In this document: positions 1 to 64,000 of the stretch, piece by piece
How the letters are laid out: the number at the start of each line of letters is the position of its first letter
How positions within the stretch are numbered: position 1 is the first letter of the stretch
NCBI RefSeq assembly: GCF_017876295.1
Contig: NZ_JAGINT010000001.1
Location: 2,604,001-2,668,000, forward strand
Direction of reading: 5' to 3'
From: Kribbella aluminosa
Lineage (GTDB): Bacteria; Actinomycetota; Actinomycetes; Propionibacteriales; Kribbellaceae
DNA length: 64,000 nt
Translations under genes and position numbers: made by a program
Notes under the pieces: generated by a model
What the model was told of the DNA's origin: nothing
The model's input: only the letters and a program-made list of their open reading frames with translations
The model's database searches: none

Positions 1-2424
1 GTCGTACGCCGGTCCGTCGTCCTGCAGGAGTCGTCGATAGGTCTGAGCGCGTTCCGGATCGTCGACGTGGGCAAGCGCCCGGACCCGGCGGAGCAGCACG
101 GTCTCATTCGACGATCCGTCGCGCGTGGGCATCCCGGCGTCTCGGCGAAGCGACGTCCAGCTCCGACCGCTGCGCAGTACGTCGCTGAGCTCGACGCCGG
201 TCTCGTGCACAAAGGTGCCGAGGTCTTGGTCTCCCTGTGACCTCAGCTCCCGGATCATATCCTGCCAACGACCGGCGACCTGGCCCTTGAGATTGGAGAG
301 GACGACCTCCTGGGCGACCTTGTCGAGGACGATCTGGCACCCAGAGGGCAACGCTGGGAAGCCTTGTTTGACTTGGTCTTCGAGCCCCTTACGAGTCTTG
401 CCGGTGAGTGCTCGGAACCTCAGGTCAAACCGAAACTCCTTGCGCTGGTGCCCGACGAAGTCAAGCGCAGTGAGGACAGGCTTGCCGTCGGACTGACGTA
501 GTCCGCGTCCTAGTTGCTGCAGGAAAACAGTTGGACTCTCCGTCGGACGAAGGAACAGCACGGTGTCGACCTCGGGAAGGTCCAGGCCCTCGTTGAACAG
601 GTCGGCCGCGAAGAGAGCGTTAACTCGACGATCCTTCAGGTCCCGCAGGGCCTGATCGCGCACGGCTGTTGAGGTCTCACCGGAGACCGCCTGCGCGGGA
701 ATGCCGGCCTCGTTGAAGGTCTTTGCCATGTATTCGGCGTGGGCGACCGAGACGCAGAAGCCGAGTGCCCTCATGGTGCGCACATCTGAGAGCTTGTCTT
801 GGACCTCGCGCAAGACGACGGCCGAGCGATTGTCGTTTCCCGTGTAGAGCTCCTCCAACTGCCGCTCGTCGTACCGTCCGCGCTTCCATTGCAGCTCGTT
901 GAGCTGAGTCCCGTCCGCGATCCCAAAGTAGTGGAATGGACAGAGTAGATCGGCCGATAGCGCATCCCAGAGGCGTAGCTCAACGGCGGTGCGACCACCG
1001 AAGAAGCTGAGCAGGTCGAAGCCGTCGGTGCGTTCCGGCGTCGCTGTCAGCCCGAGCAGCTCGTCGGGTTGTAGGTGATTGAGCAGTCGCCGGTACGTCG
1101 GTGCTGCGGCGTGGTGGAACTCGTCGACGACCACGATGTTGAAGGCGTCCGCCGGCATTGAGGTGACGTCGTACGCCGTCAACGCCTGGACGGACGCGAA
1201 GACGTGTCGCCAACGTTCCGGGCGCGCGCCCGAGTGGTACTCCTCGCCGAAGCTGGCATCCGCGAGAACCTCGCGGTACGTGCGGAGCGACTGCTGCAGA
1301 ATCTCGCGCCGATGAGCGACAAACAGGAGCGAGGGCGCAGGCTCACCGCGCTTGAGTGCTGCGTCGCGGAGCCGTCGGTAGTCGAGAGCTGCGATCACGG
1401 TCTTGCCGGTGCCGGTCGCTGCGACGACCAGGTTGCGATGCCGATCATGTACTTCACGCTCGACTTCGATCTCCTCAAGCATCTCAGCCTGATACGGACG
1501 CGGGCGTACTTCGAGGCCGGCGAGCGAGATCGTGACCCGATTGGACGACGTACGGCCGCTGGCTTCTGCCAGCGCATCGTCGAGCCGATCGCGGTCGCGC
1601 GCCGGGTCGTACGACTCGAAGGTGGAGTCGTTCCAGTACGTATCGAAGGTTGCGCCGAACTTGTTCAGCAAGCCCGGCGTAGCGATCCGGGAGAGCCGGA
1701 CATTCCATTCGACCCCGTCCAGCAGCGCCGCTCGGGACAGGTTCGATGAGCCGACGTACGCCGTGTCGAAGGCAGTCGTGCGGCGAAACAGCCACGCCTT
1801 CGCATGCAGCCGCGTGCGGAGTACGTCGTACTGGATCTTGACCTCCGCACCGAAGTCGTTGACGAGTCGGTCGAGGGCGGTGCGGTCCGTTGCACCCAGG
1901 TACGTGGTGGTGATGACGCGGAACGGGGCGCGCCGGAGCCGGAGGCGCTGGAGCTCCGGCTCGAGCAGTCGGAGGCCGTACCACTTCACGAAGGCGCAGA
2001 TGAGGTCGACTTCGTCGGACGTGTCGATCTCGGCACGAAGCTCCGGGCCAAGCGATGGCTCGCCGTGCGAGTTAGTCAGGAGTGCGGCGTCCGACAGCGG
2101 CGTACTCGGCCGGATCGAGCCGTAGGTGGTGATGCCCGGCCGTACGGCGGGATACAACGCGTGCAACTGACGAGGTGGCTCAGCTGGCAACAGGTCGTCG
2201 TGCTCGGAGAGTCGTTGCAGCAGATCGTTGACTAGAGCAACCCGTTTGCCAACGTCACGCGTACTCCCAAGCGCTCGCCGTACCGCCTCACCGACGTGCC
2301 GCGCCAGCACCTCCGGCTGATCAGCTTCGTCAACCTCATGCAAGACCGGCTGCTGACCCTCAAACTGCTCCATCGCCGCAAGCAGACTGCTGGTCACCAA
2401 CGCGTCATAGATCCCTGGCTTCAT
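1..2424 (-). CDS. PLD-domain DEAD/DEAH-box helicase (DUF3427-type), C-terminus cut by window edge
   Basis: About 808 N-terminal residues are visible, starting at ATG 2424 after an AGGGG ribosome site; the C-terminus lies outside the window. An N-terminal phospholipase-D-like region carries a single HxK signature (RLHAKAWLF, near residue 204) followed by GSSNLS. The superfamily 2 helicase core follows: Walker A ATGTGKT (~336-342), DEFHH (~434-438), a motif III-like GLTATPERTDG, and motif VI LGRGLR (~638). Proteins with this PLD-then-SF2 order usually end in a DUF3427 region and often sit in defence or DNA-repair contexts. It probably acts on DNA as an ATP-driven translocase with a nuclease-like partner domain. 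Nothing restriction-like is seen downstream. The helicase call is firm; a defence role is inference. Confidence 0.85.
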   Translation of the reverse strand, partial: MKPGIYDALVTSSLLAAMEQFEGQQPVLHEVDEADQPEVLARHVGEAVRRALGSTRDVGKRVALVNDLLQRLSEHDDLLPAEPPRQLHALYPAVRPGITTYGSIRPSTPLSDAALLTNSHGEPSLGPELRAEIDTSDEVDLICAFVKWYGLRLLEPELQRLRLRRAPFRVITTTYLGATDRTALDRLVNDFGAEVKIQYDVLRTRLHAKAWLFRRTTAFDTAYVGSSNLSRAALLDGVEWNVRLSRIATPGLLNKFGATFDTYWNDSTFESYDPARDRDRLDDALAEASGRTSSNRVTISLAGLEVRPRPYQAEMLEEIEVEREVHDRHRNLVVAATGTGKTVIAALDYRRLRDAALKRGEPAPSLLFVAHRREILQQSLRTYREVLADASFGEEYHSGARPERWRHVFASVQALTAYDVTSMPADAFNIVVVDEFHHAAAPTYRRLLNHLQPDELLGLTATPERTDGFDLLSFFGGRTAVELRLWDALSADLLCPFHYFGIADGTQLNELQWKRGRYDERQLEELYTGNDNRSAVVLREVQDKLSDVRTMRALGFCVSVAHAEYMAKTFNEAGIPAQAVSGETSTAVRDQALRDLKDRRVNALFAADLFNEGLDLPEVDTVLFLRPTESPTVFLQQLGRGLRQSDGKPVLTALDFVGHQRKEFRFDLRFRALTGKTRKGLEDQVKQGFPALPSGCQIVLDKVAQEVVLSNLKGQVAGRWQDMIRELRSQGDQDLGTFVHETGVELSDVLRSGRSWTSLRRDAGMPTRDGSSNETVLLRRVRALAHVDDPERAQTYRRLLQDDGPAYD

Positions 2425-2656
2425 TCCCCTATCACCCCTCGCCGAGCAGCATGCCAGACCGCACCGACAGCCGCTGGGCTGGGAATCTGCTGGGCGTATC
2501 CGGGGCCGCGCGATGGAGGGGTTACCTGCTCCGGGGGAATCGTCGGTTTCCTTGTGGAAGAGTTCGTGAGGAGTGACCTTCGTGATGAGATTCTCGCGTT
2601 GCGGGAGACCGAGGTTCGGAAGTTGGCGGCGGAGTATGGCGCCGAGGGAGAGTGAG

Positions 2657-3194
2657 ATGCCGATCGAGTTCGAAGCGAAGGTCCTGCAGATCGAGCCGGA
2701 TGAGGTGGCGGACAGGATCCTCTCGCTGGGTGGGTGTCGGGTCGGGGATCGCTTGATGCGGCGGTATGTCTATGACATTCAGGCGGGTGACGAGGCGCGA
2801 TGGATACGGTTGCGGGACACGGCTACGGCGGTGACGTTGACTGTGAAGGAGATTGCGCAGCACGGCATCGACGGTACGACGGAGACCGAGGTTGTGGTTG
2901 GCGACTTCGAGGCCACCGATGAGTTGCTGAGGCGGATCGGGTGCCAGCCGAAGTCGTATCAGGAGAACCGGCGCGTCAGCCTTGAGCTGTTGGGTGCGGA
3001 GTTGGAGATCGACTGGTGGCCGCTGATCCCGCCGTACCTCGAAAATCGAAGGGCGCTCGCGTGAGCACGTTATCGAGGTCGCCAACGCGCTGGGTGTCTC
3101 CGAGGAGCGGCTGACTGCAGAGAACACGACGAAGGTCTATGCCCGCTACGGCATCGATCTGATGGCGATTGCCGACCTTCGCTTCCCCGTATGA
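2657..3194 (+). pseudogene. CYTH-domain (class IV adenylate cyclase-like) gene with a single-base frameshift
   Basis: ATG 2657 follows a GAGGGAGAG ribosome site. The product opens with the CYTH signature ExExK (EFEAK, residues 4-8), which binds triphosphates with metal ions in CyaB-like and thiamine-triphosphatase-like enzymes. The reading frame stops at 3064. Removing one A from the AAAA run at 3042-3045 restores a natural family C-terminus (PYLEIEG, then a helix and LTAENTTKVYARYGID) ending at TGA 3192-3194, for about 178 residues. The gene is therefore either freshly inactivated or carries a sequencing error in a homopolymer. The true substrate cannot be told from sequence. Confidence 0.8.
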
Positions 3195-3213
3195 GTCGAC
3201 CTGCTGAGCGAGG

Positions 3214-3807
3214 CTAGCGCCCGCGGTTAGGGTGATCTCCGTTGGTGCGTCGCGATGGACTCTGTTGGCCTGGCGAGGATTTGACAGCGTTGCGCGCGGG
3301 TGCAACGTTCGCGGTTGCAGTGAGAGCCCGGCGGATGTCGGGTGGGAGGTTCTGACGGATCGGCGCGATGTCGGACGAGGCGCCGTACGTCTTGACCCTG
3401 TTGCGCCTGACTCCTGCCTCGCGTTCCAGACGTTCGGCGGCTACCTCGAACGGGCGATCGTCCCTGCGGTGTTCGAAGCAGACAGCCTCGCGGTACGGCG
3501 GGCCGCCGTCGTCGGCGCTGAACTCGCGGTACACCAGCCGGTGTGAGGCGCCGAGTTCCTGGCTCCCGCGGGTCTCGGGGACGACGGGCAGCTTGATCTC
3601 GGCGCAGTCGCTCAGGTCGTGCTCCGCGAAGCGAAGCCGTTTACCCTCGAAGTTGGCCTCGTCGCCGTGGGCGAGAGCGCGAAGTCCGGCCCTCAGCGCG
3701 CGGAACTCGCGGTCACGCAGGCCACCCGGTTGGCTCGTCGACGCCCGCTCGAGTTCGCGCATGTACAGCAGCAGATCGTGATTGACGAGCAAGCGGTACT
3801 GCGTCAT
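3214..3807 (-). CDS. Putative toxin partner of a two-gene toxin-antitoxin-like module
   Basis: This 197-residue basic protein starts at ATG 3807, overlapping the stop of the upstream gene in an ATGA arrangement, so the two are translationally coupled. It begins YRLLVNHDLLLYMREL and carries a HRLVYREF segment near residue 90, reminiscent of RelE/ParE-type beta strands; the last ~45 residues are low-complexity and rich in Arg, Pro and Ser. The upstream gene looks like a Phd/YefM-type antitoxin, and antitoxin-first order is usual for type II systems. I do not recognise a named family. A toxin role is inferred from coupling and partner type only. Confidence 0.5.
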   Translation of the reverse strand: MTQYRLLVNHDLLLYMRELERASTSQPGGLRDREFRALRAGLRALAHGDEANFEGKRLRFAEHDLSDCAEIKLPVVPETRGSQELGASHRLVYREFSADDGGPPYREAVCFEHRRDDRPFEVAAERLEREAGVRRNRVKTYGASSDIAPIRQNLPPDIRRALTATANVAPARNAVKSSPGQQSPSRRTNGDHPNRGR

Positions 3808-4163
3808 TGCGGTTTGCGGAAGTCGGAGTCGTCGACGTCTTCGTCGAGGTCCCAGCCGAACTCGGCGGCGACCTCCTCGAACGGGACAGAGGGGCCGCCG
3901 GGATTCTTCAGGCGGTGCCGGACAAGCGAGTAGGACGAGTCGAAACCTTCCTCGTCGGTGGCTGCTTCGGTGAGTGCTCGCCAGACCTCGAAGGGAATGA
4001 CGACTGCTTCAGGTTGGCCTGCATCGCCGAAGACGAGCGGCTCCGCCTTGCCGGAGCGGAACATCTGAAGGATGGCGGGGAGATTCTCCGAGGCAGCAGA
4101 GGTCGACAGAACCCAGACCGTGGTCCCGTCGGACAGCAGATGCTGGGTTTCCTGGGGGTCCAT
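3804..4163 (-). CDS. Phd/YefM-like putative antitoxin
   Basis: A 119-residue acidic protein from ATG 4163 behind a GGAAGGAC ribosome site. Residues ~38-66 (EPLVFGDAGQPEAVVIPFE, then VWRAL) match the Phd/YefM fold, where the strand after 'G.P.AV..' leads into the helix that dimerises and binds DNA. The acidic tail (DLDEDVDDSDF) would suit toxin neutralisation. It overlaps the downstream basic gene by 4 bases. Type II antitoxins typically repress their own promoter with the toxin as co-repressor, but I see no clear operator in the 160 bases upstream. The antitoxin call is moderate; the pair is not a textbook family. Confidence 0.6.
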   Translation of the reverse strand: MDPQETQHLLSDGTTVWVLSTSAASENLPAILQMFRSGKAEPLVFGDAGQPEAVVIPFEVWRALTEAATDEEGFDSSYSLVRHRLKNPGGPSVPFEEVAAEFGWDLDEDVDDSDFRKPQ

Positions 4164-4280
4164 GTGTGGTCCTTCCGGTTGCTCGAGCCTCGTCTCCAGA
4201 ATAGGAGTAGGGCCGCATCGTCGATCAAGTTATCCACAGGCACCGCCCGCCGGTGTACGCAGCCTGCCTGAAGCGATGCG

Positions 4281-4310
4281 CCGGCCCGGCACACGCGTTG
4301 TGCGGGCCGG
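4281..4310. terminator. GC-rich hairpin downstream of the epoxide hydrolase gene
   Basis: CCGGCCCGGCACA pairs with TGTGCGGGCCGG around a CGCGT loop, with one bulged base. It lies just past the stop of the minus-strand hydrolase gene (4326) and would end its transcript. There is no clear U tract, as is common in actinomycetes. Confidence 0.5.
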
Positions 4311-4325
4311 GCCGGGGAGAGTCGC

Positions 4326-5456
4326 TTACAGGTTCCGGAAGAACGTGCGGAGGTCGGTGATGACGTCGTTCGGGCATTCGAGGGCGGCGAAGTGGCCGCC
4401 TTGTTTGAAGTTCGACCAGTGGACGATGTTGGTGTTGTCGCGGTCGGCGAGGGGGCGGATGGTTTTGAAGTCGTCGGTGAAGATGGCTACGCCGGTGGGG
4501 GCGTGGTTCAGGGCGGGTTGGGCGCCAGCGTTGGCTTCTTCGTAGTGGTAGCGGGCGGCGGCGGCTGCGGTGTTGGTGAGCCAGTAGAGGGTTACCTCGG
4601 TGAGGATCTGGTCGGGGGTGACCAGGCTGGTGCCGTTGCCGAAGTTGTTGAAGAGTTCGTTCCAGGCGAGTTGGCCGACGGGGGAGTCGGCGATGCCGAC
4701 GGCGACGGTTTGGGGGCGGGTGGAGTTGATGGCGTTGTAGCCGCCGACGGACTGGAACCACTTGAGGTGTTCGAGGGCGGCGTAGTCCTCGGGCGTGAAC
4801 TTCTCGAACTCTGCCGGGTCGCCGGACGGGAACGAGAACAGTTGCAGGACGTGCAGGCCGAGGAAGCCGGGCGGGTTGAGGACGCCGAGTTCGCGGGCGA
4901 CCATCGCGCCGGCGTCGGAGCCGTGGGTGCCGTACGAGTCGTAGCCGAGGCGTCGCATCAGCGTGTCGAACGTGCGGGCCACTCGCGCCATCGTCCAGCC
5001 GCGGTCGACCAGCGGCGTACTGAAACCGAAGCCGGGGATCGATGGTACGACGACCGAGAACGCGTCCTCGGGTGAGCCGCCGTACGCCGCGGGGTCGGTG
5101 AGCGGGCCGATCATGTCGAGGAAGTCGACGAACGAGCCCGGGTACGTGTGGGTCAGCAGGAGCGGCGTGGCTCCCTCGACCGGCGACGGTACGTGGATGA
5201 AGTGCACGGTCTGGCCGTCGATCTCGGTCAGGTAGTGCGGGAACTCGTTCATCCGGGCCTCCTGCGCGCGCCAGTCGAACCCGTTCTGCCAGTGGTCGAC
5301 CATCTCGCGGAGGTAGTGGTTCGGGGTGCCGTAGTCCCAGTTGTCGCCGGGGGCGGCCTCGGGGAGGCGGGTGTGCGCGAGGCGGGTGTTGAGGTCGTCC
5401 AGGTCGGCCTGGTCGATCGTGACGGTGAAGGTCCGGATGCTCTCGTTCGTGTTCAT
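4326..5456 (-). CDS. Epoxide hydrolase (EHN-type alpha/beta hydrolase)
   Basis: A 376-residue protein. I take ATG 5456 as the start because it opens with the EHN-domain strand (SIRTFTVTIDQADLDDLNTRL) and abuts the divergent promoter; the frame stays open far upstream, antisense to the regulator. The EHN lid segment (LNTRLAHTRLPEA, then DWRAQEARMNEFPHY) precedes the alpha/beta-hydrolase core: HTYPGSFVDF as the oxyanion HxxP-like loop, HGSDAGAMV (~190) as the nucleophile elbow with Asp, and GGHFAALE (~355) holding the catalytic His. It is a cytoplasmic enzyme opening epoxides to diols, likely catabolic or protective. The divergent WYL regulator is its probable controller through the palindrome between the genes. 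Confidence 0.88.
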   Translation of the reverse strand: MNTNESIRTFTVTIDQADLDDLNTRLAHTRLPEAAPGDNWDYGTPNHYLREMVDHWQNGFDWRAQEARMNEFPHYLTEIDGQTVHFIHVPSPVEGATPLLLTHTYPGSFVDFLDMIGPLTDPAAYGGSPEDAFSVVVPSIPGFGFSTPLVDRGWTMARVARTFDTLMRRLGYDSYGTHGSDAGAMVARELGVLNPPGFLGLHVLQLFSFPSGDPAEFEKFTPEDYAALEHLKWFQSVGGYNAINSTRPQTVAVGIADSPVGQLAWNELFNNFGNGTSLVTPDQILTEVTLYWLTNTAAAAARYHYEEANAGAQPALNHAPTGVAIFTDDFKTIRPLADRDNTNIVHWSNFKQGGHFAALECPNDVITDLRTFFRNL

Positions 5457-5477
5457 GGCTCTACCGTAGGATCCGTA

Positions 5478-5496
5478 TAGGAACATTAGATTCCTA
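5478..5496. promoter_or_regulatory. Inverted repeat operator between epoxide hydrolase and WYL regulator
   Basis: TAGGAA-N7-TTCCTA is a perfect 6-bp inverted repeat centred in the 54-bp divergent gap. Related TAGGA half-sites sit at 5467 and 5499. It is the likely binding site of the WYL regulator, controlling both genes. Confidence 0.6.
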
Positions 5497-5510
5497 ATTA
5501 GGAGATTGAT

Positions 5511-6521
5511 GTGCTGGAGACTTCGCAGCGGCTGTTGAGCCTCCTCGCGCTGTTGCAGACGCGCCCCGCCTGGACCGGTACCGAGCTGGCGGTGCGGCTC
5601 GAGGTGACGACGCGGACGGTGCGCAACGACATCGATCGGCTGCGCGAGCTCGGGTACCCGGTCGATGCCGCGCGCGGTCCGGCCGGGCACTACCGGCTCG
5701 GGGTTGGTGCCAAGCTGCCGCCGTTGCTGCTCGACGACGAGGAGGCGGTCGCGGTGGCGGTGGGTCTGCGGACGGGTGCCGGCGTCGTCGGTATGGCGGA
5801 GAGCAGCCTTCGGGCGCTGACCAAGCTCCAGCAGGTACTGCCGCATCGGCTGCAGCGGCAGGTGAACGCGATCAACGACGCGATGACGGAGGGGCCGGAG
5901 AACACCCGCTCGAACATCGATCCCCCCGAGATCGACACAATCCTATTGTCGACAATCGCCGCGTGTATTCGGGACGAGCACTACCTCCGGTTCGAGTACG
6001 CCGTACCGGAAGGGGACTCGCTCTACAAGGCCGGATCGAGTACGACCCAGGACCTGCCGATCCTCGTGGAGCCGTACCGGCTGGTGAGCTGGCACGGGTA
6101 CTGGCATCTGGTGGCGCGGGACGAGGCGGGGGACTGGCACACGTACCGGGTCGACTGGATGTCGTTGCGGATGGCAACGGGTCGGAGGTATCGGCCGCGG
6201 CCGATGCGGGCCGACGAGTACGCGGATTTCGTACTGCGGGACGTGGCGTCGGCGGGGTGGAAGGTGCATGCGCGGATCACCGTGTACGCGCCGGCGCAGG
6301 AGGTGCTGTCGCGGATCCACGCGGCGGTGGGGATTGTCGAGTCGGTCGACGAGCGGACCAGCGTGCTCGTCACCGGCGCGGACTCGTTCGAGCTGATCGC
6401 CGTGTACATCGGGATGCTGGGCCTCGACTTCCGCGTCGACGAACCGCCGGGGTTGGTCGCGCACCTCGAGACCGTCGGAAAGCGGTACTTGACGGCGATC
6501 GGCGTACCGAAGAACGGGTAG
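5511..6521 (+). CDS. YafY-type WYL-domain transcriptional regulator
   Basis: A 336-residue protein from GTG 5511, six bases after AGGAG. Residues 1-60 form a DeoR-like winged helix (LLSLLALLQTR, then TVRNDIDRLRELGYPV). The WYL domain (~160-225) contains LRFEY and VEPYRLVSWHGYWHLVA, the region that senses small ligands in this family, followed by a C-terminal WCX region. Divergent placement from the epoxide hydrolase suggests it governs that gene and itself. The coding sequence carries a perfect ATTGTCGACAAT palindrome at 5945-5956. Confidence 0.88.
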   Translation: MLETSQRLLSLLALLQTRPAWTGTELAVRLEVTTRTVRNDIDRLRELGYPVDAARGPAGHYRLGVGAKLPPLLLDDEEAVAVAVGLRTGAGVVGMAESSLRALTKLQQVLPHRLQRQVNAINDAMTEGPENTRSNIDPPEIDTILLSTIAACIRDEHYLRFEYAVPEGDSLYKAGSSTTQDLPILVEPYRLVSWHGYWHLVARDEAGDWHTYRVDWMSLRMATGRRYRPRPMRADEYADFVLRDVASAGWKVHARITVYAPAQEVLSRIHAAVGIVESVDERTSVLVTGADSFELIAVYIGMLGLDFRVDEPPGLVAHLETVGKRYLTAIGVPKNG

Positions 6522-6571
6522 TGGTGGTGGTAGCACGGCTGCGGGCGGCGGGGAGTGGGCGAATCTGGGGA

Positions 6572-7219
6572 CTACTGCCCGTCCTTCGGTACGCCGAGGC
6601 CGGCGTTGCGGGCTTGGATGATGGCGTTGGCGCGGTCGGCGGTGCCCAGTTTGGTGAAGATCGTGGAGACGTTGTTGGCGACGGTCTTCGGGGCGAGGGC
6701 CAGACGGGTGGCGATCGCGGGGTTGGAGAGCCCGGCGGCGAGGAGGTCGAGGATTTCGCGTTCGCGGGTGGTGAGTTCGGGGAACGGGTCGGTGGGGGGC
6801 GGGGCGGCGAAGAAGGTGAGGACGCGGCGGGCGACGCCGGGGCCGAAGATGGCTTCGCCGGCGGCGACGGCGCGGATGGCGCGGGCTATTTCCTCCTGTT
6901 CGGCGCCTTTCACCAGGTAGCCGCGGGCGCCGGCGCGCATGGCGGCGAAGACCGAGTCGTCGTCCTCGAACATGGTGAGGACCAGTACGGCGACCTCGGG
7001 CGCCGCGCGGGCAAGTTCGCGGGTGGCGGCGAAACCGTCGAGGTCGGGCATTTGCAGGTCGAGTACGGCGACGTCGGGGTGGGTGGTGACGACTTCGCGG
7101 ATCGCTTCCCGGCCGGTTGCGGCGACGCCGACCACCTCGATGCCGGGGAGTGAGGTCAGCAGGGCCGCCAGGCCGGCGCGTACGACGGGGTGGTCGTCGG
7201 CCAGGACAACTCGGATCAC
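6572..7219 (-). CDS. NarL/FixJ-type response regulator
   Basis: A 215-residue regulator from GTG 7219. The receiver domain has acidic D8/D9, phospho-acceptor D54 (AVLDLQMPD) and K104 (GYLVKG). A LuxR-type helix-turn-helix (LTTREREILDLLAAGLSN, ~148-165, and VANNVSTIFTKLG) forms the output. The start overlaps the kinase stop by 4 bases (GTGA), so kinase and regulator are one operon and almost certainly a cognate pair. The targets are unknown; autoregulation through the palindromes upstream of the kinase is plausible. Confidence 0.92.
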   Translation of the reverse strand: MIRVVLADDHPVVRAGLAALLTSLPGIEVVGVAATGREAIREVVTTHPDVAVLDLQMPDLDGFAATRELARAAPEVAVLVLTMFEDDDSVFAAMRAGARGYLVKGAEQEEIARAIRAVAAGEAIFGPGVARRVLTFFAAPPPTDPFPELTTREREILDLLAAGLSNPAIATRLALAPKTVANNVSTIFTKLGTADRANAIIQARNAGLGVPKDGQ

Positions 7220-9327
7220 CGCACCTCCAACGGGACGGAAGCGGCGGCGGGGAGGGGGAAGCGGGCTTGGATTTGGCCGCCGGTGGGGGTTGGGCCGGCG
7301 GTCAGCGTGCCGCCCAGTTCGGCGGTGCGGTCGTGCATGGCTTGGAGGCCTACGCCGGGGTGCCAGACGCCGTTGGCGCTGCCGTCGTCGGTGATCTCGA
7401 TTTCGAGTTCGGTTCCGCAGCGGAGGGACAGTACGGCGGAGGTCGCCGAGGCGTGACGGACCACGTTGGTCAGGGCCTCTGTCGCGATTCGGTACGCGGC
7501 GACCTCCAACGCGGCGGGCAGCGGCGGCAGGCTGTCGGTGGTGACCGTGACTCGGATCGGAGCGCCGTCGGCGCGGAACGACAGCTGGTCGGCGCGTTGT
7601 CGCAGGGCGGCGATCAGGCCGAGTTCGTCGAGGGCCGGCGGGCGGAGGTCGTCGACCAGGCGGCGTACGTCGGTGATCGCCGAGCGGGTGTCGGCACGCA
7701 ACCGGGCGAGCAGTTCGACGGCTCGCGGGGTGTCGGTGGTGATGAGGTTGGCGGCGGCGTCCGCTGCGAACGCCACGCCCGTGAGCGTCGGCCCCAGTCC
7801 GTCGTGCAGATCGCGCCGCAACCGCCGTCGCTCCTCCTCGCGCGCCGACACCAGGTTCTCCCGCGACGTCTGGAGCTCCGCCGACAACCGGGTCGCGTGT
7901 ACTGCCACCGCCAGCGGTACGGCGACCAGCGCGAGCACGCTCCGGTCCGCCGACGACAACCCGGCCTCGCCCGAGCGCGTCCCAACCTCGAGGAGCCCGA
8001 GTACCTGCCCGCCGTACGAGAGTGGTACGACGGAAACCCCCTCCGCCGTCGGGCCGCTCGCCCCGTCGCCGGGGTCTACCGGCCCCGGGCCGGGGTCGAC
8101 CGGTTCGGACCCGGGGTCGACCGGTCCGGGGTCGAGCGAGGGCCGGGTGCCATGCGGGGGCCGGGTGTCGTGCGAGGGTGGGATGCCGTCCGAGGCGATC
8201 AGCCTGCCGTCTACTCGCAGGGCGGCGTACGGCAGGCGGAGTGCCGAGCGGATCGCGGCGACCACGCCTGGCAACCCGGCGGACAGTTGCGAGCCGACCC
8301 GGGATGCGACCCGCGCCGGGTCGTTGCGGTCGCCGTACAGAGCGCGGTCGACGAGTTGCTGCAGGCGCGGCAGCACCGGCGCGATGATCAGCGCGACGAA
8401 TACCGTCACCGCGGCCGAGCGGCCCACCTGTGACGCGATCAGCGAGTCGAGCACCGCGACCAGCGCGGCATAGATGCCGATGGCAACCAACGACAGGAGC
8501 GCCCAGGTCAGCGCGCGGGAGACCACCAGGCGGATGTCGAGGAGCTGGTACCGGACGATCGCCACCGCGACGGCGATCGGGATCAGCGGGATCGCCAGCA
8601 GTACGAGGATCGGCGTACCGGCGACGAATGCCCACGGGGTGACGAACAGCAGGGCGATCACCGATGCCAGGAGCAACCACAGCAGTTGCCGGCGGCCGGG
8701 TTCGTCGGCGCGGCGGTAGCGGATCGCGAGGCAGACCAGGGCGAGCAGGAGCGCGGCCAGGTTGCGTACTTCGGTCGCGGTCCACAGCGGCTGCAGCGCG
8801 TCGAACCGTGGGATTGTCAACAATCCGCGGGGCAGTTCGGGGGAGACCGGCTCGCCACTGCCCGCCATCTCGAGGACGAAAAGCGGCGAGGTCGCGATGA
8901 TGCCGATCGCGGCCCAGCGCCAGCGTGGTGACAACAACCGGCCGTCCGGGAACAGCAGCAGCGCGAGGGGCAGGAACAAGCCGATCGACCACGGCCAGGC
9001 GGTCAGCGAGACGGTGACGAATGCCTGTTGTACGACGTGGTCGTGCACCACATGAGCCAGGGCGTCGGCGACCGGCGTTGTCGCGTGCCCGATGCCGTCA
9101 GCGAGGAACAGCCAGCCGATCGGGTTGGCCGGGCGATGCCAGGCGATGACCGCGCCGCAGAGGCCGAAGGTCAGACCCATCAGCCCGTTCGTCACGACGA
9201 AGTTGTCGACAAGTTGCTGCCAGCCCCAGCCGGCCGAGACGCCGTACGCGACGGCGAAAACCACCTCGACCACGACCAGCGCGGCGAGCGCGCCGGCCAG
9301 GCCGCGGCGGTTTCCGGAGGTTGCCAT
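7216..9327 (-). CDS. Membrane sensor histidine kinase (HisKA_3 family)
   Basis: A 703-residue protein; I start at ATG 9327 (MATSGNRRGLAGAL) because the first membrane helix follows and the open frame farther upstream lies antisense to other genes. About nine hydrophobic segments fill the first ~320 residues. A GAF-like segment (~360-480) contains a low-complexity linker of repeated 'VDPG' units (nt ~8060-8150). The HisKA_3 dimerisation helix has RRDLHDGLGP with phospho-acceptor H508, and the HATPase_c end shows EALTNVVRHA and GVGLQAMHDR. It passes phosphate to the overlapping response regulator. The many membrane helices suggest sensing of a membrane or hydrophobic cue (inference). Confidence 0.88.
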   Translation of the reverse strand: MATSGNRRGLAGALAALVVVEVVFAVAYGVSAGWGWQQLVDNFVVTNGLMGLTFGLCGAVIAWHRPANPIGWLFLADGIGHATTPVADALAHVVHDHVVQQAFVTVSLTAWPWSIGLFLPLALLLFPDGRLLSPRWRWAAIGIIATSPLFVLEMAGSGEPVSPELPRGLLTIPRFDALQPLWTATEVRNLAALLLALVCLAIRYRRADEPGRRQLLWLLLASVIALLFVTPWAFVAGTPILVLLAIPLIPIAVAVAIVRYQLLDIRLVVSRALTWALLSLVAIGIYAALVAVLDSLIASQVGRSAAVTVFVALIIAPVLPRLQQLVDRALYGDRNDPARVASRVGSQLSAGLPGVVAAIRSALRLPYAALRVDGRLIASDGIPPSHDTRPPHGTRPSLDPGPVDPGSEPVDPGPGPVDPGDGASGPTAEGVSVVPLSYGGQVLGLLEVGTRSGEAGLSSADRSVLALVAVPLAVAVHATRLSAELQTSRENLVSAREEERRRLRRDLHDGLGPTLTGVAFAADAAANLITTDTPRAVELLARLRADTRSAITDVRRLVDDLRPPALDELGLIAALRQRADQLSFRADGAPIRVTVTTDSLPPLPAALEVAAYRIATEALTNVVRHASATSAVLSLRCGTELEIEITDDGSANGVWHPGVGLQAMHDRTAELGGTLTAGPTPTGGQIQARFPLPAAASVPLEVR

Positions 9328-9344
9328 ACCCGAAGTGTGCTCCC

Positions 9345-9378
9345 GGAACGTTCCCGGCGTCTCGGGATCGCGATCCCG
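9345..9378. promoter_or_regulatory. Two palindromes in the divergent promoter region of the kinase operon
   Basis: GGAACGTTCC (9345-9354) and the 16-bp perfect palindrome CGGGATCGCGATCCCG (9363-9378) lie between the kinase start (9327) and the membrane-protein operon (9482). Position suggests operators for one or both operons; no regulator is assigned. Confidence 0.45.
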
Positions 9379-9481
9379 GATCCGGCGGGGGACTGCCTGC
9401 GCCGGAGGGATCCGGTCCCCGGGCGGCGCCGGTTCCGGGACCGCACTGTGGTGCCGAACCACGACACAAGGGGGTAAGGAG

Positions 9482-9826
9482 ATGTACAGATTCGGTTTGG
9501 TGCTGCTGGGGTTGCTCGCACTCGCGGACCTCGCGTCGCCGCTCATGACGGACGGGGAGCACCCGCCGATGAGTATCGCGATCGGGTCCGCGGTCATCGG
9601 GCTGATCAGCCTGGCGCTGGTCGGTCTCGCCTGGCGGGGGAAGCGGTGGGCGCTCGCGCCGCTGATCACGTTGCGCCTGGCGTCGGCGTTGCTCGCAGTA
9701 CCGGCGTTCTTCGCGTCCGGCGTACCTGCGGTTGCGGTCGCCGCCGCCGGGATCGGTGTTGCGGCGACGGTTGTCGGCGTGATCGCAGTACTGCTGCCGA
9801 AGCGCGTGCTGGCAGGTGCGCGATGA
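9482..9826 (+). CDS. Small integral membrane protein
   Basis: A 114-residue hydrophobic protein with four predicted membrane helices (for example FGLVLLGLLALADLASPL and AVAAAGIGVAATVVGVIAVL). ATG 9482 follows a clean AAGGAG site. The stop overlaps the next start (ATGA), so the two membrane proteins form an operon, read divergently from the histidine kinase. The family is not recognised, and no catalytic motif is seen. The shared control region hints that the pair may be a target or accessory of the two-component system. Confidence 0.75.
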   Translation: MYRFGLVLLGLLALADLASPLMTDGEHPPMSIAIGSAVIGLISLALVGLAWRGKRWALAPLITLRLASALLAVPAFFASGVPAVAVAAAGIGVAATVVGVIAVLLPKRVLAGAR

Positions 9827-10521
9827 CTCAGGAAACAGCACAGACGACCAGCGGTACGTCGGCGCACGCGGACATCCGGCCCGTCTGGAGGTGGGTGGCG
9901 GCGGTGATCCTGCCGATCGGGCCGGCGGCGGTGGCGCTGCTGCGGTTCCTGCTCCCGTACAACACGGCTGATGACTCGTCGACAATCGTCAATAAGATTG
10001 TCAACAATCTGGATCGCAGTTCGTTGGTGATCTGGTTGACCTACGTCGCGATTCTGACGTTGGTGCCGGGTGTGTACTTCGTGGGGCGGCTGACTCGGCG
10101 CAGTACGCCGTGGCTGACCGGGATCGCTGTGTTCCTGATGGTTCCGGGGTATCTGTCGTTGCCTTGGACGGCGAGCAGTGACGTCTTCACGTGGGCGGCC
10201 GGGACTGCCGGTGTCGACCAGGCGTCGATCACGAAGATCGCCGAGGTTTCGCACGGCTCGGTGAGCCTGGCCGGGTTGGTGTTCGTGGTTGGGCATGTGC
10301 TCGGGACTGTGCTGCTCGGGATCGCGATGTGGCGTTCCGGGGTGGCTGGCCGGTGGGCTGCGGTGGCGGTGGGGATCTCGCAGCCCCTGCATCTGACGTC
10401 GGTCATCATCAGCAGTCATCCGCTGGATCTGGTCGGTTGGGGGCTGCAGGCAGTCGGATTCGCCGCGGTGGGGTGGGCGATTGTCCGGATGTCGAACGAC
10501 GAGTGGCAGCCGGTTCGATGA
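9823..10521 (+). CDS. Multi-pass membrane protein, unknown function
   Basis: A 232-residue protein coupled by ATGA to the preceding small membrane protein. A polar N-terminal tail (~22 residues) is followed by about six hydrophobic segments, such as VAAVILPIGPAAVALLRFLL and LAGLVFVVGHVLGTVLLGIA. It resembles DUF-type actinobacterial membrane proteins with a conserved histidine between helices (SHGSVSLAG). No function is assigned. The loop SSTIVNKIVNNL is encoded by a near-palindromic ATTGTCAACAAT (9997-10008), one of the recurrent motifs of this region. Confidence 0.72.
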   Translation: MTQETAQTTSGTSAHADIRPVWRWVAAVILPIGPAAVALLRFLLPYNTADDSSTIVNKIVNNLDRSSLVIWLTYVAILTLVPGVYFVGRLTRRSTPWLTGIAVFLMVPGYLSLPWTASSDVFTWAAGTAGVDQASITKIAEVSHGSVSLAGLVFVVGHVLGTVLLGIAMWRSGVAGRWAAVAVGISQPLHLTSVIISSHPLDLVGWGLQAVGFAAVGWAIVRMSNDEWQPVR

Positions 10522-10570
10522 GCTGGACCCGGGCTCGGCGTTACGCTCGGCGTACTGAAGGGGGAGCGGT

Positions 10571-11539
10571 ATGGGCGAGGTAACGGGCGGGCCTGGGTTC
10601 GTCACCGAGCGCGGGAGTTTCCGTGCCGCGCATGTGGCGGATCAGAACGTCGAGCGTCAGGCGTTCGTGCTGGATCAGGTGGCTGGGCGTCCTGCGGTGC
10701 GGGCGTTGAAGGCGTGGGCGCTTGAGCAGTTGGCGCCGGCGGCGGGGGAGACGGCGGTCGACGTCGGCTCGGGTATGGGGGAGGACGTGCTCGCGTTCGC
10801 GACGTACGGCGCCCGTGCGATCGGCGTCGAGCCCAGCCCCGGCCTCCGAGCCGAGGCAGCCCGACGCACGGGCCGGGCCGAGGCAGGACGACGCGCGGCC
10901 GGGGCCGAGGCAGCACAATGCGCGGCTGGCGCCGAGGCGACGCTACGCGCGGCCGGGGCCGGGGCGGCATTACGCGGGGCCGGGGCCGAGGAGGTGCGGC
11001 GTGCGCCGGCGTCGGGCGCCCCGGAGGGCGTGGAGTTTGTCGACGGGCGGGCTGAGAGGTTGCCGTTCGAGGATGCGTCCGTGGATGTGGTGCGGTGTGA
11101 GCGGGTGTTGCAGCACGTTGATGAGCCGGGGGATGCGGTGCGGGAGATCGCTCGGGTGCTGCGTCCGGGTGGGCGGGTTGCGTTGATCGACACCGACTGG
11201 GGTACGTCGATCATTCACCCGGCGGACCCCGACGTACTGCAGCGCATCGTCGACTACTTCCGCGGTGAGACCGCCAATCCGTACTCGGGCCGCCGGCTCC
11301 GCGGGCTGCTCGTCGACGCCGGGCTTGAGATCACCGGTGAGACGGCCGCGACCTGGATCGAGCCGCAGGACGGCGCCACGACGGGCTTTGTCGGCATGAT
11401 GCACACGACCGCGGCCCGGGCCGGCGTGATCACCGACGCCGAGGCCGCGGCGTTCACCAAGACGCTAGGGGACGCGGCTGAGCGCGGCGTCTTCCATATG
11501 TCCCTCACGATGTACGCGGTCAGCGCTCGCAAGCCGTGA
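10571..11539 (+). CDS. SAM-dependent methyltransferase with internal nonapeptide repeats
   Basis: A 322-residue class I methyltransferase from ATG 10571 after GGGGGAG. Motif I is DVGSGMGED (64-72) and the acidic end of strand beta-2 is GVEPSP; ERLPFEDASVDVV and the HVDEP/EIARVLRPGGRV segments are the usual motifs of the ubiquinone/arsenite-type methyltransferase group. Between beta-2 and beta-3 (residues ~97-146) sit five near-copies of a nine-residue unit rich in Ala, Gly, Arg and Glu, encoded by a 27-bp tandem repeat, which the fold does not need. The substrate is unknown. Its 3' end overlaps the convergent EamA gene by 75 bp. Confidence 0.85.
   Translation: MGEVTGGPGFVTERGSFRAAHVADQNVERQAFVLDQVAGRPAVRALKAWALEQLAPAAGETAVDVGSGMGEDVLAFATYGARAIGVEPSPGLRAEAARRTGRAEAGRRAAGAEAAQCAAGAEATLRAAGAGAALRGAGAEEVRRAPASGAPEGVEFVDGRAERLPFEDASVDVVRCERVLQHVDEPGDAVREIARVLRPGGRVALIDTDWGTSIIHPADPDVLQRIVDYFRGETANPYSGRRLRGLLVDAGLEITGETAATWIEPQDGATTGFVGMMHTTAARAGVITDAEAAAFTKTLGDAAERGVFHMSLTMYAVSARKP
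10859..11008 (+). repeat. 27-bp in-frame tandem repeat inside the methyltransferase gene
   Basis: Five degenerate units translate as RRTGRAEAG, RRAAGAEAA, QCAAGAEAT, LRAAGAGAA and LRGAGAEEV. The period is exactly nine codons, so copy-number changes keep the frame. The insertion lies between the nucleotide-binding strands. Confidence 0.85.
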
Positions 11540-12385
11540 ACGGCGCGGCCATTGCACGACCAGTACCGCGGACAGCACCAGCGCGCCGCCGAACCACTGC
11601 GGCGCGGTGAGCTTCTCGCCGAACATCCAGGCCGCCGCGACCACTGTCACGACCGGCTCGAAGATCGACAGGATCGACGCGACCGAGGCGCCGACCTGCG
11701 CCATGCCGGCGAAGAACAGCAGGATCGCCGCGACCGTGCTGATCACTGCCACCGCGGTCAGCCACAACCAGCCGATCGGTGCGAACCCGAAGTCTGTGCC
11801 GCCGCGCAGGAACCCCAGTAATACAAAGGTTCCGAACGCCCCGGTGCAGACCAATGCACTCAGCGCGAGCGGCGGTACGTCGACCGAGTCGCCGACCAGG
11901 ATGTACCCGGTGTAGACGATCGGCGCGCCGAGTGCGAGCAGTAGCCCGGACCAGTCGAAGTGGCCGGACAGCGCGCCGCTGAGCACCAGGCCGATCCCGA
12001 GCAGTGCGATCACCAGCGCGGCCACCCGGCGCCGCGAGGCGGCCTCGCGGCGCAGCGCGATCGCCGTACCCATGACGAGGACCGGGTACAGGTACAGGAT
12101 CAGCGCGACCAGCGACGCGTCGATCCTGGCGAGCGCGGAGAAGTAGAAGGTCGACTGCGCGGCGTACCCGAAGGCGCCCATCGCGAGGCCGGTGAGCACG
12201 ACCCGGCGCGGCAGGTTGCGGAGTGCGCCACGGGCGAGCGCGATGCCTAGCAGCAGTACCGCGGCGAGGCCGAACCGGACGAGCAACAGCGCGTCCACGG
12301 ACACGCCCGCGCCGTACGCGAGCTTGCCGAACACGGCCATCACGCCGAAGGCGGCGGCGGAGAGAAGGCAGAAGAGGCGTCCCAC
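11465..12385 (-). CDS. EamA/DMT-superfamily exporter
   Basis: A 306-residue protein from ATG 12385 with ten hydrophobic segments in two EamA repeats (residues ~1-135 and ~140-275). The second repeat ends in IFEPVVTVVAAAWMFGEKL, the typical EamA signature around helix 9. Members move amino acids, purines or other metabolites across the inner membrane. It is divergent from a LysR regulator across a 78-bp gap with two perfect inverted repeats, the standard arrangement of a LysR-controlled exporter. The C-terminal tail overlaps the convergent methyltransferase gene. Confidence 0.9.
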   Translation of the reverse strand: MGRLFCLLSAAAFGVMAVFGKLAYGAGVSVDALLLVRFGLAAVLLLGIALARGALRNLPRRVVLTGLAMGAFGYAAQSTFYFSALARIDASLVALILYLYPVLVMGTAIALRREAASRRRVAALVIALLGIGLVLSGALSGHFDWSGLLLALGAPIVYTGYILVGDSVDVPPLALSALVCTGAFGTFVLLGFLRGGTDFGFAPIGWLWLTAVAVISTVAAILLFFAGMAQVGASVASILSIFEPVVTVVAAAWMFGEKLTAPQWFGGALVLSAVLVVQWPRRSRLASADRVHREGHMEDAALSRVP

Positions 12386-12404
12386 GACATCGATGGTCCG
12401 ACCA

Positions 12405-12451
12405 GTGAACCGTTCACGTCCATCACGGCTTCACGGACAGCATCGTGAAGC
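12405..12451. promoter_or_regulatory. Two inverted repeats between the EamA exporter and LysR genes
   Basis: GTGAAC-C-GTTCAC (12405-12417) and GCTTCACG-N8-CGTGAAGC (12428-12451) are both perfect. The second contains a T-N11-A-like LysR box. They fill the divergent gap and are the probable LysR binding and activation sites. Confidence 0.65.
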
Positions 12452-12463
12452 TAAGCTGAACGA

Positions 12464-13375
12464 ATGATGGATCTGCATCGGCTTCGGCTGCTGCGTGAGG
12501 TGCACGGCCGCGGCACAGTGCACGGAGCGGCCCGCGCGCTCGGATATTCGCCCAGCGCGATCTCGCAGCAGCTGGCCGTTCTGGAGCGCGAAGCCGGTAC
12601 GCCGTTGCTCGAGCGGGTCGGCCGCAACGTACGGCTGACCGCGGCGGGCGAGGTCCTGGTGCGGCACGCGACCGCGCTGCTGGAAGGTGTCGAGGCGGCC
12701 GAGGCGGAGCTGGCGGCGGTCGCGGCCGGACGGGTCGCCGGGGTGGTGCGGATCGGGGCGTTCCAGTCCGCGTTCATCCGGGTCGTCGCGCCGGCGATCC
12801 GCAGCCTCGCGGGGACACATCCCGACATCCGCGTGCAGGCCACCGAGCTGGAGGTCGAGCAGGCCGCGCCCGCCTTGCGGATGCAGCAGCTGGACGTGAT
12901 GGTCGGCGACGAGTACGACGGCCAGCCGCGCGCCGTCCACACCGACCTGCATCGCGAGCACCTGCTCCGCGAACAGATCAGCGTCGTTCTGCCGGAGGAC
13001 CATCCGCTGGCCGCCAAGCGCCGGGTCCCGGTCGAACAGCTGAGGGAATTGCCCTGGGCGGCCTGTCAGCCAGGCACCGGGCACCGCGAGATGCACGTCC
13101 GCGTCTGCCGCGAGCTGGGCGGGTTCGAGCCCGACATCCGCTACAGCTCCGACGACTTCCGCATCCTGCTGGAGCTCGTCCGTACGACGGGTGCCGGGGC
13201 GCTCCTCACGGACCTGGCCCTCGGCGCCGGTGCGCCGGGTGTCGCCGTACGCCTGCCGGCCGAAGGCGATGTCGGTCGGGCGGTCTTCCTGCTGACCCGC
13301 CGTACCCGAACTCCTGCGGTCGCGGCGGTCGCCGATGCGCTGGCGGCCGCGGCCACTGATCAGACCAGGTCGTGA
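12464..13375 (+). CDS. LysR-family transcriptional regulator
   Basis: A 303-residue regulator starting at ATG 12464 or 12467. The N-terminal helix-turn-helix (LHRLRLLREVHGRGTVHGAA, then ALGYSPSAISQQLAVLE) is followed by the substrate-binding fold, in which QISVVLPEDHPLA is the usual hinge-region strand. It faces the EamA exporter and probably activates it when a metabolite binds. The 3' end overlaps the convergent DHFR-fold gene by 16 bp. Confidence 0.9.
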   Translation: MMDLHRLRLLREVHGRGTVHGAARALGYSPSAISQQLAVLEREAGTPLLERVGRNVRLTAAGEVLVRHATALLEGVEAAEAELAAVAAGRVAGVVRIGAFQSAFIRVVAPAIRSLAGTHPDIRVQATELEVEQAAPALRMQQLDVMVGDEYDGQPRAVHTDLHREHLLREQISVVLPEDHPLAAKRRVPVEQLRELPWAACQPGTGHREMHVRVCRELGGFEPDIRYSSDDFRILLELVRTTGAGALLTDLALGAGAPGVAVRLPAEGDVGRAVFLLTRRTRTPAVAAVADALAAAATDQTRS

Positions 13376-13911
13376 CGGAGCAGGACTGTCCGATTGTCGA
13401 AAGTACGATTGTCGACAAGCCGCAGGGTGCGGCGTTCGGTGGGCTGGTGGACGGGCTTACCGCCACCGAGGATCACCGGGTGCACGATGACGTGGTATTC
13501 GTCGAGCAGCCCTCGTGCGGTCAGTGCCGCCGCGACGCTCGCGCTCCCGGTCAGCAGGATGTCCTTGCCCGGCTGCTCCTTGATCGCCTCGAGCTCGTCG
13601 GCGGCCCGGATGATCCGGGTGTTCCAGTCGGCGGATTGCAGGGTTGTCGACAATACGATCTTCGACGTCCGTCGCCAGACCGGTGCGAACTCGATCGCGT
13701 GCTGATCCGGGTTCAGCGCCTCGGCGTTCGGCCAGTACGACGACATCATTTCCCAGACCGTCCGCCCGTACAGGAACAGGTCGGCGCGCTCGGTCAGCCC
13801 CATCGAGTACGCGCCGAGTTCCGGGCCGAGCTCGGCCCAGTCGAACTCGCCGTTCGGCCCCGCGATGAAGCCGTCGAGCGACTGGTGCACGTAGTACATG
13901 ATCTTCCGCAT
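13360..13911 (-). CDS. DHFR/RibD-fold reductase
   Basis: A 183-residue protein from ATG 13911 after GGAGGA. The N-terminus IMYYVHQSLDGFIAGPNGEFDW and the phosphate-binding segment ILLTGSASVAAALTARGLLDEYHVIVHPVILGGG match the YwjB/RibD C-terminal-like group of NADPH-dependent reductases. Actinomycetes carry many such paralogues of unknown substrate; another lies at 15651. Two perfect TTGTCGACAA palindromes (13409-13418 and 13644-13653) fall inside the gene in different codon frames. Confidence 0.88.
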   Translation of the reverse strand: MRKIMYYVHQSLDGFIAGPNGEFDWAELGPELGAYSMGLTERADLFLYGRTVWEMMSSYWPNAEALNPDQHAIEFAPVWRRTSKIVLSTTLQSADWNTRIIRAADELEAIKEQPGKDILLTGSASVAAALTARGLLDEYHVIVHPVILGGGKPVHQPTERRTLRLVDNRTFDNRTVLLRHDLV

Positions 13912-14253
13912 GGTGTCCTCCGGGTGACGGCCGCTTGTGCCTCCTGGTCGGAGGCGGTTGCCCGGAATTGACACGCGTCAGCCGATCCAGCCCAAACTGC
14001 TGACGGTGTCCGTCGTCGGCTTGACCTCGCAACCAGCCACCACCTTGCCGAGGGGGATTGACGAAACCGCCTGGGCTTGGGAGATTCGGAGGGGAACGGG
14101 CGGGTCTGGGGGAGGACCGGCCGCTCGTCGGGGGTCCAGTTGCTCTCTGGGGTGAAGTCTTCGCGCTGTGCTCGACGGTGACGCCGGTCTGCGCGGTGTA
14201 CGCGGTGACGTGTACGCCGTTCTGCGACAGAACTTGTACAGGGGAGCGGGCGC
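13912..14253. other. 342-bp gene-free region upstream of the FAD-linked oxidase
   Basis: No credible gene is seen; open frames here are extensions of shadows. It holds a GCCTCC-N5-GGAGGC repeat at 13939-13955 and, next to the downstream start, GTTCTG-CGA-CAGAAC (14219-14233) followed by the palindrome TGTACA. These are candidate control sites for the oxidase gene. A TTGACA at 13969 lacks a matching -10. Confidence 0.5.
14219..14233. promoter_or_regulatory. Candidate operator before the FAD-linked oxidase
   Basis: GTTCTG-CGA-CAGAAC is a perfect 6-bp inverted repeat that ends about 20 bases before ATG 14254, where a repressor would block transcription or translation. No regulator gene is adjacent in the right orientation. 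Confidence 0.4.
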
Positions 14254-15612
14254 ATGATCGAGAACCTGCGGGAACGCACGCGGGGACAGGTCTTCGTAGT
14301 GGGAGACGAGGAATACGACGCGGCGCGCCGTGTCAACAATTGGATGATCGACAAACGACCGCAGGTGATCGTCCGGTGTGAGAACACCGGTGACGTGATG
14401 GCGGCGATCGACTACGCGCGGACGAACGACCTGGAGATCGCCGTCCGCGGCGGCGGGCACAGCGTGCCCGGCTTCGGTACGGTCGACGACGGACTGGTCA
14501 TCGACCTGAGCCCGATGCGGAACGTCCGGGTCGACCCGGTGACCCGGACGGCGCGGGCCGGCGGCGGCGCGACCTGGGGCGACTTCAACGCGGCGACGCA
14601 CGCGTTCGGGCTGGCGACCACGGGCGGGATCATCTCCACGACCGGTGTCGGCGGGCTGACCCTCGGCGGCGGGATCGGGTACCTGGCGCGGGGGCTCGGG
14701 CTGTCCTGCGACAACCTGGTGTCGGCCGACGTGGTGACCGCGGACGGGCGGTTCCTGATCGCCAGCGAGAAGGAGCACGACGACCTGTTCTGGGCGCTGC
14801 GCGGCGGTGGCGGCAACTTCGGCGTGGTGACCGCGCTGGAGTTCCGGCTGGCACCATTGTCGACAATCTACGGCGGCCCGATGTTCTTCGAGCTGTCCGA
14901 CGCGGCCGCCGTACTGGCCGGGTTCCGGGACCTGATCATGGACGCGCCCGAGCAGCTCGGCGGGTTCCCGGCGTTCCAGATCGCGCCGCCGCTGCCGTTC
15001 ATCCCGGAGGACCGGCACGGCGAGCCGTTCGCGGCGATCGTCGGCTGCTGGGCGGGAGACCTGGACGAGGGTGAGGCGCAGATCTCGAAGTTCCGGGAGC
15101 TGGCGCCGGTGATGGCCGAGCACGTCGGCCCGATGCCGTACCCGGCGCTGAACAGTGCCTTCGACGCACTGGTACCGCCCGGACTGCAGCACTACTGGAA
15201 GGCGAACTTCGTCACCGAGCTGACCGACGAGGCGATCCAGGCGCACCTGCGGCACGCGCCGGGCCTGCCGGCGGTGAACTCGACCGTGCACATCTACCCG
15301 ATCAACGGCGCCTGCCACCGGGTCACCCCGGACGCGACCGCGTTCGCCTACCGGGACGCGAACTTCGCGACCGTGATCGCCGGCATGTGGCCGGATCCGG
15401 CGCAGAACGAGGCGTCGATCGACTGGGTTCGGTCGTACTACGACGACATCGCACCGCACTCCGAGGCCGGCGGGTACATCAACTTCATGGCCGGCGACGA
15501 CCAGGGCCGGATCCGGGACAACTACCGGCAGAACTACGACCGGCTGGCGGAGGTGAAGCGCAGGTACGACCCGGACAACGTGTTCCACCTGAACCAGAAC
15601 ATCGTGCCCTGA
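14254..15612 (+). CDS. FAD-linked oxidoreductase (PCMH/BBE type)
   Basis: A 452-residue protein from ATG 14254 after GGGGAG. The N-terminal PCMH domain holds RGGGHSVPG with H69 as the likely covalent FAD attachment, then GVGGLTLGGGIGYLARGLGL and the LFWALRGGGGNFG segment. The C-terminal berberine-bridge-like segment ends YDPDNVFHLNQNI. Such enzymes oxidise sugars or secondary metabolites with oxygen. Unlike reticuline-oxidase types no obvious second Cys attachment is evident, so FAD may be singly linked (inference). There is no signal peptide. A strong bidirectional hairpin follows the stop. Confidence 0.88.
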   Translation: MIENLRERTRGQVFVVGDEEYDAARRVNNWMIDKRPQVIVRCENTGDVMAAIDYARTNDLEIAVRGGGHSVPGFGTVDDGLVIDLSPMRNVRVDPVTRTARAGGGATWGDFNAATHAFGLATTGGIISTTGVGGLTLGGGIGYLARGLGLSCDNLVSADVVTADGRFLIASEKEHDDLFWALRGGGGNFGVVTALEFRLAPLSTIYGGPMFFELSDAAAVLAGFRDLIMDAPEQLGGFPAFQIAPPLPFIPEDRHGEPFAAIVGCWAGDLDEGEAQISKFRELAPVMAEHVGPMPYPALNSAFDALVPPGLQHYWKANFVTELTDEAIQAHLRHAPGLPAVNSTVHIYPINGACHRVTPDATAFAYRDANFATVIAGMWPDPAQNEASIDWVRSYYDDIAPHSEAGGYINFMAGDDQGRIRDNYRQNYDRLAEVKRRYDPDNVFHLNQNIVP

Positions 15613-15649
15613 CCGCAGGGGGGTGCGGCCGGGCCGCACCCCCCTGCGG
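15613..15649. terminator. Perfect 18-bp hairpin, bidirectional terminator
   Basis: CCGCAGGGGGGTGCGGCC pairs perfectly with its complement at 15632-15649 around a single nominal loop base. It fills the gap between the convergent oxidase (stop 15612) and DHFR-fold gene (stop 15651) and can end both transcripts. Confidence 0.85.
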
Positions 15650-15650
15650 G

Positions 15651-16190
15651 CTACTTCTTGGGGCTGAGCTTGTGGACCACGATGCCGGACTTGAACGTCG
15701 TGGTCCCGAGCAGCTCGAGGTGCGTCGGTTCGATGCCGCTGCCGTGCAGCATGTTGGTGCCGTCGGCAACCACCGGGAAGATCCAGAAGTGGTACTCGTC
15801 GACGAGCTTGTTCTCCAGCAGCGTCCGCGAGAACGACCCGGTGCCGTACTTGATCAGGTCGCCGCCGTCGGACTCCTTCAGCCGCCGTACCGCGTCGGCA
15901 GCGTCGCCTTCGAGCGGCTGGGCGTTCCATTTCCACTCGGTCAGCGTCCGGGTCGCGACGTACTTCGGCATCGCGTTGAAGGCGTCGGCGAACGGGTCGC
16001 CGGCCCGGGACAGCCAGGCGTCCGCGAAGCCCTCGTAGGTGACGCGGCCGAGCACCTGCGCCTCGACACCCTCCATCAGGCTCTGGTTGTACGCCATGTG
16101 CTCGTCGTCCCAGTACGGCGGGCTCCAGTTCTGCGGGTCGTCGATGACGCCGTTCAGCGTGACGAACGTGGTTTCGATCAGCTTCCTCAT
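15651..16190 (-). CDS. DHFR/RibD-fold reductase (second paralogue)
   Basis: A 179-residue protein from ATG 16190. It has the N-terminal strand KLIETTFVTLNGVIDDPQNW and the VLGRVTYEGF helix typical of the RibD C-terminal-like fold, then GDLIKYGTGSFSRTLLENKL and VDEYHFWIFPVV. It probably uses NADPH; the substrate is unknown. It lies just downstream of an FMN-reductase gene with a short gap, so the two may be co-transcribed redox proteins. Confidence 0.87.
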   Translation of the reverse strand: MRKLIETTFVTLNGVIDDPQNWSPPYWDDEHMAYNQSLMEGVEAQVLGRVTYEGFADAWLSRAGDPFADAFNAMPKYVATRTLTEWKWNAQPLEGDAADAVRRLKESDGGDLIKYGTGSFSRTLLENKLVDEYHFWIFPVVADGTNMLHGSGIEPTHLELLGTTTFKSGIVVHKLSPKK

Positions 16191-16202
16191 GGGTCTTTCC
16201 TC

Positions 16203-16766
16203 TCAGGGTTGGTACGGGCGCCGGTTGCGGGCGTCGCGTAGTACTTCGGCCCACCAGACGAGCTGGTCGAGCATGAGCTTGGCTGTTGCTTCGTAGCCGG
16301 CGGACGGCTTCGGCCAGCCGCCGTCCGCGGTGAACTGCTCCCAGTAGCAGGGCAGGGCGATGGTGTTGCGGATGGTGACGGCGTGCAGCTCGGCGAACAC
16401 CTGTCGCAGCTGTGCGGCCGCCTGGCAGCCGCCGTACTCACGGCCGTAGCTGACGATCGCTACCGGCTTTGCGTGCCACTCCTCGTAGTACCAGTCCAGT
16501 GCGGTCTTCAGAGGCGCCGGGAAGCTGCTGTTGATCTCCGGAGTGACTACGGCGAACGCGTCCGCCGTTGCGAGCCTGGTCCCGAGTTGCTGGACCTCTT
16601 GCGGTGCCGCGTCGTCGGTGTCGGGCAGCGTGTCCGGCAGGTTCGCCGTCACCAGGTCGACAAGATCGACCTCGAACTGTTTGGCAGCCTGCTGAGCGAG
16701 CCAGTGCGCCACCGTCGGGCCGAAGCGGCCACGGCGGGTGCTGCCGATGATCACTGCCAGTCGCAT
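16203..16766 (-). CDS. NADPH-dependent FMN reductase family protein
   Basis: A 187-residue flavodoxin-fold protein from ATG 16766, seven bases after AAGGAGG. The phosphate loop is IIGSTRRGRFGPTVA and the flavin-ring contact is TPEINSSFPAPLKTALDW. The YGREYGG segment completes the pocket. Likely reactions are quinone, azo or nitro reduction using NAD(P)H. It lies 12 bp upstream of the DHFR-fold gene, and its 5' side faces the SARP regulator. Confidence 0.88.
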   Translation of the reverse strand: MRLAVIIGSTRRGRFGPTVAHWLAQQAAKQFEVDLVDLVTANLPDTLPDTDDAAPQEVQQLGTRLATADAFAVVTPEINSSFPAPLKTALDWYYEEWHAKPVAIVSYGREYGGCQAAAQLRQVFAELHAVTIRNTIALPCYWEQFTADGGWPKPSAGYEATAKLMLDQLVWWAEVLRDARNRRPYQP

Positions 16767-16840
16767 CTGCCGTCCTCCTTCCGTCTGACCCAGACTCTGC
16801 CGGAAGGCGTTTACGGTTTCTTTCCGGTTAGTGTTCGGTC

Positions 16841-16895
16841 GTGCGCTTCGGGGTGCTCGGACCGGTGACGGCCCTGGACGGACGCGGGACCGCCC
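16841..16895 (+). pseudogene. Out-of-frame 5' end of the SARP gene
   Basis: From GTG 16841 the codons read RFGVLGPVTALDGRGT, the standard SARP opening, then lose the frame at 16892; deleting one G joins them to PVVIQGLKVRALL. The frame of the main gene is closed by TGA at 16866, so it cannot extend upstream by itself. Confidence 0.7.
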
Positions 16896-19850
16896 GTGGT
16901 CATCCAGGGGCTGAAGGTGCGTGCGCTGCTGGCCGACCTGCTGGTGCATGAGGGACGGCCTGTTCCTGCTGACCGGCTCATCGACCACCTGTGGGGCACC
17001 GAGCTGCCAGGCAATCCGTCGGGGACCCTGTCGGCGAAGGTGTCGCAGTTGCGCCGCGCTTTCGAGGACGCCGAGCCCGGCAGTCGGGCACTGGTCCGGT
17101 CAGGGCCTGCCGGGTACTCGCTGGCGCTGGAGAGCACCACTTGTGACTCCCTCCGCTTCCGGGAGCTGCTGGACGCCGGTGCTGTCGACGAAGCGCTGGC
17201 ACTGTGGCGTGGGCCGGCGTACGCGGACTTCGCCGACGAGGCCTTTGTCGAGACGGCTGTCGCCAGGCTGACGGACGAGCGGCTGAGCGCGTGCGAGCGA
17301 GCTGATCTGTCCGTGGCCGACCTGTCGGACCTGGTTCGTGCGCACCCGCTGCGTGAGGGGTTGCGGGCTGCGCAGATGAAGGCCCTGTACCGCGCTGGCC
17401 GTCAGAGCGAGGCTCTGGGGAGCTTTGACGAGGTGCGGTCACTGCTGGTGGAGGAGCTCGGACTGGACCCGAGCCCTTCGTTGGTCGCGCTTCAGCAGTC
17501 GATCCTGAAGCAGGAGCTACCGCACGCGCGGAACAACCTGCCGGCCCAGGTGACCGAGCTGATCGGCCGGGAGGAGGCTCTGGCCGATCTTGGGGTTGCT
17601 CTCGGCACGGCTCGGTTGCTGACGCTGACCGGGCCCGGTGGTGTTGGCAAGACTCGCCTTGCTCTTGCAGCGGCTGCTGCGGTTGCTGAGCGGTTCGCTG
17701 ACGGTGTCGTGCTGGTGGAGCTGGCTGCTGTGACACCCGATGCTCTGTCGGTCAGCAACGCGCTCACAGACGCGGTGCAGGCCGCGCTGGATCTGCGGGA
17801 CACCGGAGAGGCCATCGTCGATCGTCTGGCTGCGGTGATGGGCTCCCGGTTGCTTGTGCTGGACAACTGCGAGCAGGTGGTCGAGGAGGTCGCAGTCCTG
17901 GTCGACCGTTTGCTGGCTGCTGCTCCGGGGCTCCAGGTGTTGGCAAGTAGCCGTGAACCGTTAGGCCTGGCTGGTGAGGTGGTGTGGAGCGTTCCGCCGC
18001 TGGTGATCCCGGGAGTTGATTCTGGTCCGGAGACGGTGGAGGAGTGCAGCGCGGTGCAGTTGTTCGTCGCCCGTGCTGCTGCGGCGTCACGGGGGTTCGC
18101 TCTGACGGAGGAGACCGTTGCTGATGTCGCCGTACTGTGCCGGCGGCTGGACGGGATTCCGTTGGCGCTGGAGCTTGCGGCGACGCGCGTACGAGCTCTT
18201 GGCGTACGTGGTCTGGTGGCGCGGCTGGACGACCGCTTCCGGTTGCTGGCGACAGGGCATCGCGGTGCGGCGCCGCGGCAGCAGACGTTGCACGCGATGA
18301 TCGACTGGAGCTGGGAGCTGCTCGACGCGGCGGAGCAGTCCGTGCTGCAGCGCCTTGCAGTACATGCAGATGGCTGTACTGCGGAAGCGGCGGCGGCTGT
18401 TTGCGGTGAGGACGACGTACTGGATGTGCTGGTGCGGCTCGTTGACCGGTCGCTTGTCGTACCTGTTGACGGGACGCGCTTCCGGTTGCTGGAGTCGGTG
18501 GCGGCGTACTGCGTCGACAAGCTCCAGGACTCTGGTGAGCTGGAGGCTGTGCGGCAGCGGCACTTGGCGTACTACGTGTCGCTGGCTGAGTCGGCGCAAC
18601 TGTTCGGCGCTGAGCAGGGCAGGTGGCTGCAGCTGCTGGATGACGACTCGGCCAACTTCAGGGTTGCGCTGGATCGTGCTGTGTCCACGGGGCAGCTGGA
18701 CATGGCTGAGCGGCTTGTGGATGCGCTGGCGTGGTACTGGTTCCTGCGTGGGCGTCACTTGGAGGCCCTGCGTTCGATGGAGGCAGTTCCAGGGTCTGCG
18801 CGTGCTGGGATCTGGCGGGCGGGCTACCTGTACCTGCTTGGACGTCCTGAGGCTGCGGTGGAGCGGGACCGCTGGATCGATGCTGCTGATGCAATGGGGC
18901 AGTGGTGGATCGGATACGCCGCGAGCGATGCAGGTGACCTGGCCGCGTGTCAGTCACTGCTGGACAGCGCACTGAAGCGCTTTGAAGCAGACGGCGACCA
19001 GTGGGGAGTTGGCGCCGTACTGGCGGCACGGGCGAAGCACGCGCATGTCAGAGGAGACTTGCCGGCCCTGTACGACGACGCGTGCCGGAGCATCGCGATC
19101 TTCCGGGCGCTGGGGGATCGGTGGGGCGTCCTGCAGGCAACGAGCTGGTTCGGTGCGCACGCGGAGCTTGTCGGTGACTTCGACGAGGCGGAGCGGCTGC
19201 ACCTGGAGGGCGTGGCGGCTGCTGAGGAGATCGGGCTGTGGCCCGAGCTGGCGAACGAGCTGGGGATGCTCGGCTGGACGTCGATCCGGCAGGGCCGTTA
19301 CGACGCGGCTCGGTCGTACGGCGAGCGCGCGGTGCGGCTGGCCACGGAGCAGGGGCAGCGCGCGACGCAGGCGTTGGCGGAGATCGTGCTGGCGTTCGCG
19401 GCTCGTCGTACCGGGGCTCTGGGTGAGGCGTCGGAGCGGTTGCAGACGCTGATCGACGTTGCCCGCCGGCAGCAGGAGGCCGTGCTGTACCTGGCGCTCG
19501 TGCTGGACGAGCTTGGGTTCGTCAGGGAGCTGCAGGGGCGGCTGGGGGACGCCCTGGAGCTGCACGTGGAGGCTTTTCGGGTGTCGGAGGAGTTCGACTC
19601 GCTCCGTGGCATGTGCTGGGCGCTGGAAGGGATTGCCGGCTGTCACCCGGACAAGACGCTCGCCGCTGTCCTGCTGGGGTGTACGGCTGCCACTCGGGCG
19701 TCCGAGAACTATCTGGTGGCTGCCACTGAGACGGACGACCTCGACCGGGCAGTCGCTGCGGCGGCGTCGGCTCCGGACTATCAGGTGGCATACGCACGCG
19801 GCGCGGAGCTGAGTCCGGCCGAGGCGTTCACGCTGCTCGTCCGGCAGTAG
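16896..19850 (+). CDS. AfsR/SARP-type regulator with BTAD, NB-ARC and TPR regions; 5' end frameshifted
   Basis: The intact frame gives 984 residues from GTG 16896. It contains the end of an OmpR-like winged helix (RLIDHLWGTELPGNPSGTLS), a BTAD domain (~90-200), an NB-ARC STAND ATPase with P-loop TGPGGVGKTRLAL (~245) and Walker B LLVLDNCEQV, and C-terminal TPR-like helices. SARP proteins activate secondary-metabolism genes. The usual first strand (RFGVLGPVTALDG) is encoded from GTG 16841 but in another frame, so one extra base near 16892 separates it. As it stands the winged helix lacks its first strand and may not bind DNA; a sequencing error is equally possible. Confidence 0.85.
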   Translation: MVIQGLKVRALLADLLVHEGRPVPADRLIDHLWGTELPGNPSGTLSAKVSQLRRAFEDAEPGSRALVRSGPAGYSLALESTTCDSLRFRELLDAGAVDEALALWRGPAYADFADEAFVETAVARLTDERLSACERADLSVADLSDLVRAHPLREGLRAAQMKALYRAGRQSEALGSFDEVRSLLVEELGLDPSPSLVALQQSILKQELPHARNNLPAQVTELIGREEALADLGVALGTARLLTLTGPGGVGKTRLALAAAAAVAERFADGVVLVELAAVTPDALSVSNALTDAVQAALDLRDTGEAIVDRLAAVMGSRLLVLDNCEQVVEEVAVLVDRLLAAAPGLQVLASSREPLGLAGEVVWSVPPLVIPGVDSGPETVEECSAVQLFVARAAAASRGFALTEETVADVAVLCRRLDGIPLALELAATRVRALGVRGLVARLDDRFRLLATGHRGAAPRQQTLHAMIDWSWELLDAAEQSVLQRLAVHADGCTAEAAAAVCGEDDVLDVLVRLVDRSLVVPVDGTRFRLLESVAAYCVDKLQDSGELEAVRQRHLAYYVSLAESAQLFGAEQGRWLQLLDDDSANFRVALDRAVSTGQLDMAERLVDALAWYWFLRGRHLEALRSMEAVPGSARAGIWRAGYLYLLGRPEAAVERDRWIDAADAMGQWWIGYAASDAGDLAACQSLLDSALKRFEADGDQWGVGAVLAARAKHAHVRGDLPALYDDACRSIAIFRALGDRWGVLQATSWFGAHAELVGDFDEAERLHLEGVAAAEEIGLWPELANELGMLGWTSIRQGRYDAARSYGERAVRLATEQGQRATQALAEIVLAFAARRTGALGEASERLQTLIDVARRQQEAVLYLALVLDELGFVRELQGRLGDALELHVEAFRVSEEFDSLRGMCWALEGIAGCHPDKTLAAVLLGCTAATRASENYLVAATETDDLDRAVAAAASAPDYQVAYARGAELSPAEAFTLLVRQ

Positions 19851-19927
19851 ATGTTCTGTAGTTGAGATTATTCATCTAGCGAAGTAGTTTTGCTCGCGAG
19901 CCAACTTCGACAGGTGAAGGTGAACGC

Positions 19928-21430
19928 ATGGACTACGGCCACGAGCTGGTCTTCGGCACGTTCCTGACCCCCGCGGTCGACGCCCCGGACCGGGTGATCG
20001 CGCTGGCCCAGCTGACCGAGCAGGTCGGGCTGGACCTGGTCAGCTTCCAGGACCACCCGTACCAGCCCCGGCTGATGGACGCGTGGACGCTGCTGTCCGT
20101 CGTCGCCGCGCAGACCGAGCGCATCAAGGTGACCACCAACGTTGCCAACCTCCCGTTGCGGCACCCGGTCGTCCTGGCGCGCAGTGTCGCGACACTGGAC
20201 CTCATCACGGGCGGCCGGGTGGAGCTCGGGCTAGGCGCAGGCGGCTTCCTGGAGGCGGTGGCGGCGAACGCGGGGCCACGGCTGACGACAGGGCAGAGCA
20301 TCACCGCTCTCGAGGAGGCCATCGCGATCATGCGCGAGGTCTGGACGCCTGGAGCCGGTGGGATCCGGCTCGAGGGCAAGCACTACACCGTGGCCGGCGC
20401 CAAGCGCGGCCCGGCGCCCGCGCACGACGTGTCGATCTGGTTGGGCGCATACAAGCCGCGGATGCTGGCCCTGACCGGACGGCTCGCCGACGGCTGGCTG
20501 CCGAGCAGCGGGTACGCCGGGCCGGACGAGCTGGCTTCTATGAACAAGGTGATCGACGAGGCGGCCGTAGACGCCGGCCGGGACCCAGCGGCCGTACGGC
20601 GGCTCTACAACGTCGCCGGCCAGTTCAATGGGCGTGGCGGGTTCCTGCAGGGGCCAGAGGAGCTGTGGATCGACCAGCTGACCGAGCTGACGCTGGGCGA
20701 GGGCATCAGCACGTACATCCTTGCCTCTGACAACCCTGACGACATCAGGCGCTTCTCTGAGGTTGCAGCAGGCGTACGTGAGGCTGTGGCGATCGCACGG
20801 TCGGGTGCAGTCGTCTCTCCAGCTCCGGTGTCCAGCTTTGGCGTCGTACCGACACCACCTCCTGCTGTACGGCGGAGCGCAGTACAGCTGCTGGACGAGG
20901 CGGAGCGGCCGACCGGGCCGGCGCAGGACCCGTCACGGACGTACACGCCGTACCAGCTGCAGTCGGGGCAGCACCTGATCGATGTGCACGACCACCTGCG
21001 TGCTGAGCTCGAGCAGGTACGTGACCTGGTGGAGCAGGTCGCGGCCGGGACGCTCGGGGTCGGTGCGGCGCGGTCACACATCAACACGATGACCATGCGG
21101 CAGAACAACTGGACGCTGGGCACGTACTGCGAGTCGTACTGCCGGCTTGTCACGACGCACCACTCGCTGGAGGACGCGTCGCTCTTCCCGCACCTCCGGC
21201 GCGCCGACCCCGCTCTGGCGCCGGTGGTGGACCGGCTGCAGGAGGAGCACAAGATCATCCACGACGTGCTGGAGGGTGTCGACAAAGCGCTGGTCGCGCT
21301 CGTAGACGGCTCAGGCAGCATCGACGGATTGCGCGCCGCCATGGACCTGCTCGACGACACGCTGCTCTCGCACCTGTCCTACGAGGAGCGAGAGCTGGCG
21401 GAGCCGCTGGCGCGGCTTGGGGTGCTGTAG
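19928..21430 (+). CDS. LLM-class F420-type oxidoreductase fused to a hemerythrin domain
   Basis: A 500-residue fusion from ATG 19928. Residues 1-~290 form a luciferase-like TIM barrel (FQDHPYQPRLMDAWTLL, LGLGAGGF, SIWLGAYKPRML) of the coenzyme-F420 type. After a Pro/Ser/Val linker (~295-345), residues ~350-495 form a hemerythrin four-helix bundle with His/Glu ligands in DVHDHLRAEL, THHSLEDASLFPHL, EEHKIIHDVLEG and HLSYEERE. The di-iron site may sense or store O2 for the flavin-like reaction. The fusion suggests an oxygen- or NO-gated oxidoreductase; the substrate is unknown. Confidence 0.87.
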   Translation: MDYGHELVFGTFLTPAVDAPDRVIALAQLTEQVGLDLVSFQDHPYQPRLMDAWTLLSVVAAQTERIKVTTNVANLPLRHPVVLARSVATLDLITGGRVELGLGAGGFLEAVAANAGPRLTTGQSITALEEAIAIMREVWTPGAGGIRLEGKHYTVAGAKRGPAPAHDVSIWLGAYKPRMLALTGRLADGWLPSSGYAGPDELASMNKVIDEAAVDAGRDPAAVRRLYNVAGQFNGRGGFLQGPEELWIDQLTELTLGEGISTYILASDNPDDIRRFSEVAAGVREAVAIARSGAVVSPAPVSSFGVVPTPPPAVRRSAVQLLDEAERPTGPAQDPSRTYTPYQLQSGQHLIDVHDHLRAELEQVRDLVEQVAAGTLGVGAARSHINTMTMRQNNWTLGTYCESYCRLVTTHHSLEDASLFPHLRRADPALAPVVDRLQEEHKIIHDVLEGVDKALVALVDGSGSIDGLRAAMDLLDDTLLSHLSYEERELAEPLARLGVL

Positions 21431-22057
21431 CTACTTCGCCTCACCCAGCAGGGAGGCGAGGATGTCGAGCAGGCGGAGCGTCGGCACCTCGCCCAGCAGC
21501 CGGGCGGCGCTGGTGGCCGGCTCCGCGATCAGGCGGACCTGGAGCAGCTTGAAGTCGCGGATGTTGGCCGGGTTCACCAGGTCGTCGCGGACCGCGGACA
21601 GGAAGGCGGAGCCGGCTGCCGACGTACCGTAGGTCATCCGGATGAAGCTGTCCGTCACCGGATACAGGTACGGCCGCTTCAGGTGCAGCAGCTTCGACTT
21701 CTTCGCGTGCCCGAAACCCCGGTGGCCGGTGAACTTGTCGTCGAGCGCCATCGCCGCCTCGAACAGCTCGCTCCCCGGCACCGCGTCCTCGAGGCGTGCG
21801 TCGACCGGGATCGCCGCGAGGTCCTTCTCGGCCTCGACCTCGAGCAGCCACGGAATGTCCAGCGCCCGGAGGTCGGAGCCGATCACCATCGTCCGGGCCA
21901 GGTCCTCGAGCGTGACCCGGTTCGGGTCGGAGCCGCCGACGGTGGTCATCCCCGGCAGCCCGTCGTAGTACTGCAGCACGGAGCCGTTCGTCTCGGCGTA
22001 CAGCCGCAACTGCGCGATCGCCTCGTCGACGACGATCTTCCGGGTACCGATGTTCAT
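21431..22057 (-). CDS. DUF6308-like conserved protein
   Basis: A 208-residue protein starting at ATG 22057 (MNIGTRKIVVDEAIAQL). It has conserved segments LRALDIPWLLEVEAEKDLAAIP, ALDDKFTGHRGFGHAKKSKLLHLKRP and VTDSFIRMTY, which I associate with the actinobacterial DUF6308 family (from memory). No catalytic motif is obvious. It is convergent with the LLM-hemerythrin gene with no gap, so their transcripts must meet. Confidence 0.75.
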   Translation of the reverse strand: MNIGTRKIVVDEAIAQLRLYAETNGSVLQYYDGLPGMTTVGGSDPNRVTLEDLARTMVIGSDLRALDIPWLLEVEAEKDLAAIPVDARLEDAVPGSELFEAAMALDDKFTGHRGFGHAKKSKLLHLKRPYLYPVTDSFIRMTYGTSAAGSAFLSAVRDDLVNPANIRDFKLLQVRLIAEPATSAARLLGEVPTLRLLDILASLLGEAK

Positions 22058-22272
22058 GAGCCACACCCTCACACTTGTGGTGGCAGACCCGCCAGCGGGC
22101 GGACCATCATTCGAACGTTTCCTCACCTGTTTCCGCAGATCGTAGCGACTTCCGGGGGACCTGCACGCCAGAGTGACTTCCCGTTATCCACAACCTGTAA
22201 TCATCTCCGCCGCCCGAGTGCCGTTCGCTATAAACTCTCTGTCACAATCCCGCGACTGAGCGGAGGCAAACC

Positions 22273-22765
22273 GTGCGGCCCCTACTCGCGCTCGCCCTGT
22301 CCGTCCTCCTGCTCGTGCCCTTCACCCCGACCGCACACACCGCCGCCGGATGCCTACAACTGCCTGCACCCCGACGGCGCCGTCTCAGCCGGTGGTCAGC
22401 TGCTGAGCACCGGCTGACCTCGGTCACCGGCGACCAGTCGTTGGCGGGCCCGCGCCGGTGCGGATCCGGAGCAGACCGTGACGCTGACGCCGCAGCCTCG
22501 GGTGCGGTCGATCCAGATCGGGCCGTCGGGGGATGCGGTACGCCGGTACGTGCACGAGTGGATCGTCGGGATCGAGGACGTCACCGCGGACATGCAGCAC
22601 GTGCGCGACCTCGCCCGTACGTCGACAGAAGCGGCAGAGGGTCGCCGGGCTGCGGATTGCCGTGCACGCGGTCGGCGCCGCGCATCCTTGGGTGCGGAAG
22701 ATGCCGGTAGTGGACGCTCGGGCGTACCGGGCGCCGAGTCGCGTGCGCGTGGCTGTCGAAGTTAG
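22273..22765 (+). pseudogene. Decayed secreted-protein gene
   Basis: GTG 22273 opens a clear signal peptide (RPLLALALSVLLLVPFTPTA, cleavage near HTAA), but the frame then drifts. Plausible protein continues in a second frame (DAYNCLHPDGAVSAGGQLLS), returns in another (PRVRSIQIGPSGDAVRRYVH) and ends in a third (GLRIAVHAVGAAHPWVRKMP). At least three indels are needed to join them. The parent family is not recognised. A TATAAA box precedes it at about 22229. Confidence 0.6.
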
Positions 22766-23391
22766 AAGGTCTTGGCGGTGGTGCGGGTGGTGGAGAGGGC
22801 TTCGTCGCGGGATTGGGGTGCGTCGCCGGTGAGGGTGGGGTGGTAGCGGATGTCGGTGATGTCGTCGATGCCGGTCCAGCGGAGCCAGTCGTTGAAGAAG
22901 GTGGACTGGAAGTTGGTGCCGAAGCTGGGGCCGAGTTGTGGGCCCCAGACGCCACTGGTGTAGATGACGGCTGCTTTACGGCCGGTGCCGGCGAGGAGGG
23001 GCTGGTATCCGGTGTGGGGGTCCAGGCCCCAGATCGTCCCGGGCTGGGAGATCACGTCGATGAACTGCTTGAGGATGTACGGGACTCCGGCGTTCCACAT
23101 CGGGACGCTGAACAGGAGGCGGTCCGCGGCGAGGAAGCGCTGGACGGTCGCCTGGACGGCTTCCCAGGCCTCGGCCTCTTCGCCCTCGAGCGCTTCGCCC
23201 GCGATGAACGTCATCTTGGCGCCGGCCGCGGCCGGCCCGAACTCCGGCAGCGTGCCGTCCCACAGGTTCCAGGTGACGACCTCGTCGCCGGGGTGCGTCT
23301 CGCGGTAGACGTCGACGAACGTGTCGGCGATCCGCAACGACTCCGACTTGTTTCCACGGGGTGACGACGCGATGTGCAGCAGGGTGCTCAT
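22762..23391 (-). CDS. azoR: FMN-dependent NADH-azoreductase
   Basis: A 209-residue flavodoxin-like protein from ATG 23391. The FMN loop is IASSPRGNKSESLRIADTF, and FSVPMWNAGVPYILKQFIDV with GVWGPQLG are the AzoR/quinone-reductase signatures. It likely reduces azo dyes and quinones with two electrons and protects against thiol-reactive compounds. Two perfect palindromes in its promoter, CGGACT-GT-AGTCCG and CGGACC-TT-GGTCCG, show tight control by an unlinked HxlR/MarR/TetR-type repressor (inference). Confidence 0.9.
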   Translation of the reverse strand: MSTLLHIASSPRGNKSESLRIADTFVDVYRETHPGDEVVTWNLWDGTLPEFGPAAAGAKMTFIAGEALEGEEAEAWEAVQATVQRFLAADRLLFSVPMWNAGVPYILKQFIDVISQPGTIWGLDPHTGYQPLLAGTGRKAAVIYTSGVWGPQLGPSFGTNFQSTFFNDWLRWTGIDDITDIRYHPTLTGDAPQSRDEALSTTRTTAKTF

Positions 23392-23412
23392 ATGGGTGCC
23401 TTCCGATCTTAT

Positions 23413-23458
23413 CGGACTGTAGTCCGGTTATGTTCAGGACGATACGGACCTTGGTCCG
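23413..23458. promoter_or_regulatory. Paired operator of the azoreductase promoter
   Basis: CGGACT-GT-AGTCCG (23413-23426) and CGGACC-TT-GGTCCG (23445-23458) are perfect 6-2-6 inverted repeats spaced 32 bp centre to centre, about three helical turns, so two dimers could bind the same DNA face. Confidence 0.7.
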
Positions 23459-23588
23459 GTTAGTCAATCGGCGGCTGCAAATTGGGTTGACCGCCTCCGC
23501 ATGATGAGGACATGACTACGACTTCTGGACTGTTGCTGATGGGACCTGTGGCCTTGGCGGCTCGGGTTCAGCAGCAGGCCGGTCGTTG

Positions 23589-24230
23589 GTGGAGGTCGAT
23601 GCCCGGTCAGTCGTGATCGGGCTGGTGGTCGCGGGGCTTTTGGCTGGGTACGGCGTTGCCGTGCCGGTCGGGCCTGTCGGGACCTATCTGGTGGCGTTGA
23701 CGGCGCGGAGTTCGTTGCGGATCGGGGCGTTCGCCGCTCTTGGGGTCGCTTCGGCTGATGGTGTGTACGCGGCGGTCGCTGCGGGAGCCGGTTCGATGCT
23801 GGCTCCGTTGCTCGTGCCGATTGTCGGACCGTTGCGTTGGGCATCGGTTCTGGTGCTGATCGGCCTCGCGGTGATGGGAGCGGCCAAGGCGGTACGGCGT
23901 TATCGCGAGCAGCGGATCGTCGCGCTGCAACAGGAAGCCCCGGTCGGCGCGTGGACGGCGTACCTCGGGATGCTCGGGATGACGATGCTCAACCCGTGGA
24001 CGGTGATCTACTTCGCGGCGCTGGTACTCGGGGGATCGGGTGTCGCGGGTGTCGGCGGGCGGATCGTGTTCGTGGTGGCGGCGTTCGTGGCGTCGGCGAG
24101 TTGGCAACTGCTGCTCGCGGGCGGTGGAGCGCTGCTCGGACGAGTGCTGACCGGGGCGCGGGGCCGGTTGGCGACGGCGCTGGTGTCGAGCGCGCTGATC
24201 GTCGTACTTGCGGCGCGACTGGTTGTCTAG
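23589..24230 (+). CDS. LysE-family amino-acid exporter
   Basis: A 213-residue protein with six hydrophobic segments. The signature VAVPVGPVGTYLVALTAR near residue 20 and LNPWTVIYFAALVLG (~135) are typical LysE/RhtB features with the conserved Pro-Gly and Asn-Pro pairs. The start is uncertain: GTG 23589 gives a family-length N-terminus, TTG 23586 one residue more, and neither has a strong ribosome site. The substrate could be a basic or neutral amino acid. It faces the azoreductase across a shared control region. Confidence 0.8.
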   Translation: MEVDARSVVIGLVVAGLLAGYGVAVPVGPVGTYLVALTARSSLRIGAFAALGVASADGVYAAVAAGAGSMLAPLLVPIVGPLRWASVLVLIGLAVMGAAKAVRRYREQRIVALQQEAPVGAWTAYLGMLGMTMLNPWTVIYFAALVLGGSGVAGVGGRIVFVVAAFVASASWQLLLAGGGALLGRVLTGARGRLATALVSSALIVVLAARLVV

Positions 24231-24264
24231 TTGAGAATGTGGCTGTGATGATTCGGCGGGGGAC

Positions 24265-24698
24265 GTGGAGATCGCGGTGACCGATCGCGGCGGGGACGGT
24301 CCGGGGGTTGTGCTACTGGATGGGCTGGCCGGGAGCTCGCGTGAACTGCTGCCGACGGCGGACGCGTTGGTCGGCTGGCGGTTGCCTGGTGCAACGATCT
24401 GGAGAGGACCGGTGAGGGCCTGCGCCCGCGATTCGACGCGGATGTGATGGAGTCGACGATCGCCGCGGTGCAGGAGGATCGCTGGGCGGAGTGGGAGCGG
24501 CTGGAACCGTCTGCGCTTGCGGTGTTCGCCGAGCACGGCATGTTCACGCCGGAGCAGCAGGACGAGCTGATCCGACGTCGTCCGCACACCGCGCGGGCCG
24601 TGATTGCCGGCGGAAGTCACGATGCGCACCTCGATGCGTTCGACGGATGGGTCGACGTGCTTCGCAGCTATTTGCGGGCTGGGCGGACTTCGGTCTAG
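24265..24698 (+). pseudogene. Alpha/beta-hydrolase remnant with internal deletion and frame change
   Basis: GTG 24265 starts a normal hydrolase N-terminus (GPGVVLLDGLAGSSRELLPT) that leaves frame after about 40 residues and ends at 24447. Another frame then gives a good C-terminus (LERTGEGLRPRFDADV, then FTPEQQDELIRRRP and AGGSHDAHLDAFDGW, with the catalytic His in GGSHDAH) ending at 24698. The nucleophile elbow and most of the core are missing. It should be non-functional. Its last bases touch the addA-like gene. Confidence 0.75.
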
Positions 24699-27600
24699 CG
24701 CTCCGGTACCGCTCGCTCGACGGCTCCGCCCGGGTTGAGGAACAGGAGGATCGGGGGACCTGTGTTGGGGAGGATCTGGGCGTATGCCTGGAGTTGTGGT
24801 GCGTAGTACGCGACGCGGCTGTCCAACGCTGCCGCGGGGATGGCGTCGGTCTTGTAGTCGACGATGGTCAGGCGGCCGTCGTCCTCGCGGTAGATCAGGT
24901 CGACGAAGCCTTCGAGGACGGTGCCGTCGGGCTGGAGCGTGCCGACGTACGACTCGCGCCAGTGCTCGCGGGCCGCGGCGCGTTGTACGACGTCGGACGC
25001 CAGCGCCGAGCGGACGAGGGCGGCGACGATGTCGGTGAACTCGAGGACGCCCTCGGCGAGGCACTGGGTCGATACGGCGGCGTCGAGGCCGGCGCCGGTG
25101 GAGAGGTCGACGACCTGCAGTACGGCGTGGACGGCGCGGCCGATCGCGGTGCCGTAGCGGCCCTTCGACCACGGCGGGAGCTCGACGTCGCGGGGGCCTT
25201 TCGCCGTACCGGGGTCGACGTCGGTGAGGGTGGCGTCCGGGCCGGTGCCTTCGAGGCCGGAGGCGCTCTGCGCGGAGCGGGCGCGGCTCGCGGCTTGTGC
25301 GGCGGAGGCCCGCGCTTCCCATTCCGTGCGGGAGATCGGCCGGGACACGTCGGGGGCGGCGGTCGGCTCGCGGTCGGGGACGGGCGGGCCGGTGAAGAGG
25401 GTCGAGTTCGGGGCTTCGACGCCGCCGGCGGTTGCGAGGAGCTCGGCGTTGCTGGTGTGGCGGCGGTTGCCGGAGCGGTGCAGCGAGACGACCAGGTGGT
25501 CGCGGGCGCGGGTCGCGGCGACGTACAGCAGGCGGCGGCGTTCGTAGTCGTCCATCTGTTCGTCGACGGGCTGCACGAGGTCGAAGTCCTCGGTCTGGAC
25601 GGATGACTTGAGCTTGACCGCGTACCCGCCGGACTGCGGCCAGAGGACCTGTACGCCGCGTTGCCGGTTCGGCGAGGCGGTCATGCCGGACAGGATCACG
25701 ATCGGGAACTCGAGTCCCTTCGCGGCGTGGATCGTCATCACCCGGACCGCGTCGGCGTCGGTCTCGGGCAGGACCGCCTCGGCGACGCGGGAGGTTTCCT
25801 CACCCTGATGGGCGGCCCAGGCGAGGTACGAGCGGAGTCCGCCGTGCTCGACCTCGGACCAGGCACGGGCCTGGTCGACGACGAACCGGATCCGCCGCCA
25901 GGCGTCGCGGGCGCGCGGGCCGATCGCGGCGACCTCGAGCATCCGGCGGTCGGCGACGATCTTCGCGAGTACTTCGCTGGGGGTGAGCCAGCGGGCGGCG
26001 TAGTGCGTACGGCGGAGCCACTCCATCGCGTCGCCGACGGGATGGGTGAGGAGCTGGTCGGGGACCGGGGCGGTCAGGGTGAACGTGCCGCCTTTGCGCT
26101 TCCACGTGAACAGGTCGTCGTCGCCGCAGCCGAACAGCGGCGAGCGGAGGGTGGTGACGAGCGCGAGCTGGTCGCTCGGGTCGCCGAGGGCGCGGGCGCA
26201 GGCGAGCAGGTCGCGGACCTCGGCGGTCTGGTAGACGAGGGAGCTGGCTTCGGCGCGGTACGGGATGTCGGCGCGGTCGAGGGCGTCTTCGAGGAACGGG
26301 AGGGAGGTGCGGGCCGGGACGAGTACGGCGATGTCGCCGGCCTCGGCGGGGCGCCAGGTTTGGGTGCGGTCGTCGTACACGAGCCAGCCGTCGCGGAGCG
26401 CTTCCTCGATGACGGAGGCGACGTCGGTGGCTTCGCGCTCGCGGAGGACGGAGGCTTGCGCGCGCGGGAGGTCGTCGTGCGGGACGGCGCCGAGGATCGT
26501 GACGGCGGGGCCGGCGGATGGGTCGACGGCGGCTGGCTCTTCGAGAGGTACGTCGATGGCGTCGCCGCGGCGGCGGAACGGGAGCACCTCCGCGAGATCG
26601 GTGAGCTCAGCACCGTGGTCGGGTTCGTCGAAGAGTGCGGGCTCGTCGAAGATCGAGAGCTGGTCACCCTCGACGGGCGTCGAGCCCCGGTCCGAGGAAC
26701 CGGGGGCGCCAGGTGCGGTGGAGCTTGCTGGAGGGCGGGAGCCGCCTGGTGTGCGCGCCCCGGTGTCGGCGCTGTCGGTGTGCGGCTCGCCAGGATTGGT
26801 GCGGTGGGGGGAGAGGGCTTGGTAGGCGGGCTGGGCGGAGTCCTGGGGCTGGATCAGGGTGGTGAAGACGGTGTTGATCCACTGGAGGATCGGTGGGACG
26901 GTGCGGAAGTTGGTGGTCAGGGCGACGGTTTCGCCGAGGAGCTCCTGGGCGGTGAGGTACGTCGCGATGTTGGCGCGGCGGAACCGGTAGATGGACTGTT
27001 TCGGGTCGCCGACCACGAACAGCCTGCCCTCGGGGACCTCGATGTCGTGCCAGTCCGGGTCGGACGCCTCCGCGCCGCCGGCGATGCGGACCGCGAGCTC
27101 GATCTGGATCGGGTCCGTGTCCTGGAACTCGTCCAGCAGCAACCGCTCGAACCGCTCCTGCAGCTCATCCCGTACGTCGGCGTCGCGGCGCAGCAGGTCC
27201 CGCGCCAGCACCAGCAGGTCGTGGAACTCGAGCCGCCCGTCCGCCCGCCGCAGCTCGGCCGACTCCAGCACCCGCTCCGCGATCCAGTGCGAAAGATGCC
27301 GCAGGCAAGCATCAAGCAGCAGCTCGACCAGCGAACCGGCGACCTCGACCACCTCGGTGCAGTCCGCGCGCGCCTTCGCGATGTCCGGCCAGTTCTCCTT
27401 GCGCCCGATCCGGCCCACCTTGATCCCGCGCAGCGCCTGCAGGAACGACAGCTGTGTCTCCTGATCGGAGGCGGCCTCCAGCATCAGACCGAGCTCGCGG
27501 ATCTGCACCACCTTCGGCAGCAGCCGGTCCTCGGGATCCAGACACGTCTCGGCGAGCCCGCCGATCTGCGCCGCCGCGGCGATCAGCCCGGTCAGATCCG

Positions 27601-28192
27601 GCATCGCCACCAGCTCGGGCGGCTCGACGAGCACCCGGTCCGCGATCAGGTCCCAGTCGTTGCCGAACAGCCGCGCCAGCGACCGCAGATGCTTGAGCTC
27701 GACCCCGACCGCCATCGCGAGCAGCAGCGGCTCGGCGATCGTGTCGTCGTCGAGCAACTGCTGCTGCAGCTCGGCCCACCGCTCCTCGAACGCGACCGAC
27801 GACCCGACCTCGTCCAGTACTTCGATCAGTGGCGGCAGCCCGGCCTCGATCGGATGCGCGAGCAGGATCTGCTGCGCGAACGCGTGCAGCGTGCCGATCG
27901 AAGCCGAGTCCAGATCGTCCAGCGCCGCGTCCGCGAGCTGCCCGGCGTCCGTACGCCGTGCCTTCTCGAACTCGACCCGCAACCGGTCCCGCAGCTCCGC
28001 CCCGGCCTTCTCGGTGAACGTCACGGCCGCGATCGTCCGCAGCGGTACGCCGTCCCGCAGCACCAACGTCCGCACCCGCTCGACCAGCGCATGCGTCTTC
28101 CCCGAGCCGGCACCCGCCTCCACGAACAGCGTGGCGTCGGTATCGGACCGGATCCGCTCCCGCGCATCCCCGTCGAGCAACTGCTCGGTCAT
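24695..28192 (-). CDS. AddA/RecB-type UvrD helicase-nuclease
   Basis: A 1165-residue protein from ATG 28192. Helicase motifs in order: Walker A EAGAGSGKT (25-33), TFTEKAGAELRDRL, DEFQDTDPIQ (~350), VVGDPKQSIYRFR, TTNFRT, MTIHAAKGLEFP and YVAATRARDHL. The C-terminal PD-(D/E)xK nuclease shows LEGFVDLIYRE and LTIVDYKTD (~1095-1112). It probably resects double-strand breaks together with the AddB-like gene just upstream. Residues ~445-520 are a Pro/Ser-rich linker containing QLSIF (511-515), a match to the sliding-clamp-binding consensus. Mycobacteria use AdnAB for this job; here the partner lacks helicase motifs, as in AddAB. Confidence 0.88.
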   Translation of the reverse strand: MTEQLLDGDARERIRSDTDATLFVEAGAGSGKTHALVERVRTLVLRDGVPLRTIAAVTFTEKAGAELRDRLRVEFEKARRTDAGQLADAALDDLDSASIGTLHAFAQQILLAHPIEAGLPPLIEVLDEVGSSVAFEERWAELQQQLLDDDTIAEPLLLAMAVGVELKHLRSLARLFGNDWDLIADRVLVEPPELVAMPDLTGLIAAAAQIGGLAETCLDPEDRLLPKVVQIRELGLMLEAASDQETQLSFLQALRGIKVGRIGRKENWPDIAKARADCTEVVEVAGSLVELLLDACLRHLSHWIAERVLESAELRRADGRLEFHDLLVLARDLLRRDADVRDELQERFERLLLDEFQDTDPIQIELAVRIAGGAEASDPDWHDIEVPEGRLFVVGDPKQSIYRFRRANIATYLTAQELLGETVALTTNFRTVPPILQWINTVFTTLIQPQDSAQPAYQALSPHRTNPGEPHTDSADTGARTPGGSRPPASSTAPGAPGSSDRGSTPVEGDQLSIFDEPALFDEPDHGAELTDLAEVLPFRRRGDAIDVPLEEPAAVDPSAGPAVTILGAVPHDDLPRAQASVLREREATDVASVIEEALRDGWLVYDDRTQTWRPAEAGDIAVLVPARTSLPFLEDALDRADIPYRAEASSLVYQTAEVRDLLACARALGDPSDQLALVTTLRSPLFGCGDDDLFTWKRKGGTFTLTAPVPDQLLTHPVGDAMEWLRRTHYAARWLTPSEVLAKIVADRRMLEVAAIGPRARDAWRRIRFVVDQARAWSEVEHGGLRSYLAWAAHQGEETSRVAEAVLPETDADAVRVMTIHAAKGLEFPIVILSGMTASPNRQRGVQVLWPQSGGYAVKLKSSVQTEDFDLVQPVDEQMDDYERRRLLYVAATRARDHLVVSLHRSGNRRHTSNAELLATAGGVEAPNSTLFTGPPVPDREPTAAPDVSRPISRTEWEARASAAQAASRARSAQSASGLEGTGPDATLTDVDPGTAKGPRDVELPPWSKGRYGTAIGRAVHAVLQVVDLSTGAGLDAAVSTQCLAEGVLEFTDIVAALVRSALASDVVQRAAAREHWRESYVGTLQPDGTVLEGFVDLIYREDDGRLTIVDYKTDAIPAAALDSRVAYYAPQLQAYAQILPNTGPPILLFLNPGGAVERAVPER

Positions 28193-28389
28193 CGGCAGCT
28201 CCCTTCGATCCAGCAGGCGCGCGCCGGCACCGCCGAGCCGGCCCGCAGCACACTCGCACACCCGCTGACGGCGAGCGGAAGTGCATGCCGGGCGGGAGCT
28301 GACGGCGCAGCCGCGCGCATCGGCGGACCGGAGGTGTCGGCGCGGCCGAGGTCGTCGGAGTGGGCCGAGGGCGTCGGGAGGCTACTCAT
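28189..28389 (-). CDS. Possible 66-residue coupling ORF between the addB-like and addA-like genes
   Basis: ATG 28389 overlaps the end of the addB-like gene (its TAG is 28382-28384) and the TGA (28189-28191) overlaps the addA-like ATG. The frame therefore bridges the 189-bp gap exactly. The product is Ser/Ala/Pro-rich and matches no family I know. It may only carry ribosomes from one gene to the next, or be chance. Confidence 0.3.
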   Translation of the reverse strand: MSSLPTPSAHSDDLGRADTSGPPMRAAAPSAPARHALPLAVSGCASVLRAGSAVPARACWIEGSCR

Positions 28390-31300
28390 CGGCGGACTCC
28401 AGCGCGGTTGGGTCGATGAGGCGGACGAGTCGCTCCAGCACGGGATCGTGCCGCTTGCGGTCCCACCGCGCCCGAACCTCGCTGTGCCCCAGGCCGTCCG
28501 GGTTGCAGTACGGGCACTGCACCCACAGGAAGTCCGGCACTTCGGGCGCCTTCGGCGGGAAGTACCCGGCCGCGATCGAGGACACGATCACGTCGAGGGT
28601 GTCGACGTACCGCTCCTCGACCTCCGGTGTCAGCGGGACCGGGATCCGTTTGCCGCCGCGGCGGACGAACCAGTACGACGCCTCGACCGGGGTGGAGGCC
28701 TCGCCCAGTCGCGCGCGGGCGGCGTACGCGTACACCGGCAACTGCAGCTTCGTGCCGCCCGCGACCGGGTCGGACTCGATGCCCTCGTACCGCGAGAAGC
28801 CGCCGGTCTTCACGTCGGTGACGTAGATCGTCCCGTCCGCGCCGAGGTCGACCTTGTCCGCGGAACCTCGCAGCAGCACCCGCCCGGACGGCACCGGGAT
28901 CTCCACCGGCGGCTCGCCGTCGAACCCGAACCGCAGCTCGCTCGCGACCACCGAGGCGGATCGCGAAGAACGCCACCGGTCGTCGTCGGTCAGCAGCACC
29001 ATCAGATCCCCGAGGATCCGCAGTCGCTCGCGCTGCCACAACCGCGGATGCCCGGTCAGCCCCTCGGCCTCGAACTGATCGCCGAGGTCCGCGCCGATCG
29101 TCAGCAACAGCGTGCGTTGCTCCGCGGTCCAGGGCTCGCCGTACCCGGGCAGTGAACCGGCCAGCCGTGACACGAACGCGTCCAGGCTGTTGTGGATCAG
29201 GTTCCCGATCTGCACCGGGGAGATGACGAGCAGGTCCTCGGGCGCTTCCAGCGGCTCCACCTGAAGCAGCCGCTCGACGAAGTACGCGTGCGGACAGGTC
29301 GCGTACGACTCCAACGAGGTCGGCGACGCGATCCGCTCGTCGATCGCGAACTCCGGCAGCCCCGAAACCCCCGACAGATCCCCGTCGAACCGGGTGAACG
29401 CCTTCGACGCCCTGCCACGCAACAACTCCCGTGCCCGCACGAGCACGCCGTCGTGCACCCACAGCCGCGCCGCCGCGGCCCGCGTCTGCCACTCCTGCTC
29501 GGTCGCCGGCATGGTTGCCGTCGTCAACGAACCGGCGTACGACGCGGACGTCCGCAGCACCGCCTCGTACCTGTCCCACTGGGTCGCGGGCAGCGCGTGG
29601 TCACCGGTCAGCTCGCGCAGCGAACCGAGCAGCCAGCGCGTCGGCAAGCGCCGCGACGACCGGCGCAGATCGCCGCGCGGGAACGACGCCACCACCCGCG
29701 CACCCGAGGAGAACGCGACCAGCAGATGCCGCTGCTTCGCGTCCAGGCGGTCCCGGAACGACGCCAACTCCGGCGCCGCCGCCTCCCGCACCCGATGGGG
29801 AAGCAGCGCGTCCTCGTGCACGCGCCCCGGATACAGGTCCTCCGACAGACCGACGACATACACGATGTCCGCCGACAACCCGATGCTGGCCGACAACGGC
29901 GCCACCAGCACACCGGTGCCGAACGTCCCGACGCGTGGCAGCGACTGCTGCAACTCGAGATCGAGGACATCACGCAGTACTGCGAGACTCGCCGGCGTGC
30001 CGAGCTCGTCGAGCGTCGACAGGCCCTTCAACGACCCCTCGACCGCGGCCGCGGCGTACTGCTCCTCGATCGGCAAGGACGAGTAGTCGCCGAGCAGATC
30101 GTGGAAGAGCTGCAGCACGCCCGCCGACAGGTCGAACCACGTGTCGAGCGCGGCAAGATCGGTCAGCCGTCGGCGCAACGTGGATGCGAACGCATGCAGC
30201 CGCTCCGCGGTGGTCGCGTTGTACTGCGCTCGCCGTACCGCGGCCGGTCGTGGATCGTCGGCCGCCTCCTCCTGGTCGGCGGTCCGCCGCTCGGACTCGG
30301 CGTACCGCGCCAGCCGGGTGTCCCAGTCGTCGCCACGCACCACACCGGCCGCCCGCGACATGCGCTCCCACTGCGGCACCGGGATCCGATCGCCGGCGAA
30401 GTCCCGCGTCGGCGCGTTCGCCAGTGCCCGGAAGACGTCCGCCCGGGGTAGGTCATGATCGACAAGGGCCAGTACTTCGAGCAGCGTCCGCGCGATCGCG
30501 CGCTCGTGCACCGGACGCGTACCGGGACCGTTGACCTCGATGTGGGCGGCGGACAGGTGCTCGTGCAGCAGACGCGCGTACGGCGAGGCGGCGGCGTAGA
30601 GGACCGCGATCCGGTGCGCGGGTGTCTGGTCGAGGGCCGAGACCACGTCGCGGACCACGCACCGCACCTCGTCGTCGGCGTCGGACGCGTTCAGGATCTC
30701 GGTGGCGACCGGGTAGTTCTTCGAGATCGAGGTCGGCAGGTCGATCCCGATCCGCTCCAGCGAGCGGCGGACCGCACGGTCGGCACGGCGGACATCGGTG
30801 AGGCCGACGATCACTGTCAGATCAGCTGCCGCGTCACCGAGCGCGGCGACGAACCCGGCCTCGGACTGCGTCAGCTCCTGCGGGAGATAGAGAACGAGAG
30901 CGCCGAGCTCGCGGACCGTCGACGAGTTGACGGTCGCCGCGGCGGCGCGGAGCAGGTCGGTCGCGTCGTACCAGTCCGTGCCGAGCTCGGTGGTCACCTG
31001 ACGGTGCAGGCGGATCAGGTCGCGGCCGAGCGCGGAGGCCTCCGCGACCCTGTCGAGCGCCGGATCGCTGAGGTCGCGCAGCTCCTTGTGCGCGGCAGCG
31101 AGCGCTTGAATGGTCGACGGGTGCTCCGCGACCTCGTCGAAGATGCCGGGCGCCTTCGCCAGCGCCGTACGCCAGGTGGCGGCGACGATCGGACGGGTCG
31201 CGGGCCGTCGCGGCGCGAGCAGCCCGGCCGCGATCTGTTCGGCGAGGCGCTCGAGGGTCGCGAGGTACAGACCGCCGATGGACTCCCGCGCGAGATGCCG

Positions 31301-31447
31301 GCGGGCGATCACCCCGGACAGGTTGTTGGGCAGCAGCAGCGTGACCGGGGTCATCGGGTCGTCGGCCTTCAGCCGCGCGACGACGGCCCGCAGGCGCTCC
31401 AGAGCGGCGGCGCCGTACGCCGTGCTCTCGATCCGCGTGCTGCTCAT
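28382..31447 (-). CDS. AddB-type PD-(D/E)xK nuclease family protein
   Basis: A 1021-residue protein from ATG 31447 behind GGGAG. The N-terminal two-thirds is a degenerate superfamily 1 helicase fold without a Walker A; the C-terminal nuclease shows RGSADKVDLG and YVTDVKTGG (~865-885). Cysteines in YATCPHAYF (~715) and QCPYC (~978-981) resemble the AddB iron-sulfur staple, but a fourth Cys is not visible after the last pair (NPDGLGHSE follows). It should pair with the addA-like gene downstream to process broken DNA ends. The pair forms one minus-strand operon. Confidence 0.82.
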   Translation of the reverse strand: MSSTRIESTAYGAAALERLRAVVARLKADDPMTPVTLLLPNNLSGVIARRHLARESIGGLYLATLERLAEQIAAGLLAPRRPATRPIVAATWRTALAKAPGIFDEVAEHPSTIQALAAAHKELRDLSDPALDRVAEASALGRDLIRLHRQVTTELGTDWYDATDLLRAAAATVNSSTVRELGALVLYLPQELTQSEAGFVAALGDAAADLTVIVGLTDVRRADRAVRRSLERIGIDLPTSISKNYPVATEILNASDADDEVRCVVRDVVSALDQTPAHRIAVLYAAASPYARLLHEHLSAAHIEVNGPGTRPVHERAIARTLLEVLALVDHDLPRADVFRALANAPTRDFAGDRIPVPQWERMSRAAGVVRGDDWDTRLARYAESERRTADQEEAADDPRPAAVRRAQYNATTAERLHAFASTLRRRLTDLAALDTWFDLSAGVLQLFHDLLGDYSSLPIEEQYAAAAVEGSLKGLSTLDELGTPASLAVLRDVLDLELQQSLPRVGTFGTGVLVAPLSASIGLSADIVYVVGLSEDLYPGRVHEDALLPHRVREAAAPELASFRDRLDAKQRHLLVAFSSGARVVASFPRGDLRRSSRRLPTRWLLGSLRELTGDHALPATQWDRYEAVLRTSASYAGSLTTATMPATEQEWQTRAAAARLWVHDGVLVRARELLRGRASKAFTRFDGDLSGVSGLPEFAIDERIASPTSLESYATCPHAYFVERLLQVEPLEAPEDLLVISPVQIGNLIHNSLDAFVSRLAGSLPGYGEPWTAEQRTLLLTIGADLGDQFEAEGLTGHPRLWQRERLRILGDLMVLLTDDDRWRSSRSASVVASELRFGFDGEPPVEIPVPSGRVLLRGSADKVDLGADGTIYVTDVKTGGFSRYEGIESDPVAGGTKLQLPVYAYAARARLGEASTPVEASYWFVRRGGKRIPVPLTPEVEERYVDTLDVIVSSIAAGYFPPKAPEVPDFLWVQCPYCNPDGLGHSEVRARWDRKRHDPVLERLVRLIDPTALESADE

Positions 31448-31571
31448 CAGGAAAACTCCCGCCGTTCGACTGTCATCGCAGACGCTAGACCCTGCCACGG
31501 ACAGAAAGGTGAAGGGGCGCGAAACGCCACGGTTTCTGCGGTGCCGGCGGTGGCCCTCGCACAATGGAGAA

Positions 31572-31988
31572 ATGACGGGCACCGATAATGCTCCGATGAC
31601 TGCCGCGGTGCATCACGTCGAGATCTGGGTCCCGGACCTGTCCCGGGCCGTTACGAGCTGGGGCTGGGTCCTCGGCCGGCTGGGGTGGAAGGACGGTGAC
31701 GGCTGGCCCGGTGGGATGACCTGGACCGCGCCGGACGGCAGCTACGTCGTGGTCGAGCAGAGTCCCGCGATGTCGGCGGCCGAGCACGACCGGATGCGGC
31801 CCGGGATGAACCACCTGGCGCTGAACGCGGCCAGCCGCGCAGAGGTCGACGGGATCGTGTCCGAGGCGGCCGATCGCGGCTGGACACTGATGTTCGCCGA
31901 CCGGCATCCGTACGCCGGCGGCCCGCAGCATTACGCCGCCTTCCTGCACAACGACGACGGTTACGAGGTGGAGATCGTCGCCCCTTGA
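31572..31988 (+). CDS. VOC-family (glyoxalase-fold) protein
   Basis: A 138-residue protein from ATG 31572 (ATG 31596 is an alternative). VHHVEIWVPDLSRAVTSWGW opens the first beta-alpha-beta-beta-beta unit, with the metal-type His at HVEIWV. The second unit holds NHLALNAASRAEVDGI and ends DDGYEVEIVAP with the terminal Glu ligand. This is the glyoxalase/dioxygenase metal pattern; the substrate cannot be told. It precedes the FtsK-like operon by about 90 bp and may share its transcript. Confidence 0.85.
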   Translation: MTGTDNAPMTAAVHHVEIWVPDLSRAVTSWGWVLGRLGWKDGDGWPGGMTWTAPDGSYVVVEQSPAMSAAEHDRMRPGMNHLALNAASRAEVDGIVSEAADRGWTLMFADRHPYAGGPQHYAAFLHNDDGYEVEIVAP

Positions 31989-32080
31989 GACGACTGATGC
32001 CTGGAGTGACCACTGGGGCCAGTGGTGTGACACGATTACCCGAGGCAATGAGTACTCGCGGGGCCAGGTGTGGAAGGACG

Positions 32081-34840
32081 ATGCTGGTGACGGAGAAGCC
32101 TGACGGGGGGCCGGTTGCGTCGGAGCTCCGGCCGGCCTCGTCGGAGGCTCTTGAGGGGCGGATCCGCGGTTTGCAGCATGCGCTCGGGCAGTTGTTGGAC
32201 AACGCGCGGCGGCTGACGTACGGCGAGCATCAGCGCGCCGTGCGGCTGCATCGGCAGTTGCAGGAGCAGACCGCGACGGCCCGTCGGGAGTCGCGGTCGC
32301 TGGTGGACGCGAAGACCGCCGAGGCGCTGTCGGAGGCCGAGCCGAAGGCCCGGTTGCTCGCCGATCGGCTCGCTCCGGGTCTCGCCGCGGTCCCGCCGAA
32401 CGACGCACGCTGGCGTTCGCGGCAACTCGTCGGCGCCGGCGTCCCGGCGTACGTTCGGGTCGGCGAGCTCGACGCGGGTACGCCGGTGGTCGCGCCGCTG
32501 CTCCGTACGAACGGCTGGAAGGTGACCGGCGACCGCAACGAGACCGCGCGCCGGCTGCTGCAGAGCATCGCGCTCCGGCTGGTCGCGGCTGCGGAGCCGT
32601 TCCGGCTGCGCGTCGACGCGTTCGACCCGAAGCTCACCGGGATGATGGGGTTGCTCGGCCATCTGACCACGAAGTACCCGCAATTGGTGCCTAGGGCAAC
32701 GCATACCGCGGAGCAGCTGCACACCGTGCTGTCCGGTCTCGTCGACGTGTCGTCGCTGCGGGCCAGCCGGCAGGCGCAGCTCGGGCACGAGCGGTTCGAG
32801 GACTTGCTGAAGGAAACCGGCCAGGTCACCGATCCGTACCGGGTGGTGATCCTCTTCGACTACCCGTTCGGCATCGACACGCTCGCGCAGCGCGACCTGC
32901 TCCGGCTGGCCGCGACCGCCGGCAGGCGCGGCATCTGCTTTCTGGTGCACTACGACGCGTCGACGGCGGCCGAGCTGGACGTCGACTCGAAGCAGTTGCT
33001 CGAGCTCCTCGATCCGGTTGCCATCGTCAACGATCGGGTCGAGGTCGCGCAGCTGCCGCCGGCCCGGCTGGATCCGCCGTTCGACGCGTCCGTTGCCGCG
33101 GGCATCTGTGACGTGATCGCCGAGCAGGCCGAGATCGCCGTGCTGCCGACCATCGACTTCGAGCGCACGCTGCCGGATCGCCTGACGTGGTGGCGACCGG
33201 TCAAGGACGAGATCGGTACCGTGATCGGGTACGACGATCGCACGCCGGCGCTGGTGCGGTTGCGCAGCGGCAACCCGGCGCTGCCGCACGTCCTGGTCGG
33301 CGGCGCGGTCGGCCAGGGCAAGTCGAACCTGCTGCTCGTGATGATCCACGGTCTCGCCGCGCGCTACTCGCCGGCAGACCTGGAGATGTACCTGCTCGAC
33401 TTCAAGCACGGTGTCGAGTTCTCCGCGCTCGGCCCGGGTCCTGATCGCCCGCACTGGCTGCCGCAGATCCGGGTGCTCGGCGTGCACAGCGACCGCGCGT
33501 TCGGCCTCGCCGTGCTGCGGCACCTGTCCGACGAGCTTGCCCGGCGCAGCGAGGTGTTCAAGTCGCACGGGAACGTCGCCGACATCGCGGAGCTCGCGCC
33601 CGGCCCGGACCGCCCGCCGCGGATCCTCGTCGTACTGGACGAGTTCCAGGTGCTGCTCGAGGACGACGACGAGCTGGCGGACGAGGCCGCGAAGCTGCTG
33701 GAGCGGCTGGTGCGGCTGGGGCGGGCGTACGGCGTCCACGTGGTGCTCGCCACGCAGACGATCGAGGGCGTGAAGCGGCTGTCGACGCGGCGGGACTCGA
33801 TCTTCGGCCAGGTGCCGTACCGGATCGCGCTGAAGACGACGCCGGCCGACTCGCAGGCGATCCTGCGCAGCGGGAACACGGCGGCCGCCGAGCTGCAGTT
33901 CCGCGGCGAGGCGGTGCTGAACGCGAACTTCGGATCGCCCGACGACAATCAGCACGTGCTGGTGAGTTTCGCGGACAAGCGCGTGCTGGACTCGTTGCGC
34001 GAGGAGCTGTGGACACGGGCCGGCGATGCCGCGCATCCGCCGCGGGTGTTCCACCTCGCGGAGCCGGCCCGGTTGACGGACACCGCGACGGCGGTGCAGC
34101 CCGAGCTGGGGCGGCCGTGGACCGGGTTGCCGATCGCGGTGACCGAGGAGCCCGTCGCGGTCGAGGTACGGCCCGAGCCTGGCGCCGGCGTACTCGTGCT
34201 GGGCGACGGGCCTGCCGATGCCTTGGGCGTGCTGACCGGGCTGGCCGTGTCGACGGCGGCCGGAGCGGTGGAGCCGCCGCGATTCGTGTTCGTCGACGGT
34301 ACGAACTCGGCGCCGGCCGTTGCCGAGGGCAAGGACACGTTGGTGCGGGTACTGCGGGAGCTCGGCTGCGAGGTCGAGACCGTGGACAAGCACGACGACA
34401 TCGCGCCGCGGTTGTTCGCGCTCCGGGACACGATGCGGAACGGGCAGGCGGGCGGGACGTACCTGCTCGGGTTCGGGTTCCACGGCGTACCGCGGATGCA
34501 AGTGCACGCCGAGGGGTACTTCGAGAGCCCGGCGAACGCGCTGCAGGAGATCGTGCGGGACGGGCCGGCGCAGGGGCTGATCACGTACGGCTGGTGGAAC
34601 CGGCTGCACGTGTGCACCGAGCAGCTTGGGTACGGGCGTGGGAATGTCGCGACGCACATGTTCCTGAGGCACCCGCAGGACGGCGTACGCGCGGTGGCCG
34701 GGCCGCTGGTGCGCTGGGCGTCCGAGCCGCATCGGGCGTTGCTGTGGGACGGGCTGCATCCCGAGGCACAGGTCGTCGTACCGTTCGCTGCTCTGCGCGC
34801 GGACGAGGTGGAGCGAGCGGTGGAGTTGCTACGGCGATGA
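32081..34840 (+). CDS. FtsK/SpoIIIE-type ATPase of a putative toxin-secretion locus
   Basis: A 919-residue protein; I choose ATG 32081 (MLVTEKP) after GGAAGGAC, though the frame is open from 31985. Residues 1-~110 are polar and coiled-coil-like, with no membrane helix. The single FtsK/SpoIIIE motor has Walker A GAVGQGKS (K414), YLLDFKHGVEFSALG and Walker B LVVLDEFQVLLED (~513-525), followed by LATQTIEGVKRLS. A C-terminal ~200-residue region is unassigned. Type VII EccC proteins use several such motors; here one motor is coupled by ATGA to a membrane protein, with a WXG100-sized protein and a toxin next. Motor assignment is firm; the secretion role is inferred. Confidence 0.82.
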   Translation: MLVTEKPDGGPVASELRPASSEALEGRIRGLQHALGQLLDNARRLTYGEHQRAVRLHRQLQEQTATARRESRSLVDAKTAEALSEAEPKARLLADRLAPGLAAVPPNDARWRSRQLVGAGVPAYVRVGELDAGTPVVAPLLRTNGWKVTGDRNETARRLLQSIALRLVAAAEPFRLRVDAFDPKLTGMMGLLGHLTTKYPQLVPRATHTAEQLHTVLSGLVDVSSLRASRQAQLGHERFEDLLKETGQVTDPYRVVILFDYPFGIDTLAQRDLLRLAATAGRRGICFLVHYDASTAAELDVDSKQLLELLDPVAIVNDRVEVAQLPPARLDPPFDASVAAGICDVIAEQAEIAVLPTIDFERTLPDRLTWWRPVKDEIGTVIGYDDRTPALVRLRSGNPALPHVLVGGAVGQGKSNLLLVMIHGLAARYSPADLEMYLLDFKHGVEFSALGPGPDRPHWLPQIRVLGVHSDRAFGLAVLRHLSDELARRSEVFKSHGNVADIAELAPGPDRPPRILVVLDEFQVLLEDDDELADEAAKLLERLVRLGRAYGVHVVLATQTIEGVKRLSTRRDSIFGQVPYRIALKTTPADSQAILRSGNTAAAELQFRGEAVLNANFGSPDDNQHVLVSFADKRVLDSLREELWTRAGDAAHPPRVFHLAEPARLTDTATAVQPELGRPWTGLPIAVTEEPVAVEVRPEPGAGVLVLGDGPADALGVLTGLAVSTAAGAVEPPRFVFVDGTNSAPAVAEGKDTLVRVLRELGCEVETVDKHDDIAPRLFALRDTMRNGQAGGTYLLGFGFHGVPRMQVHAEGYFESPANALQEIVRDGPAQGLITYGWWNRLHVCTEQLGYGRGNVATHMFLRHPQDGVRAVAGPLVRWASEPHRALLWDGLHPEAQVVVPFAALRADEVERAVELLRR

Positions 34841-35514
34841 AGACTGACGAGCAGGTGTGGTCGGAGTACGTGCGGGCGCTGCGGACGGTCGCGATGGCGC
34901 GGACCGACGCGCAGCAGGCGCAGGACCGGGTGACGGCGCACAAGTCGAAGGCCGAGGCGACCGCCGCGGCCGAGGCCGACGCGATGGCCGAGCGCGGGCG
35001 GAAGCTGCAGACCCGCCTGAACGCCCTCGCCGACAAGGCCGCGGAGAGCCTGCAACGAGCCGGGCTGCCGGCCGAGGGCAAGCGGTCGAACCACACGCTT
35101 CCCGAGATCCGCGCGCTGAACGACATCGAGACCGTCGCCGCGCGGATCACCGAACAGCTCGCCGAGTCGGTCGACCAGCTGGAAGAACTGCGCACGTCGG
35201 CCCGGCGGCTCCAGGAGCTCCGTCGGCGGCGTACCATCAGCGCGGTCCTGGCGCTGGTCGGGTTCGTGCTGGTGTGGGTGTTCAGCCGCTCGTTCCTGGC
35301 CGGGGTCGAGGCTGCCGCGATCGCTGCCCTGACGATGCTGGCCGCGTCCCGGGTGCTCGGCCTGCCGCGGCTGCCGGCCGCGCGCTGGTGGGGCTGGGGC
35401 GGTGCCGGGCTGGTCTTCGTCGCGATGCTGGCGGGGCTGCCGTGGTGGATCGGGATCCTGGTGCCGGTCGTCGTGGCCGGTACGGCGATCGTGCTGCCGA
35501 AGAAGCGCAACTAG
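34837..35514 (+). CDS. Coiled-coil membrane partner of the FtsK-like ATPase
   Basis: A 225-residue protein starting at ATG 34837, overlapping the ATPase stop. Residues 1-~130 are a long charged coiled coil rich in Ala, Glu, Gln and Arg. Residues ~132-222 hold three to four hydrophobic segments (TISAVLALVGFVLVWVF, AAAIAALTMLAASRVLGL, GLVFVAMLAGLPWWIGI), ending in a basic KKRN tail. It would anchor the soluble motor to the membrane and might form or gate a pore. No known family is recognised. Confidence 0.72.
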   Translation: MKTDEQVWSEYVRALRTVAMARTDAQQAQDRVTAHKSKAEATAAAEADAMAERGRKLQTRLNALADKAAESLQRAGLPAEGKRSNHTLPEIRALNDIETVAARITEQLAESVDQLEELRTSARRLQELRRRRTISAVLALVGFVLVWVFSRSFLAGVEAAAIAALTMLAASRVLGLPRLPAARWWGWGGAGLVFVAMLAGLPWWIGILVPVVVAGTAIVLPKKRN

Positions 35515-35531
35515 TTTGGGAGTGGGTTGAG

Positions 35532-35792
35532 GTGTCCGACGTACTGCGGCTCAAGGAACAGCTGCACCAGGTCTCGATGGAGGCCAAGCAGGCAGCCGGG
35601 GGACTGGCCGGGTTCAAGCTCCGGTTCACCCAGCACAGCCAGCTGGTGGAGAGCCTGATCGCCGGCACCGCGACCGGTATCGACCGCGACATCACCGAGA
35701 TCCTGGAGGCCGCGAGCAAGGCGGTCGAACAGGCCGCCGAGGCACTCGAGATCGCGTCCGCCGGCTGCAAGAACTACGCCGACCAGATCTGA
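35532..35792 (+). CDS. WXG100-sized helical protein, candidate secreted chaperone or substrate
   Basis: An 86-residue protein from GTG 35532, with GGTTGAGG as a possible ribosome site. It is almost all helix: KEQLHQVSMEAKQAAGG, a GFKLRFTQHSQLVESLIAGT bend, then ITEILEAASKAVEQAAEALE. Size and helix-turn-helix layout match WXG100/ESAT-6 proteins, but the central W-x-G is absent, with a Gly-Phe-Lys in its place. The next gene begins two bases after its stop and has a similar helical N-terminus, as in the paired helical modules of type VII secretion. Confidence 0.6.
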   Translation: MSDVLRLKEQLHQVSMEAKQAAGGLAGFKLRFTQHSQLVESLIAGTATGIDRDITEILEAASKAVEQAAEALEIASAGCKNYADQI

Positions 35793-35793
35793 A

Positions 35794-37116
35794 TTGGCTT
35801 CCGAGCTGCAGCGGGTCGCCCGCGGCCTGGTCGACTGCTTCGACGAGATCCCCCGCGTCGTCGACCAGTTGCTGCGTACGGCGGCCCGCTGCCGCGAGAA
35901 CGCCCAGCTCGCCCTGATCGCGTCCCGCGGCCAGGCGACCGTCGCCGCCCAGCAACTCGACGCCGCCGCCCATTCCTGCGAGGCGGCCGCCCACTACCTC
36001 TCGATGGCACCTCCCAAGGCTCGCGGCTGGGCGGAGGGCCTGATCGGCGCGGCCGGCCCGTCCACGAACCGCCCGTCCTCCGACTCCGCCGACCGCAACA
36101 AGTCGACGAGCGGTACGGGCGTCCGGATCCGCACGACCCGGTTGACCGCGACGTACGACGATCTAGAAGTTGCCGAAGACAACGAACCCCCGCTGGTCAC
36201 GGTCTCCCGCACGGCCTTCGAGAAGTACCGCAAGACGGCCGAGGAGGACTCGCACGAACCTCTCGAGTTCGAGATCACCGTCACCGAAACCGGCGAGATC
36301 ATCGTCGAAGAACGTGACGAGAAGGAAGAGGCCGAACGCGAGGAGCGCCTCACCCGTGACTTCGAACTCACCCCCGACCGCGACGACGAAGACGAGCCCC
36401 CCGAGTTCGAAGAACGTGACGAGAAGGAAGACCAGAAACGCGAGGACCGCCTCACCGCCGACCACGAGCTCGACGTCGACCTCACCGAGCAGGTAAAGAC
36501 ACTCCTCGCCACCATGGCCGAATCCGAGGGCCAAGAATGGCAACACGCCACCCTCACCATCACCACCGACAAAGTGGAAGCCACCTTCGACTACGCCGAG
36601 GCCCCCCAGTTCGCCCCGATCACCGTCGACATCGAGCTGCCAGAACTCGCGACGCCCGACAGCTTCGACTTCGACCCAGCCTTCGATCCCCGCCCCCTCG
36701 AAGCCGACTTCGCGCCGGGCGTGCACGACCCCGAGAACTCCTTCAAACCGCACGAGCGGCTCATTGCCGATCGCCTCGCCGAGGAGGAGTGGCGCGTCGA
36801 TGCCCGGAGGGAGGATCACTCCTCGGGCGACAAGGACCCGGACGCGACGGTGCGCAAGCACGCGGACAGACGTGGAACGGTCGTCGAGTTCAAGACTCCG
36901 AACCAGAACGGCGCCAATATTCTCAGACGCAACATCTGCGACGCGAGTGCTCAAGCAGCCGAGGTCGTCATCGACGGGCGGAACATCGATCTTTCAGAGG
37001 CCGACGCACTGCGCGCCTACCGCCGGGCACTCGGTCAGCCCGGCAAGACTATTGCTGACATCGTCCACGTCATCCTCGGTGACGGACGGCTGGTCACCTA
37101 TCGAAGGGAGAAATGA
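35794..37116 (+). CDS. Polymorphic toxin with helical N-terminus and CdiA-type nuclease C-terminus
   Basis: A 440-residue protein from TTG 35794. Residues 1-~85 form a helical module (LVDCFDEIPRVVDQLLRTAA), similar in kind to WXG/LXG delivery domains. The middle (~115-300) is very acidic and holds a 34-codon duplication (nt 36305 and 36407 copies). The C-terminus (~315-440) resembles the CdiA tRNA-nuclease domain: PHERLIADRLAEEEWRV, DPDATV (D350), VEFKTP (E365, K367), then QAAEVVIDGRN and VHVILGDGRLVTYRRE. The D/E-x-K trio fits a PD-(D/E)xK nuclease. Translation couples to the next gene (ATGA), the normal place of an immunity protein. Nuclease assignment is by motif, not by search. Confidence 0.7.
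   Translation: MASELQRVARGLVDCFDEIPRVVDQLLRTAARCRENAQLALIASRGQATVAAQQLDAAAHSCEAAAHYLSMAPPKARGWAEGLIGAAGPSTNRPSSDSADRNKSTSGTGVRIRTTRLTATYDDLEVAEDNEPPLVTVSRTAFEKYRKTAEEDSHEPLEFEITVTETGEIIVEERDEKEEAEREERLTRDFELTPDRDDEDEPPEFEERDEKEDQKREDRLTADHELDVDLTEQVKTLLATMAESEGQEWQHATLTITTDKVEATFDYAEAPQFAPITVDIELPELATPDSFDFDPAFDPRPLEADFAPGVHDPENSFKPHERLIADRLAEEEWRVDARREDHSSGDKDPDATVRKHADRRGTVVEFKTPNQNGANILRRNICDASAQAAEVVIDGRNIDLSEADALRAYRRALGQPGKTIADIVHVILGDGRLVTYRREK
36305..36440 (+). repeat. 102-bp-spaced direct duplication in the toxin gene
   Basis: A 25-bp exact repeat (starting TCGAAGAACGTGACGAGAAG) occurs at 36305 and 36407 and continues with divergent similarity for about 60 bp. It encodes two acidic EERDEKE(E/D) segments 34 residues apart. 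Confidence 0.8.
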
Positions 37117-37574
37117 TGTCCGTCGTCGACAGTGTCTTTCTGGCGGTGTCCGGTGGACCTCAGGAGGTGAGCGACTGGTTGGTCGAGGGGGTCGGCGCGG
37201 AGGCTATGACGGCTGGGGCGGAGGAGGTTCGGCTGCGGGCGCGTGGGGCGACCGGGGAGGGCTGGTTCGGTGTGGTGGTGCAGCCGAACGGGTATGTCGA
37301 GCCGGATCCGGCGCCGGATGAGGTGCAGGCGATGGATCGGTATGCGATCGAGGTCCAGGTCCGTGGGGGCTCTGACGACGCCCTTCATCGGGAGGCGGGG
37401 CGCTTGTTCGACACGTTGATCGCTGGTCACTCCGACCTACCCGCACTTCTCGTGCACAACCTCGACACACTGGTGTCCGCCTATCTCCCCGGCGCCGGCA
37501 AGCACACCTTCGACCCGCAGATCACACCCGATGTCGAGGACATCGACACCTGGCGGCCGTGGGTCGTCGGCTGA
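37113..37574 (+). CDS. Candidate immunity protein 1 (intact)
   Basis: A 153-residue acidic protein whose start (ATG 37113 or 37116) overlaps the toxin stop. It begins VDSVFLAVSGGPQEVSDWL and contains a beta strand WFGVVVQPNGYVEPDP, a conserved EVQAMDRYAIEVQV block and a C-terminal LVSAYLPGAGKHTFDP. The next two genes share these blocks (ExxAxDxY and AYLPGxGxHTF), showing tandem duplication. A position directly after a nuclease toxin suggests immunity by binding the toxin domain. The family is not recognised. Confidence 0.65.
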   Translation: MMSVVDSVFLAVSGGPQEVSDWLVEGVGAEAMTAGAEEVRLRARGATGEGWFGVVVQPNGYVEPDPAPDEVQAMDRYAIEVQVRGGSDDALHREAGRLFDTLIAGHSDLPALLVHNLDTLVSAYLPGAGKHTFDPQITPDVEDIDTWRPWVVG

Positions 37575-38048
37575 TGGCGAACAGCCACACCATCTTCCTG
37601 GCTGCTGGCGAGCCGCTCGAGACGACGGCTGGACGGATCGCGGCCGCCTTGCAATTGGAGCGCGTCGACGATCCGGATCTGAAGGACGATCAGTACTTCT
37701 TCCGCGGGCGTGCGCGGACGGTCGACGGGAGGGTTCTCCTGGTGGTGGGTCCGAACATCTACGGTGAAGACAACCCTGAGCCGGAGGACGTGTCCGCGAT
37801 CGATCGGTACAGCGGCGTGGTCGACGTACGGATCGCCGGCTCCAGGAACGAGGAGCAGCAGCTGCGCGAGGCCCGCGCGCTTCGACGAGCTCGCAGCAGC
37901 GCGGCCACCGGTGGCCCTCGTCCTGGTCCACGCGATGTCCCTGATCATGGCGGCGTACCTGCCGGGCTCCGGCGTCCACACATTCCCGGCGGAGACCTCA
38001 CTCGACGCGGACGACATCAGCGCGTGGCAGTCCTGGGTTGTGGACTGA
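37574..38048 (+). pseudogene. Candidate immunity paralogue 2, frameshifted
   Basis: ATG 37574 overlaps the previous stop (TGATG). The frame reads HTIFLAAGEPLETTAGRI and EDVSAIDRYSGVVDVRI, matching paralogue 1, then breaks near 37880. The other frame continues FDELAAARPPVALVLVHAMS and AAYLPGSGVHTFPAETS, the expected C-terminus, to TGA 38046-38048. One extra or two missing bases at ~37880 explain it. Without the repair the product ends in a nonsense tail at 38071. Confidence 0.8.
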
Positions 38049-38054
38049 GGTTCT

Positions 38055-38534
38055 GTGGTGGACACCGATGAGATCTTCCTGGCGCTGGCCGGGCCGTTTG
38101 AGGAGGCGGCCGAGCGGGTGGCCAGGGTGCTCGGGCTGGAGCCGAATGGGGATCTGCGGGTTGAGACGGGTGAGTTGCAGTACAAGGGGCGGGCGCGGTC
38201 GTCGGATGGTGTAGTCGGTGTCTACATCGGTCCGAACACCTTCGAGCCGGAGCCTGACGAGGCGCAGGCGATGGATGGGTACGGCGTTGTCGTCGATGTC
38301 CAGTACCGAACGCACAAGCCTCAGGCCGAGGAGGCGCGGCTGGCGTTCGAGGCCCTGGTTGAGGGGCTGCCCGACGTACCAGTATCTGGGAATTCCGTTG
38401 GTCCCGGGACAGTCCGTGGGGTCTGGGGACAGGTCATAGCTTGTTCACGGGCGCCGGGGGTTGTTCACACGGCCGGCGGCTGGCCGGCTCGTCCACCTGC
38501 CCGGGATGTCGGGGAGTGGTTTCACGAGGTGTGA
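38055..38534 (+). CDS. Candidate immunity paralogue 3, C-terminally replaced
   Basis: GTG 38055 (or 38058) starts a third copy: DEIFLALAGPFEEAAERVAR, then YIGPNTFEPEPDEAQAMDGY matches the family block. Similarity stops after GLPDVP (~nt 38380); the rest lacks the AYLPG segment in any frame and reads as an unrelated Gly/Pro/Arg-rich tail. The gene is probably truncated by a deletion or recombination. It may be inactive or specific for another toxin. A direct repeat TTGTTCAC (38439 and 38463) lies in the tail. Confidence 0.55.
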   Translation: MVDTDEIFLALAGPFEEAAERVARVLGLEPNGDLRVETGELQYKGRARSSDGVVGVYIGPNTFEPEPDEAQAMDGYGVVVDVQYRTHKPQAEEARLAFEALVEGLPDVPVSGNSVGPGTVRGVWGQVIACSRAPGVVHTAGGWPARPPARDVGEWFHEV

Positions 38535-38686
38535 GATTTTTCTTCGGGGTCGCGTCATGAAGTGCTGGGCGGGCCGTCACTACCTGTGAACCCATCCCCA
38601 CAGGGAAGTGGAAGTGGTTGACGTGAAGGGTTGTCTTGCGAGGTCGCTGATGGGATCCGGCTCGACTCGGTGCCGGGTGTATTGAC

Positions 38687-38932
38687 ATGGGCGACGGTGA
38701 TTGTTCGCGGTCCGTCGCGGTGCGGGTGGAGCGGCGGCGGGTGCGGGTCTGGTTCGGGGACCATGTGGTGGCCGACTACCGGGCCGAGGCCGAGTTGGCC
38801 GAACGGTACGCAGAAGCCATGTCGCGGAGGTTCGCCGGGCTGCGGGTGACCAGCGAGCCGCTGCCCGATCACGATCCGGGGCCGGACCGGAGGCTGCCGG
38901 GGGAGCGGCTCTGGGAGGTGGCGCCGAAATGA
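38687..38932 (+). CDS. Small conserved actinobacterial protein
   Basis: An 81-residue basic protein from ATG 38687. SVAVRVERRRVRVWFGDHVV forms beta strands, followed by a helix RAEAELAERYAEAMSRRF. The stop overlaps the next start by 4 bases, so the two are co-translated. I know no function. It lies 150 bp after the last immunity-like gene, on the same strand, and may belong to the same transcript. Confidence 0.65.
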   Translation: MGDGDCSRSVAVRVERRRVRVWFGDHVVADYRAEAELAERYAEAMSRRFAGLRVTSEPLPDHDPGPDRRLPGERLWEVAPK

Positions 38933-39318
38933 GTTCGCGTCGCTTCCGGCTGATCCGGCATCAGGATGTCTCCGGTGTCAGCGGCACCGGGCCCGTCGCC
39001 GAGGGTGTGCAGTTCACCGACGGGGCGGTCGCGCTCCGCTGGTACGGCGACTATCCGACCACGACCGTGTGGGACGGCATCGATTCCGTCGTCGCGATCC
39101 ACGGTCACGGCGGGGCCACCGAGGTCGAGTGGCTGGACCCGGAACCGGGTCCCGACCCCGAGCTCCCGCTGCCGCCCCGCGAGTCCCTTCCACCCCGTCC
39201 CTGGCCGGACCTGCACTCGGCCCCCGAGCCGCAGGACCCCGACCCGTTGCACTCCGAGCGCGATCTCGGTTCGTACGGCGCGGCGCCGCCCTGGTCGTCG
39301 CACCGCGTCTTCCGCTGA
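38929..39318 (+). CDS. Conserved hypothetical protein, coupled to the preceding gene
   Basis: A 129-residue protein from ATG 38929 in an ATGA overlap. The N-terminal ~80 residues (RFRLIRHQDVSGVSGTGPVA, then GVQFTDGAVALRWYGDYPTT and VVAIHGHGGATEVEWLD) form a compact beta domain common in actinomycetes next to secretion or cell-division ATPase genes. The Pro-rich C-terminal half looks disordered. Function is unknown. Two long hairpins follow. Confidence 0.7.
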   Translation: MSSRRFRLIRHQDVSGVSGTGPVAEGVQFTDGAVALRWYGDYPTTTVWDGIDSVVAIHGHGGATEVEWLDPEPGPDPELPLPPRESLPPRPWPDLHSAPEPQDPDPLHSERDLGSYGAAPPWSSHRVFR

Positions 39319-39330
39319 GGTATCCGATCC

Positions 39331-39416
39331 ACCGGTGCCGGGTTCATCCTCCTCTCCGGCACCGGTCACCACAGGTACGGCGTACGCCTGGGCGAGCCGG
39401 TGTACGCCGTACCTGT
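39331..39416. terminator. Two consecutive hairpins ending the FtsK-toxin operon side
   Basis: ACCGGTGCCGG (39331-39341) pairs perfectly with 39356-39366. A second stem, ACAGGTACGGCGTACGCC (39371-39388), pairs with 39399-39416 at 17 of 18 positions. They separate convergent genes and overlap the stop of the ABM-like gene. Confidence 0.75.
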
Positions 39417-39727
39417 CAGCGGTAGTTCTGCTCCGCCAACTGGTCGAGGTTGTAGAACGTCGCGGGGCCGTCGCAGAGCTCCATCATCCGCTGCGAGAAC
39501 TCGGTGGTGTCGGGGCGCCGGGAGTTCTCCATCGCCTCCTCGTAGGACTTGAACTCGATGATCGAGAAGTAGCGTCCCGCCTGGTCGCGGTCTGCACAGG
39601 TGAGCCCGCGCACCGGCGCCGGCCCGTCGTTGTCGGCTTCGCGCTTCGCGCGGAACTCCTCCATCAGCGCCGTGACCTCGTCCGCTTTCGACGTCCGGTA
39701 CTCGATGATCTGAACGAAACCAGCCAT
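39416..39727 (-). CDS. Dimeric alpha/beta-barrel (ABM-like) protein
   Basis: A 103-residue protein from ATG 39727 with the ferredoxin-like pattern FVQIIEYRTSKADEVTALME, RYFSIIEFKSYEEAMENSR. This fold is used by small monooxygenases and stress-response proteins. The N-terminal strand, the internal 'FSIIEF' strand and the C-terminal helix are intact. No catalytic residue can be assigned. The second terminator stem overlaps its stop codon. Confidence 0.75.
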   Translation of the reverse strand: MAGFVQIIEYRTSKADEVTALMEEFRAKREADNDGPAPVRGLTCADRDQAGRYFSIIEFKSYEEAMENSRRPDTTEFSQRMMELCDGPATFYNLDQLAEQNYR

Positions 39728-39916
39728 CTCTCCCCCTGGTTGTGAATCGACACTCACCCTGGGTGTCGCTTGCTCCGACAGTGCCCCTGGATCGACTGCC
39801 TGGCAAGGGCGGACGACGTACGGTGACCTGACGAGGGCGGTGGATCACGCGGCGTTGTTTCTGCCCTCGGCAGAGGCGGCTGGGAATTGTCGGCGGCGGC
39901 TGATTTGCTTGCCCGC

Positions 39917-40918
39917 ATGGAGATTCTGATTCTCGGTGGTACGGCGTTCCTCGGGCGGGAGATCGCGACGCAGGCGCTCGCCCGTGGGCACGCGGTGACG
40001 TGTGTGGCGCGTGGTGAGAGTGGCGCGGTCGCCGACGGCGCGACGCTGGTCGCCACCGATCGAAGCCGCCCGGATGCGTATGACGCGGTTCCGGCGCGCG
40101 ACTGGGACGCGGTGTTCGAGGTCTCGTGGCAGCCGGGGTTCGTGAAGGGCGCGCTGGCCGCGTTCGGCGCGCGGGCGAAGCACTGGACCTACGTCTCGTC
40201 GGGGAACGTGTACGAGAAGTTCGACACCCCCGGCGCCGACGAGTCTGCGGTACTGCGGGAGCCGGTCGAGCAGGACGTCGCGGACCGGGAGCAGTACGGC
40301 GAGGCGAAGGTGGCGTGTGAGCGCGCGTCGTTGGACACGGTCGGGGAGCGGCTGGTGATCGCCCGCGCCGGGCTGATCGGCGGGCCGGGGGACGCCAGCG
40401 ACCGGGCCGGTGCGTGGGTCGCGCGGGCGGCGCTGGCGCCGGAGGAGCCGCTGCTGGTGCCCGACACGCCCGACCTGGCGACGGCGGTCGTCGACGTACG
40501 GGATCTGGCCGGCTGGTTGCTCGACAACGCCGAGCTGGGGCGGACCGGGACCTTCGACACGTACGGGCCGGTGGTGCCGTTCGGGGAGTGGATCGCGACG
40601 GCGCGCGAGGTCGGCGGTCACACCGGGCCGGTGGTGCTCGCTCCGCAGGAGTGGCTGGAGGAGCAGAAGGTCGAGCAGTACATGGGGCCGGAGTCGCTGA
40701 CGATGTGGATCACCGAGGCCGGCTACGAGGGCTGGTCGGAGCGCAGCGGGTCGGCCGCGGCGGCTGCCGGGTTGACGCACCGGTCGCGCATGGAGCTGAC
40801 GGCGGACTCGCTCGCCTGGGAGCGCGAGCTCGGCCTGGCCCGCGAACGCCGCGCCGGCCTGAGCCTCGCGAAGGAGAAGGAGTTGATCGAGGCACTGAAG
40901 GCATCAGGCCGGTCCTAG
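39917..40918 (+). CDS. NAD-dependent epimerase/dehydratase (extended SDR)
   Basis: A 333-residue protein from ATG 39917. The Rossmann loop is ILGGTAFLGREIA (6-18), a TYVSSGNVYEKF strand carries the Ser of the active site, and YGEAKVACE (~127-135) is the YxxxK catalytic pair. The C-terminal substrate lobe includes TAVVDVRDLAGWLL. It probably acts on a nucleotide sugar or related nucleoside diphosphate. The stop is only 9 bp before the phosphoesterase gene, so the two are likely co-transcribed. Confidence 0.87.
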   Translation: MEILILGGTAFLGREIATQALARGHAVTCVARGESGAVADGATLVATDRSRPDAYDAVPARDWDAVFEVSWQPGFVKGALAAFGARAKHWTYVSSGNVYEKFDTPGADESAVLREPVEQDVADREQYGEAKVACERASLDTVGERLVIARAGLIGGPGDASDRAGAWVARAALAPEEPLLVPDTPDLATAVVDVRDLAGWLLDNAELGRTGTFDTYGPVVPFGEWIATAREVGGHTGPVVLAPQEWLEEQKVEQYMGPESLTMWITEAGYEGWSERSGSAAAAAGLTHRSRMELTADSLAWERELGLARERRAGLSLAKEKELIEALKASGRS

Positions 40919-40927
40919 AGTGGGCGC

Positions 40928-41419
40928 ATGCGGCTGACGCTGATCTCGGATACTCATCTGCCGGTGCGGGCGAAGAAGTTGCCGGCGCCGGTGTGGGAGG
41001 CGGTCGAGCGGGCCGACGTGGTCATCCACGCGGGTGACTGGGTGAGCGTCGGGCTGCTGGACGAGTTGGAGTCCCGTGCTGCCCGGCTGGTCGGGTGCTG
41101 GGGCAACAACGACGGCCCGGAGCTGCGGGCGCGGCTGCCTGAGGTCGCCCGGGTGACGCTCGACGGGTTGTCGGTGGCCGTGGTCCACGAGACCGGTCCG
41201 GCGACGGGGCGGGAGGCGCGCTGCGAGGCGGCGTACCCGGGGGTGGAGCTGCTGGTGTTCGGGCACAGCCACATCCCGTGGGACACCACGAGCGCGGGCG
41301 GACTGCGGCTGCTGAACCCGGGATCACCGACGGATCGCCGGCGGCAGCCGTACTGCACCTACCAGACCGCGACCATCACCGCGGGCCGGCTGGAAGAAGT
41401 TGCCCTGCACAACCTCTAG
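40928..41419 (+). CDS. YfcE-type metallophosphoesterase
   Basis: A 163-residue calcineurin-like phosphodiesterase from ATG 40928. Metal ligands are in SDTH (7-10), GDW (36-38), GNND (59-62) and GHSH (112-115); LNPGSPTDRR is the usual end motif. It probably hydrolyses small phosphodiesters with Mn2+. It is the second gene of a two-gene unit, which ends in a long perfect hairpin. Confidence 0.9.
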   Translation: MRLTLISDTHLPVRAKKLPAPVWEAVERADVVIHAGDWVSVGLLDELESRAARLVGCWGNNDGPELRARLPEVARVTLDGLSVAVVHETGPATGREARCEAAYPGVELLVFGHSHIPWDTTSAGGLRLLNPGSPTDRRRQPYCTYQTATITAGRLEEVALHNL

Positions 41420-41443
41420 AAGGTTGCATATCACAACGAAACG

Positions 41444-41507
41444 CGGCCGGGCGCGTGTGGCCGACGCCGTACCACCGAGTTACGGCGCACCCACACGCGC
41501 CCGGCCG
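41444..41507. terminator. 17-bp perfect stem with inner stem, bidirectional terminator
   Basis: CGGCCGGGCGCGTGTGG (41444-41460) pairs with 41491-41507; inside the 30-base loop GCCGTA pairs with TACGGC. It sits between convergent genes at 41419 and 41520. Confidence 0.85.
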
Positions 41508-41519
41508 ACGCTGGCCAGG

Positions 41520-41675
41520 TCAGGCGCTCGCTGCTTCCTTGACTCTGGTCTTGAGGCGATCGCGGACCTCTTCCGGCGTGTACGCCCGGCGCTTCCGCTC
41601 GCCCCGTGCGACCACAACACCCGTGGCAGCCACGCCGACGAGCCCCGCAAGCCCTACCACCTTCCATACCTTCAT
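41520..41675 (-). CDS. Small single-pass membrane protein
   Basis: A 51-residue protein from ATG 41675. KVVGLAGLVGVAATGVVVAR is a membrane helix and the tail (RAYTPEEVRDRLKTRVKEA) is an amphipathic basic helix. This architecture is common and conserved in actinomycetes. Function is unknown. It is divergent from the NlpC/P60-like gene with an 18-bp gap. Confidence 0.7.
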   Translation of the reverse strand: MKVWKVVGLAGLVGVAATGVVVARGERKRRAYTPEEVRDRLKTRVKEAASA

Positions 41676-41693
41676 GCCGACTAACCTAGCGAT

Positions 41694-42320
41694 GTGAACA
41701 GCCGGATTTCCTTGGATGACGCTACGGAACTGACACGAACAGGTGACATTTGGCTGTTCCGCGGTGCGAGTGCGGCGGATCGCGCGATCCAGCTGACCAC
41801 GAACAGCCCGGTCAACCACGTCGGGATGGCGATCGTCGTCGAGGACCTGCCGCCGCTGATGTGGCACGCGGAGCTCGGTCGTTCGCTGCCGGACGTGTGG
41901 ACCGGGACGCACCACCGCGGCGTTCAGCTGCACGACCTCCGGGACGCGGTGCTGGTGTGGGGCAACAAGTATGGTCAGCACGCATGGCTGCGGCAGCTGG
42001 AGCACCCGGTGACGCGGGAGCTGGAGGACGCCGTACTGAAGACGGTCGCGCGGCTCGACGGTACGCCGTTCCCGTCGACGGCGCGGCTCGCGTCGCGCTG
42101 GGTTCGCGGGCGGATGCCGGCGCTGCGGACGGACTCGCGCGAGCTCGAGTCGGCGTACTGCGCGGAGGTGGTCGCGCTGACCTACGAGGCGATGGGACTG
42201 CTGCACGGCCGGCGGCCGAACTGGTACGACCCGGGCCGGTTCTGGAGCGGTGACGAACTGCAGCTCGCACACGGCGCGAAACTGGGCGCGGAGATCGCCG
42301 TCGACCTGCCGGAATCCTGA
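41694..42320 (+). CDS. Permuted papain-like (YiiX/NlpC-type) protein
   Basis: A 208-residue protein from GTG 41694. GDIWLFRGASAADRAIQL, NHVGMAIVV (H42) and AYCAEVVALTYEAMG (C156) show the circularly permuted NlpC/P60 layout in which His precedes Cys. Such proteins cleave peptide or acyl-amide bonds or bind lipids. There is no signal peptide or membrane segment, so it acts inside the cell unless exported otherwise. The family match is from motif order. Confidence 0.7.
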   Translation: MNSRISLDDATELTRTGDIWLFRGASAADRAIQLTTNSPVNHVGMAIVVEDLPPLMWHAELGRSLPDVWTGTHHRGVQLHDLRDAVLVWGNKYGQHAWLRQLEHPVTRELEDAVLKTVARLDGTPFPSTARLASRWVRGRMPALRTDSRELESAYCAEVVALTYEAMGLLHGRRPNWYDPGRFWSGDELQLAHGAKLGAEIAVDLPES

Positions 42321-42389
42321 CTCGACGAAAACTGTCGGCGGGCTGTGATTGGGTTGTTCCAGTCGGTCATCGACCGGAGGAGGACCCGG

Positions 42390-43619
42390 ATGTACGCCGT
42401 CATCGACACGGAGACGACCGGCCTGTTGCCGAGCCATCGGCATCGGGTCATCGAGATCGCGGTCGTGCTGCTGGACGCGCGCGGGCAGGTCGAGCGCGAG
42501 TGGGTGACGTTGCTGAATCCGCAGCGCGACCTCGGTCCGCAGCACATCCACGGGATCCTCACCGCCGATGTGCTGGCGGCGCCGGAGTTCGCCGACATCG
42601 CGGCGCAGCTGGGCGGGCTGCTCGCCGGGCGGATGGTTGTCGGGCACAACGTCGAGTTCGATCTCGGGTTCCTGCGGGCGGAGTTCGCGCGGCTCGGTGT
42701 CACGGTGCCGCTGATCACCGAGCGGTCGATGTGCACGATGGCGCTGGCCGGTTACCTGCATCCGGGCGCGAAGCGGACGCTGGGCGCCTGCTGTGCGGCC
42801 GCGGGGATTCCGATCGAGGGCTGGCATTCGGCGCTCGCGGACACCCGCGCCACGGCCGAGTTGTTCGCGCAGTACCTCGGCGCGTTCGCGGCCCCGCCGC
42901 CGTGGCAGTGGGCTTATGAGGAAGTACGCCGTTTGCCGTGGCCCGATCTTCCCAGGACAGGGGTCGCACCGACCGTGCGGCCGGTGCACGCGGGCGGCCG
43001 CCACGGATGGATGAGTCGACTCGTCGACCAGTTGCCCCGCGTGCCGGAGCCGCCGCAGGCCGACTCGTACCTGGTGCTGCTGGACACGATCCTCGCCAAC
43101 CGCGAGATCACCGCGGCAGACGCCGACCAGTTGGTGCAGGTGGCCAACGAGCTCGGCATGACCCGTCCACAGGTCGACCACCTGCATCGGTACTACGTTT
43201 CCGCGCTGGCGGACGCGTCGTGGGCGGCCGGCGACGTGACGCCTGATCAGCGCAACGACCTCGACAAGGTGGCGGTGATGCTCGGGCAGCGGGCGTTCGA
43301 CGTCGACGACGCGTTGCTGCGCGCGAGCAGCGGGCGGTACGTCGTACCGGATCGCCCGGGGGCGCGCGGGTTTCCGCGGGGGAGCACGATGGTGTTCACC
43401 GGGGACATGGTCGAGCCGCGGGAGGTGTGGTGGGACCGGGCGGTCGCGGCCGGGTTCGCGCCGCAGGAGGCGGTTCGGCCGGAGACGACGTTCCTGGTCG
43501 CGGCCGACGTCGACAGCCTGTCGATGAAGGCCCGCGCGGCCCGGGAGTTCGGCGTACCGATCATCTCGGCCGAGGACTTTCGCAGGCTCCTGCCACAGGC
43601 CGAGCGCAAGGCGGGATGA
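42390..43619 (+). CDS. DnaQ-type 3'-5' exonuclease with C-terminal BRCT
   Basis: A 409-residue protein; ATG 42390 follows GGAGGAGG and starts right at the exonuclease (MYAVIDTETTGL), so the frame extension to 42345 is not needed. ExoI is DTET (6-9), ExoII GHNVEFDLGFLRAEF and ExoIII WHSALADTRAT. The middle (~190-310) is a helical spacer with a TerB-like repeat (DTILANREITAADADQLVQV). The C-terminus (~320-409) is BRCT-like (FPRGSTMVFTGDM, then AAREFGVPIISAEDFRRLL). It is a DNA-repair nuclease rather than the replicative proofreading subunit (inference). Confidence 0.85.
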   Translation: MYAVIDTETTGLLPSHRHRVIEIAVVLLDARGQVEREWVTLLNPQRDLGPQHIHGILTADVLAAPEFADIAAQLGGLLAGRMVVGHNVEFDLGFLRAEFARLGVTVPLITERSMCTMALAGYLHPGAKRTLGACCAAAGIPIEGWHSALADTRATAELFAQYLGAFAAPPPWQWAYEEVRRLPWPDLPRTGVAPTVRPVHAGGRHGWMSRLVDQLPRVPEPPQADSYLVLLDTILANREITAADADQLVQVANELGMTRPQVDHLHRYYVSALADASWAAGDVTPDQRNDLDKVAVMLGQRAFDVDDALLRASSGRYVVPDRPGARGFPRGSTMVFTGDMVEPREVWWDRAVAAGFAPQEAVRPETTFLVAADVDSLSMKARAAREFGVPIISAEDFRRLLPQAERKAG

Positions 43620-43639
43620 GCCGGCGGGGGGGTGGGACG

Positions 43640-44173
43640 TCAGTTGTCCGGTTGCAGGTGTTCTGGGGTGAGGAGGGCGTGGAGCGTCAGGCCGGCCCCG
43701 GTCAAGGGCTCGGGGGTGGTGGCATTGCGGTTGATCACGCAGAGGGCGTCGGTGACGGTGGCGCCCAGGGTGCGGAGTTCGTTGGTGGACAGGACGATCT
43801 GGCCGCCGGTGGTGACGACGTCCTCGACGATCGTGACCCGGCGGCCGTTGGTCTCGGCGCCTTCGGCCAGCCGGCAGGTGCCGTAGGTTTTGGCCTCCTT
43901 GCGGACGAACGCGCACGGCAGGCCGGTGTGCCGTCCGAGCGCGGTGACGACCGGGATGCCGCCCATCTCCAGACCGGCGAGGACCTCGGTGCCGGCCGGG
44001 ACGAACGGGACCATCGCGGCCGCGATCTCGTCCAGCAGCACCGGGTCGGCCTCGAACCGGTACTTGTCGAAGTACTCCGTGGCCGTGTGCCCGGACCGGA
44101 GCACGAACTCGCCGGTCAGATGTGCGGTTGCGTGTACCCGGCGCCCCAACTCAGCAAGTTCCACACCCGGCAC
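43640..44173 (-). CDS. pyrE: Orotate phosphoribosyltransferase
   Basis: A 177-residue protein from GTG 44173 (GTG 44164 is an alternative). It converts orotate and PRPP to OMP in pyrimidine synthesis. RKEAKTYGT (91-99) carries the catalytic loop lysines and VTIVEDVVTTGGQ (113-125) the PRPP motif. FDKYRF matches the orotate-binding segment. It is in the usual length range for bacterial PyrE. The 3' end is 20 bp from the convergent exonuclease gene. Confidence 0.9.
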   Translation of the reverse strand: MPGVELAELGRRVHATAHLTGEFVLRSGHTATEYFDKYRFEADPVLLDEIAAAMVPFVPAGTEVLAGLEMGGIPVVTALGRHTGLPCAFVRKEAKTYGTCRLAEGAETNGRRVTIVEDVVTTGGQIVLSTNELRTLGATVTDALCVINRNATTPEPLTGAGLTLHALLTPEHLQPDN

Positions 44174-44188
44174 CCTATCCGGCAGGTC

Positions 44189-44443
44189 TTACTCCTCGTC
44201 GGGTGCCGGTTCGATCTCGAAGTGCAGTTGCTTGCCGGAGCGGATGCGTTCGATGGCGGACCGGCAGGCGGACTCGCTGATCTGAACGCCGATCTCGCCG
44301 AGCTTGTGCCGCAGGATCCGGGCCGCGTCGTCCGCGGAGCGGGCGCTGGACTCGTTGATCGCCTCGATCGTGGTGGCTGTGAGTCGCTCGCGGATGTCCG
44401 GGTGGGTCTTGGCGATGTCATGCGTGATGCGGAACTCGGTCAT
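44189..44443 (-). CDS. Small helical conserved protein
   Basis: An 84-residue protein from ATG 44443 lying 15 bp upstream of pyrE on the same strand. It is helical with an acidic C-terminus (HFEIEPAPDEE). TIEAINESSARSADDAARIL and KLGEIGVQISESACRSAIER recall small actinobacterial DUFs. No function is assigned. The spacing suggests co-transcription with pyrE. Confidence 0.6.
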   Translation of the reverse strand: MTEFRITHDIAKTHPDIRERLTATTIEAINESSARSADDAARILRHKLGEIGVQISESACRSAIERIRSGKQLHFEIEPAPDEE

Positions 44444-44507
44444 TCGCGACTCGCTTTCTCGCGCGCTCGATGCGGGCCGGCAGGGGTCTCCAGGATAGTG
44501 CGCGCAG

Positions 44508-44996
44508 CTACCTGAGAACCCGCTGGGCGAAGCTCTCGAGTCGTGTCGCGAGCCGCTCCGCGCGGACCTCGGGCGGGGCGGTCTCACCCTGCGGTACGTC
44601 GAGCTCCTTCAGCCCGCGGATGTACAGCGAGCACGCGAGGTCGGCGCACACGTACAGCCCGACGGTGTTGCCCTCGCGCCCGGCGGTGCCTGCGCGCCGG
44701 GCGGCGAACAGTGCGACGTCGCTGACGTGGTGCGCGGTGTTGCACAGGTCGCACAGCCCCGCGAACCGGCGCGCGGCACCGGACGCCTGCGTGCTGACCG
44801 CGATCCCGGTCACGCCACCGTCCCGGCGGACCACCAGGTACCCCCGGTTCGGCGCCTTGCCGTCGCGCCAGCCGAGGAAGTCCAGCGACTCCCAGGGCAG
44901 CTCAGTGAACCGCGGCGGCAACGCCATCGCCTTCACCTGGCTCTTGGTCGAGTTGACGAACGAGCGCCTGATGTCGTCGGCGCTGAGCGGTTCCAC
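44508..44996 (-). CDS. FBP-domain treble-clef zinc protein
   Basis: A 162-residue protein from GTG 44996, seven bases after GGAGGA. The C-terminal treble-clef motif holds the metal ligands CDLCNTAHHV (~79-88) and ADLACSL, matching the EF-Tu-binding FBP family of actinomycetes. The N-terminal ~70 residues (DDIRRSFVNSTKSQVKAMAL) are usual for it. It may act on the ribosome or translation factor. Spacing to the helical gene downstream is 60 bp. Confidence 0.8.
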   Translation of the reverse strand: MEPLSADDIRRSFVNSTKSQVKAMALPPRFTELPWESLDFLGWRDGKAPNRGYLVVRRDGGVTGIAVSTQASGAARRFAGLCDLCNTAHHVSDVALFAARRAGTAGREGNTVGLYVCADLACSLYIRGLKELDVPQGETAPPEVRAERLATRLESFAQRVLR

Positions 44997-45083
44997 GGTA
45001 GGTCCTCCGATCCTTCGAGGACCCATGAGACCTGCTGCCCGGGCCGCTGCGCAACCCGTTAATCAAGTTGCTGCCAGCAACCG

Positions 45084-45473
45084 TCAGGAGTCGGCGTAGT
45101 GCGTACTGCGGTTCGCGTCGTGGTTGCGGAGGTCGACGCCGAAGTCGACCGACGCCTTCAGCCGGAGCAGCAGCGAGACCAGCTCGGGTACGTCGTCGGG
45201 TCCGTCCGAGGTGAGCGTCAGGTCGGTGCCGGCCGCGGCCGGGGCCAGCCGGAACGTCAGCGTGCGGCCGAAGTACCGCAGCTCGTAGAGCTGGTCCTGG
45301 ACGGCGCGCTCGATCCGGCTCTGGCCCCGCCGGCCGTCGGCGAGCACGAACGAGATCACCCCGTCGGACTCCGGTGCCTGATCGGCCCAGAACCGCTCCC
45401 GGCCGAGGACCGTGCTGACCGCCCGGTAGACGTCACTCGCCGCCGACGCGCAGTACACCTTCTGCTGTGCCAC
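45084..45473 (-). CDS. SRPBCC-like conserved protein
   Basis: A 129-residue protein from GTG 45473. It starts with a helix and a strand (SAASDVYRAVSTVLGRERFW) and has beta strands LYELRYFGRTLTFRLAP and GTDLTLTSDG, followed by a C-terminal helix (VPELVSLLLRLKASVDFGVD), compatible with a START/SRPBCC ligand pocket. There is no catalytic motif. Function is unknown. Confidence 0.55.
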   Translation of the reverse strand: MAQQKVYCASAASDVYRAVSTVLGRERFWADQAPESDGVISFVLADGRRGQSRIERAVQDQLYELRYFGRTLTFRLAPAAAGTDLTLTSDGPDDVPELVSLLLRLKASVDFGVDLRNHDANRSTHYADS

Positions 45474-45642
45474 CCCACACCCCTGATGATCCGCCGCCCC
45501 GATCTGGTGCAGTCCATTATCCGGCCATTCTCCGGGCTGAACGGCTCCAGGACACGGACACGCCGGGCTGGGGTGGACTTCTGTCCGGCTTCAGCCTCCC
45601 AGACCCCGGATCGGCTTCAGCGCGTTCGACGAACTCGAGGAC

Positions 45643-46134
45643 TCAGGCGTGCCGGGTGGTCTGCTGCAGGAGTGCCTCGACCGCCTGGCGCAGGTCGGTG
45701 TCGTGGTGTGGACCGGACCAGACCACGATCCGGCCGCGGTCGCCGAGCTTGGTGGAGATCAGGTCGCGGGCCGGGGCGGGGTCGCCCTGGTTGACGAGGA
45801 CGACGAGCCGCCGGCCGTCGCGTTGCAGCCGGTCCAGCAGCGGCGGCAGCGTGGAGCCGCGGAACACGCCGGGATCGCTCTTCACCTTGGTCTCGATCAT
45901 CACGCCGCGGCCGCGGACCACCAGCAGGAAGTCGGCCCGGTCCCGGGTGAACTCGCGATCGTGATAGATCCGCGCCTTCGGCCAGAGCCGCTGCAGTGCG
46001 GCGTCGACGTCGGAGTCGTACTCCGCCGCGAGCCGGCTGACGCGTGAACTCGTACCGCGTGGCCGGAACGCTTCCGGCGTACGACGGCTGCCGAACCAGG
46101 ACGGCAGCCAGTGGCGAACGTGTGTGTCGATCAT
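45643..46134 (-). CDS. Putative PD-(D/E)xK nuclease-fold protein
   Basis: A 163-residue protein from ATG 46134. The core DRADFLLVVRGRGVMIETK shows D68, E81 and K83 as the D-(x)n-ExK metal triad, the layout of small restriction-like and NERD-type nucleases. LVNQGDPAPARDLI follows. No helicase or methyltransferase sits nearby, so it is an orphan. It may act on RNA or DNA ends; the class is inferred from motif only. Confidence 0.55.
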   Translation of the reverse strand: MIDTHVRHWLPSWFGSRRTPEAFRPRGTSSRVSRLAAEYDSDVDAALQRLWPKARIYHDREFTRDRADFLLVVRGRGVMIETKVKSDPGVFRGSTLPPLLDRLQRDGRRLVVLVNQGDPAPARDLISTKLGDRGRIVVWSGPHHDTDLRQAVEALLQQTTRHA

Positions 46135-46238
46135 CCGGTGGACCCCTCGACCTAGTCGGCACTCAGGAGTGAGTGTGCCCGCGGTGACCAAGTGCAATCC
46201 GGTGACCACGCGATCGTGATCGCACCGCCACAAAGTTG

Positions 46239-46766
46239 TCAGCAGGCGGTCGGGGTGGTGGTGCCGCCGTCGACGATCCACCGGGAGTCCTGCGTGACGA
46301 CGCGCATCTGGTCGAGCCAGCGGGTCGGGGTGGTGTTCGGGAGGACGCCGCGGCCGCGGACGTTCACGGTGCGGGCCGAGGTGGTGTCGTAGCAGGCGCT
46401 GATCAGGATGCCGTTCGACGCGAGCGTGCGCTTGGCCCAGACGACCTTGGTGAGCCCCGTGTTGTGCAGCTTGTTGGTCCGGAAGTACTTCGCCTGCGCG
46501 CTGATCGCCTGGTACATCTTCGGCGTCATCACCGCCTCGAGCTGCGTGGTCCTGCTGCCGCCGCTGCGCATCATCACGTCGAGCGCGGTGCGGTACGCGT
46601 AGTAGGCGTTCAGCACCGGGTCGTCGGAGCCGAGGTCGCTGGTCGCGGCCCGGGTCGCCTTGTGGGCGGCAGGCGCAGCCGCGGCGATGCCGCTGTCGGT
46701 CCCGCACCCCTGGAGCAGCAAAACCGGGAGCAGCGTGGCGGCCACGGCCAGGTTCCGCTTGCGCAT
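46239..46766 (-). CDS. Lipoprotein of unknown function
   Basis: A 175-residue protein from ATG 46766 behind AGGAGGT. The N-terminus has two Arg/Lys, a hydrophobic run and a lipobox LLQGCG (C21), so it is exported and lipidated. The mature part (YYAYRTALDVMMRSGGS, then ACYDTTSARTVNVRG) resembles Mce-associated or NTF2-like actinobacterial proteins. It faces a two-component operon across a 219-bp region that holds a perfect CRP-type site. Confidence 0.8.
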   Translation of the reverse strand: MRKRNLAVAATLLPVLLLQGCGTDSGIAAAAPAAHKATRAATSDLGSDDPVLNAYYAYRTALDVMMRSGGSRTTQLEAVMTPKMYQAISAQAKYFRTNKLHNTGLTKVVWAKRTLASNGILISACYDTTSARTVNVRGRGVLPNTTPTRWLDQMRVVTQDSRWIVDGGTTTPTAC

Positions 46767-46856
46767 GAACACCTCCTGTTGGACGAAAATCCCCGTCCTG
46801 GTGCCGCCGGCGCAACCCGTCCGGCACTGATCGTGTAACGCGGTGGCGCATACCGT

Positions 46857-46878
46857 GGTCACTGTGACCTGAATCACA
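46857..46878. promoter_or_regulatory. CRP/GlxR-type site between lipoprotein and two-component operon
   Basis: TGTGA-CCTGAA-TCACA (46863-46878) is a perfect match to the CRP consensus; a second overlapping repeat GGTCAC-T-GTGACC begins at 46857. It lies 97 bp upstream of the lipoprotein start and 108 bp upstream of the sensor gene, so a Crp-like factor may control one or both. Confidence 0.75.
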
Positions 46879-46985
46879 CACCACCCCCTACCCGGGTACT
46901 GGTCCGGGATCGGCTCTCTGGCTGGAGGTGCCGGCGGCGCCGGATTTCTACGCTCGATCTCAGTTATCAAGACCGAGGAGAGATC

Positions 46986-47531
46986 ATGACGCAGACGATC
47001 GCTGAGGTGCGGGAGCACCGCGTCCGGCGGCTTGCCCGTTCACTGGTGTACGTCGCTTTGCTGCTGCCTGCGGGTCTGCTGACCATGGCGGACGCGATCC
47101 TCGGCGAGCCGGTGACCGCGGCGCGGCGCTGGCGTCGGCTGGGGGAGTACCGCGTGGGGGTGTCTGTTGTGTCTCCGAAGCGCAGTGCCCGTACGTTCGG
47201 CGACGGTCTGCTCAGTGCGGTACTAGGCCTGGCGAGCCTGTTCGTACTGTTGCTGACCGTGCTGGCCGTGGTCCGCGGCCCGTTCTGGGGCCTCGTCGAG
47301 CACGGCCCTGTCGAGCCGGGGACGTGGGGCGGCCCGAGCCGCGCCGGTGCCTGGGCCACGCACGGACTGCTCGCTCTTCCGTGCACTGTCGCATTCTTGT
47401 TCGTACTGCGTGGCATCGCGGCGCTGCAGACACTCCTGGTGCAGGGGACGCGCAGGTGGGTGCTTCCGGCAACTATCGTGGTGGCTGCCGGTACCTTCGC
47501 GTTCTTCTGGGCCTGGCTGCAGCAGGTGTGA
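46986..47531 (+). CDS. Membrane sensor-domain protein of a two-component operon
   Basis: A 181-residue protein from ATG 46986 after GAGGAG. It holds four hydrophobic segments (VYVALLLPAGLLTMADAIL, GLASLFVLLLTVLAVV, GLLALPCTVAFLFVL, VLPATIVVAAGTFAFFW). Its stop overlaps the kinase start (GTGA). It resembles the separate 'sensor' membrane protein that precedes HisKA_3 kinases in actinomycetes. It probably relays membrane signals to the next gene's kinase. Confidence 0.78.
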   Translation: MTQTIAEVREHRVRRLARSLVYVALLLPAGLLTMADAILGEPVTAARRWRRLGEYRVGVSVVSPKRSARTFGDGLLSAVLGLASLFVLLLTVLAVVRGPFWGLVEHGPVEPGTWGGPSRAGAWATHGLLALPCTVAFLFVLRGIAALQTLLVQGTRRWVLPATIVVAAGTFAFFWAWLQQV

Positions 47532-48730
47532 GTAGGGTCCAACCTGTGCAGATGCCGAACAGGTGGTCGTGGGTTGCCGGGCTCGGCGTTGCCACTCTGC
47601 TGTTCCTGACGGTCCTCGACCTTGCACAGCACTACGAGGTGGCCCTCGGCGCTGTACTCGCACTGGCGATCGCACGCGCACTGGCCTTGAGCCTGTCGTG
47701 GCTGCGGCCGCGGGTGGCGGTAGTGGTCTCGCTTGTCACCACGGCTGTCACTGCAGCGCTCACAACACCGGTCAGCGCGAGTGAGCCGTGGCCGTGGGGT
47801 ACGACGGCCGCCTTCGGGCACTCGTTCGTCGTGGCGATCGCAGGTGCACGTGGGCTCGGCCGTCGCGAGCAGGTGGGCTGGTGGGTCGCTACACAGGCTC
47901 TGGGGGTCGGTGCGATCGCATTGGCGCCGGAGCGTGGTGGCTGGCGCGGGCTGATCACGATGGCGGTCTTGTCGGCGGTAGCGGTCGTGGTGGGCGACCT
48001 GCTCCGCTCTCGCCGCGAGACGAACCGCCTCCTCGTAGAGCAGGAGACGATCAGCAAGACCGAGCGTTCGGAGCGGGAACGGCTGCAGGAGCGCGCCCGG
48101 ATCGCCCGCGAGCTGCATGACGTCGTGGCGCACCACCTGTCCGTGGTGGTCGTCCGCGCGGACAGTGCCCCGCACCGGCTGCCCGACGTACCGGATGAGG
48201 TGCGCGCTGAGTTCACGGGCATTGCAGATGAGGCACGGGCCTCGTTGACCGAGATGCGTCGCGTACTGCGGTTGCTGCGCGAGCCGGTCGAACAACCGGG
48301 TGAGCTAAGCCCGCAGCCCGGTCTGCAGGAGGTACCTGAGCTCGTGGAGAGCACCAGGCGCGCAGGGGCCGACGTACGACTGGTGGGTGAGGTACCGACC
48401 GGGTTCGACCCGGCTGTCGAGCTCACGGCGTACCGGATTGTGCAGGAGGGTCTCAGCAACGCAGTACGGCATGCCCTGCACGCGGTCGTGGAGGTTGCCG
48501 TACGTCGTACCGCCCGTGAGCTGGAGGTCACCGTGCAGAACGCGAGGCCGCCGCGTCCCGTCGTACCGGCTCCTGGCAGCGGGCAGGGGCTGGCGGGGAT
48601 GCGCGAGCGGGTGGCGCTTGTCGACGGGACGGTGAGCGCCGGTCCGACCTCGGAAGGCGGTTATCTGGTGCAGGCAGTGATTCCGGTCGGACAGGAGGTG
48701 TCGGGTGGCGATTACGGTCATGGTGGTTGA
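47528..48730 (+). CDS. Sensor histidine kinase (HisKA_3 family)
   Basis: A 400-residue protein from GTG 47528, coupled to the sensor gene upstream. About five membrane helices (residues ~10-160) precede the dimerisation helix RARIARELHDVVAHHLSVVV, whose His in ELHDVVAHH is the phospho-acceptor. The ATP-binding end shows VQEGLSNAVRHA and GQGLAGMRERV. It overlaps the response regulator start by 26 bp, so they are a cognate pair. Confidence 0.9.
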   Translation: MSRVQPVQMPNRWSWVAGLGVATLLFLTVLDLAQHYEVALGAVLALAIARALALSLSWLRPRVAVVVSLVTTAVTAALTTPVSASEPWPWGTTAAFGHSFVVAIAGARGLGRREQVGWWVATQALGVGAIALAPERGGWRGLITMAVLSAVAVVVGDLLRSRRETNRLLVEQETISKTERSERERLQERARIARELHDVVAHHLSVVVVRADSAPHRLPDVPDEVRAEFTGIADEARASLTEMRRVLRLLREPVEQPGELSPQPGLQEVPELVESTRRAGADVRLVGEVPTGFDPAVELTAYRIVQEGLSNAVRHALHAVVEVAVRRTARELEVTVQNARPPRPVVPAPGSGQGLAGMRERVALVDGTVSAGPTSEGGYLVQAVIPVGQEVSGGDYGHGG

Positions 48731-49370
48731 CGACCAGGAGATGGTGCGGGCCGGCTTCGGCGCACTGCTGGACGCGCAGCCGGACATGCGGGTGGTCGGG
48801 CAGGCCGGTGACGGTGCACAGGCTGTCGAGCTGGCCGCGGACCTGAAGCCGGACGTGATTCTTATGGACGTACGGATGCCTGTGCTCGACGGTCTCGCGG
48901 CCACGCAGCGCATCCTCGCGGGGACTGCGCCTGGCGAACCGCCGCGGGTTGTGATGCTGACGACGTTCGACCTGGACGACTATGTGTACGCCGCCCTCCG
49001 TGCTGGTGCCAGCGGGTTCCTGTTGAAGCACTCGACGCCGGAGGAGCTGGCAGCGGCGGTACGGGTCGTGGCTGCGGGGGATGCGCTGTTGGCTCCGTCT
49101 GTCACACGTCGGCTCGTGGAGGACTTCGCCCGCGCGCAACCCGTCGTACAGGTGACACCGGCTCGGCTGACGCCACGGGAGACCGACGTACTGCGGCTGG
49201 TCGCTAGAGGGCTGTCCAACCGGCAGATCGCTGAAGAGCTCGTGCTGGCCGAGCAGACCGTCAAGAGCCACGTCAGCAACGTCCTGACCAAGTTGGACCT
49301 GCGGGACCGCGCACAGGCCGTCGTGTACGCGTATGAGTCCGGCGTAGTGATCCCTGGTCCGCGACACTAG
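48705..49370 (+). CDS. NarL/FixJ-type response regulator
   Basis: A 221-residue protein from GTG 48705 within the end of the kinase gene. The receiver has D9/D10, phospho-acceptor in VILMDVRMP (~D55) and the conserved Lys in GFLLKHS. The LuxR-type output holds LTPRETDVLRLVARGLSN and VKSHVSNVLTKL. The operon sensor, kinase and regulator ends here. Likely targets include the adjacent lipoprotein (inference). Confidence 0.92.
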   Translation: MAITVMVVDDQEMVRAGFGALLDAQPDMRVVGQAGDGAQAVELAADLKPDVILMDVRMPVLDGLAATQRILAGTAPGEPPRVVMLTTFDLDDYVYAALRAGASGFLLKHSTPEELAAAVRVVAAGDALLAPSVTRRLVEDFARAQPVVQVTPARLTPRETDVLRLVARGLSNRQIAEELVLAEQTVKSHVSNVLTKLDLRDRAQAVVYAYESGVVIPGPRH

Positions 49371-49374
49371 ACAG

Positions 49375-49731
49375 ATGGACGTTCTGGAACGCGTACGCAG
49401 CCTCTGCCTCGCCCTTCCCGAAGTGACCGAGCGGTCGAGCCACGGTGAGCCGACGTGGTTCGTCCGGGACAAGAAGACCTTCGTGATGTACGCCGATCAG
49501 CACCACGACGACCGTGTCGGCGTCTGGATGGCGGCACCACCCGGCGTCCAGGAGTCGCTGGTCGCGGACGATCCCGAGCACTTCTACCGGCCGCCGTACG
49601 TCGGCCACCGCGGCTGGCTCGGCGTGTTCCTGGACGTGGACGTCGACTGGGAGCACTTCGAGGACCTGGTCGAGAACGCCTACCGCCAGATCGCCCCGAA
49701 GACACTAATCGCCCGCCTGGACGAGTCCTAG
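49375..49731 (+). CDS. MmcQ/YjbR-family protein
   Basis: A 118-residue protein from ATG 49375, 4 bp after the response regulator. It begins with VLERVRSLCLALPEVTERSS and has the CyaY-like fold strands TWFVRDKKTFVMYADQ and GWLGVFLDVDVDWEHFEDLV. DNA-binding has been suggested for the family. No function is firm. The short gap suggests it is expressed with the two-component operon. Confidence 0.87.
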   Translation: MDVLERVRSLCLALPEVTERSSHGEPTWFVRDKKTFVMYADQHHDDRVGVWMAAPPGVQESLVADDPEHFYRPPYVGHRGWLGVFLDVDVDWEHFEDLVENAYRQIAPKTLIARLDES

Positions 49732-49740
49732 GGCATGCCC

Positions 49741-50409
49741 TTAGTCGTTCAGCGACACCGACGTCTGCGGGAACCAGGCCGGTGCCGGGGTCCAGGCGCG
49801 GGCGTGCTCCGGGTCGTCCCAGTCCCAGTTCTGGATCTGCGCCTTGCTGCGGCGGCCGAAGATGGCCCGGAACAGCTCGTAGGAGCTGGTGCGGACGGTC
49901 GCCGCCGGCGCTTCGGAGCCGGCCGAGTACGTGCCGTCCGGGGTGATGACGGTCAGCGGCCCGGGCTCGTCGAGCATCCAGTCGAGCGCGGCCAGCCACA
50001 GTTCGGCCGGCGGCCGACCGCTGCCGATCGCTCCGTGCAGGTCGGCCTCGTGGACGGCGGCGTCGACGTACGGGTTGCACACCAGCGGATGCGAGGTGGT
50101 GCCGCCGACGATCACCGCTTCGAGGGCCGATCCGGCGGTCGCCCATTCGTCGAGGACCTCGGCGATCGGCAGGTTCTGCCGCGTCGCCACCTGTGCCGCG
50201 GTCCACGGCGGCCGCGGCGCGCCAACGAGGTTACCGGTCGCGAAGTCGGCAGCAACGCCGGTGAGGTGCGCGATGAGGTCCTGCACGCTCCACTGCGGAC
50301 AGGCAGGCACCTGCCGATCCAGGTCCTCCGCACTGAGCCCTTGCACGGCCGCGGCCATCCGAGCACGCCCCGCGTGGTACAGCTCGGCGCTTCTTCTGGG
50401 GTCCGTCAC
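49741..50409 (-). CDS. DinB-fold maleylpyruvate-isomerase-like mycothiol-dependent protein
   Basis: A 222-residue protein from GTG 50409. [20 protein letters not shown] carries the first metal His and [16 protein letters not shown] the HxxDxH-like site, the pattern of the TIGR03083 group. These proteins use mycothiol, an actinomycete thiol. The C-terminal helix [20 protein letters not shown] is typical. It faces pgm from the other strand. The substrate is unknown. Confidence 0.85.
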
Positions 50410-50462
50410 CGAACCATTGTCACCCCGTACAGCCCTCGGCGGTCTTGTGGTTGCATGTGGGC

Positions 50463-52085
50463 ATGCACCCACGCGCAGGTCAGCCAGCACAGCCCGAGGA
50501 CCTGGTCGACGTCGACGCCATGCTGGCGGCGTACGGCGACATCACCCCGGACGTCGAGAACCCAGCTCAGAAGGTCGTCTTCGGTACGTCGGGGCACCGG
50601 GGCTCGAGTCTTGACGGGGCGTTCAACGAGGCGCACATCCTGGCGATCACGCAGGCCGTCTGCGAGTACCGGGCCGGTGAGGGTACGTCGGGCCCGCTGC
50701 TGGTTGGCCGCGACAGCCACGGGCTCTCGGAGCCGGCGTGGCGCACGGTCCTGGAGGTGCTGGCCGGTAACGACGTACAGACGCTGGTGGACAGCGCGGA
50801 CCGGCTCACGCCGACGCCCGCCGTGTCGCACGCGATCCTGCGGCTGAACCGCGGCGGCGGTGCGGACGCCGACGGCATCGTCATCACCCCGTCGCACAAC
50901 CCGCCGCGGGACGGCGGCATCAAGTACAACCCGCCGCACGGCGGCCCGGCCGACTCCGACGCCACCAGCTGGATCGCGAACCGCGCCAACGCGCTGATCG
51001 CGGCAGGCAACCGGGAGGTACGCCGGAAGCCGTTCGGGCAGGCGCGTCAGCACGCCGGGGACTACGACTTCCTCGGGCACTACGTCGACGACCTGCCGTC
51101 GGTGGTCAACCTGGCCGCGATCCGGGACGCCGGCCTGAAGATCGGGGCCGACCCGCTCGGCGGTGCGAGCGTCGACTACTGGGCCGCGATCGGCGAGCGG
51201 CACGGGCTCGACCTGACCGTGGTGAACCCGCGGATCGACCCGGCCTGGTCGTTCATGACGCTGGACCACGACGGCAAGATCCGGATGGACTGCTCCTCGC
51301 CGTACGCGATGGCCTCGCTGGTCGCGCAGCGGGACAAGTACGACCTGGCGACCGGGAACGACGCGGACTCCGACCGGCACGGCATCGTCACGCCGGACGC
51401 GGGGCTGATGAACCCGAACCACTACCTGGCCGTGGCGATCTCTTACCTGTTCAGCAACCGCCAGTGGGGTCCGGACGTCGCTGTCGGTAAGACGCTGGTG
51501 TCCTCGTCGCTGATCGACCGTGTGGTCGGGGACCTCGGGCGGCGGCTGTGGGAGGTGCCCGTCGGGTTCAAGTGGTTCGTACCGGGGCTGGTTGACGGTT
51601 CTGTCGGGTTCGGTGGTGAAGAGTCGGCAGGTGCTAGCTTCCTGCGCTTCGACGGCACCGTGTGGACCACTGACAAGGACGGGATCCTGCTGGCGTTGCT
51701 GGCGAGTGAGATCACCGCGGTGACGGGTGAGACGCCGTCGCGGGCCCATGCGAAGCTGGTGGACCGTTTCGGTGCCTCGGCGTACTCACGGGTAGATGCG
51801 CCGGCTACCCGCGAGCAGAAGGCCAAGCTGGGAGCTCTGACGCCAGAAGCGGTCACGGCGACCGAGCTGGCCGGAGAGCCGATCGTGGACCGGCTCACCC
51901 ACGCTCCCGGTAACGGGGCCGCTATCGGCGGGCTGAAGGTCACAACGGAGTCGGCCTGGTTCGCTGCACGTCCGTCGGGCACCGAGGACCTCTACAAGAT
52001 CTACGGCGAGTCCTTCAAGGGCGCGGACCACCTGGCGCTGGTGTTCGAGCAGGCCCGCGACGTCGTGTCGGCGGCACTCGCCTAA
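50463..52085 (+). CDS. pgm: Alpha-D-glucose phosphate phosphoglucomutase
   Basis: A 540-residue protein from ATG 50463; it interconverts glucose-1-phosphate and glucose-6-phosphate. [10 protein letters not shown] opens domain 1, and [16 protein letters not shown] carries phospho-Ser S144. Metal loop [10 protein letters not shown], sugar loop [11 protein letters not shown] and phosphate loop [14 protein letters not shown] follow in order. Length is normal for the bacterial Pgm type. It is central for glycogen, trehalose and cell-wall sugars. The 3' end overlaps the convergent DUF3037 gene by 4 bp. Confidence 0.95.
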
Positions 52086-52456
52086 CGTACGAACGAGTCC
52101 AGCAACCGCTCCAGCTCCGCGGCGGGGTCCGTGGTGATCCCGCTGTGGATCGGTCCCGGATGTACGACGGTACTGCGAGGCGCCGCGAGCCACCGGAACC
52201 GCTCACCGATCTTGGTGGCCGCCGCCGGCCCACCCGCCGGGTCACCCGCGCAGATCGCCCGAACCTGCTCCAGCGCCGCACACACGACATCAACGTCGAC
52301 TGCTGGGTCCAAGGCCCGCAGGCGGTCCGGATCCACATCCCATCCGGCACCCAGATAGTCCAGCGCCTGGCAGTACAACACCGCGCCGACGTTGATGAAC
52401 TCGCCGCGCTGGATCCTCGGCGCCGCCCGCAGGATCACATAGTCGAACGGCTTCAC
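52082..52456 (-). CDS. DUF3037-family protein
   Basis: A 124-residue protein from GTG 52456 whose start overlaps the HipA-like stop (GTGA). [20 protein letters not shown] and [17 protein letters not shown] are the usual DUF3037 segments, and the C-terminus has [20 protein letters not shown]. It always seems to follow HipA-like kinases of this type (from memory). It may be the kinase's partner or antitoxin-like regulator. Confidence 0.82.
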
Positions 52457-53190
52457 CGCGCACCTCCCGGCACCCACGCGGACCGGTTCTCCAGCCGCGC
52501 CACCAGGTGGCCGAGATAGCGCTCCCGGTCCCCGTCCTCGATCCACTCGGACGGCACGAGCCCGATCACCTCGGTCAACAGTTCCGGGGTGATCGCCGCG
52601 GCCAGCTCCGCATCCATCTTCGCAACACCCGGTACGGCGACCGAGAACACGTGGTCGGACGCGTCGTACGGCAGCGAAGCGAACTTCTCCGCCGACATCC
52701 ACGAGTGATGGAAGTACAGTGCCGCGCCGTGGTCGATCAGCCACAGGTTCTTGTGCCAGACCAGCATGTTCGTGTTCCGCCACGACCGGTCCACGTTCGC
52801 GACGTACGCGTCCAGCCAGAGGATCCGCGCCATCGCGTCGTCGCCCGGGTTGCCGGCCGATCCGTCGTACCCGAAGGACCCCGGCAGGAAGTCGACGGCC
52901 AGGTTCAGCCCCGCGCTGCGGATCAGCAGCTCCTGGATCTCGAAGTCCGGCTCCGACTTCCCGATCGCCGGGTCCAGCTCGATCAGCTTCAGCTCCGGCA
53001 CCCGCAGCCCGAGCCGCCGGAACAACTCCCCGACGATCACCTCGGCCACCAACGCCTTCGGCCCCTGGCCGGCGCCGTGGAACTTGATCACGTACGTCCC
53101 GAGGTCGTTGCCCTCGACAACCCCAGGCAACGACCCACCTTCACGGAGCGGCAGAACGTACCGCGTCGCAGTAACAACAGGCAGACTCAC
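52453..53190 (-). CDS. HipA-like kinase (single-domain)
   Basis: A 245-residue protein from GTG 53190. GTYVIKFHGAGQGPKALVAE carries the ATP-lysine, LDAYVANVDRSWRNTNMLVW the catalytic Asp with the Asn metal ligand, and LWLIDHGAALYFHH the metal Asp. This is a shortened HipA-type kinase; it lacks the N-terminal HipA dimerisation lobe. HipA proteins phosphorylate translation factors and cause dormancy. The DUF3037 gene is translationally coupled. A toxin role is inferred from family only. Confidence 0.8.
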   Translation of the reverse strand: MSLPVVTATRYVLPLREGGSLPGVVEGNDLGTYVIKFHGAGQGPKALVAEVIVGELFRRLGLRVPELKLIELDPAIGKSEPDFEIQELLIRSAGLNLAVDFLPGSFGYDGSAGNPGDDAMARILWLDAYVANVDRSWRNTNMLVWHKNLWLIDHGAALYFHHSWMSAEKFASLPYDASDHVFSVAVPGVAKMDAELAAAITPELLTEVIGLVPSEWIEDGDRERYLGHLVARLENRSAWVPGGAR

Positions 53191-53228
53191 GCCGCAGAGC
53201 CTAACTGCTTAGCGGTGGGTACCTGTGC

Positions 53229-54287
53229 ATGGTGAAGCTTCCGTCCTTCGGAGTAGAGGAAGAGCTACTCCTCGTGACCGACGCGGGCGATCCGCTCCCG
53301 CGGAGCAAGGCCGTGGTCGATGACGTGGGGGAGTTCGACGTCGCGCTGGAGATGTCCAGGGCGATGGTGGAGATCAACACTCCGGTCTGCACCGGCGCGA
53401 GCGAGCTCCGCGACCACCTGGTCCGGATGCGGTCCCAGCTGGCGTCGGCCGCGGCGGACGGCGGTGCCCGGCTGCTGGCGATCGCAGTACCTCCGCACGG
53501 CCGGGCCGCGCAGCTGATCACGAAGAAGCCGAGGTACCAGCAACTGGTTCGTGAGTGGGGCCTGCTGGCGCGGGAGCAAGGTGTGTGCGGCTGTCACGTG
53601 CATGTCGAGGTGCCGGACCGGGACACCGCGACGAAGGTCAGCAACCACGTCCGTCCGTGGTTGCCCGCGCTGCTGGCGCTGACGGCCAACTCTCCGATCT
53701 ACCTCGGTCAGGACACCGGATTCGCCAGCTGGCGCTGGCTGATGACGACGCGGTGGCCGAGCGCCGGCCCGCCGCCGTACCTGGAGTCGGCTGAGCACTA
53801 CGACGCGCTCGTCGCGATGCACCTGGCGGCCGGCACGTTGATCGACGAGAACATGGTCTATTGGGACATCCGGCTGTCGACGCACCTCCCGACGGTGGAG
53901 GTGAGGGTCAGCGACGTACCTCTCACAGTGGATGAGACGGTGCTGCTCGCGACGCTGGTCCGCGCGATCGTGCTCACCGCGCTGGTGGACGGCTCGACAG
54001 GCCCGACACTGGAGCCTGAGGTACTGCGGGCCGCGTACTGGCTGGCTGCCCGGGACGGGCTCACCGCGCGAGGTCTCGACGTACTGCGTGCCGAGCCGAT
54101 ACCCATCGCCCAATTGCTCGAACAGCTCCGCCGGACCGTCGAACCGGCCTTGCAGCAGCTCGACGCGGTCGAACTGGTCGGCGATGGCATCGAGCGGGCG
54201 TTCCGTGACGGAAACGGCGCAATCAAACAACGCAAGGCGTTCCGCAAGACCCACGACGTAATCACCCTGACCGAAATCAACCCCTAA
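53229..54287 (+). CDS. YbdK-type carboxylate-amine ligase
   Basis: A 352-residue protein from ATG 53229. FGVEEELLLVTDAGD is the first metal-binding Glu segment, GCHVHVEVPDRDTA the central motif, and LPTVEVRVSDVPLTVDET the nucleotide end. It belongs to the GCS2 superfamily, where some members make gamma-glutamyl bonds, and the actinomycete members often supply mycothiol-linked or peptide products. Substrates here are unknown. A strong hairpin follows the stop. Confidence 0.88.
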   Translation: MVKLPSFGVEEELLLVTDAGDPLPRSKAVVDDVGEFDVALEMSRAMVEINTPVCTGASELRDHLVRMRSQLASAAADGGARLLAIAVPPHGRAAQLITKKPRYQQLVREWGLLAREQGVCGCHVHVEVPDRDTATKVSNHVRPWLPALLALTANSPIYLGQDTGFASWRWLMTTRWPSAGPPPYLESAEHYDALVAMHLAAGTLIDENMVYWDIRLSTHLPTVEVRVSDVPLTVDETVLLATLVRAIVLTALVDGSTGPTLEPEVLRAAYWLAARDGLTARGLDVLRAEPIPIAQLLEQLRRTVEPALQQLDAVELVGDGIERAFRDGNGAIKQRKAFRKTHDVITLTEINP

Positions 54288-54306
54288 CCCCGCCGGGCGC
54301 CCAGGT

Positions 54307-54348
54307 TGGGGAGGATTTTGTTCCCGTGTTGGCACAAAATCCTCCCCA
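54307..54348. terminator. 15-bp perfect hairpin terminator
   Basis: TGGGGAGGATTTTGT (54307-54321) pairs with 54334-54348 around a 12-base loop. It lies between the convergent ligase (stop 54287) and lipoprotein (stop 54357) genes. Confidence 0.85.
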
Positions 54349-54356
54349 GGTCAAGG

Positions 54357-55079
54357 CTACGGCGTTGAGGTGATTTGGCGGGTTGACTGGGTTTCGGCGG
54401 TGATGGAGCCGTCCTTGAACGCTTTGTCCAGGGTGCCTTCGGTACGGCGGGTCAGCGTGATGTCGACGGGACAGGTGGTCGCCGGCTTCACACCGGGCGT
54501 CGGCGTTACGGTGACCGGGCGGATCGAGCCGGGCGTGATGCTGACCGACGTACGACCGGGCTCGAGGTGAACGCTCCCGGTCTGCACGCAGGAACCGGCC
54601 CACGTGACGAGCGACGGCAGGTCGGACGGCCTGCTGTCGAACCGGACGGCGAGAGCGGCGCGGCGGGAGTACGTCGTACCGGTCACGGGCGCGGTGAGCT
54701 TGACCCGCTCGGGCAGCTTGACCGTCGACTTGGGCGCGGAGTCGTCGGCGCTTCCGCGGGTGAGGTCGAACGTGATCTCCGTACCCGCGGCGACCGCACC
54801 GTCGAGCTGCCCGTCGTAGTCGGTGACACCGGCGGGCTTGTGATGCTTGAGCTTCACGTCCTTCCCACCACCGGACGACGTGACCGACTCGCCGTCCCCG
54901 AGCTCGATGAACGTGAGCGTGCCAACCCGGTACGACGCACTCACGTCCGCCACCTGCGTCGTTTCCGGGACTGTGACCACGTAGGTCGCGCTGATCCCAC
55001 TGGTCCGCACGTCCTTCGACTGGACCGTGGAACAACCCGCCAGCACCAGCACCACCGCACTCACAACAATCCGCTTCAC
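54357..55079 (-). CDS. Exported lipoprotein, beta-rich
   Basis: A 240-residue protein; GTG 55079 gives RIVVSAVVLVLAGCS with a lipobox LAGC, while TTG 55085 would add two residues. The mature part is beta-rich (ATYVVTVPETTQVADVSASY, GTLTFIELGDGESVTSSGGG) without enzymatic motifs. It is probably an envelope lipoprotein; the family is not recognised. It ends against the perfect hairpin shared with the ligase gene. Confidence 0.78.
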   Translation of the reverse strand: MKRIVVSAVVLVLAGCSTVQSKDVRTSGISATYVVTVPETTQVADVSASYRVGTLTFIELGDGESVTSSGGGKDVKLKHHKPAGVTDYDGQLDGAVAAGTEITFDLTRGSADDSAPKSTVKLPERVKLTAPVTGTTYSRRAALAVRFDSRPSDLPSLVTWAGSCVQTGSVHLEPGRTSVSITPGSIRPVTVTPTPGVKPATTCPVDITLTRRTEGTLDKAFKDGSITAETQSTRQITSTP

Positions 55080-55309
55080 AGCCAACGAAGCTAACAGCGC
55101 ACAGGTCTAGTCACGCGGGTAGAACTACTCGAGTGGTGGTGCCGGGTCGGGAAGCGCCTCACGGCGCGTGGCCGCTCGTGGCGGCTTATTTTGGGACCCG
55201 GGGCTTGCACCGGCCCGGCACCTCGAACAGTGTAGCGGGTGCTCAAATGCCTTGTCCTGTTGGGATTCCGGGGTTCGGGACGTATAACATCCGCGAGGCC
55301 GGCGTGCAA

Positions 55310-55924
55310 CTACCAGAGGTGTCCGGCGCGTTCCGCGCGGGCGGAGGTTTCCAGTTGGTCTGCGGTCTCGACCAGTTTGGCGGCGGACAGGACGCGGTCG
55401 TGGCCGTCGTCGGCGAGGTGGGCGCGGCCGGTGGCGATGATACGGGCGAAGGCGGCGGCGCGGTCCAGGGTGGTGGCGAAGTCGCCGGTCGCGACGCCGC
55501 GCAGGACGGCGTCGACCATGTCCCGGACCTCGGCGGGACCGGGGGGTTCGGCGACTCCGGCGACGACGGCGTGCACTTCGGCGTACGCGCGGCCGGTGCT
55601 GAACTCGCGGGAGACCTCCTCGGCGTTCCCGTGCACCCAGGAGCGCAGGACGTACAGCCGCCAGAGCGCGCCGGGCAGCGAGTCGGCGGGGGAGCCGGAC
55701 CAGAGCTCGGCGAGCTCGTCGAGGCCGTAGTCGTCGGCGAGTTTGACCACCCGGGCGTGCACCTCGGCGTCCTCGGACTTGCGCACCCCGCGGACCAGCA
55801 GCTCGGCGGTCCGGTGCGCGGCCTCGGTCACGGTCGCCGGGTCGGCGGCACCGGGCAGTGACTCGAACAACTTGTTGCCGGGCATGATCGGCCGACGCGG
55901 GTTGGGCGTACTCACGGCCTCCAT
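55310..55924 (-). CDS. Helical conserved actinobacterial protein
   Basis: A 204-residue protein from ATG 55924 (GTG 55915 is an alternative). It is nearly all helix (EAAHRTAELLVRGVRKSEDA, EVHARVVKLADDYGLDELAE, GALWRLYVLRSWVHGNAEEV). No catalytic residues stand out. It faces a GNAT gene across 72 bp. Function is unknown. Confidence 0.65.
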   Translation of the reverse strand: MEAVSTPNPRRPIMPGNKLFESLPGAADPATVTEAAHRTAELLVRGVRKSEDAEVHARVVKLADDYGLDELAELWSGSPADSLPGALWRLYVLRSWVHGNAEEVSREFSTGRAYAEVHAVVAGVAEPPGPAEVRDMVDAVLRGVATGDFATTLDRAAAFARIIATGRAHLADDGHDRVLSAAKLVETADQLETSARAERAGHLW

Positions 55925-55996
55925 GGTGCCTGAACCCACCGACACCCGCATGCCGACGCGCGAAATCGGGTTGCGGGTGCCTGGTCTACTGATGCC

Positions 55997-56800
55997 GTGA
56001 TTCCTCTCGACAACTCACCGGAGGCACTCGCCCTCCGGTCGGCGTACGACCAGCAGATCCGCACCCGCCGCGGCGGCGCCAGTACCGGTACCGCCGAGCA
56101 TCTCGGCGCGCTGATCCGGCAGGTCGGGCTCCGCGGTGACGGGTTCGTGCAGTACCTCGGCGGCGTCGACGGGCCCGAGCTGGACCGGTTGATCGCGGAT
56201 CAGGTCGCGTACTTCGAGGAGCGCGGCGCCAAGTTCGAGTGGAAGTACTACACGCACGACCTGCCGGCCGATCTGCCCGAGCGCCTCACCGCGGCGGGGT
56301 TCGTCCCGGACGACGAGGAGTGCCTGCTGATCGGCGACGTCACCGAGCTGCCGACCGAGGTCGTGCTGCCGGACGGGATCCGGCTGCGGGAGATCACCGA
56401 GCGCGCCGACCTCGAGCGCATGCAGGCGATGGAAGAAGAGGTCTGGGGCTACCCGCACGACTGGCTGCCGGAGGCGCTGAGCGCGGACATCGCGAACGCG
56501 GACGAGCCGGGCATGGTGCTCGTGGCGGAGACCGACGAGGACGACCCGACGATGGTTTGCGGGTCCTGGATCCGGTTCCACCGGGGCACCGACTTCGCCT
56601 CGTTGTGGGGCGGTTCGACGCTGGCGGAGTGGCGCGGCAAGGGCATCTACCGCGCGCACGTCGCGTACCGCCGGAACCTCGCGGCCGCGCAGGGGTACAA
56701 GTACCTGCAGGTCGACGCGTCGCCGGACAGCCGCGGCATCCTCGCCCGCCTCGGCCTGCGGCCGGTATCCGTGACGATCCCGTACAACTGGAAACCCTGA
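55997..56800 (+). CDS. GNAT-family acetyltransferase
   Basis: A 267-residue protein from GTG 55997. The N-terminal ~110 residues form a divergent GNAT half and the C-terminal half holds the catalytic fold: GIRLREITERADLERMQAME, then TLAEWRGKGIYRAHVAYRRN, the acetyl-CoA loop (RGKGIY, ~213-218), and LARLGLRPVSVTIPYN. The acceptor is unknown. Confidence 0.82.
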   Translation: MIPLDNSPEALALRSAYDQQIRTRRGGASTGTAEHLGALIRQVGLRGDGFVQYLGGVDGPELDRLIADQVAYFEERGAKFEWKYYTHDLPADLPERLTAAGFVPDDEECLLIGDVTELPTEVVLPDGIRLREITERADLERMQAMEEEVWGYPHDWLPEALSADIANADEPGMVLVAETDEDDPTMVCGSWIRFHRGTDFASLWGGSTLAEWRGKGIYRAHVAYRRNLAAAQGYKYLQVDASPDSRGILARLGLRPVSVTIPYNWKP

Positions 56801-56813
56801 GTACCCTCGTCCC

Positions 56814-57200
56814 ATGGCGGGTGGAGCGGGGAAGAGCAGTCAGCTGGCGAAGAACCTGGTGAAGTACGGCGTGCGGTACGGGCCGCTTGTTGTCGAGGCG
56901 GTTCGGCATGGGCGTGAGCCCGCGCAGCAGGCGGTGCAGGCCGCGTGGGCGAAGCGGTCCGCGCGTCGGAAGGCGTTCGAGCATGCGTTGACGGTCCGCG
57001 ACGGGACGCTGCTGAAGGTGATCAAGGACGGTCAGGCGGTCTTCTTCGTATTCTCCGGCGACGCGATCGTGACGACGTACCCCGCCGTACCGCAGGCCAC
57101 CTATCCCGAGCTGCTCCGGCACGCCGACCTGGACAAACGCGAGACGCCGGTCATTCCTGCACGCCGACCACACCTGCCGAGGATCCGCCGCAAACGGTGA
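56814..57200 (+). CDS. Small basic actinobacterial protein ending in a tandem repeat
   Basis: A 128-residue basic protein from ATG 56814. The N-terminal region VKYGVRYGPLVVEAVRHGRE is helical and the second half has strands (GTLLKVIKDGQAVFFVFSGD). Its stop (57198-57200) lies in the first unit of a 15-bp tandem repeat, so repeat expansion sits immediately behind it. The function is unknown. The basic tail (RRPHLPRIRRKR) suggests nucleic-acid contact (inference). Confidence 0.7.
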   Translation: MAGGAGKSSQLAKNLVKYGVRYGPLVVEAVRHGREPAQQAVQAAWAKRSARRKAFEHALTVRDGTLLKVIKDGQAVFFVFSGDAIVTTYPAVPQATYPELLRHADLDKRETPVIPARRPHLPRIRRKR

Positions 57201-57386
57201 AGCCGCAAACGGTGAAGCGGGAAACGGTGAAGCGGGAAACGGTGAAGCGGGAAACGGTGAAGCGGGAAACGGTGAAGCGGGAAACGGTGAAGCGGGAAAC
57301 GTTGAAGCGGGAAACGGTGAAGCGGGAAACGGTGAAGCGGGAAACGTTGAAGCGGGAAACGTTGAAGCGGGAAACGTTGACGCGCG
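57192..57386 (+). repeat. 15-bp tandem repeat, 13 units
   Basis: Unit AAACGGTGAAGCGGG, with units starting at 57192 and every 15 bp to 57372. Units 8, 11, 12 and 13 have AAACGTTGAAG; the first and last are divergent. The frame that stays open reads pentapeptide KRETV/KRETL, but TGA occurs in another frame of each unit. It is an intergenic minisatellite following the basic protein gene. Confidence 0.9.
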
Positions 57387-57462
57387 CGTAACATCCCGGA
57401 CCCGACCGGGCAACAGGCCGGACGCAGAGTGGAAGGACGTTTCCACGAGGGAGGGCGTCCGC

Positions 57463-58572
57463 ATGCTCTGGAAGATCAGGACCGAACTCGCCGACCGGCC
57501 CGGTGCACTGGCCGAACTCGCTGCACGGTGTGGTGCGGACGACATCAACATCCTTCATCTGGAGGTCTTCACCTCCGAGACCGGTGCGGTCGACGAGCTG
57601 GTCGTCTCCACCCGCGTCGGCTGGACCGCCGACGACCTGGCCGCCCTGGTCGCGGAGGCCGGTTGTGTCCGTACGACGGTCCGCCCGTGCCAGGCCGACG
57701 TACTCCACGACGCCCCGACCCGGTACCTGCGTGCCGTACTGCGGCTGATCGACGACCCGGTGTCCGTCGACGACGAGCTCGGCAACCTGCAGGGGTTCGA
57801 CGAGTACACGCCGGCGGAGTGGGCGCGGGCCGACGCCCTGGTGGAGATCGCCGGGCGGCTGGCGGAGCGGTCCGATACGCCGGACGGGCCGCGGCCCGGT
57901 AGCGGCGTACCGGATCTGCGGACCGCGACCGTGGAGGACGCCGACGCGGTCGTCGCGATGCACGACCGGTGCTCGTACGAGAGCCGCACGCGCCGGTACC
58001 ACGTACCGATGCCGAAGCTGACCGCCCGTACGGCGCGGCACCTGTCCGCTCCGGCCGGTGGTGTGTCGATCGTGGCGTGTGTCGACGGCGCGGTGATCGG
58101 GATGGCGACGGCGGCGCCGTGGGAGGAGCTGGGCAGTACGACGATGGAGGTCGCCGTACTCGTCGAGGACGGCTGGCAGGGACAAGGACTCGGACTGCGG
58201 CTGCTGCGCGAGGTGGTCAACGGAGCGCGGGCGCTCGGCGCGGATCGTGTCGTGTGCATGGTGCAGCCGGAGAACCACGCGATGCTCCGGACGCTGGAGC
58301 GGTTGCGGATGCGTTCGAGGGTGGTCCGGGACGGCGACAGTCTGATGGTGAGTGTCGCCCTGTCGGACCGGAGCCTGTCGCATGAGGTGGATCGGCCCGC
58401 GGTGCCATATCGTCATACGCGTGCCACCCCTTCCCACCGGTCGGAACCCCCACGGTCTGCTGGTCAACCTGCCCGCGAGCACACGCTCGCCGCTCTTTCA
58501 GCTCTTCACCCGGTTCCTGATCGCGCTGGGGCTGCTGACCGTGATGGTGCTGATCGTGGTGGTCGACCGTGA
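57463..58572 (+). CDS. ACT-domain plus GNAT acetyltransferase
   Basis: A 369-residue frame from ATG 57463. Residues 1-~75 form an ACT regulatory domain (IRTELADRPGALAELAARCG, DINILHLEVFTSETGAVDEL). Residues ~150-300 are GNAT, with acetyl-CoA loop EDGWQGQGLGLRLLREV (~236-252). An ACT domain suggests feedback by an amino acid. The last ~50 residues (after ~318) run antiparallel to no known fold and overlap the next gene by 152 bp, so the natural stop may have been lost. Similar ACT-GNAT proteins acetylate amino-acid-like acceptors (inference). Confidence 0.75.
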   Translation: MLWKIRTELADRPGALAELAARCGADDINILHLEVFTSETGAVDELVVSTRVGWTADDLAALVAEAGCVRTTVRPCQADVLHDAPTRYLRAVLRLIDDPVSVDDELGNLQGFDEYTPAEWARADALVEIAGRLAERSDTPDGPRPGSGVPDLRTATVEDADAVVAMHDRCSYESRTRRYHVPMPKLTARTARHLSAPAGGVSIVACVDGAVIGMATAAPWEELGSTTMEVAVLVEDGWQGQGLGLRLLREVVNGARALGADRVVCMVQPENHAMLRTLERLRMRSRVVRDGDSLMVSVALSDRSLSHEVDRPAVPYRHTRATPSHRSEPPRSAGQPAREHTLAALSALHPVPDRAGAADRDGADRGGRP

Positions 58573-59494
58573 CGGGTACCGCGACAGCTACGACGGCAAA
58601 GTAGACCTGATCGACAGCATCTACTACGCAACCGTCACGCTCACCACGACCGGGTACGGCGACATCACGCCGGTGACGTCCGCCGCCCGGCTGGTGAACG
58701 CCTTCATCGTGACCCCGTTGCGGATCGCGTTCCTGGTGGTTCTGGTCGGTACGACACTGGAAGTACTGGCCAACGAGGGTCGCCAGATCATGCGCGACAC
58801 GCGCTGGAGGAAACGGATGAAGGACCACACCATCGTCGTCGGCTACGGCACCAAGGGCCGGTCGGCGGTGCACACCCTGCTCAGCAACGGCGTGAAGCGC
58901 GACAGCATCGTGGTGATCGACCCGCGGGCGCAGGCGATCGGGGACGCGGGCAACGACCAGATGGCCGCGTTCCACGGCGACGCGACGAACCGGACGGTAC
59001 TGCGGCGGGCCGAGGTGGTGTCGGCCCGCGAGGTGATCGTGACGACCGACCGCGACGACTCGGCGGTCCTGGTCACGCTGGCGGTCCGGCAGCTGAACCC
59101 GAACGCGCACATCGTGGTCGCGGTCCGCGAGGAGGACAACGTCCCGCTGCTCCGGCAGAGCGGCGCGGACGCCGTCGTCACGTCCTCGGAGGCGGTCGGC
59201 CGGCTGCTCGGCCTGTCCGCGGTCAGCCCGAACCTCGGCGAGGTGATGGAGGACCTGCTGACGTACGGCGAGGGGCTCGAGGTCGCCGAGCGCCCGGTGC
59301 TCGGGCGCGAGGTGGGCAAGCCGCCGTCCGCGCTGCCGGACCGCGTCGTGTCGGTTGTCCGGGACGGCAAGGTGCACCGGTACTACGACTCGAACGTGTC
59401 GGTGCTCGCCGCCGGCGACAAGGTGATCGTCGTACGGCCGGCCAAGGCGACCCCGTGGGCCGAGCGCCCGGGCGCCGACGAGAACGAAGACTGA
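58421..59494 (+). CDS. Two-helix potassium channel with TrkA-N (RCK) domain
   Basis: A 357-residue protein; GTG 58421 is chosen because the first helix follows. Two membrane helices (FLIALGLLTVMVLIVVV and LRIAFLVVLVGTTLEVL) flank the filter TTTGYGD (75-81). The TrkA-N domain starts HTIVVGYGTKGRSA (141-146 as the GxGxxG nucleotide loop) and ends with a TrkA-C-like segment (SVLAAGDKVIVVRP). It is an inner-membrane potassium channel gated by nucleotides or ions. The long overlap with the acetyltransferase frame is discussed separately. Confidence 0.88.
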   Translation: MPPLPTGRNPHGLLVNLPASTRSPLFQLFTRFLIALGLLTVMVLIVVVDRDGYRDSYDGKVDLIDSIYYATVTLTTTGYGDITPVTSAARLVNAFIVTPLRIAFLVVLVGTTLEVLANEGRQIMRDTRWRKRMKDHTIVVGYGTKGRSAVHTLLSNGVKRDSIVVIDPRAQAIGDAGNDQMAAFHGDATNRTVLRRAEVVSAREVIVTTDRDDSAVLVTLAVRQLNPNAHIVVAVREEDNVPLLRQSGADAVVTSSEAVGRLLGLSAVSPNLGEVMEDLLTYGEGLEVAERPVLGREVGKPPSALPDRVVSVVRDGKVHRYYDSNVSVLAAGDKVIVVRPAKATPWAERPGADENED

Positions 59495-59521
59495 GCGGCC
59501 GCTGAGAAGCGTGTTCACCTA

Positions 59522-59550
59522 TTGACAGTGGGTGACGGCGAGGAATAAGC
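59522..59550 (+). promoter_or_regulatory. Possible promoter of the secreted protein gene
   Basis: TTGACA at 59522-59527 is followed at a 16-17-bp spacing by AATAAGC. The -10 match is weak. It lies about 120 bp before ATG 59645. Confidence 0.35.
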
Positions 59551-59644
59551 CTGGCCTTGTTGCACCGACGGCGGTCCACAAGGGGGCCCTGAGCCGTCGC
59601 CGGCCCAGCCTCGGGCTCCCTCTCTGCGGGGTGGAGGCACGTCG

Positions 59645-61438
59645 ATGCGCAGAATGCATTCTCGCTGGGGGATAGGTGCCGCCGTCATCACACTCGCGAT
59701 CGCGATGATGCCGGTTCTTGGGTGGCAGGCAACGGCTGCGGCGCCTGCCACGAGCTCGGGCACGGTCAAGCCGAACGCGACAAGCATGATGGACTGCAAC
59801 GGGTTCAGCCCGAAGTACAAGTCGGTCAAGCACGGACTGGGCGGGTTGTGCACCGACCCGGTCACCGTCGACAAGAACGGGGTGCCCTGGCGGTTCGAGG
59901 ACAACGAGCACTACATCGGCCACGACGAACCGTCGGTCAAGTTCATCTCGAGCCGGCCGGGCAGTGCGAACGACATCAGTTACTTCATGCGGCTGGCCAA
60001 GGACCCGAACGCCAAGCCGACGGTGAACAGTCCGGCGGTGAGCAAGTACGCCCAGCTCAGCCCGGCACCGTGGTTCGGGCTGCCGCTGTGCGACCCGAAG
60101 TCGTACCCGCAGAACACGTGTACGGCGAACAGCGACGCCAACCAGTCGCAGATCAACAACCCGAACGCGGCCGGCTCGGCGTTCATGGAGCTGCAGTTCT
60201 ACCCGCCAGGTTTCGGTCCGTTCATCGACGCGCCGAGCTGTGATGCCAAGGATTGGTGTGCGGCGCTGACGATCGACAGCCTGAGCTGCACGTTCGGGTT
60301 CGCGACCTGTAACAACAACTGCATCGAGCCGGTGAACTTCTCGTACCTGCAGACCGACGGCGTACCGTCCGGGCCGCCGAGCCCGCAGCTCACCGACGTG
60401 TCGACGCTGACACCGAACAACAGGACGCTGAAGATGCGGCAGGGCGACGTACTGCGGGTGGTGATGCGCGACACCGCGCACGGTCTACTCGCGAGGATCG
60501 ACGATCTGAGTACCGGGCGCAGCGGGTCGATCGTGGCCTCCGCGGCGAACGGGTTCATGAACACGAACATCGCGGACTGTACCGGGACGCCGTTCGACTT
60601 CCATTCGGAGTTCAGCAGCGCGCAGCAGCAGAACCAGGTCCCGTGGGCCGCGCTCGAGGGCGGCGTACTGATGCAGGACGAGCTGGGTCACTTCGAGGGG
60701 TGCTCCAGCGTGTCGAGTCCGTTGCCGGTCAGCCAGACCTTCGCGAACGGGCAGAGCTTCTCGGACCCGAAGGTGTTCCAGGTCTGCAACGGTGGTGCCG
60801 AGGGCAACGGTTCCGGTGAGGGGCCGTGCGACCCGGCGACCGGGATCTGCCAGAACGCGACCACCGAGACCGGTGCCGCCTGCCCGACCAACGATTCGGC
60901 GAGCGGCGTGAACTGCGAGTTCTCCGGTGCGAACTGCATGATCGCCGGTCCGCGGACCACGATGGTGAACGGCCAGGCGGTGGTCGAACGGTGGCCGATC
61001 GCCGGCTGCCAGGAGAACGTGTTCCAGAACGGCGACCTGGACTTCGACGGATCGTCGTACCAGGCCGGCTGGCCGGACGGTTCGGCGGGGCATCCGACCT
61101 CGTTCGAGTATCTCGGGCCGTTCACCGGCGGCGGGCATCCGTATCCGTCGGTCCAGTTCGAGACCAACGTGGCCGCGTCGGAGATCCTCTGCAACACGCA
61201 GACCGGGGCCGGTTGTACGGCGAAGCCGCAAGGGGCCGCGTTCTACCCGTTCTGGAGTCTCGGGCGGTCGTCGCTCGGGGGCGGCGTGTGTACGTGGAAC
61301 TTCGGCAACGTGATCAAGAACCGGACGGCGAAGACGTTCGGCCAGACGGCGCAGTACGGCGTACCGGATCTGGCGCGGTTCGGCGGGACGCTGACGAGTC
61401 CCGTGATCCCGAATCCGCAACTCAGCACCCGCTGCTGA
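59645..61438 (+). CDS. Large secreted protein, unknown function
   Basis: A 597-residue protein from ATG 59645 with a signal peptide (MRRMHSRWGIGAAVITLAIA, cleavage near ATAAA). Over twenty Cys and many Gly/Asn/Asp in the mature part suggest a disulfide-stabilised beta protein (LRMRQGDVLRVVMRDTAHG, FDFHSEFSSAQQQNQVPWAA, FWSLGRSSLGGGVCTWNFGN). The family is known in actinomycetes but I cannot name a function. A perfect hairpin follows and a putative promoter precedes it. Confidence 0.78.
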   Translation: MRRMHSRWGIGAAVITLAIAMMPVLGWQATAAAPATSSGTVKPNATSMMDCNGFSPKYKSVKHGLGGLCTDPVTVDKNGVPWRFEDNEHYIGHDEPSVKFISSRPGSANDISYFMRLAKDPNAKPTVNSPAVSKYAQLSPAPWFGLPLCDPKSYPQNTCTANSDANQSQINNPNAAGSAFMELQFYPPGFGPFIDAPSCDAKDWCAALTIDSLSCTFGFATCNNNCIEPVNFSYLQTDGVPSGPPSPQLTDVSTLTPNNRTLKMRQGDVLRVVMRDTAHGLLARIDDLSTGRSGSIVASAANGFMNTNIADCTGTPFDFHSEFSSAQQQNQVPWAALEGGVLMQDELGHFEGCSSVSSPLPVSQTFANGQSFSDPKVFQVCNGGAEGNGSGEGPCDPATGICQNATTETGAACPTNDSASGVNCEFSGANCMIAGPRTTMVNGQAVVERWPIAGCQENVFQNGDLDFDGSSYQAGWPDGSAGHPTSFEYLGPFTGGGHPYPSVQFETNVAASEILCNTQTGAGCTAKPQGAAFYPFWSLGRSSLGGGVCTWNFGNVIKNRTAKTFGQTAQYGVPDLARFGGTLTSPVIPNPQLSTRC

Positions 61439-61453
61439 CGTCCGTCTGAGGGG

Positions 61454-61512
61454 ACTTTGAGAACCCACCGACCGTTTCGGTACGCCGAGAACGGTTGGTG
61501 GGTTCTCAAAGT
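61454..61512. terminator. 23-bp hairpin after the secreted protein gene
   Basis: ACTTTGAGAACCCACCGACC.. (61454-61476) pairs with 61490-61512 at 22 of 23 positions around a 13-base loop. It separates the secreted gene from the LacI operon. Confidence 0.8.
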
Positions 61513-61567
61513 TGTACCGACGGGGGTCACGGTACGGTTTCGGCGGGGTGGTGTGGGGTGCTTGAGG

Positions 61568-61617
61568 TTGACGGGGGGTGCGTGGCGTTTTAGGGTCGGG
61601 CTTGTAAACGATTACAA
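61568..61617 (+). promoter_or_regulatory. Promoter and LacI-type operator of the sugar transporter operon
   Basis: TTGACG (61568-61573), a 17-bp spacer and TAGGGT (61591-61596) form the promoter. TTGTAA-ACGA-TTACAA (61602-61617) is the operator with the LacI-typical central CG, immediately after the -10. A further half site ATTACA is at 61622. Binding would block initiation until a sugar releases the repressor. Confidence 0.8.
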
Positions 61618-61638
61618 GAACGATTACAGGAGCTTTTC

Positions 61639-62628
61639 GTGAGTCGTCCGACGATCGCTGGGGTGGCCCGGGTGGCCGGGGTCTCGGTGGCGTCGGTGTC
61701 GCGCGTGCTGAACGGGCTGCCGGCCACCGAGGAGATGGCCGAGCGGGTGCAGCGGGCTGTTGCCGAGCTTGGGTACGTGCCGGACGCGCGGGCGCGGTCG
61801 CTGAAGGTCGGGCGGACGTTCCAGCTGACGCTGGCGGTCGCGGACGTCGGCAACCCGGTGTACGTGACGATGATGCGCGCGGTCGAGGAGGTCGTGTCCG
61901 CCGCCGGGTACCGGCTGGTGGTGACGACGACCGGGCCGGAGGTGGTGGACGAGGTCGCGCTGGTGCAGGGGATGGCGCGCGGGTACGCCGATGGTCTGCT
62001 GATCAGCCCGATCCGCGTCGACGAGGACCTGGTGAAGGCGATCCGCGAGTGTGAGGTGCCGGTGGTCGTCGCCGGTAGTGTGCCGTCGAAGGCTGGCGTC
62101 GACACGGTCCGCGCCAACTCCCCGAAGGGCATGCTCCTCGCCGTCGACCACCTGGTGTCCCGCGGCCGTCAGCGGATCGCCTTCATCAACGGCCCCGCCG
62201 ACACAGTCCCCGGCACCGCCCGCGCGAAGGGCTTCGCTGAAGCCCTCAGATCCCACAATCTCGACCCGATCGCAGTTGGTGAGGCAACGGACTTCACCTT
62301 TGCTGCCGGCCGCGCAGCCGCTCCCGCCCTGTTGTCCACTGGTGGGTTTGATGCGGTGATCTGTGCGAACGATCTGTTGGCCGTCGGGTTGATGCATGAG
62401 TTGGCTGCGGCGGGGCTTGAGGTGCCCGCGGATGTTGCGGTGGTGGGGATGGACGACAGCGAGCTGGCCGAGCAGAGTTTTCCGCCGTTGACGAGTGTGA
62501 ATCTCGGGTCCGCGGAGCGGGGGCGGCGGGCGGCTGAGTTGCTGTTGGCAAGGATCGACGACAACGATCGGACGCCGCGCCGGATCATCGTACAGCCGTC
62601 GTTGAGCGTCCGGAGGTCCACCCCGTGA
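61639..62628 (+). CDS. LacI-family transcriptional repressor
   Basis: A 329-residue protein from GTG 61639. The DNA-binding helix-turn-helix and hinge are TIAGVARVAGVSVASVSRVL (5-24) and AELGYVPDARARSLKVGRT; the sugar-binding periplasmic-fold follows (GLLISPIRVDED, AVDHLVSRGRQRIAFINGPA, DDSELAEQSFPPLTSVNLG). It overlaps the ABC permease start by 4 bp, showing a single operon. The operator at 61602 indicates autorepression. The sugar is unknown. Confidence 0.92.
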   Translation: MSRPTIAGVARVAGVSVASVSRVLNGLPATEEMAERVQRAVAELGYVPDARARSLKVGRTFQLTLAVADVGNPVYVTMMRAVEEVVSAAGYRLVVTTTGPEVVDEVALVQGMARGYADGLLISPIRVDEDLVKAIRECEVPVVVAGSVPSKAGVDTVRANSPKGMLLAVDHLVSRGRQRIAFINGPADTVPGTARAKGFAEALRSHNLDPIAVGEATDFTFAAGRAAAPALLSTGGFDAVICANDLLAVGLMHELAAAGLEVPADVAVVGMDDSELAEQSFPPLTSVNLGSAERGRRAAELLLARIDDNDRTPRRIIVQPSLSVRRSTP

Positions 62629-63545
62629 CGGCTACGCTGACCGCGCCGGCGCCGCTGAAGAAGAAGCCTGGAAAGCCCAAGCAGAACCGCGAAGCGATCC
62701 TGCTGTTCCTGCCCGCGTTGCTGCCGGTGCTGATCCTGAGTGTCTACCCGCTGATCCGCGGTATCGCGCTCGGCTTCACCGATGCCCGCGCCGGCCTGCA
62801 CGTGCAGACGAACTTCGTCGGCTTCGAGAACTTCAGCAAGCTCCTGCACAACAACCTGTTCTGGGACTCGTTCCGGATCGGCGTGATCTGGACGTTGTCG
62901 GTCACGATCCTCCAGTTCGTCGCCGCGCTCGGCCTCGCGCTGCTGCTGAACACGGACCTCAAGTTCCGCGGCGTCGCCCGTACCCTCGCGCTGATCCCGT
63001 GGGCCATGCCTCCCGTCGTGGTCGCGATCATGTGGCGCCTGCTGCTGCACCCGACGAACGGCCCGGTCAACGAGATCCTGCAGAAGCTGCACCTCACCGA
63101 CCACCCGATCAACTTCCTCGGCGACTTCAGTACGGCGCTGCCGGCGGTGATCGTGGTCGGGATCTGGGTCGGCATGCCGATGACCACGGTCACCTTGCTC
63201 GCCGGCCTGCAGAGCATCGACCGCACCCTGTACGAAGCCGCCGCGGTCGACGGCGCCGGCGCGTGGAGCCAGTTCTGGAACATCACGCTCCCGCAGCTCC
63301 GGACCGTGATCGTCGCGATCACCAGCCTGGACATGATCTGGAACTTCAACTCGTTCGGCCTGGTCTACGTGCTGACCGCCGGCGGCCCGGGCGGGAAGAC
63401 GATGCTGCCGATGCTGTTCGCGTACAACGAGGCGTTCCGCTACGGCAACTTCGGGATGGCCGCCGCCATGGGCGACGTGATGGTGGTCATCATCATCGTG
63501 TTCCTGTTCTTCTACCTGCGGAACCGCCTGCGGAGTGAGGCATGA
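62625..63545 (+). CDS. Sugar ABC transporter permease (MalF-type)
   Basis: A 306-residue protein from GTG 62625, overlapping the LacI stop. It has six membrane helices and the EAA loop EAAAVDGAGAWSQFWNITLP (~205-224) that docks the ATPase. It forms a heterodimer with the next permease for import of a monosaccharide or oligosaccharide. No binding protein gene is in the window, so it may be downstream. The repressor immediately upstream is the likely regulator. Confidence 0.92.
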   Translation: MTATLTAPAPLKKKPGKPKQNREAILLFLPALLPVLILSVYPLIRGIALGFTDARAGLHVQTNFVGFENFSKLLHNNLFWDSFRIGVIWTLSVTILQFVAALGLALLLNTDLKFRGVARTLALIPWAMPPVVVAIMWRLLLHPTNGPVNEILQKLHLTDHPINFLGDFSTALPAVIVVGIWVGMPMTTVTLLAGLQSIDRTLYEAAAVDGAGAWSQFWNITLPQLRTVIVAITSLDMIWNFNSFGLVYVLTAGGPGGKTMLPMLFAYNEAFRYGNFGMAAAMGDVMVVIIIVFLFFYLRNRLRSEA

Positions 63546-64000
63546 GGACCAAACCCGCTACCCGCTTCCTGCAGTACGTCGCGGTCATCTGCTATCTGGT
63601 GTTCCTCGGCTTCCCCCTGCTCTGGCTGATCTCCAGCTCGCTGAAGTCGCCGCAGGAGTTCGCGAGCATCACCCCGTCGATCCTGCCGAAGCACTTCGAC
63701 CTGTCGAACTACAGCGACGCGCTGAACGAGCAGGGCCTGGTCCGCGGTCTCGGCAACAGCCTGCAGATCTCGATCTACAGCACGATCCTGGTGCTGATCG
63801 TCGCGCTCCCGGTCTCGTACGCGCTGGCCCGTTTCCGCAGCCGGCTGCGGCCGCTGACGAACGGCTGGATCCTGGTCAGCCAGGTGTTCCCGGTGATCCT
63901 GATCGTGATCCCGCTGTTCATGATCCTGCGTCCGCTGCACCTGACGAACACGATCCCCGGCGTGGTGATCGTCTACACGGTCTGGTCGCTCCCGTTCGCG
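63542..64000 (+). CDS. Sugar ABC transporter permease (MalG-type), 3' end outside window
   Basis: About 153 N-terminal residues are visible from ATG 63542, overlapping the previous stop (ATGA). VAVICYLVFLGFPLLWLISS is the first membrane helix, followed by SSLKSPQEFASI and the helix LVSQVFPVILIVIPLFMILR. It pairs with the upstream permease to form the transmembrane channel. The C-terminus with the EAA loop is beyond the window edge. Confidence 0.9.
   Translation, partial: MRTKPATRFLQYVAVICYLVFLGFPLLWLISSSLKSPQEFASITPSILPKHFDLSNYSDALNEQGLVRGLGNSLQISIYSTILVLIVALPVSYALARFRSRLRPLTNGWILVSQVFPVILIVIPLFMILRPLHLTNTIPGVVIVYTVWSLPFA

Follow-up and report, generated by a model that had tools for sequence, protein, structure and literature searches.

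The DNA analysed, referred to as the window, is a stretch of 64,000 nucleotides (64 kb) of Kribbella aluminosa in which a short palindrome, TTGTCGACAA, and its form TTGTCAACAA recur inside genes. The genes hosting them are listed below.

5511..6521, + strand: WYL-domain regulator gene (HTH_11 and WYL), hosting the 5946 site
7216..9327, - strand: histidine kinase gene (HisKA_3; start from our own gene caller), hosting the 8814 and 9203 sites
9895..10521, + strand: DUF4386-like gene (Pfam match under the cut-off; our own gene model), hosting the 9998 site
13360..13911, - strand: RibD_C/dihydrofolate reductase (DHFR)-like gene, hosting the 13409 and 13644 sites
14254..15612, + strand: FAD-binding/BBE oxidase gene, hosting the 14857 site

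The motif copies, given without strand, are as follows.

5946..5955: TTGTCGACAA (ATTGTCGACAAT in full), in the WYL-domain regulator gene, frame LSTI
8814..8823: TTGTCAACAA (GATTGTCAACAATC in full), in the histidine kinase gene
9203..9212: TTGTCGACAA, in the histidine kinase gene, second codon frame
9976..9985: near-match TCGTCGACAA, one mismatch, 22 bp before the 9998 site
9998..10007: GATTGTCAACAATC in full, in the DUF4386-like gene
13409..13418: TTGTCGACAA, in the RibD_C/DHFR-like gene
13644..13653: TTGTCGACAA, in the same gene as the 13409 site, other codon frame
14857..14866: TTGTCGACAA (ATTGTCGACAAT in full), in the FAD-binding/BBE oxidase gene, frame LSTI

The five exact TTGTCGACAA and the two TTGTCAACAA were found at every coordinate given by the earlier note, and the scan of the 64-kb window returned zero additional exact copies of either. 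The copies had been assigned to five unrelated proteins; the exact ones lie in four, with the RibD_C/DHFR-like protein hit twice, and the DUF4386-like protein is added by TTGTCAACAA. The use of two codon frames was borne out, and the third frame was used by 0/69 catalogued coding sites. The 9976 near-match may be a chance occurrence or may belong to a degenerate array. A half-site-like TTGTCGAAAG was also seen 15 bp ahead of the 13409 site.

The copy number in the window was compared with shuffled sequences. Nine copies of TTGTCGACAA with 0-1 mismatch were present, against a mean of 1.0 in dinucleotide shuffles, and nine or more were reached in 0/100 of them. In the window genes, the TTGTCGACAA 10-mer occurred five times against a mean of 0.07 and a maximum of 2 in 300 synonymous-codon shuffles, and the 10-mer with R in the middle occurred seven times against a mean of 0.15 and a maximum of 3 in such shuffles.

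The excess extended to the whole genome, in which TTGTCGACAA was counted 84 times and the reversed control 4 times. The genome-wide expectation was 3-14 copies by Markov models of order 1-6, built from a 400 kb sample, and 8.0 copies by codon shuffling of the 348 kb of coding sequence taken from that sample and scaled up; the sample itself held 4 copies against a codon-shuffle mean of 0.35 and a maximum of 3. The genome count was thus not close to the shuffled expectation (84 versus about 8), and the earlier proposal that selection acts on the DNA and not on the protein is upheld. Dozens of the copies lie outside the window, in clusters. The full motif was GATTGTCRACAATC, with weak outer half-sites. 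A repeat unit or mobile element was ruled out, as the flanks of the copies differ. Among the 77 catalogued sites of the K. aluminosa genome, 69 were coding, which is the frequency expected by chance from the coding fraction of 0.88. Moreover, the 69 coding sites showed no bias along their genes (19, 30 and 20 in successive thirds; KS p 0.35), unlike what a promoter-proximal roadblock would show.

The history of the window sites was read from alignments with relatives. The 10-mer at 5946 and the site at 8814 were each present in 0/20 aligned relatives, the 9203 site was common to 1/20 (G013), and the 13409 and 13644 sites were each found in 0/12. At the position equivalent to the 9998 site, GATTGTCGACAATC stood in 6/20 relatives; the 14857 site was found in 0/10, with GGTGTCGACGATC there in 4/10. 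The alignments were free of gaps at the sites, except for 4/20 rows at 8814, and the differences from the relatives were substitutions, including transversions. As judged from these alignments, the window sites are mostly species-specific gains by point substitution.

A candidate protein for reading the motif is encoded outside the window by gntR (contig C2:3815221-3815880, - strand), a FadR-type, FCD-domain GntR regulator gene. An N-terminal GntR winged helix-turn-helix (PF00392; E 6.9e-15, 54.9 bits against a cut-off of 27) and a C-terminal FCD effector domain (PF07729; E 6.8e-15, 56 bits against 24.3) were recognized in its product, and among the curated NCBIfam equivalogs none scored over its cut-off, the best being TIGR03338 (111.2 bits against 271.5). 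gntR likely forms one operon with an arylmalonate-decarboxylase/EutA-like gene, and gabT-, gabD-, ProP- and ectoine-hydrolase-like genes are its neighbours. As for the promoter region, ATTGTCGACAAT was located approximately 40 bp upstream of the gntR operon in 19/19 Kribbella loci.

The distribution of the motif in Kribbella followed that of gntR. A gntR ortholog (E below 1e-80 and identity of at least 65%) was present in 19/38 Kribbella genomes. The strict 14-mer was found in 19/19 genomes with gntR and in 1/19 without it, the other 18 having none (Fisher p 1.1e-9, with relatedness ignored). When six independent pairs were drawn on an rpoB tree, the 14-mer followed gntR in 5.8/6 pairs on average and the opposite was never seen (sign test, median p 0.031); at a cut-off of five forward 12-mers, 5/6 pairs followed gntR (p 0.0625). 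Furthermore, some intragenic sites were kept at orthologous positions in further gntR-bearing species, a count that is inflated because the K. aluminosa loci used were chosen for holding sites.

In the gntR-lacking G007, the gntR block was absent from a region that is otherwise collinear over the 60 kb compared, and 0/7 aligned flanking sites had the form found in K. aluminosa; two sites of locus L087 lie beyond the G007 stretch. An island restricted to gntR-bearing species was ruled out by these retained flanks. The other genes of the gntR cluster may share its presence/absence pattern; in G007 all of them are missing together. Despite having no gntR, G007 held 2 strict 14-mers and 21 10-mers in all; four 10-mers lay in the 60 kb near the gntR position, and one of these was TTGTCGACAA where K. 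aluminosa has TTGTTGACAA. Its clade-mates G002, G010 and G011, also without gntR, held 14-19 10-mers. We read the 10-mers of these four genomes as remnants, and in G058 and G002, both lacking gntR, one remnant copy each stood at the position of a K. aluminosa site.

In other genera with a gntR homolog, at least one copy lay less than 10 kb from gntR in 22/22 genomes tested, a position that agrees with a promoter-region palindrome at the regulator's own gene cluster. Within that distance were 47 of the 59 copies in these genomes, and 25/26 copies examined were intergenic. In other actinobacteria, the FCD-GntR protein thus has the appearance of a normal regulator of local scope, whose few operators are placed between genes close to the one encoding it. 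Matches to the strict 14-mer also occurred in other phyla, among the matches listed in a scan of a genome collection.

A regulator target was one of the options raised for the palindrome in the earlier note, and the FCD-GntR regulator fits it very well in view of the co-occurrence, the ATTGTCGACAAT upstream of the operon and the copies near gntR elsewhere. The identity of the motif as a predicted operator is well supported on these comparative grounds. TTGTCGACAA is probably the core of the predicted operator GATTGTCRACAATC of the FCD-GntR regulator, multiplied within the coding sequences of Kribbella.

The sites were also unevenly placed along the chromosome. With single contigs taken as closed circles, 58/62 sites on five single-contig chromosomes lay less than 0.7 Mb from gntR, where about 10 were expected, and the sector rich in sites was centred on gntR. 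In K. aluminosa, 30 of the 65 listed strict 12-mers were more than 0.7 Mb from gntR. The window sites and gntR are on different contigs, approximately 2.5 Mb apart if the ends join as the weak GC skew suggests. Therefore, nearness to gntR alone is an insufficient explanation. A crude scan of the retrieved loci, with loci L106-L224 excluded, found none of the peptide motifs of DnaA, ParB, DnaN, GyrB and MnmG that were used.

For the copies inside genes, we infer a role in silencing, either by roadblock or by bridging. In Kribbella, the operator would have been gained at dozens of coding positions by point substitution and retained by selection on DNA, chiefly within about 0.6 Mb of gntR and, in K. 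aluminosa, also farther away. The GntR dimer would bind these intragenic copies, and the bound copies may stop RNA polymerase or bridge to each other; nearby conditional uptake, degradation and polysaccharide genes would therefore be damped in the absence of the inducer, which may be formed in ectoine- or GABA-like catabolism. Nearness to gntR would matter because the concentration of a scarce regulator peaks around its encoding gene. The distribution of regulators in relation to gene proximity is the subject of Kuhlman and Cox 2012 and Pulkkinen and Metzler 2013, both cited in PMC5390046. We tentatively speculated, as a real possibility though not the expected outcome, that a local catabolic repressor has turned into a neighbourhood-scale silencer or organiser, with a halo of operators in coding sequence that persists only as long as, and in places where, the regulator is there.

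A nucleoid or chromosome-organising site had also been suggested earlier. If the motif were MatP/matS-, Noc- or ParB-like, the intragenic copies would anchor a domain, with GntR or another protein as the anchor, and transcription would not be directly affected. In its favour, the motif is palindromic, its chance-level coding share and even spread along genes indicate that gene boundaries are ignored, and most sites on the five chromosomes fall in one sector adjoining gntR. However, the centre of that sector is gntR and not the terminus, as far as the weak GC skew places the latter, and a terminus domain is disfavoured. Moreover, half of the Kribbella genomes lack both gntR and nearly all sites, and outside Kribbella the motif is an intergenic operator; we consider an organising site unlikely. 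Somewhat more doubtful still is a decoy function, in which a scarce repressor would be titrated by the copies inside genes, which would thereby shape its dose response and leave the host genes unaffected. Decoys would agree with sites that ignore gene boundaries and vary much among species, but titration needs no nearness to gntR, and the conservation of some intragenic sites at orthologous positions is unneeded for free-floating decoys.

The copies would be a functionless by-product of mutation or composition, for example of codon usage or of CpG deamination of TCGTCGACGA, only in a very improbable case. TCGTCGACGA is indeed a common 10-mer (17 in the 400 kb sample) from which transitions lead to TTGTCGACAA; nevertheless, codon shuffling yields about 8 copies per genome and not 84, transversions are among the differences from relatives, the copies track gntR across species, and the motif is a conserved operator elsewhere. 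An origin by methylation decay was ruled out by the transversions and the gntR dependence. The proposal of a methyltransferase target found no support here, and it is hardly credible that the palindrome is what a methyltransferase, a restriction system or a mobile element recognizes: it is short and patchily distributed among species, but the relatives differ by substitutions in alignments nearly free of gaps, and copies stand near the regulator gene in all 22 genomes of other genera.

Regulator binding within genes is commonly regarded as noise. If the neighbourhood-scale silencer or organiser speculated on above is real, Kribbella would hold a natural record of the distance over which a scarce bacterial regulator acts from its own gene, and of a local regulator starting to become global. 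Since the intragenic sites follow the presence of the regulator across species, with distance dependence, evolution itself would report on intragenic binding. Two questions, what effect intragenic operators have and whether a regulator acts mainly near its encoding gene, would become testable in a soil bacterium.

Several known systems resemble this arrangement in part. The short palindromes of MatP/matS lie both within and between genes, across a sector of the chromosome several hundred kb long. The Kribbella motif is likewise dispersed over one sector in and between genes; however, the centre of its sector is the regulator gene rather than the terminus (as far as the weak skew shows), its sites track the presence of that gene, and the protein family is different. 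HIP1 of cyanobacteria is a palindrome over-represented in coding sequence to an extent that varies among species, as is the excess seen here; its sequence is different, its copies are far more numerous, and the distribution here is matched by a regulator gene. The DasR motif is HutC-type and differs from GATTGTCRACAATC. DasR of Streptomyces coelicolor, also a GntR-family regulator of an actinobacterium, is reported to bind inside biosynthetic genes too, whereas neither a halo of sites around its gene nor a loss of sites with the gene is described in the accessible portion of the article (PMC4398421). Among the matches listed in literature searches, no title concerned this motif when its letters were used, the word Kribbella was absent from those on GntR intragenic binding sites, and no title named a comparable case. 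FCD-domain (FadR-type) GntR regulators share the GntR and FCD Pfam domains, a short palindromic operator, and sites located both upstream of the operon that encodes them and close to adjacent catabolic genes; the Kribbella case differs from them in its tens of extra operator-like sites in coding sequence, concentrated around gntR.

Seven copies of a palindromic 10-mer had been placed in the window by the earlier note, and the positions of five exact copies of TTGTCGACAA and two of the variant TTGTCAACAA were right; as had been claimed, no other exact copy was found in the window. The five exact copies fall in four proteins, however, not in the five that the note had counted. The number of TTGTCGACAA in the window exceeded that in dinucleotide shuffles, and synonymous-codon shuffles gave a mean of 0.07 and a maximum of 2 (300 shuffles) compared to the 5 observed. 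The whole-genome count, a check proposed in the same note, was run, and the excess held: the genome (8.94 Mb, two contigs) carries 84 copies, whereas codon shuffles extrapolated to its full length predict approximately 8 and the reversed word occurs 4 times. Furthermore, TTGTCAACAA occurs 44 times genome-wide on both strands (control, 4), and many of its copies fall into the same clusters as TTGTCGACAA.

The alignment of 90 sites gave GATTGTCRACAATC as the full motif, together with outer half-sites GACAATC/GATTGTC at 15 bp, which are weaker than this core. In a catalogue of 77 sites, taken from the window and 20 stretches picked for holding sites, 46 and 23 sites use two codon frames, 8 are intergenic, and none uses the third frame, which agrees with the two frames claimed previously; the coding and intergenic calls rest on a simple purpose-written gene caller. 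Since 69 of the 77 sites are coding and the coding share of the same stretches is 88%, promoters are not preferred.

An intergenic motif copy sits between gabT- and gabD-like genes. Therefore, the adjoining gene for an FCD-domain GntR regulator (gntR; C2:3815221-3815880, minus strand) was taken as the candidate reader. Its ortholog was found in 19 of 38 genomes of the genus, with a clear gap between orthologs (E 1e-82 or better) and next-best matches (1e-36 or worse); the presence/absence pattern was assessed for gntR taken singly from its gene cluster. The 10-mer occurs 1-84 times per genome in 37 genomes of the genus versus 0-7 times in 21 of the same order. Its counts are 14-84 with gntR (n = 19) and 1-21 without it (18 genomes, G058 left out), and the top gntR-lacking counts, 14-21, are all in the clade G002/G007/G010/G011, which we read as having lost gntR recently. 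The strict 14-mer is present in 19/19 gntR-bearing genomes and in one gntR-lacking genome, G007 (two copies). Forward matches to ATTGTCRACAAT number 4-50 in each gntR-bearing genome (n = 19); among the 19 gntR-lacking ones, 15 have none, G058, G019, and G010 have one each, and G007 has four, while the only match in G002 is a reverse-strand one. The reversed control of ATTGTCRACAAT is absent from 37 of 38 genomes, the exception being G036 (1 forward, 2 reverse). At least six gntR changes were found on the rpoB tree of the genus. In six independent pairs, the 14-mer tracked gntR in 5.8 of 6 on average and never in the opposite direction (sign test, median p = 0.031); a cut-off of five forward 12-mers gave 5/6 (p = 0.0625).

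At 19/19 loci, ATTGTCGACAAT lies approximately 40 bp upstream of a likely operon of an arylmalonate-decarboxylase/EutA-like gene and gntR. The neighbours of gntR match NCBIfam ectoine hydrolase, EutA, GABA transaminase, and succinate-semialdehyde dehydrogenase, all below the model cut-offs, so the substrate of the cluster is a guess. A gntR homolog (E 1e-35 or better) is present in 41 of 394 genomes of the class, the window genome included, and the motif was searched in 22 of the 40 others. In all 22, which belong to other genera, ATTGTCRACAAT (1-6 copies per genome) occurs less than 10 kb from gntR; 47 of the 59 copies lie inside this distance, and 25 of 26 examined sites are intergenic according to the same gene caller. 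Since most of the copies are near gntR and nearly all examined ones are intergenic, the motif outside the genus looks like an ordinary local operator. Some operators of other genera (loci L275-L328) run on into a further GACAAT 7-8 bp away; the outer half-site layout may differ between genera.

Five single-contig Kribbella chromosomes carry 62 strict 12-mers, of which 58 are no more than 0.7 Mb from gntR, where about 10 would be expected; the four outlying ones are 0.9 to 2.3 Mb away. Inside 0.7 Mb, the sites extend 605 kb downstream and 146 kb upstream; the spread is mainly downstream in four chromosomes and mainly upstream in G035. The window genome has 35 of its 65 listed sites at 0.7 Mb or less from gntR (expectation, 10), and 17 of these 35 are no more than 0.1 Mb away; the remaining 30, the window's included, are either more distant or lie on the second contig. 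One more forward match must lie past C2:3888014, on the far side of gntR. We infer that the two contigs join at their ends; the weak GC skew allows just a rough placement of the origin and terminus.

In G012, 10 of 16 examined sites have an orthologous stretch among the compared window-genome loci; six have the identical 12-mer, one has a central base changed, and three are decayed or not yet formed, a conservation figure inflated by the choice of site-bearing loci. In the gntR-lacking G007, seven window-genome sites align with collinear flanks and none keeps the same 10-mer, one position bearing the alternative form TTGTCGACAA; 60 kb of this genome holds four 10-mer copies. G007 is without an 18.7-kb block (gntR together with the gabT- and gabD-like and other neighbouring genes) and has 2.4 kb there instead:
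L407 (G007:C4), about 262.5-264.9 kb: replacement segment with apparent genes for an MFS transporter and a TetR-type regulator (by eye)
The gntR-lacking G058 and G002 hold one remnant 12-mer apiece, at the position of a window-genome site, a coincidence suggesting that these sites are older than the gntR loss. The G010 remnant 12-mer has no ortholog among the compared window-genome loci.

The window sites are mostly specific to this species, with a few substitutions separating them from the relatives (up to 20 aligned), and the alignments are gap-free at them, save 4 of 20 rows at 8814. Site 14857 reads ATTGTCGACAATC here versus GGTGTCGACGATC in 4 of 10 relatives. Site 9203 is common to one of 20 relatives and site 9998 to six of 20, those bearing the palindromic form; the latter may be either an old retention or a repeated gain. 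These six relatives align at 71-77% identity, and closer relatives are without the site at 9998-10007. In G058, among the nearest relatives in the window region, no site was found there.

Taken as sequence evidence, the comparisons support selection on the DNA, a dependence of the sites on gntR, and the operator position, and the motif is very probably the operator of the FCD-GntR regulator. GntR would also bind the intragenic copies and silence its neighbourhood by roadblock or bridging, its action being limited by the distance from gntR. Transcriptional silencing as the role of these copies is a tentative reading, and the rest of the probability goes to architecture, decoys, or mixed roles. 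No positional bias along genes was seen for the 69 coding sites in 60 genes (thirds 19/30/20; KS p = 0.35), and such an even distribution is no less compatible with bridging or architecture than with a promoter-proximal roadblock.

Visual inspection of protein starts puts genes for sugar ABC transporters, for lyases and further secreted enzymes, and for polysaccharide synthesis, amidases, and peptidases among the site-bearing ones. Of the 60 hosts of coding sites, 8 contain two or three sites apiece, seven of these 8 coming from the window, L086, L088, L090, L093, and L100 (fetched genome stretches), and the other being:
L092:1588-4071: lyase-like gene with three coding sites
Apart from the motif, the window encodes at 19928-21430 (+) a luciferase-like monooxygenase and a C-terminal hemerythrin (HHE) domain fused in one protein.
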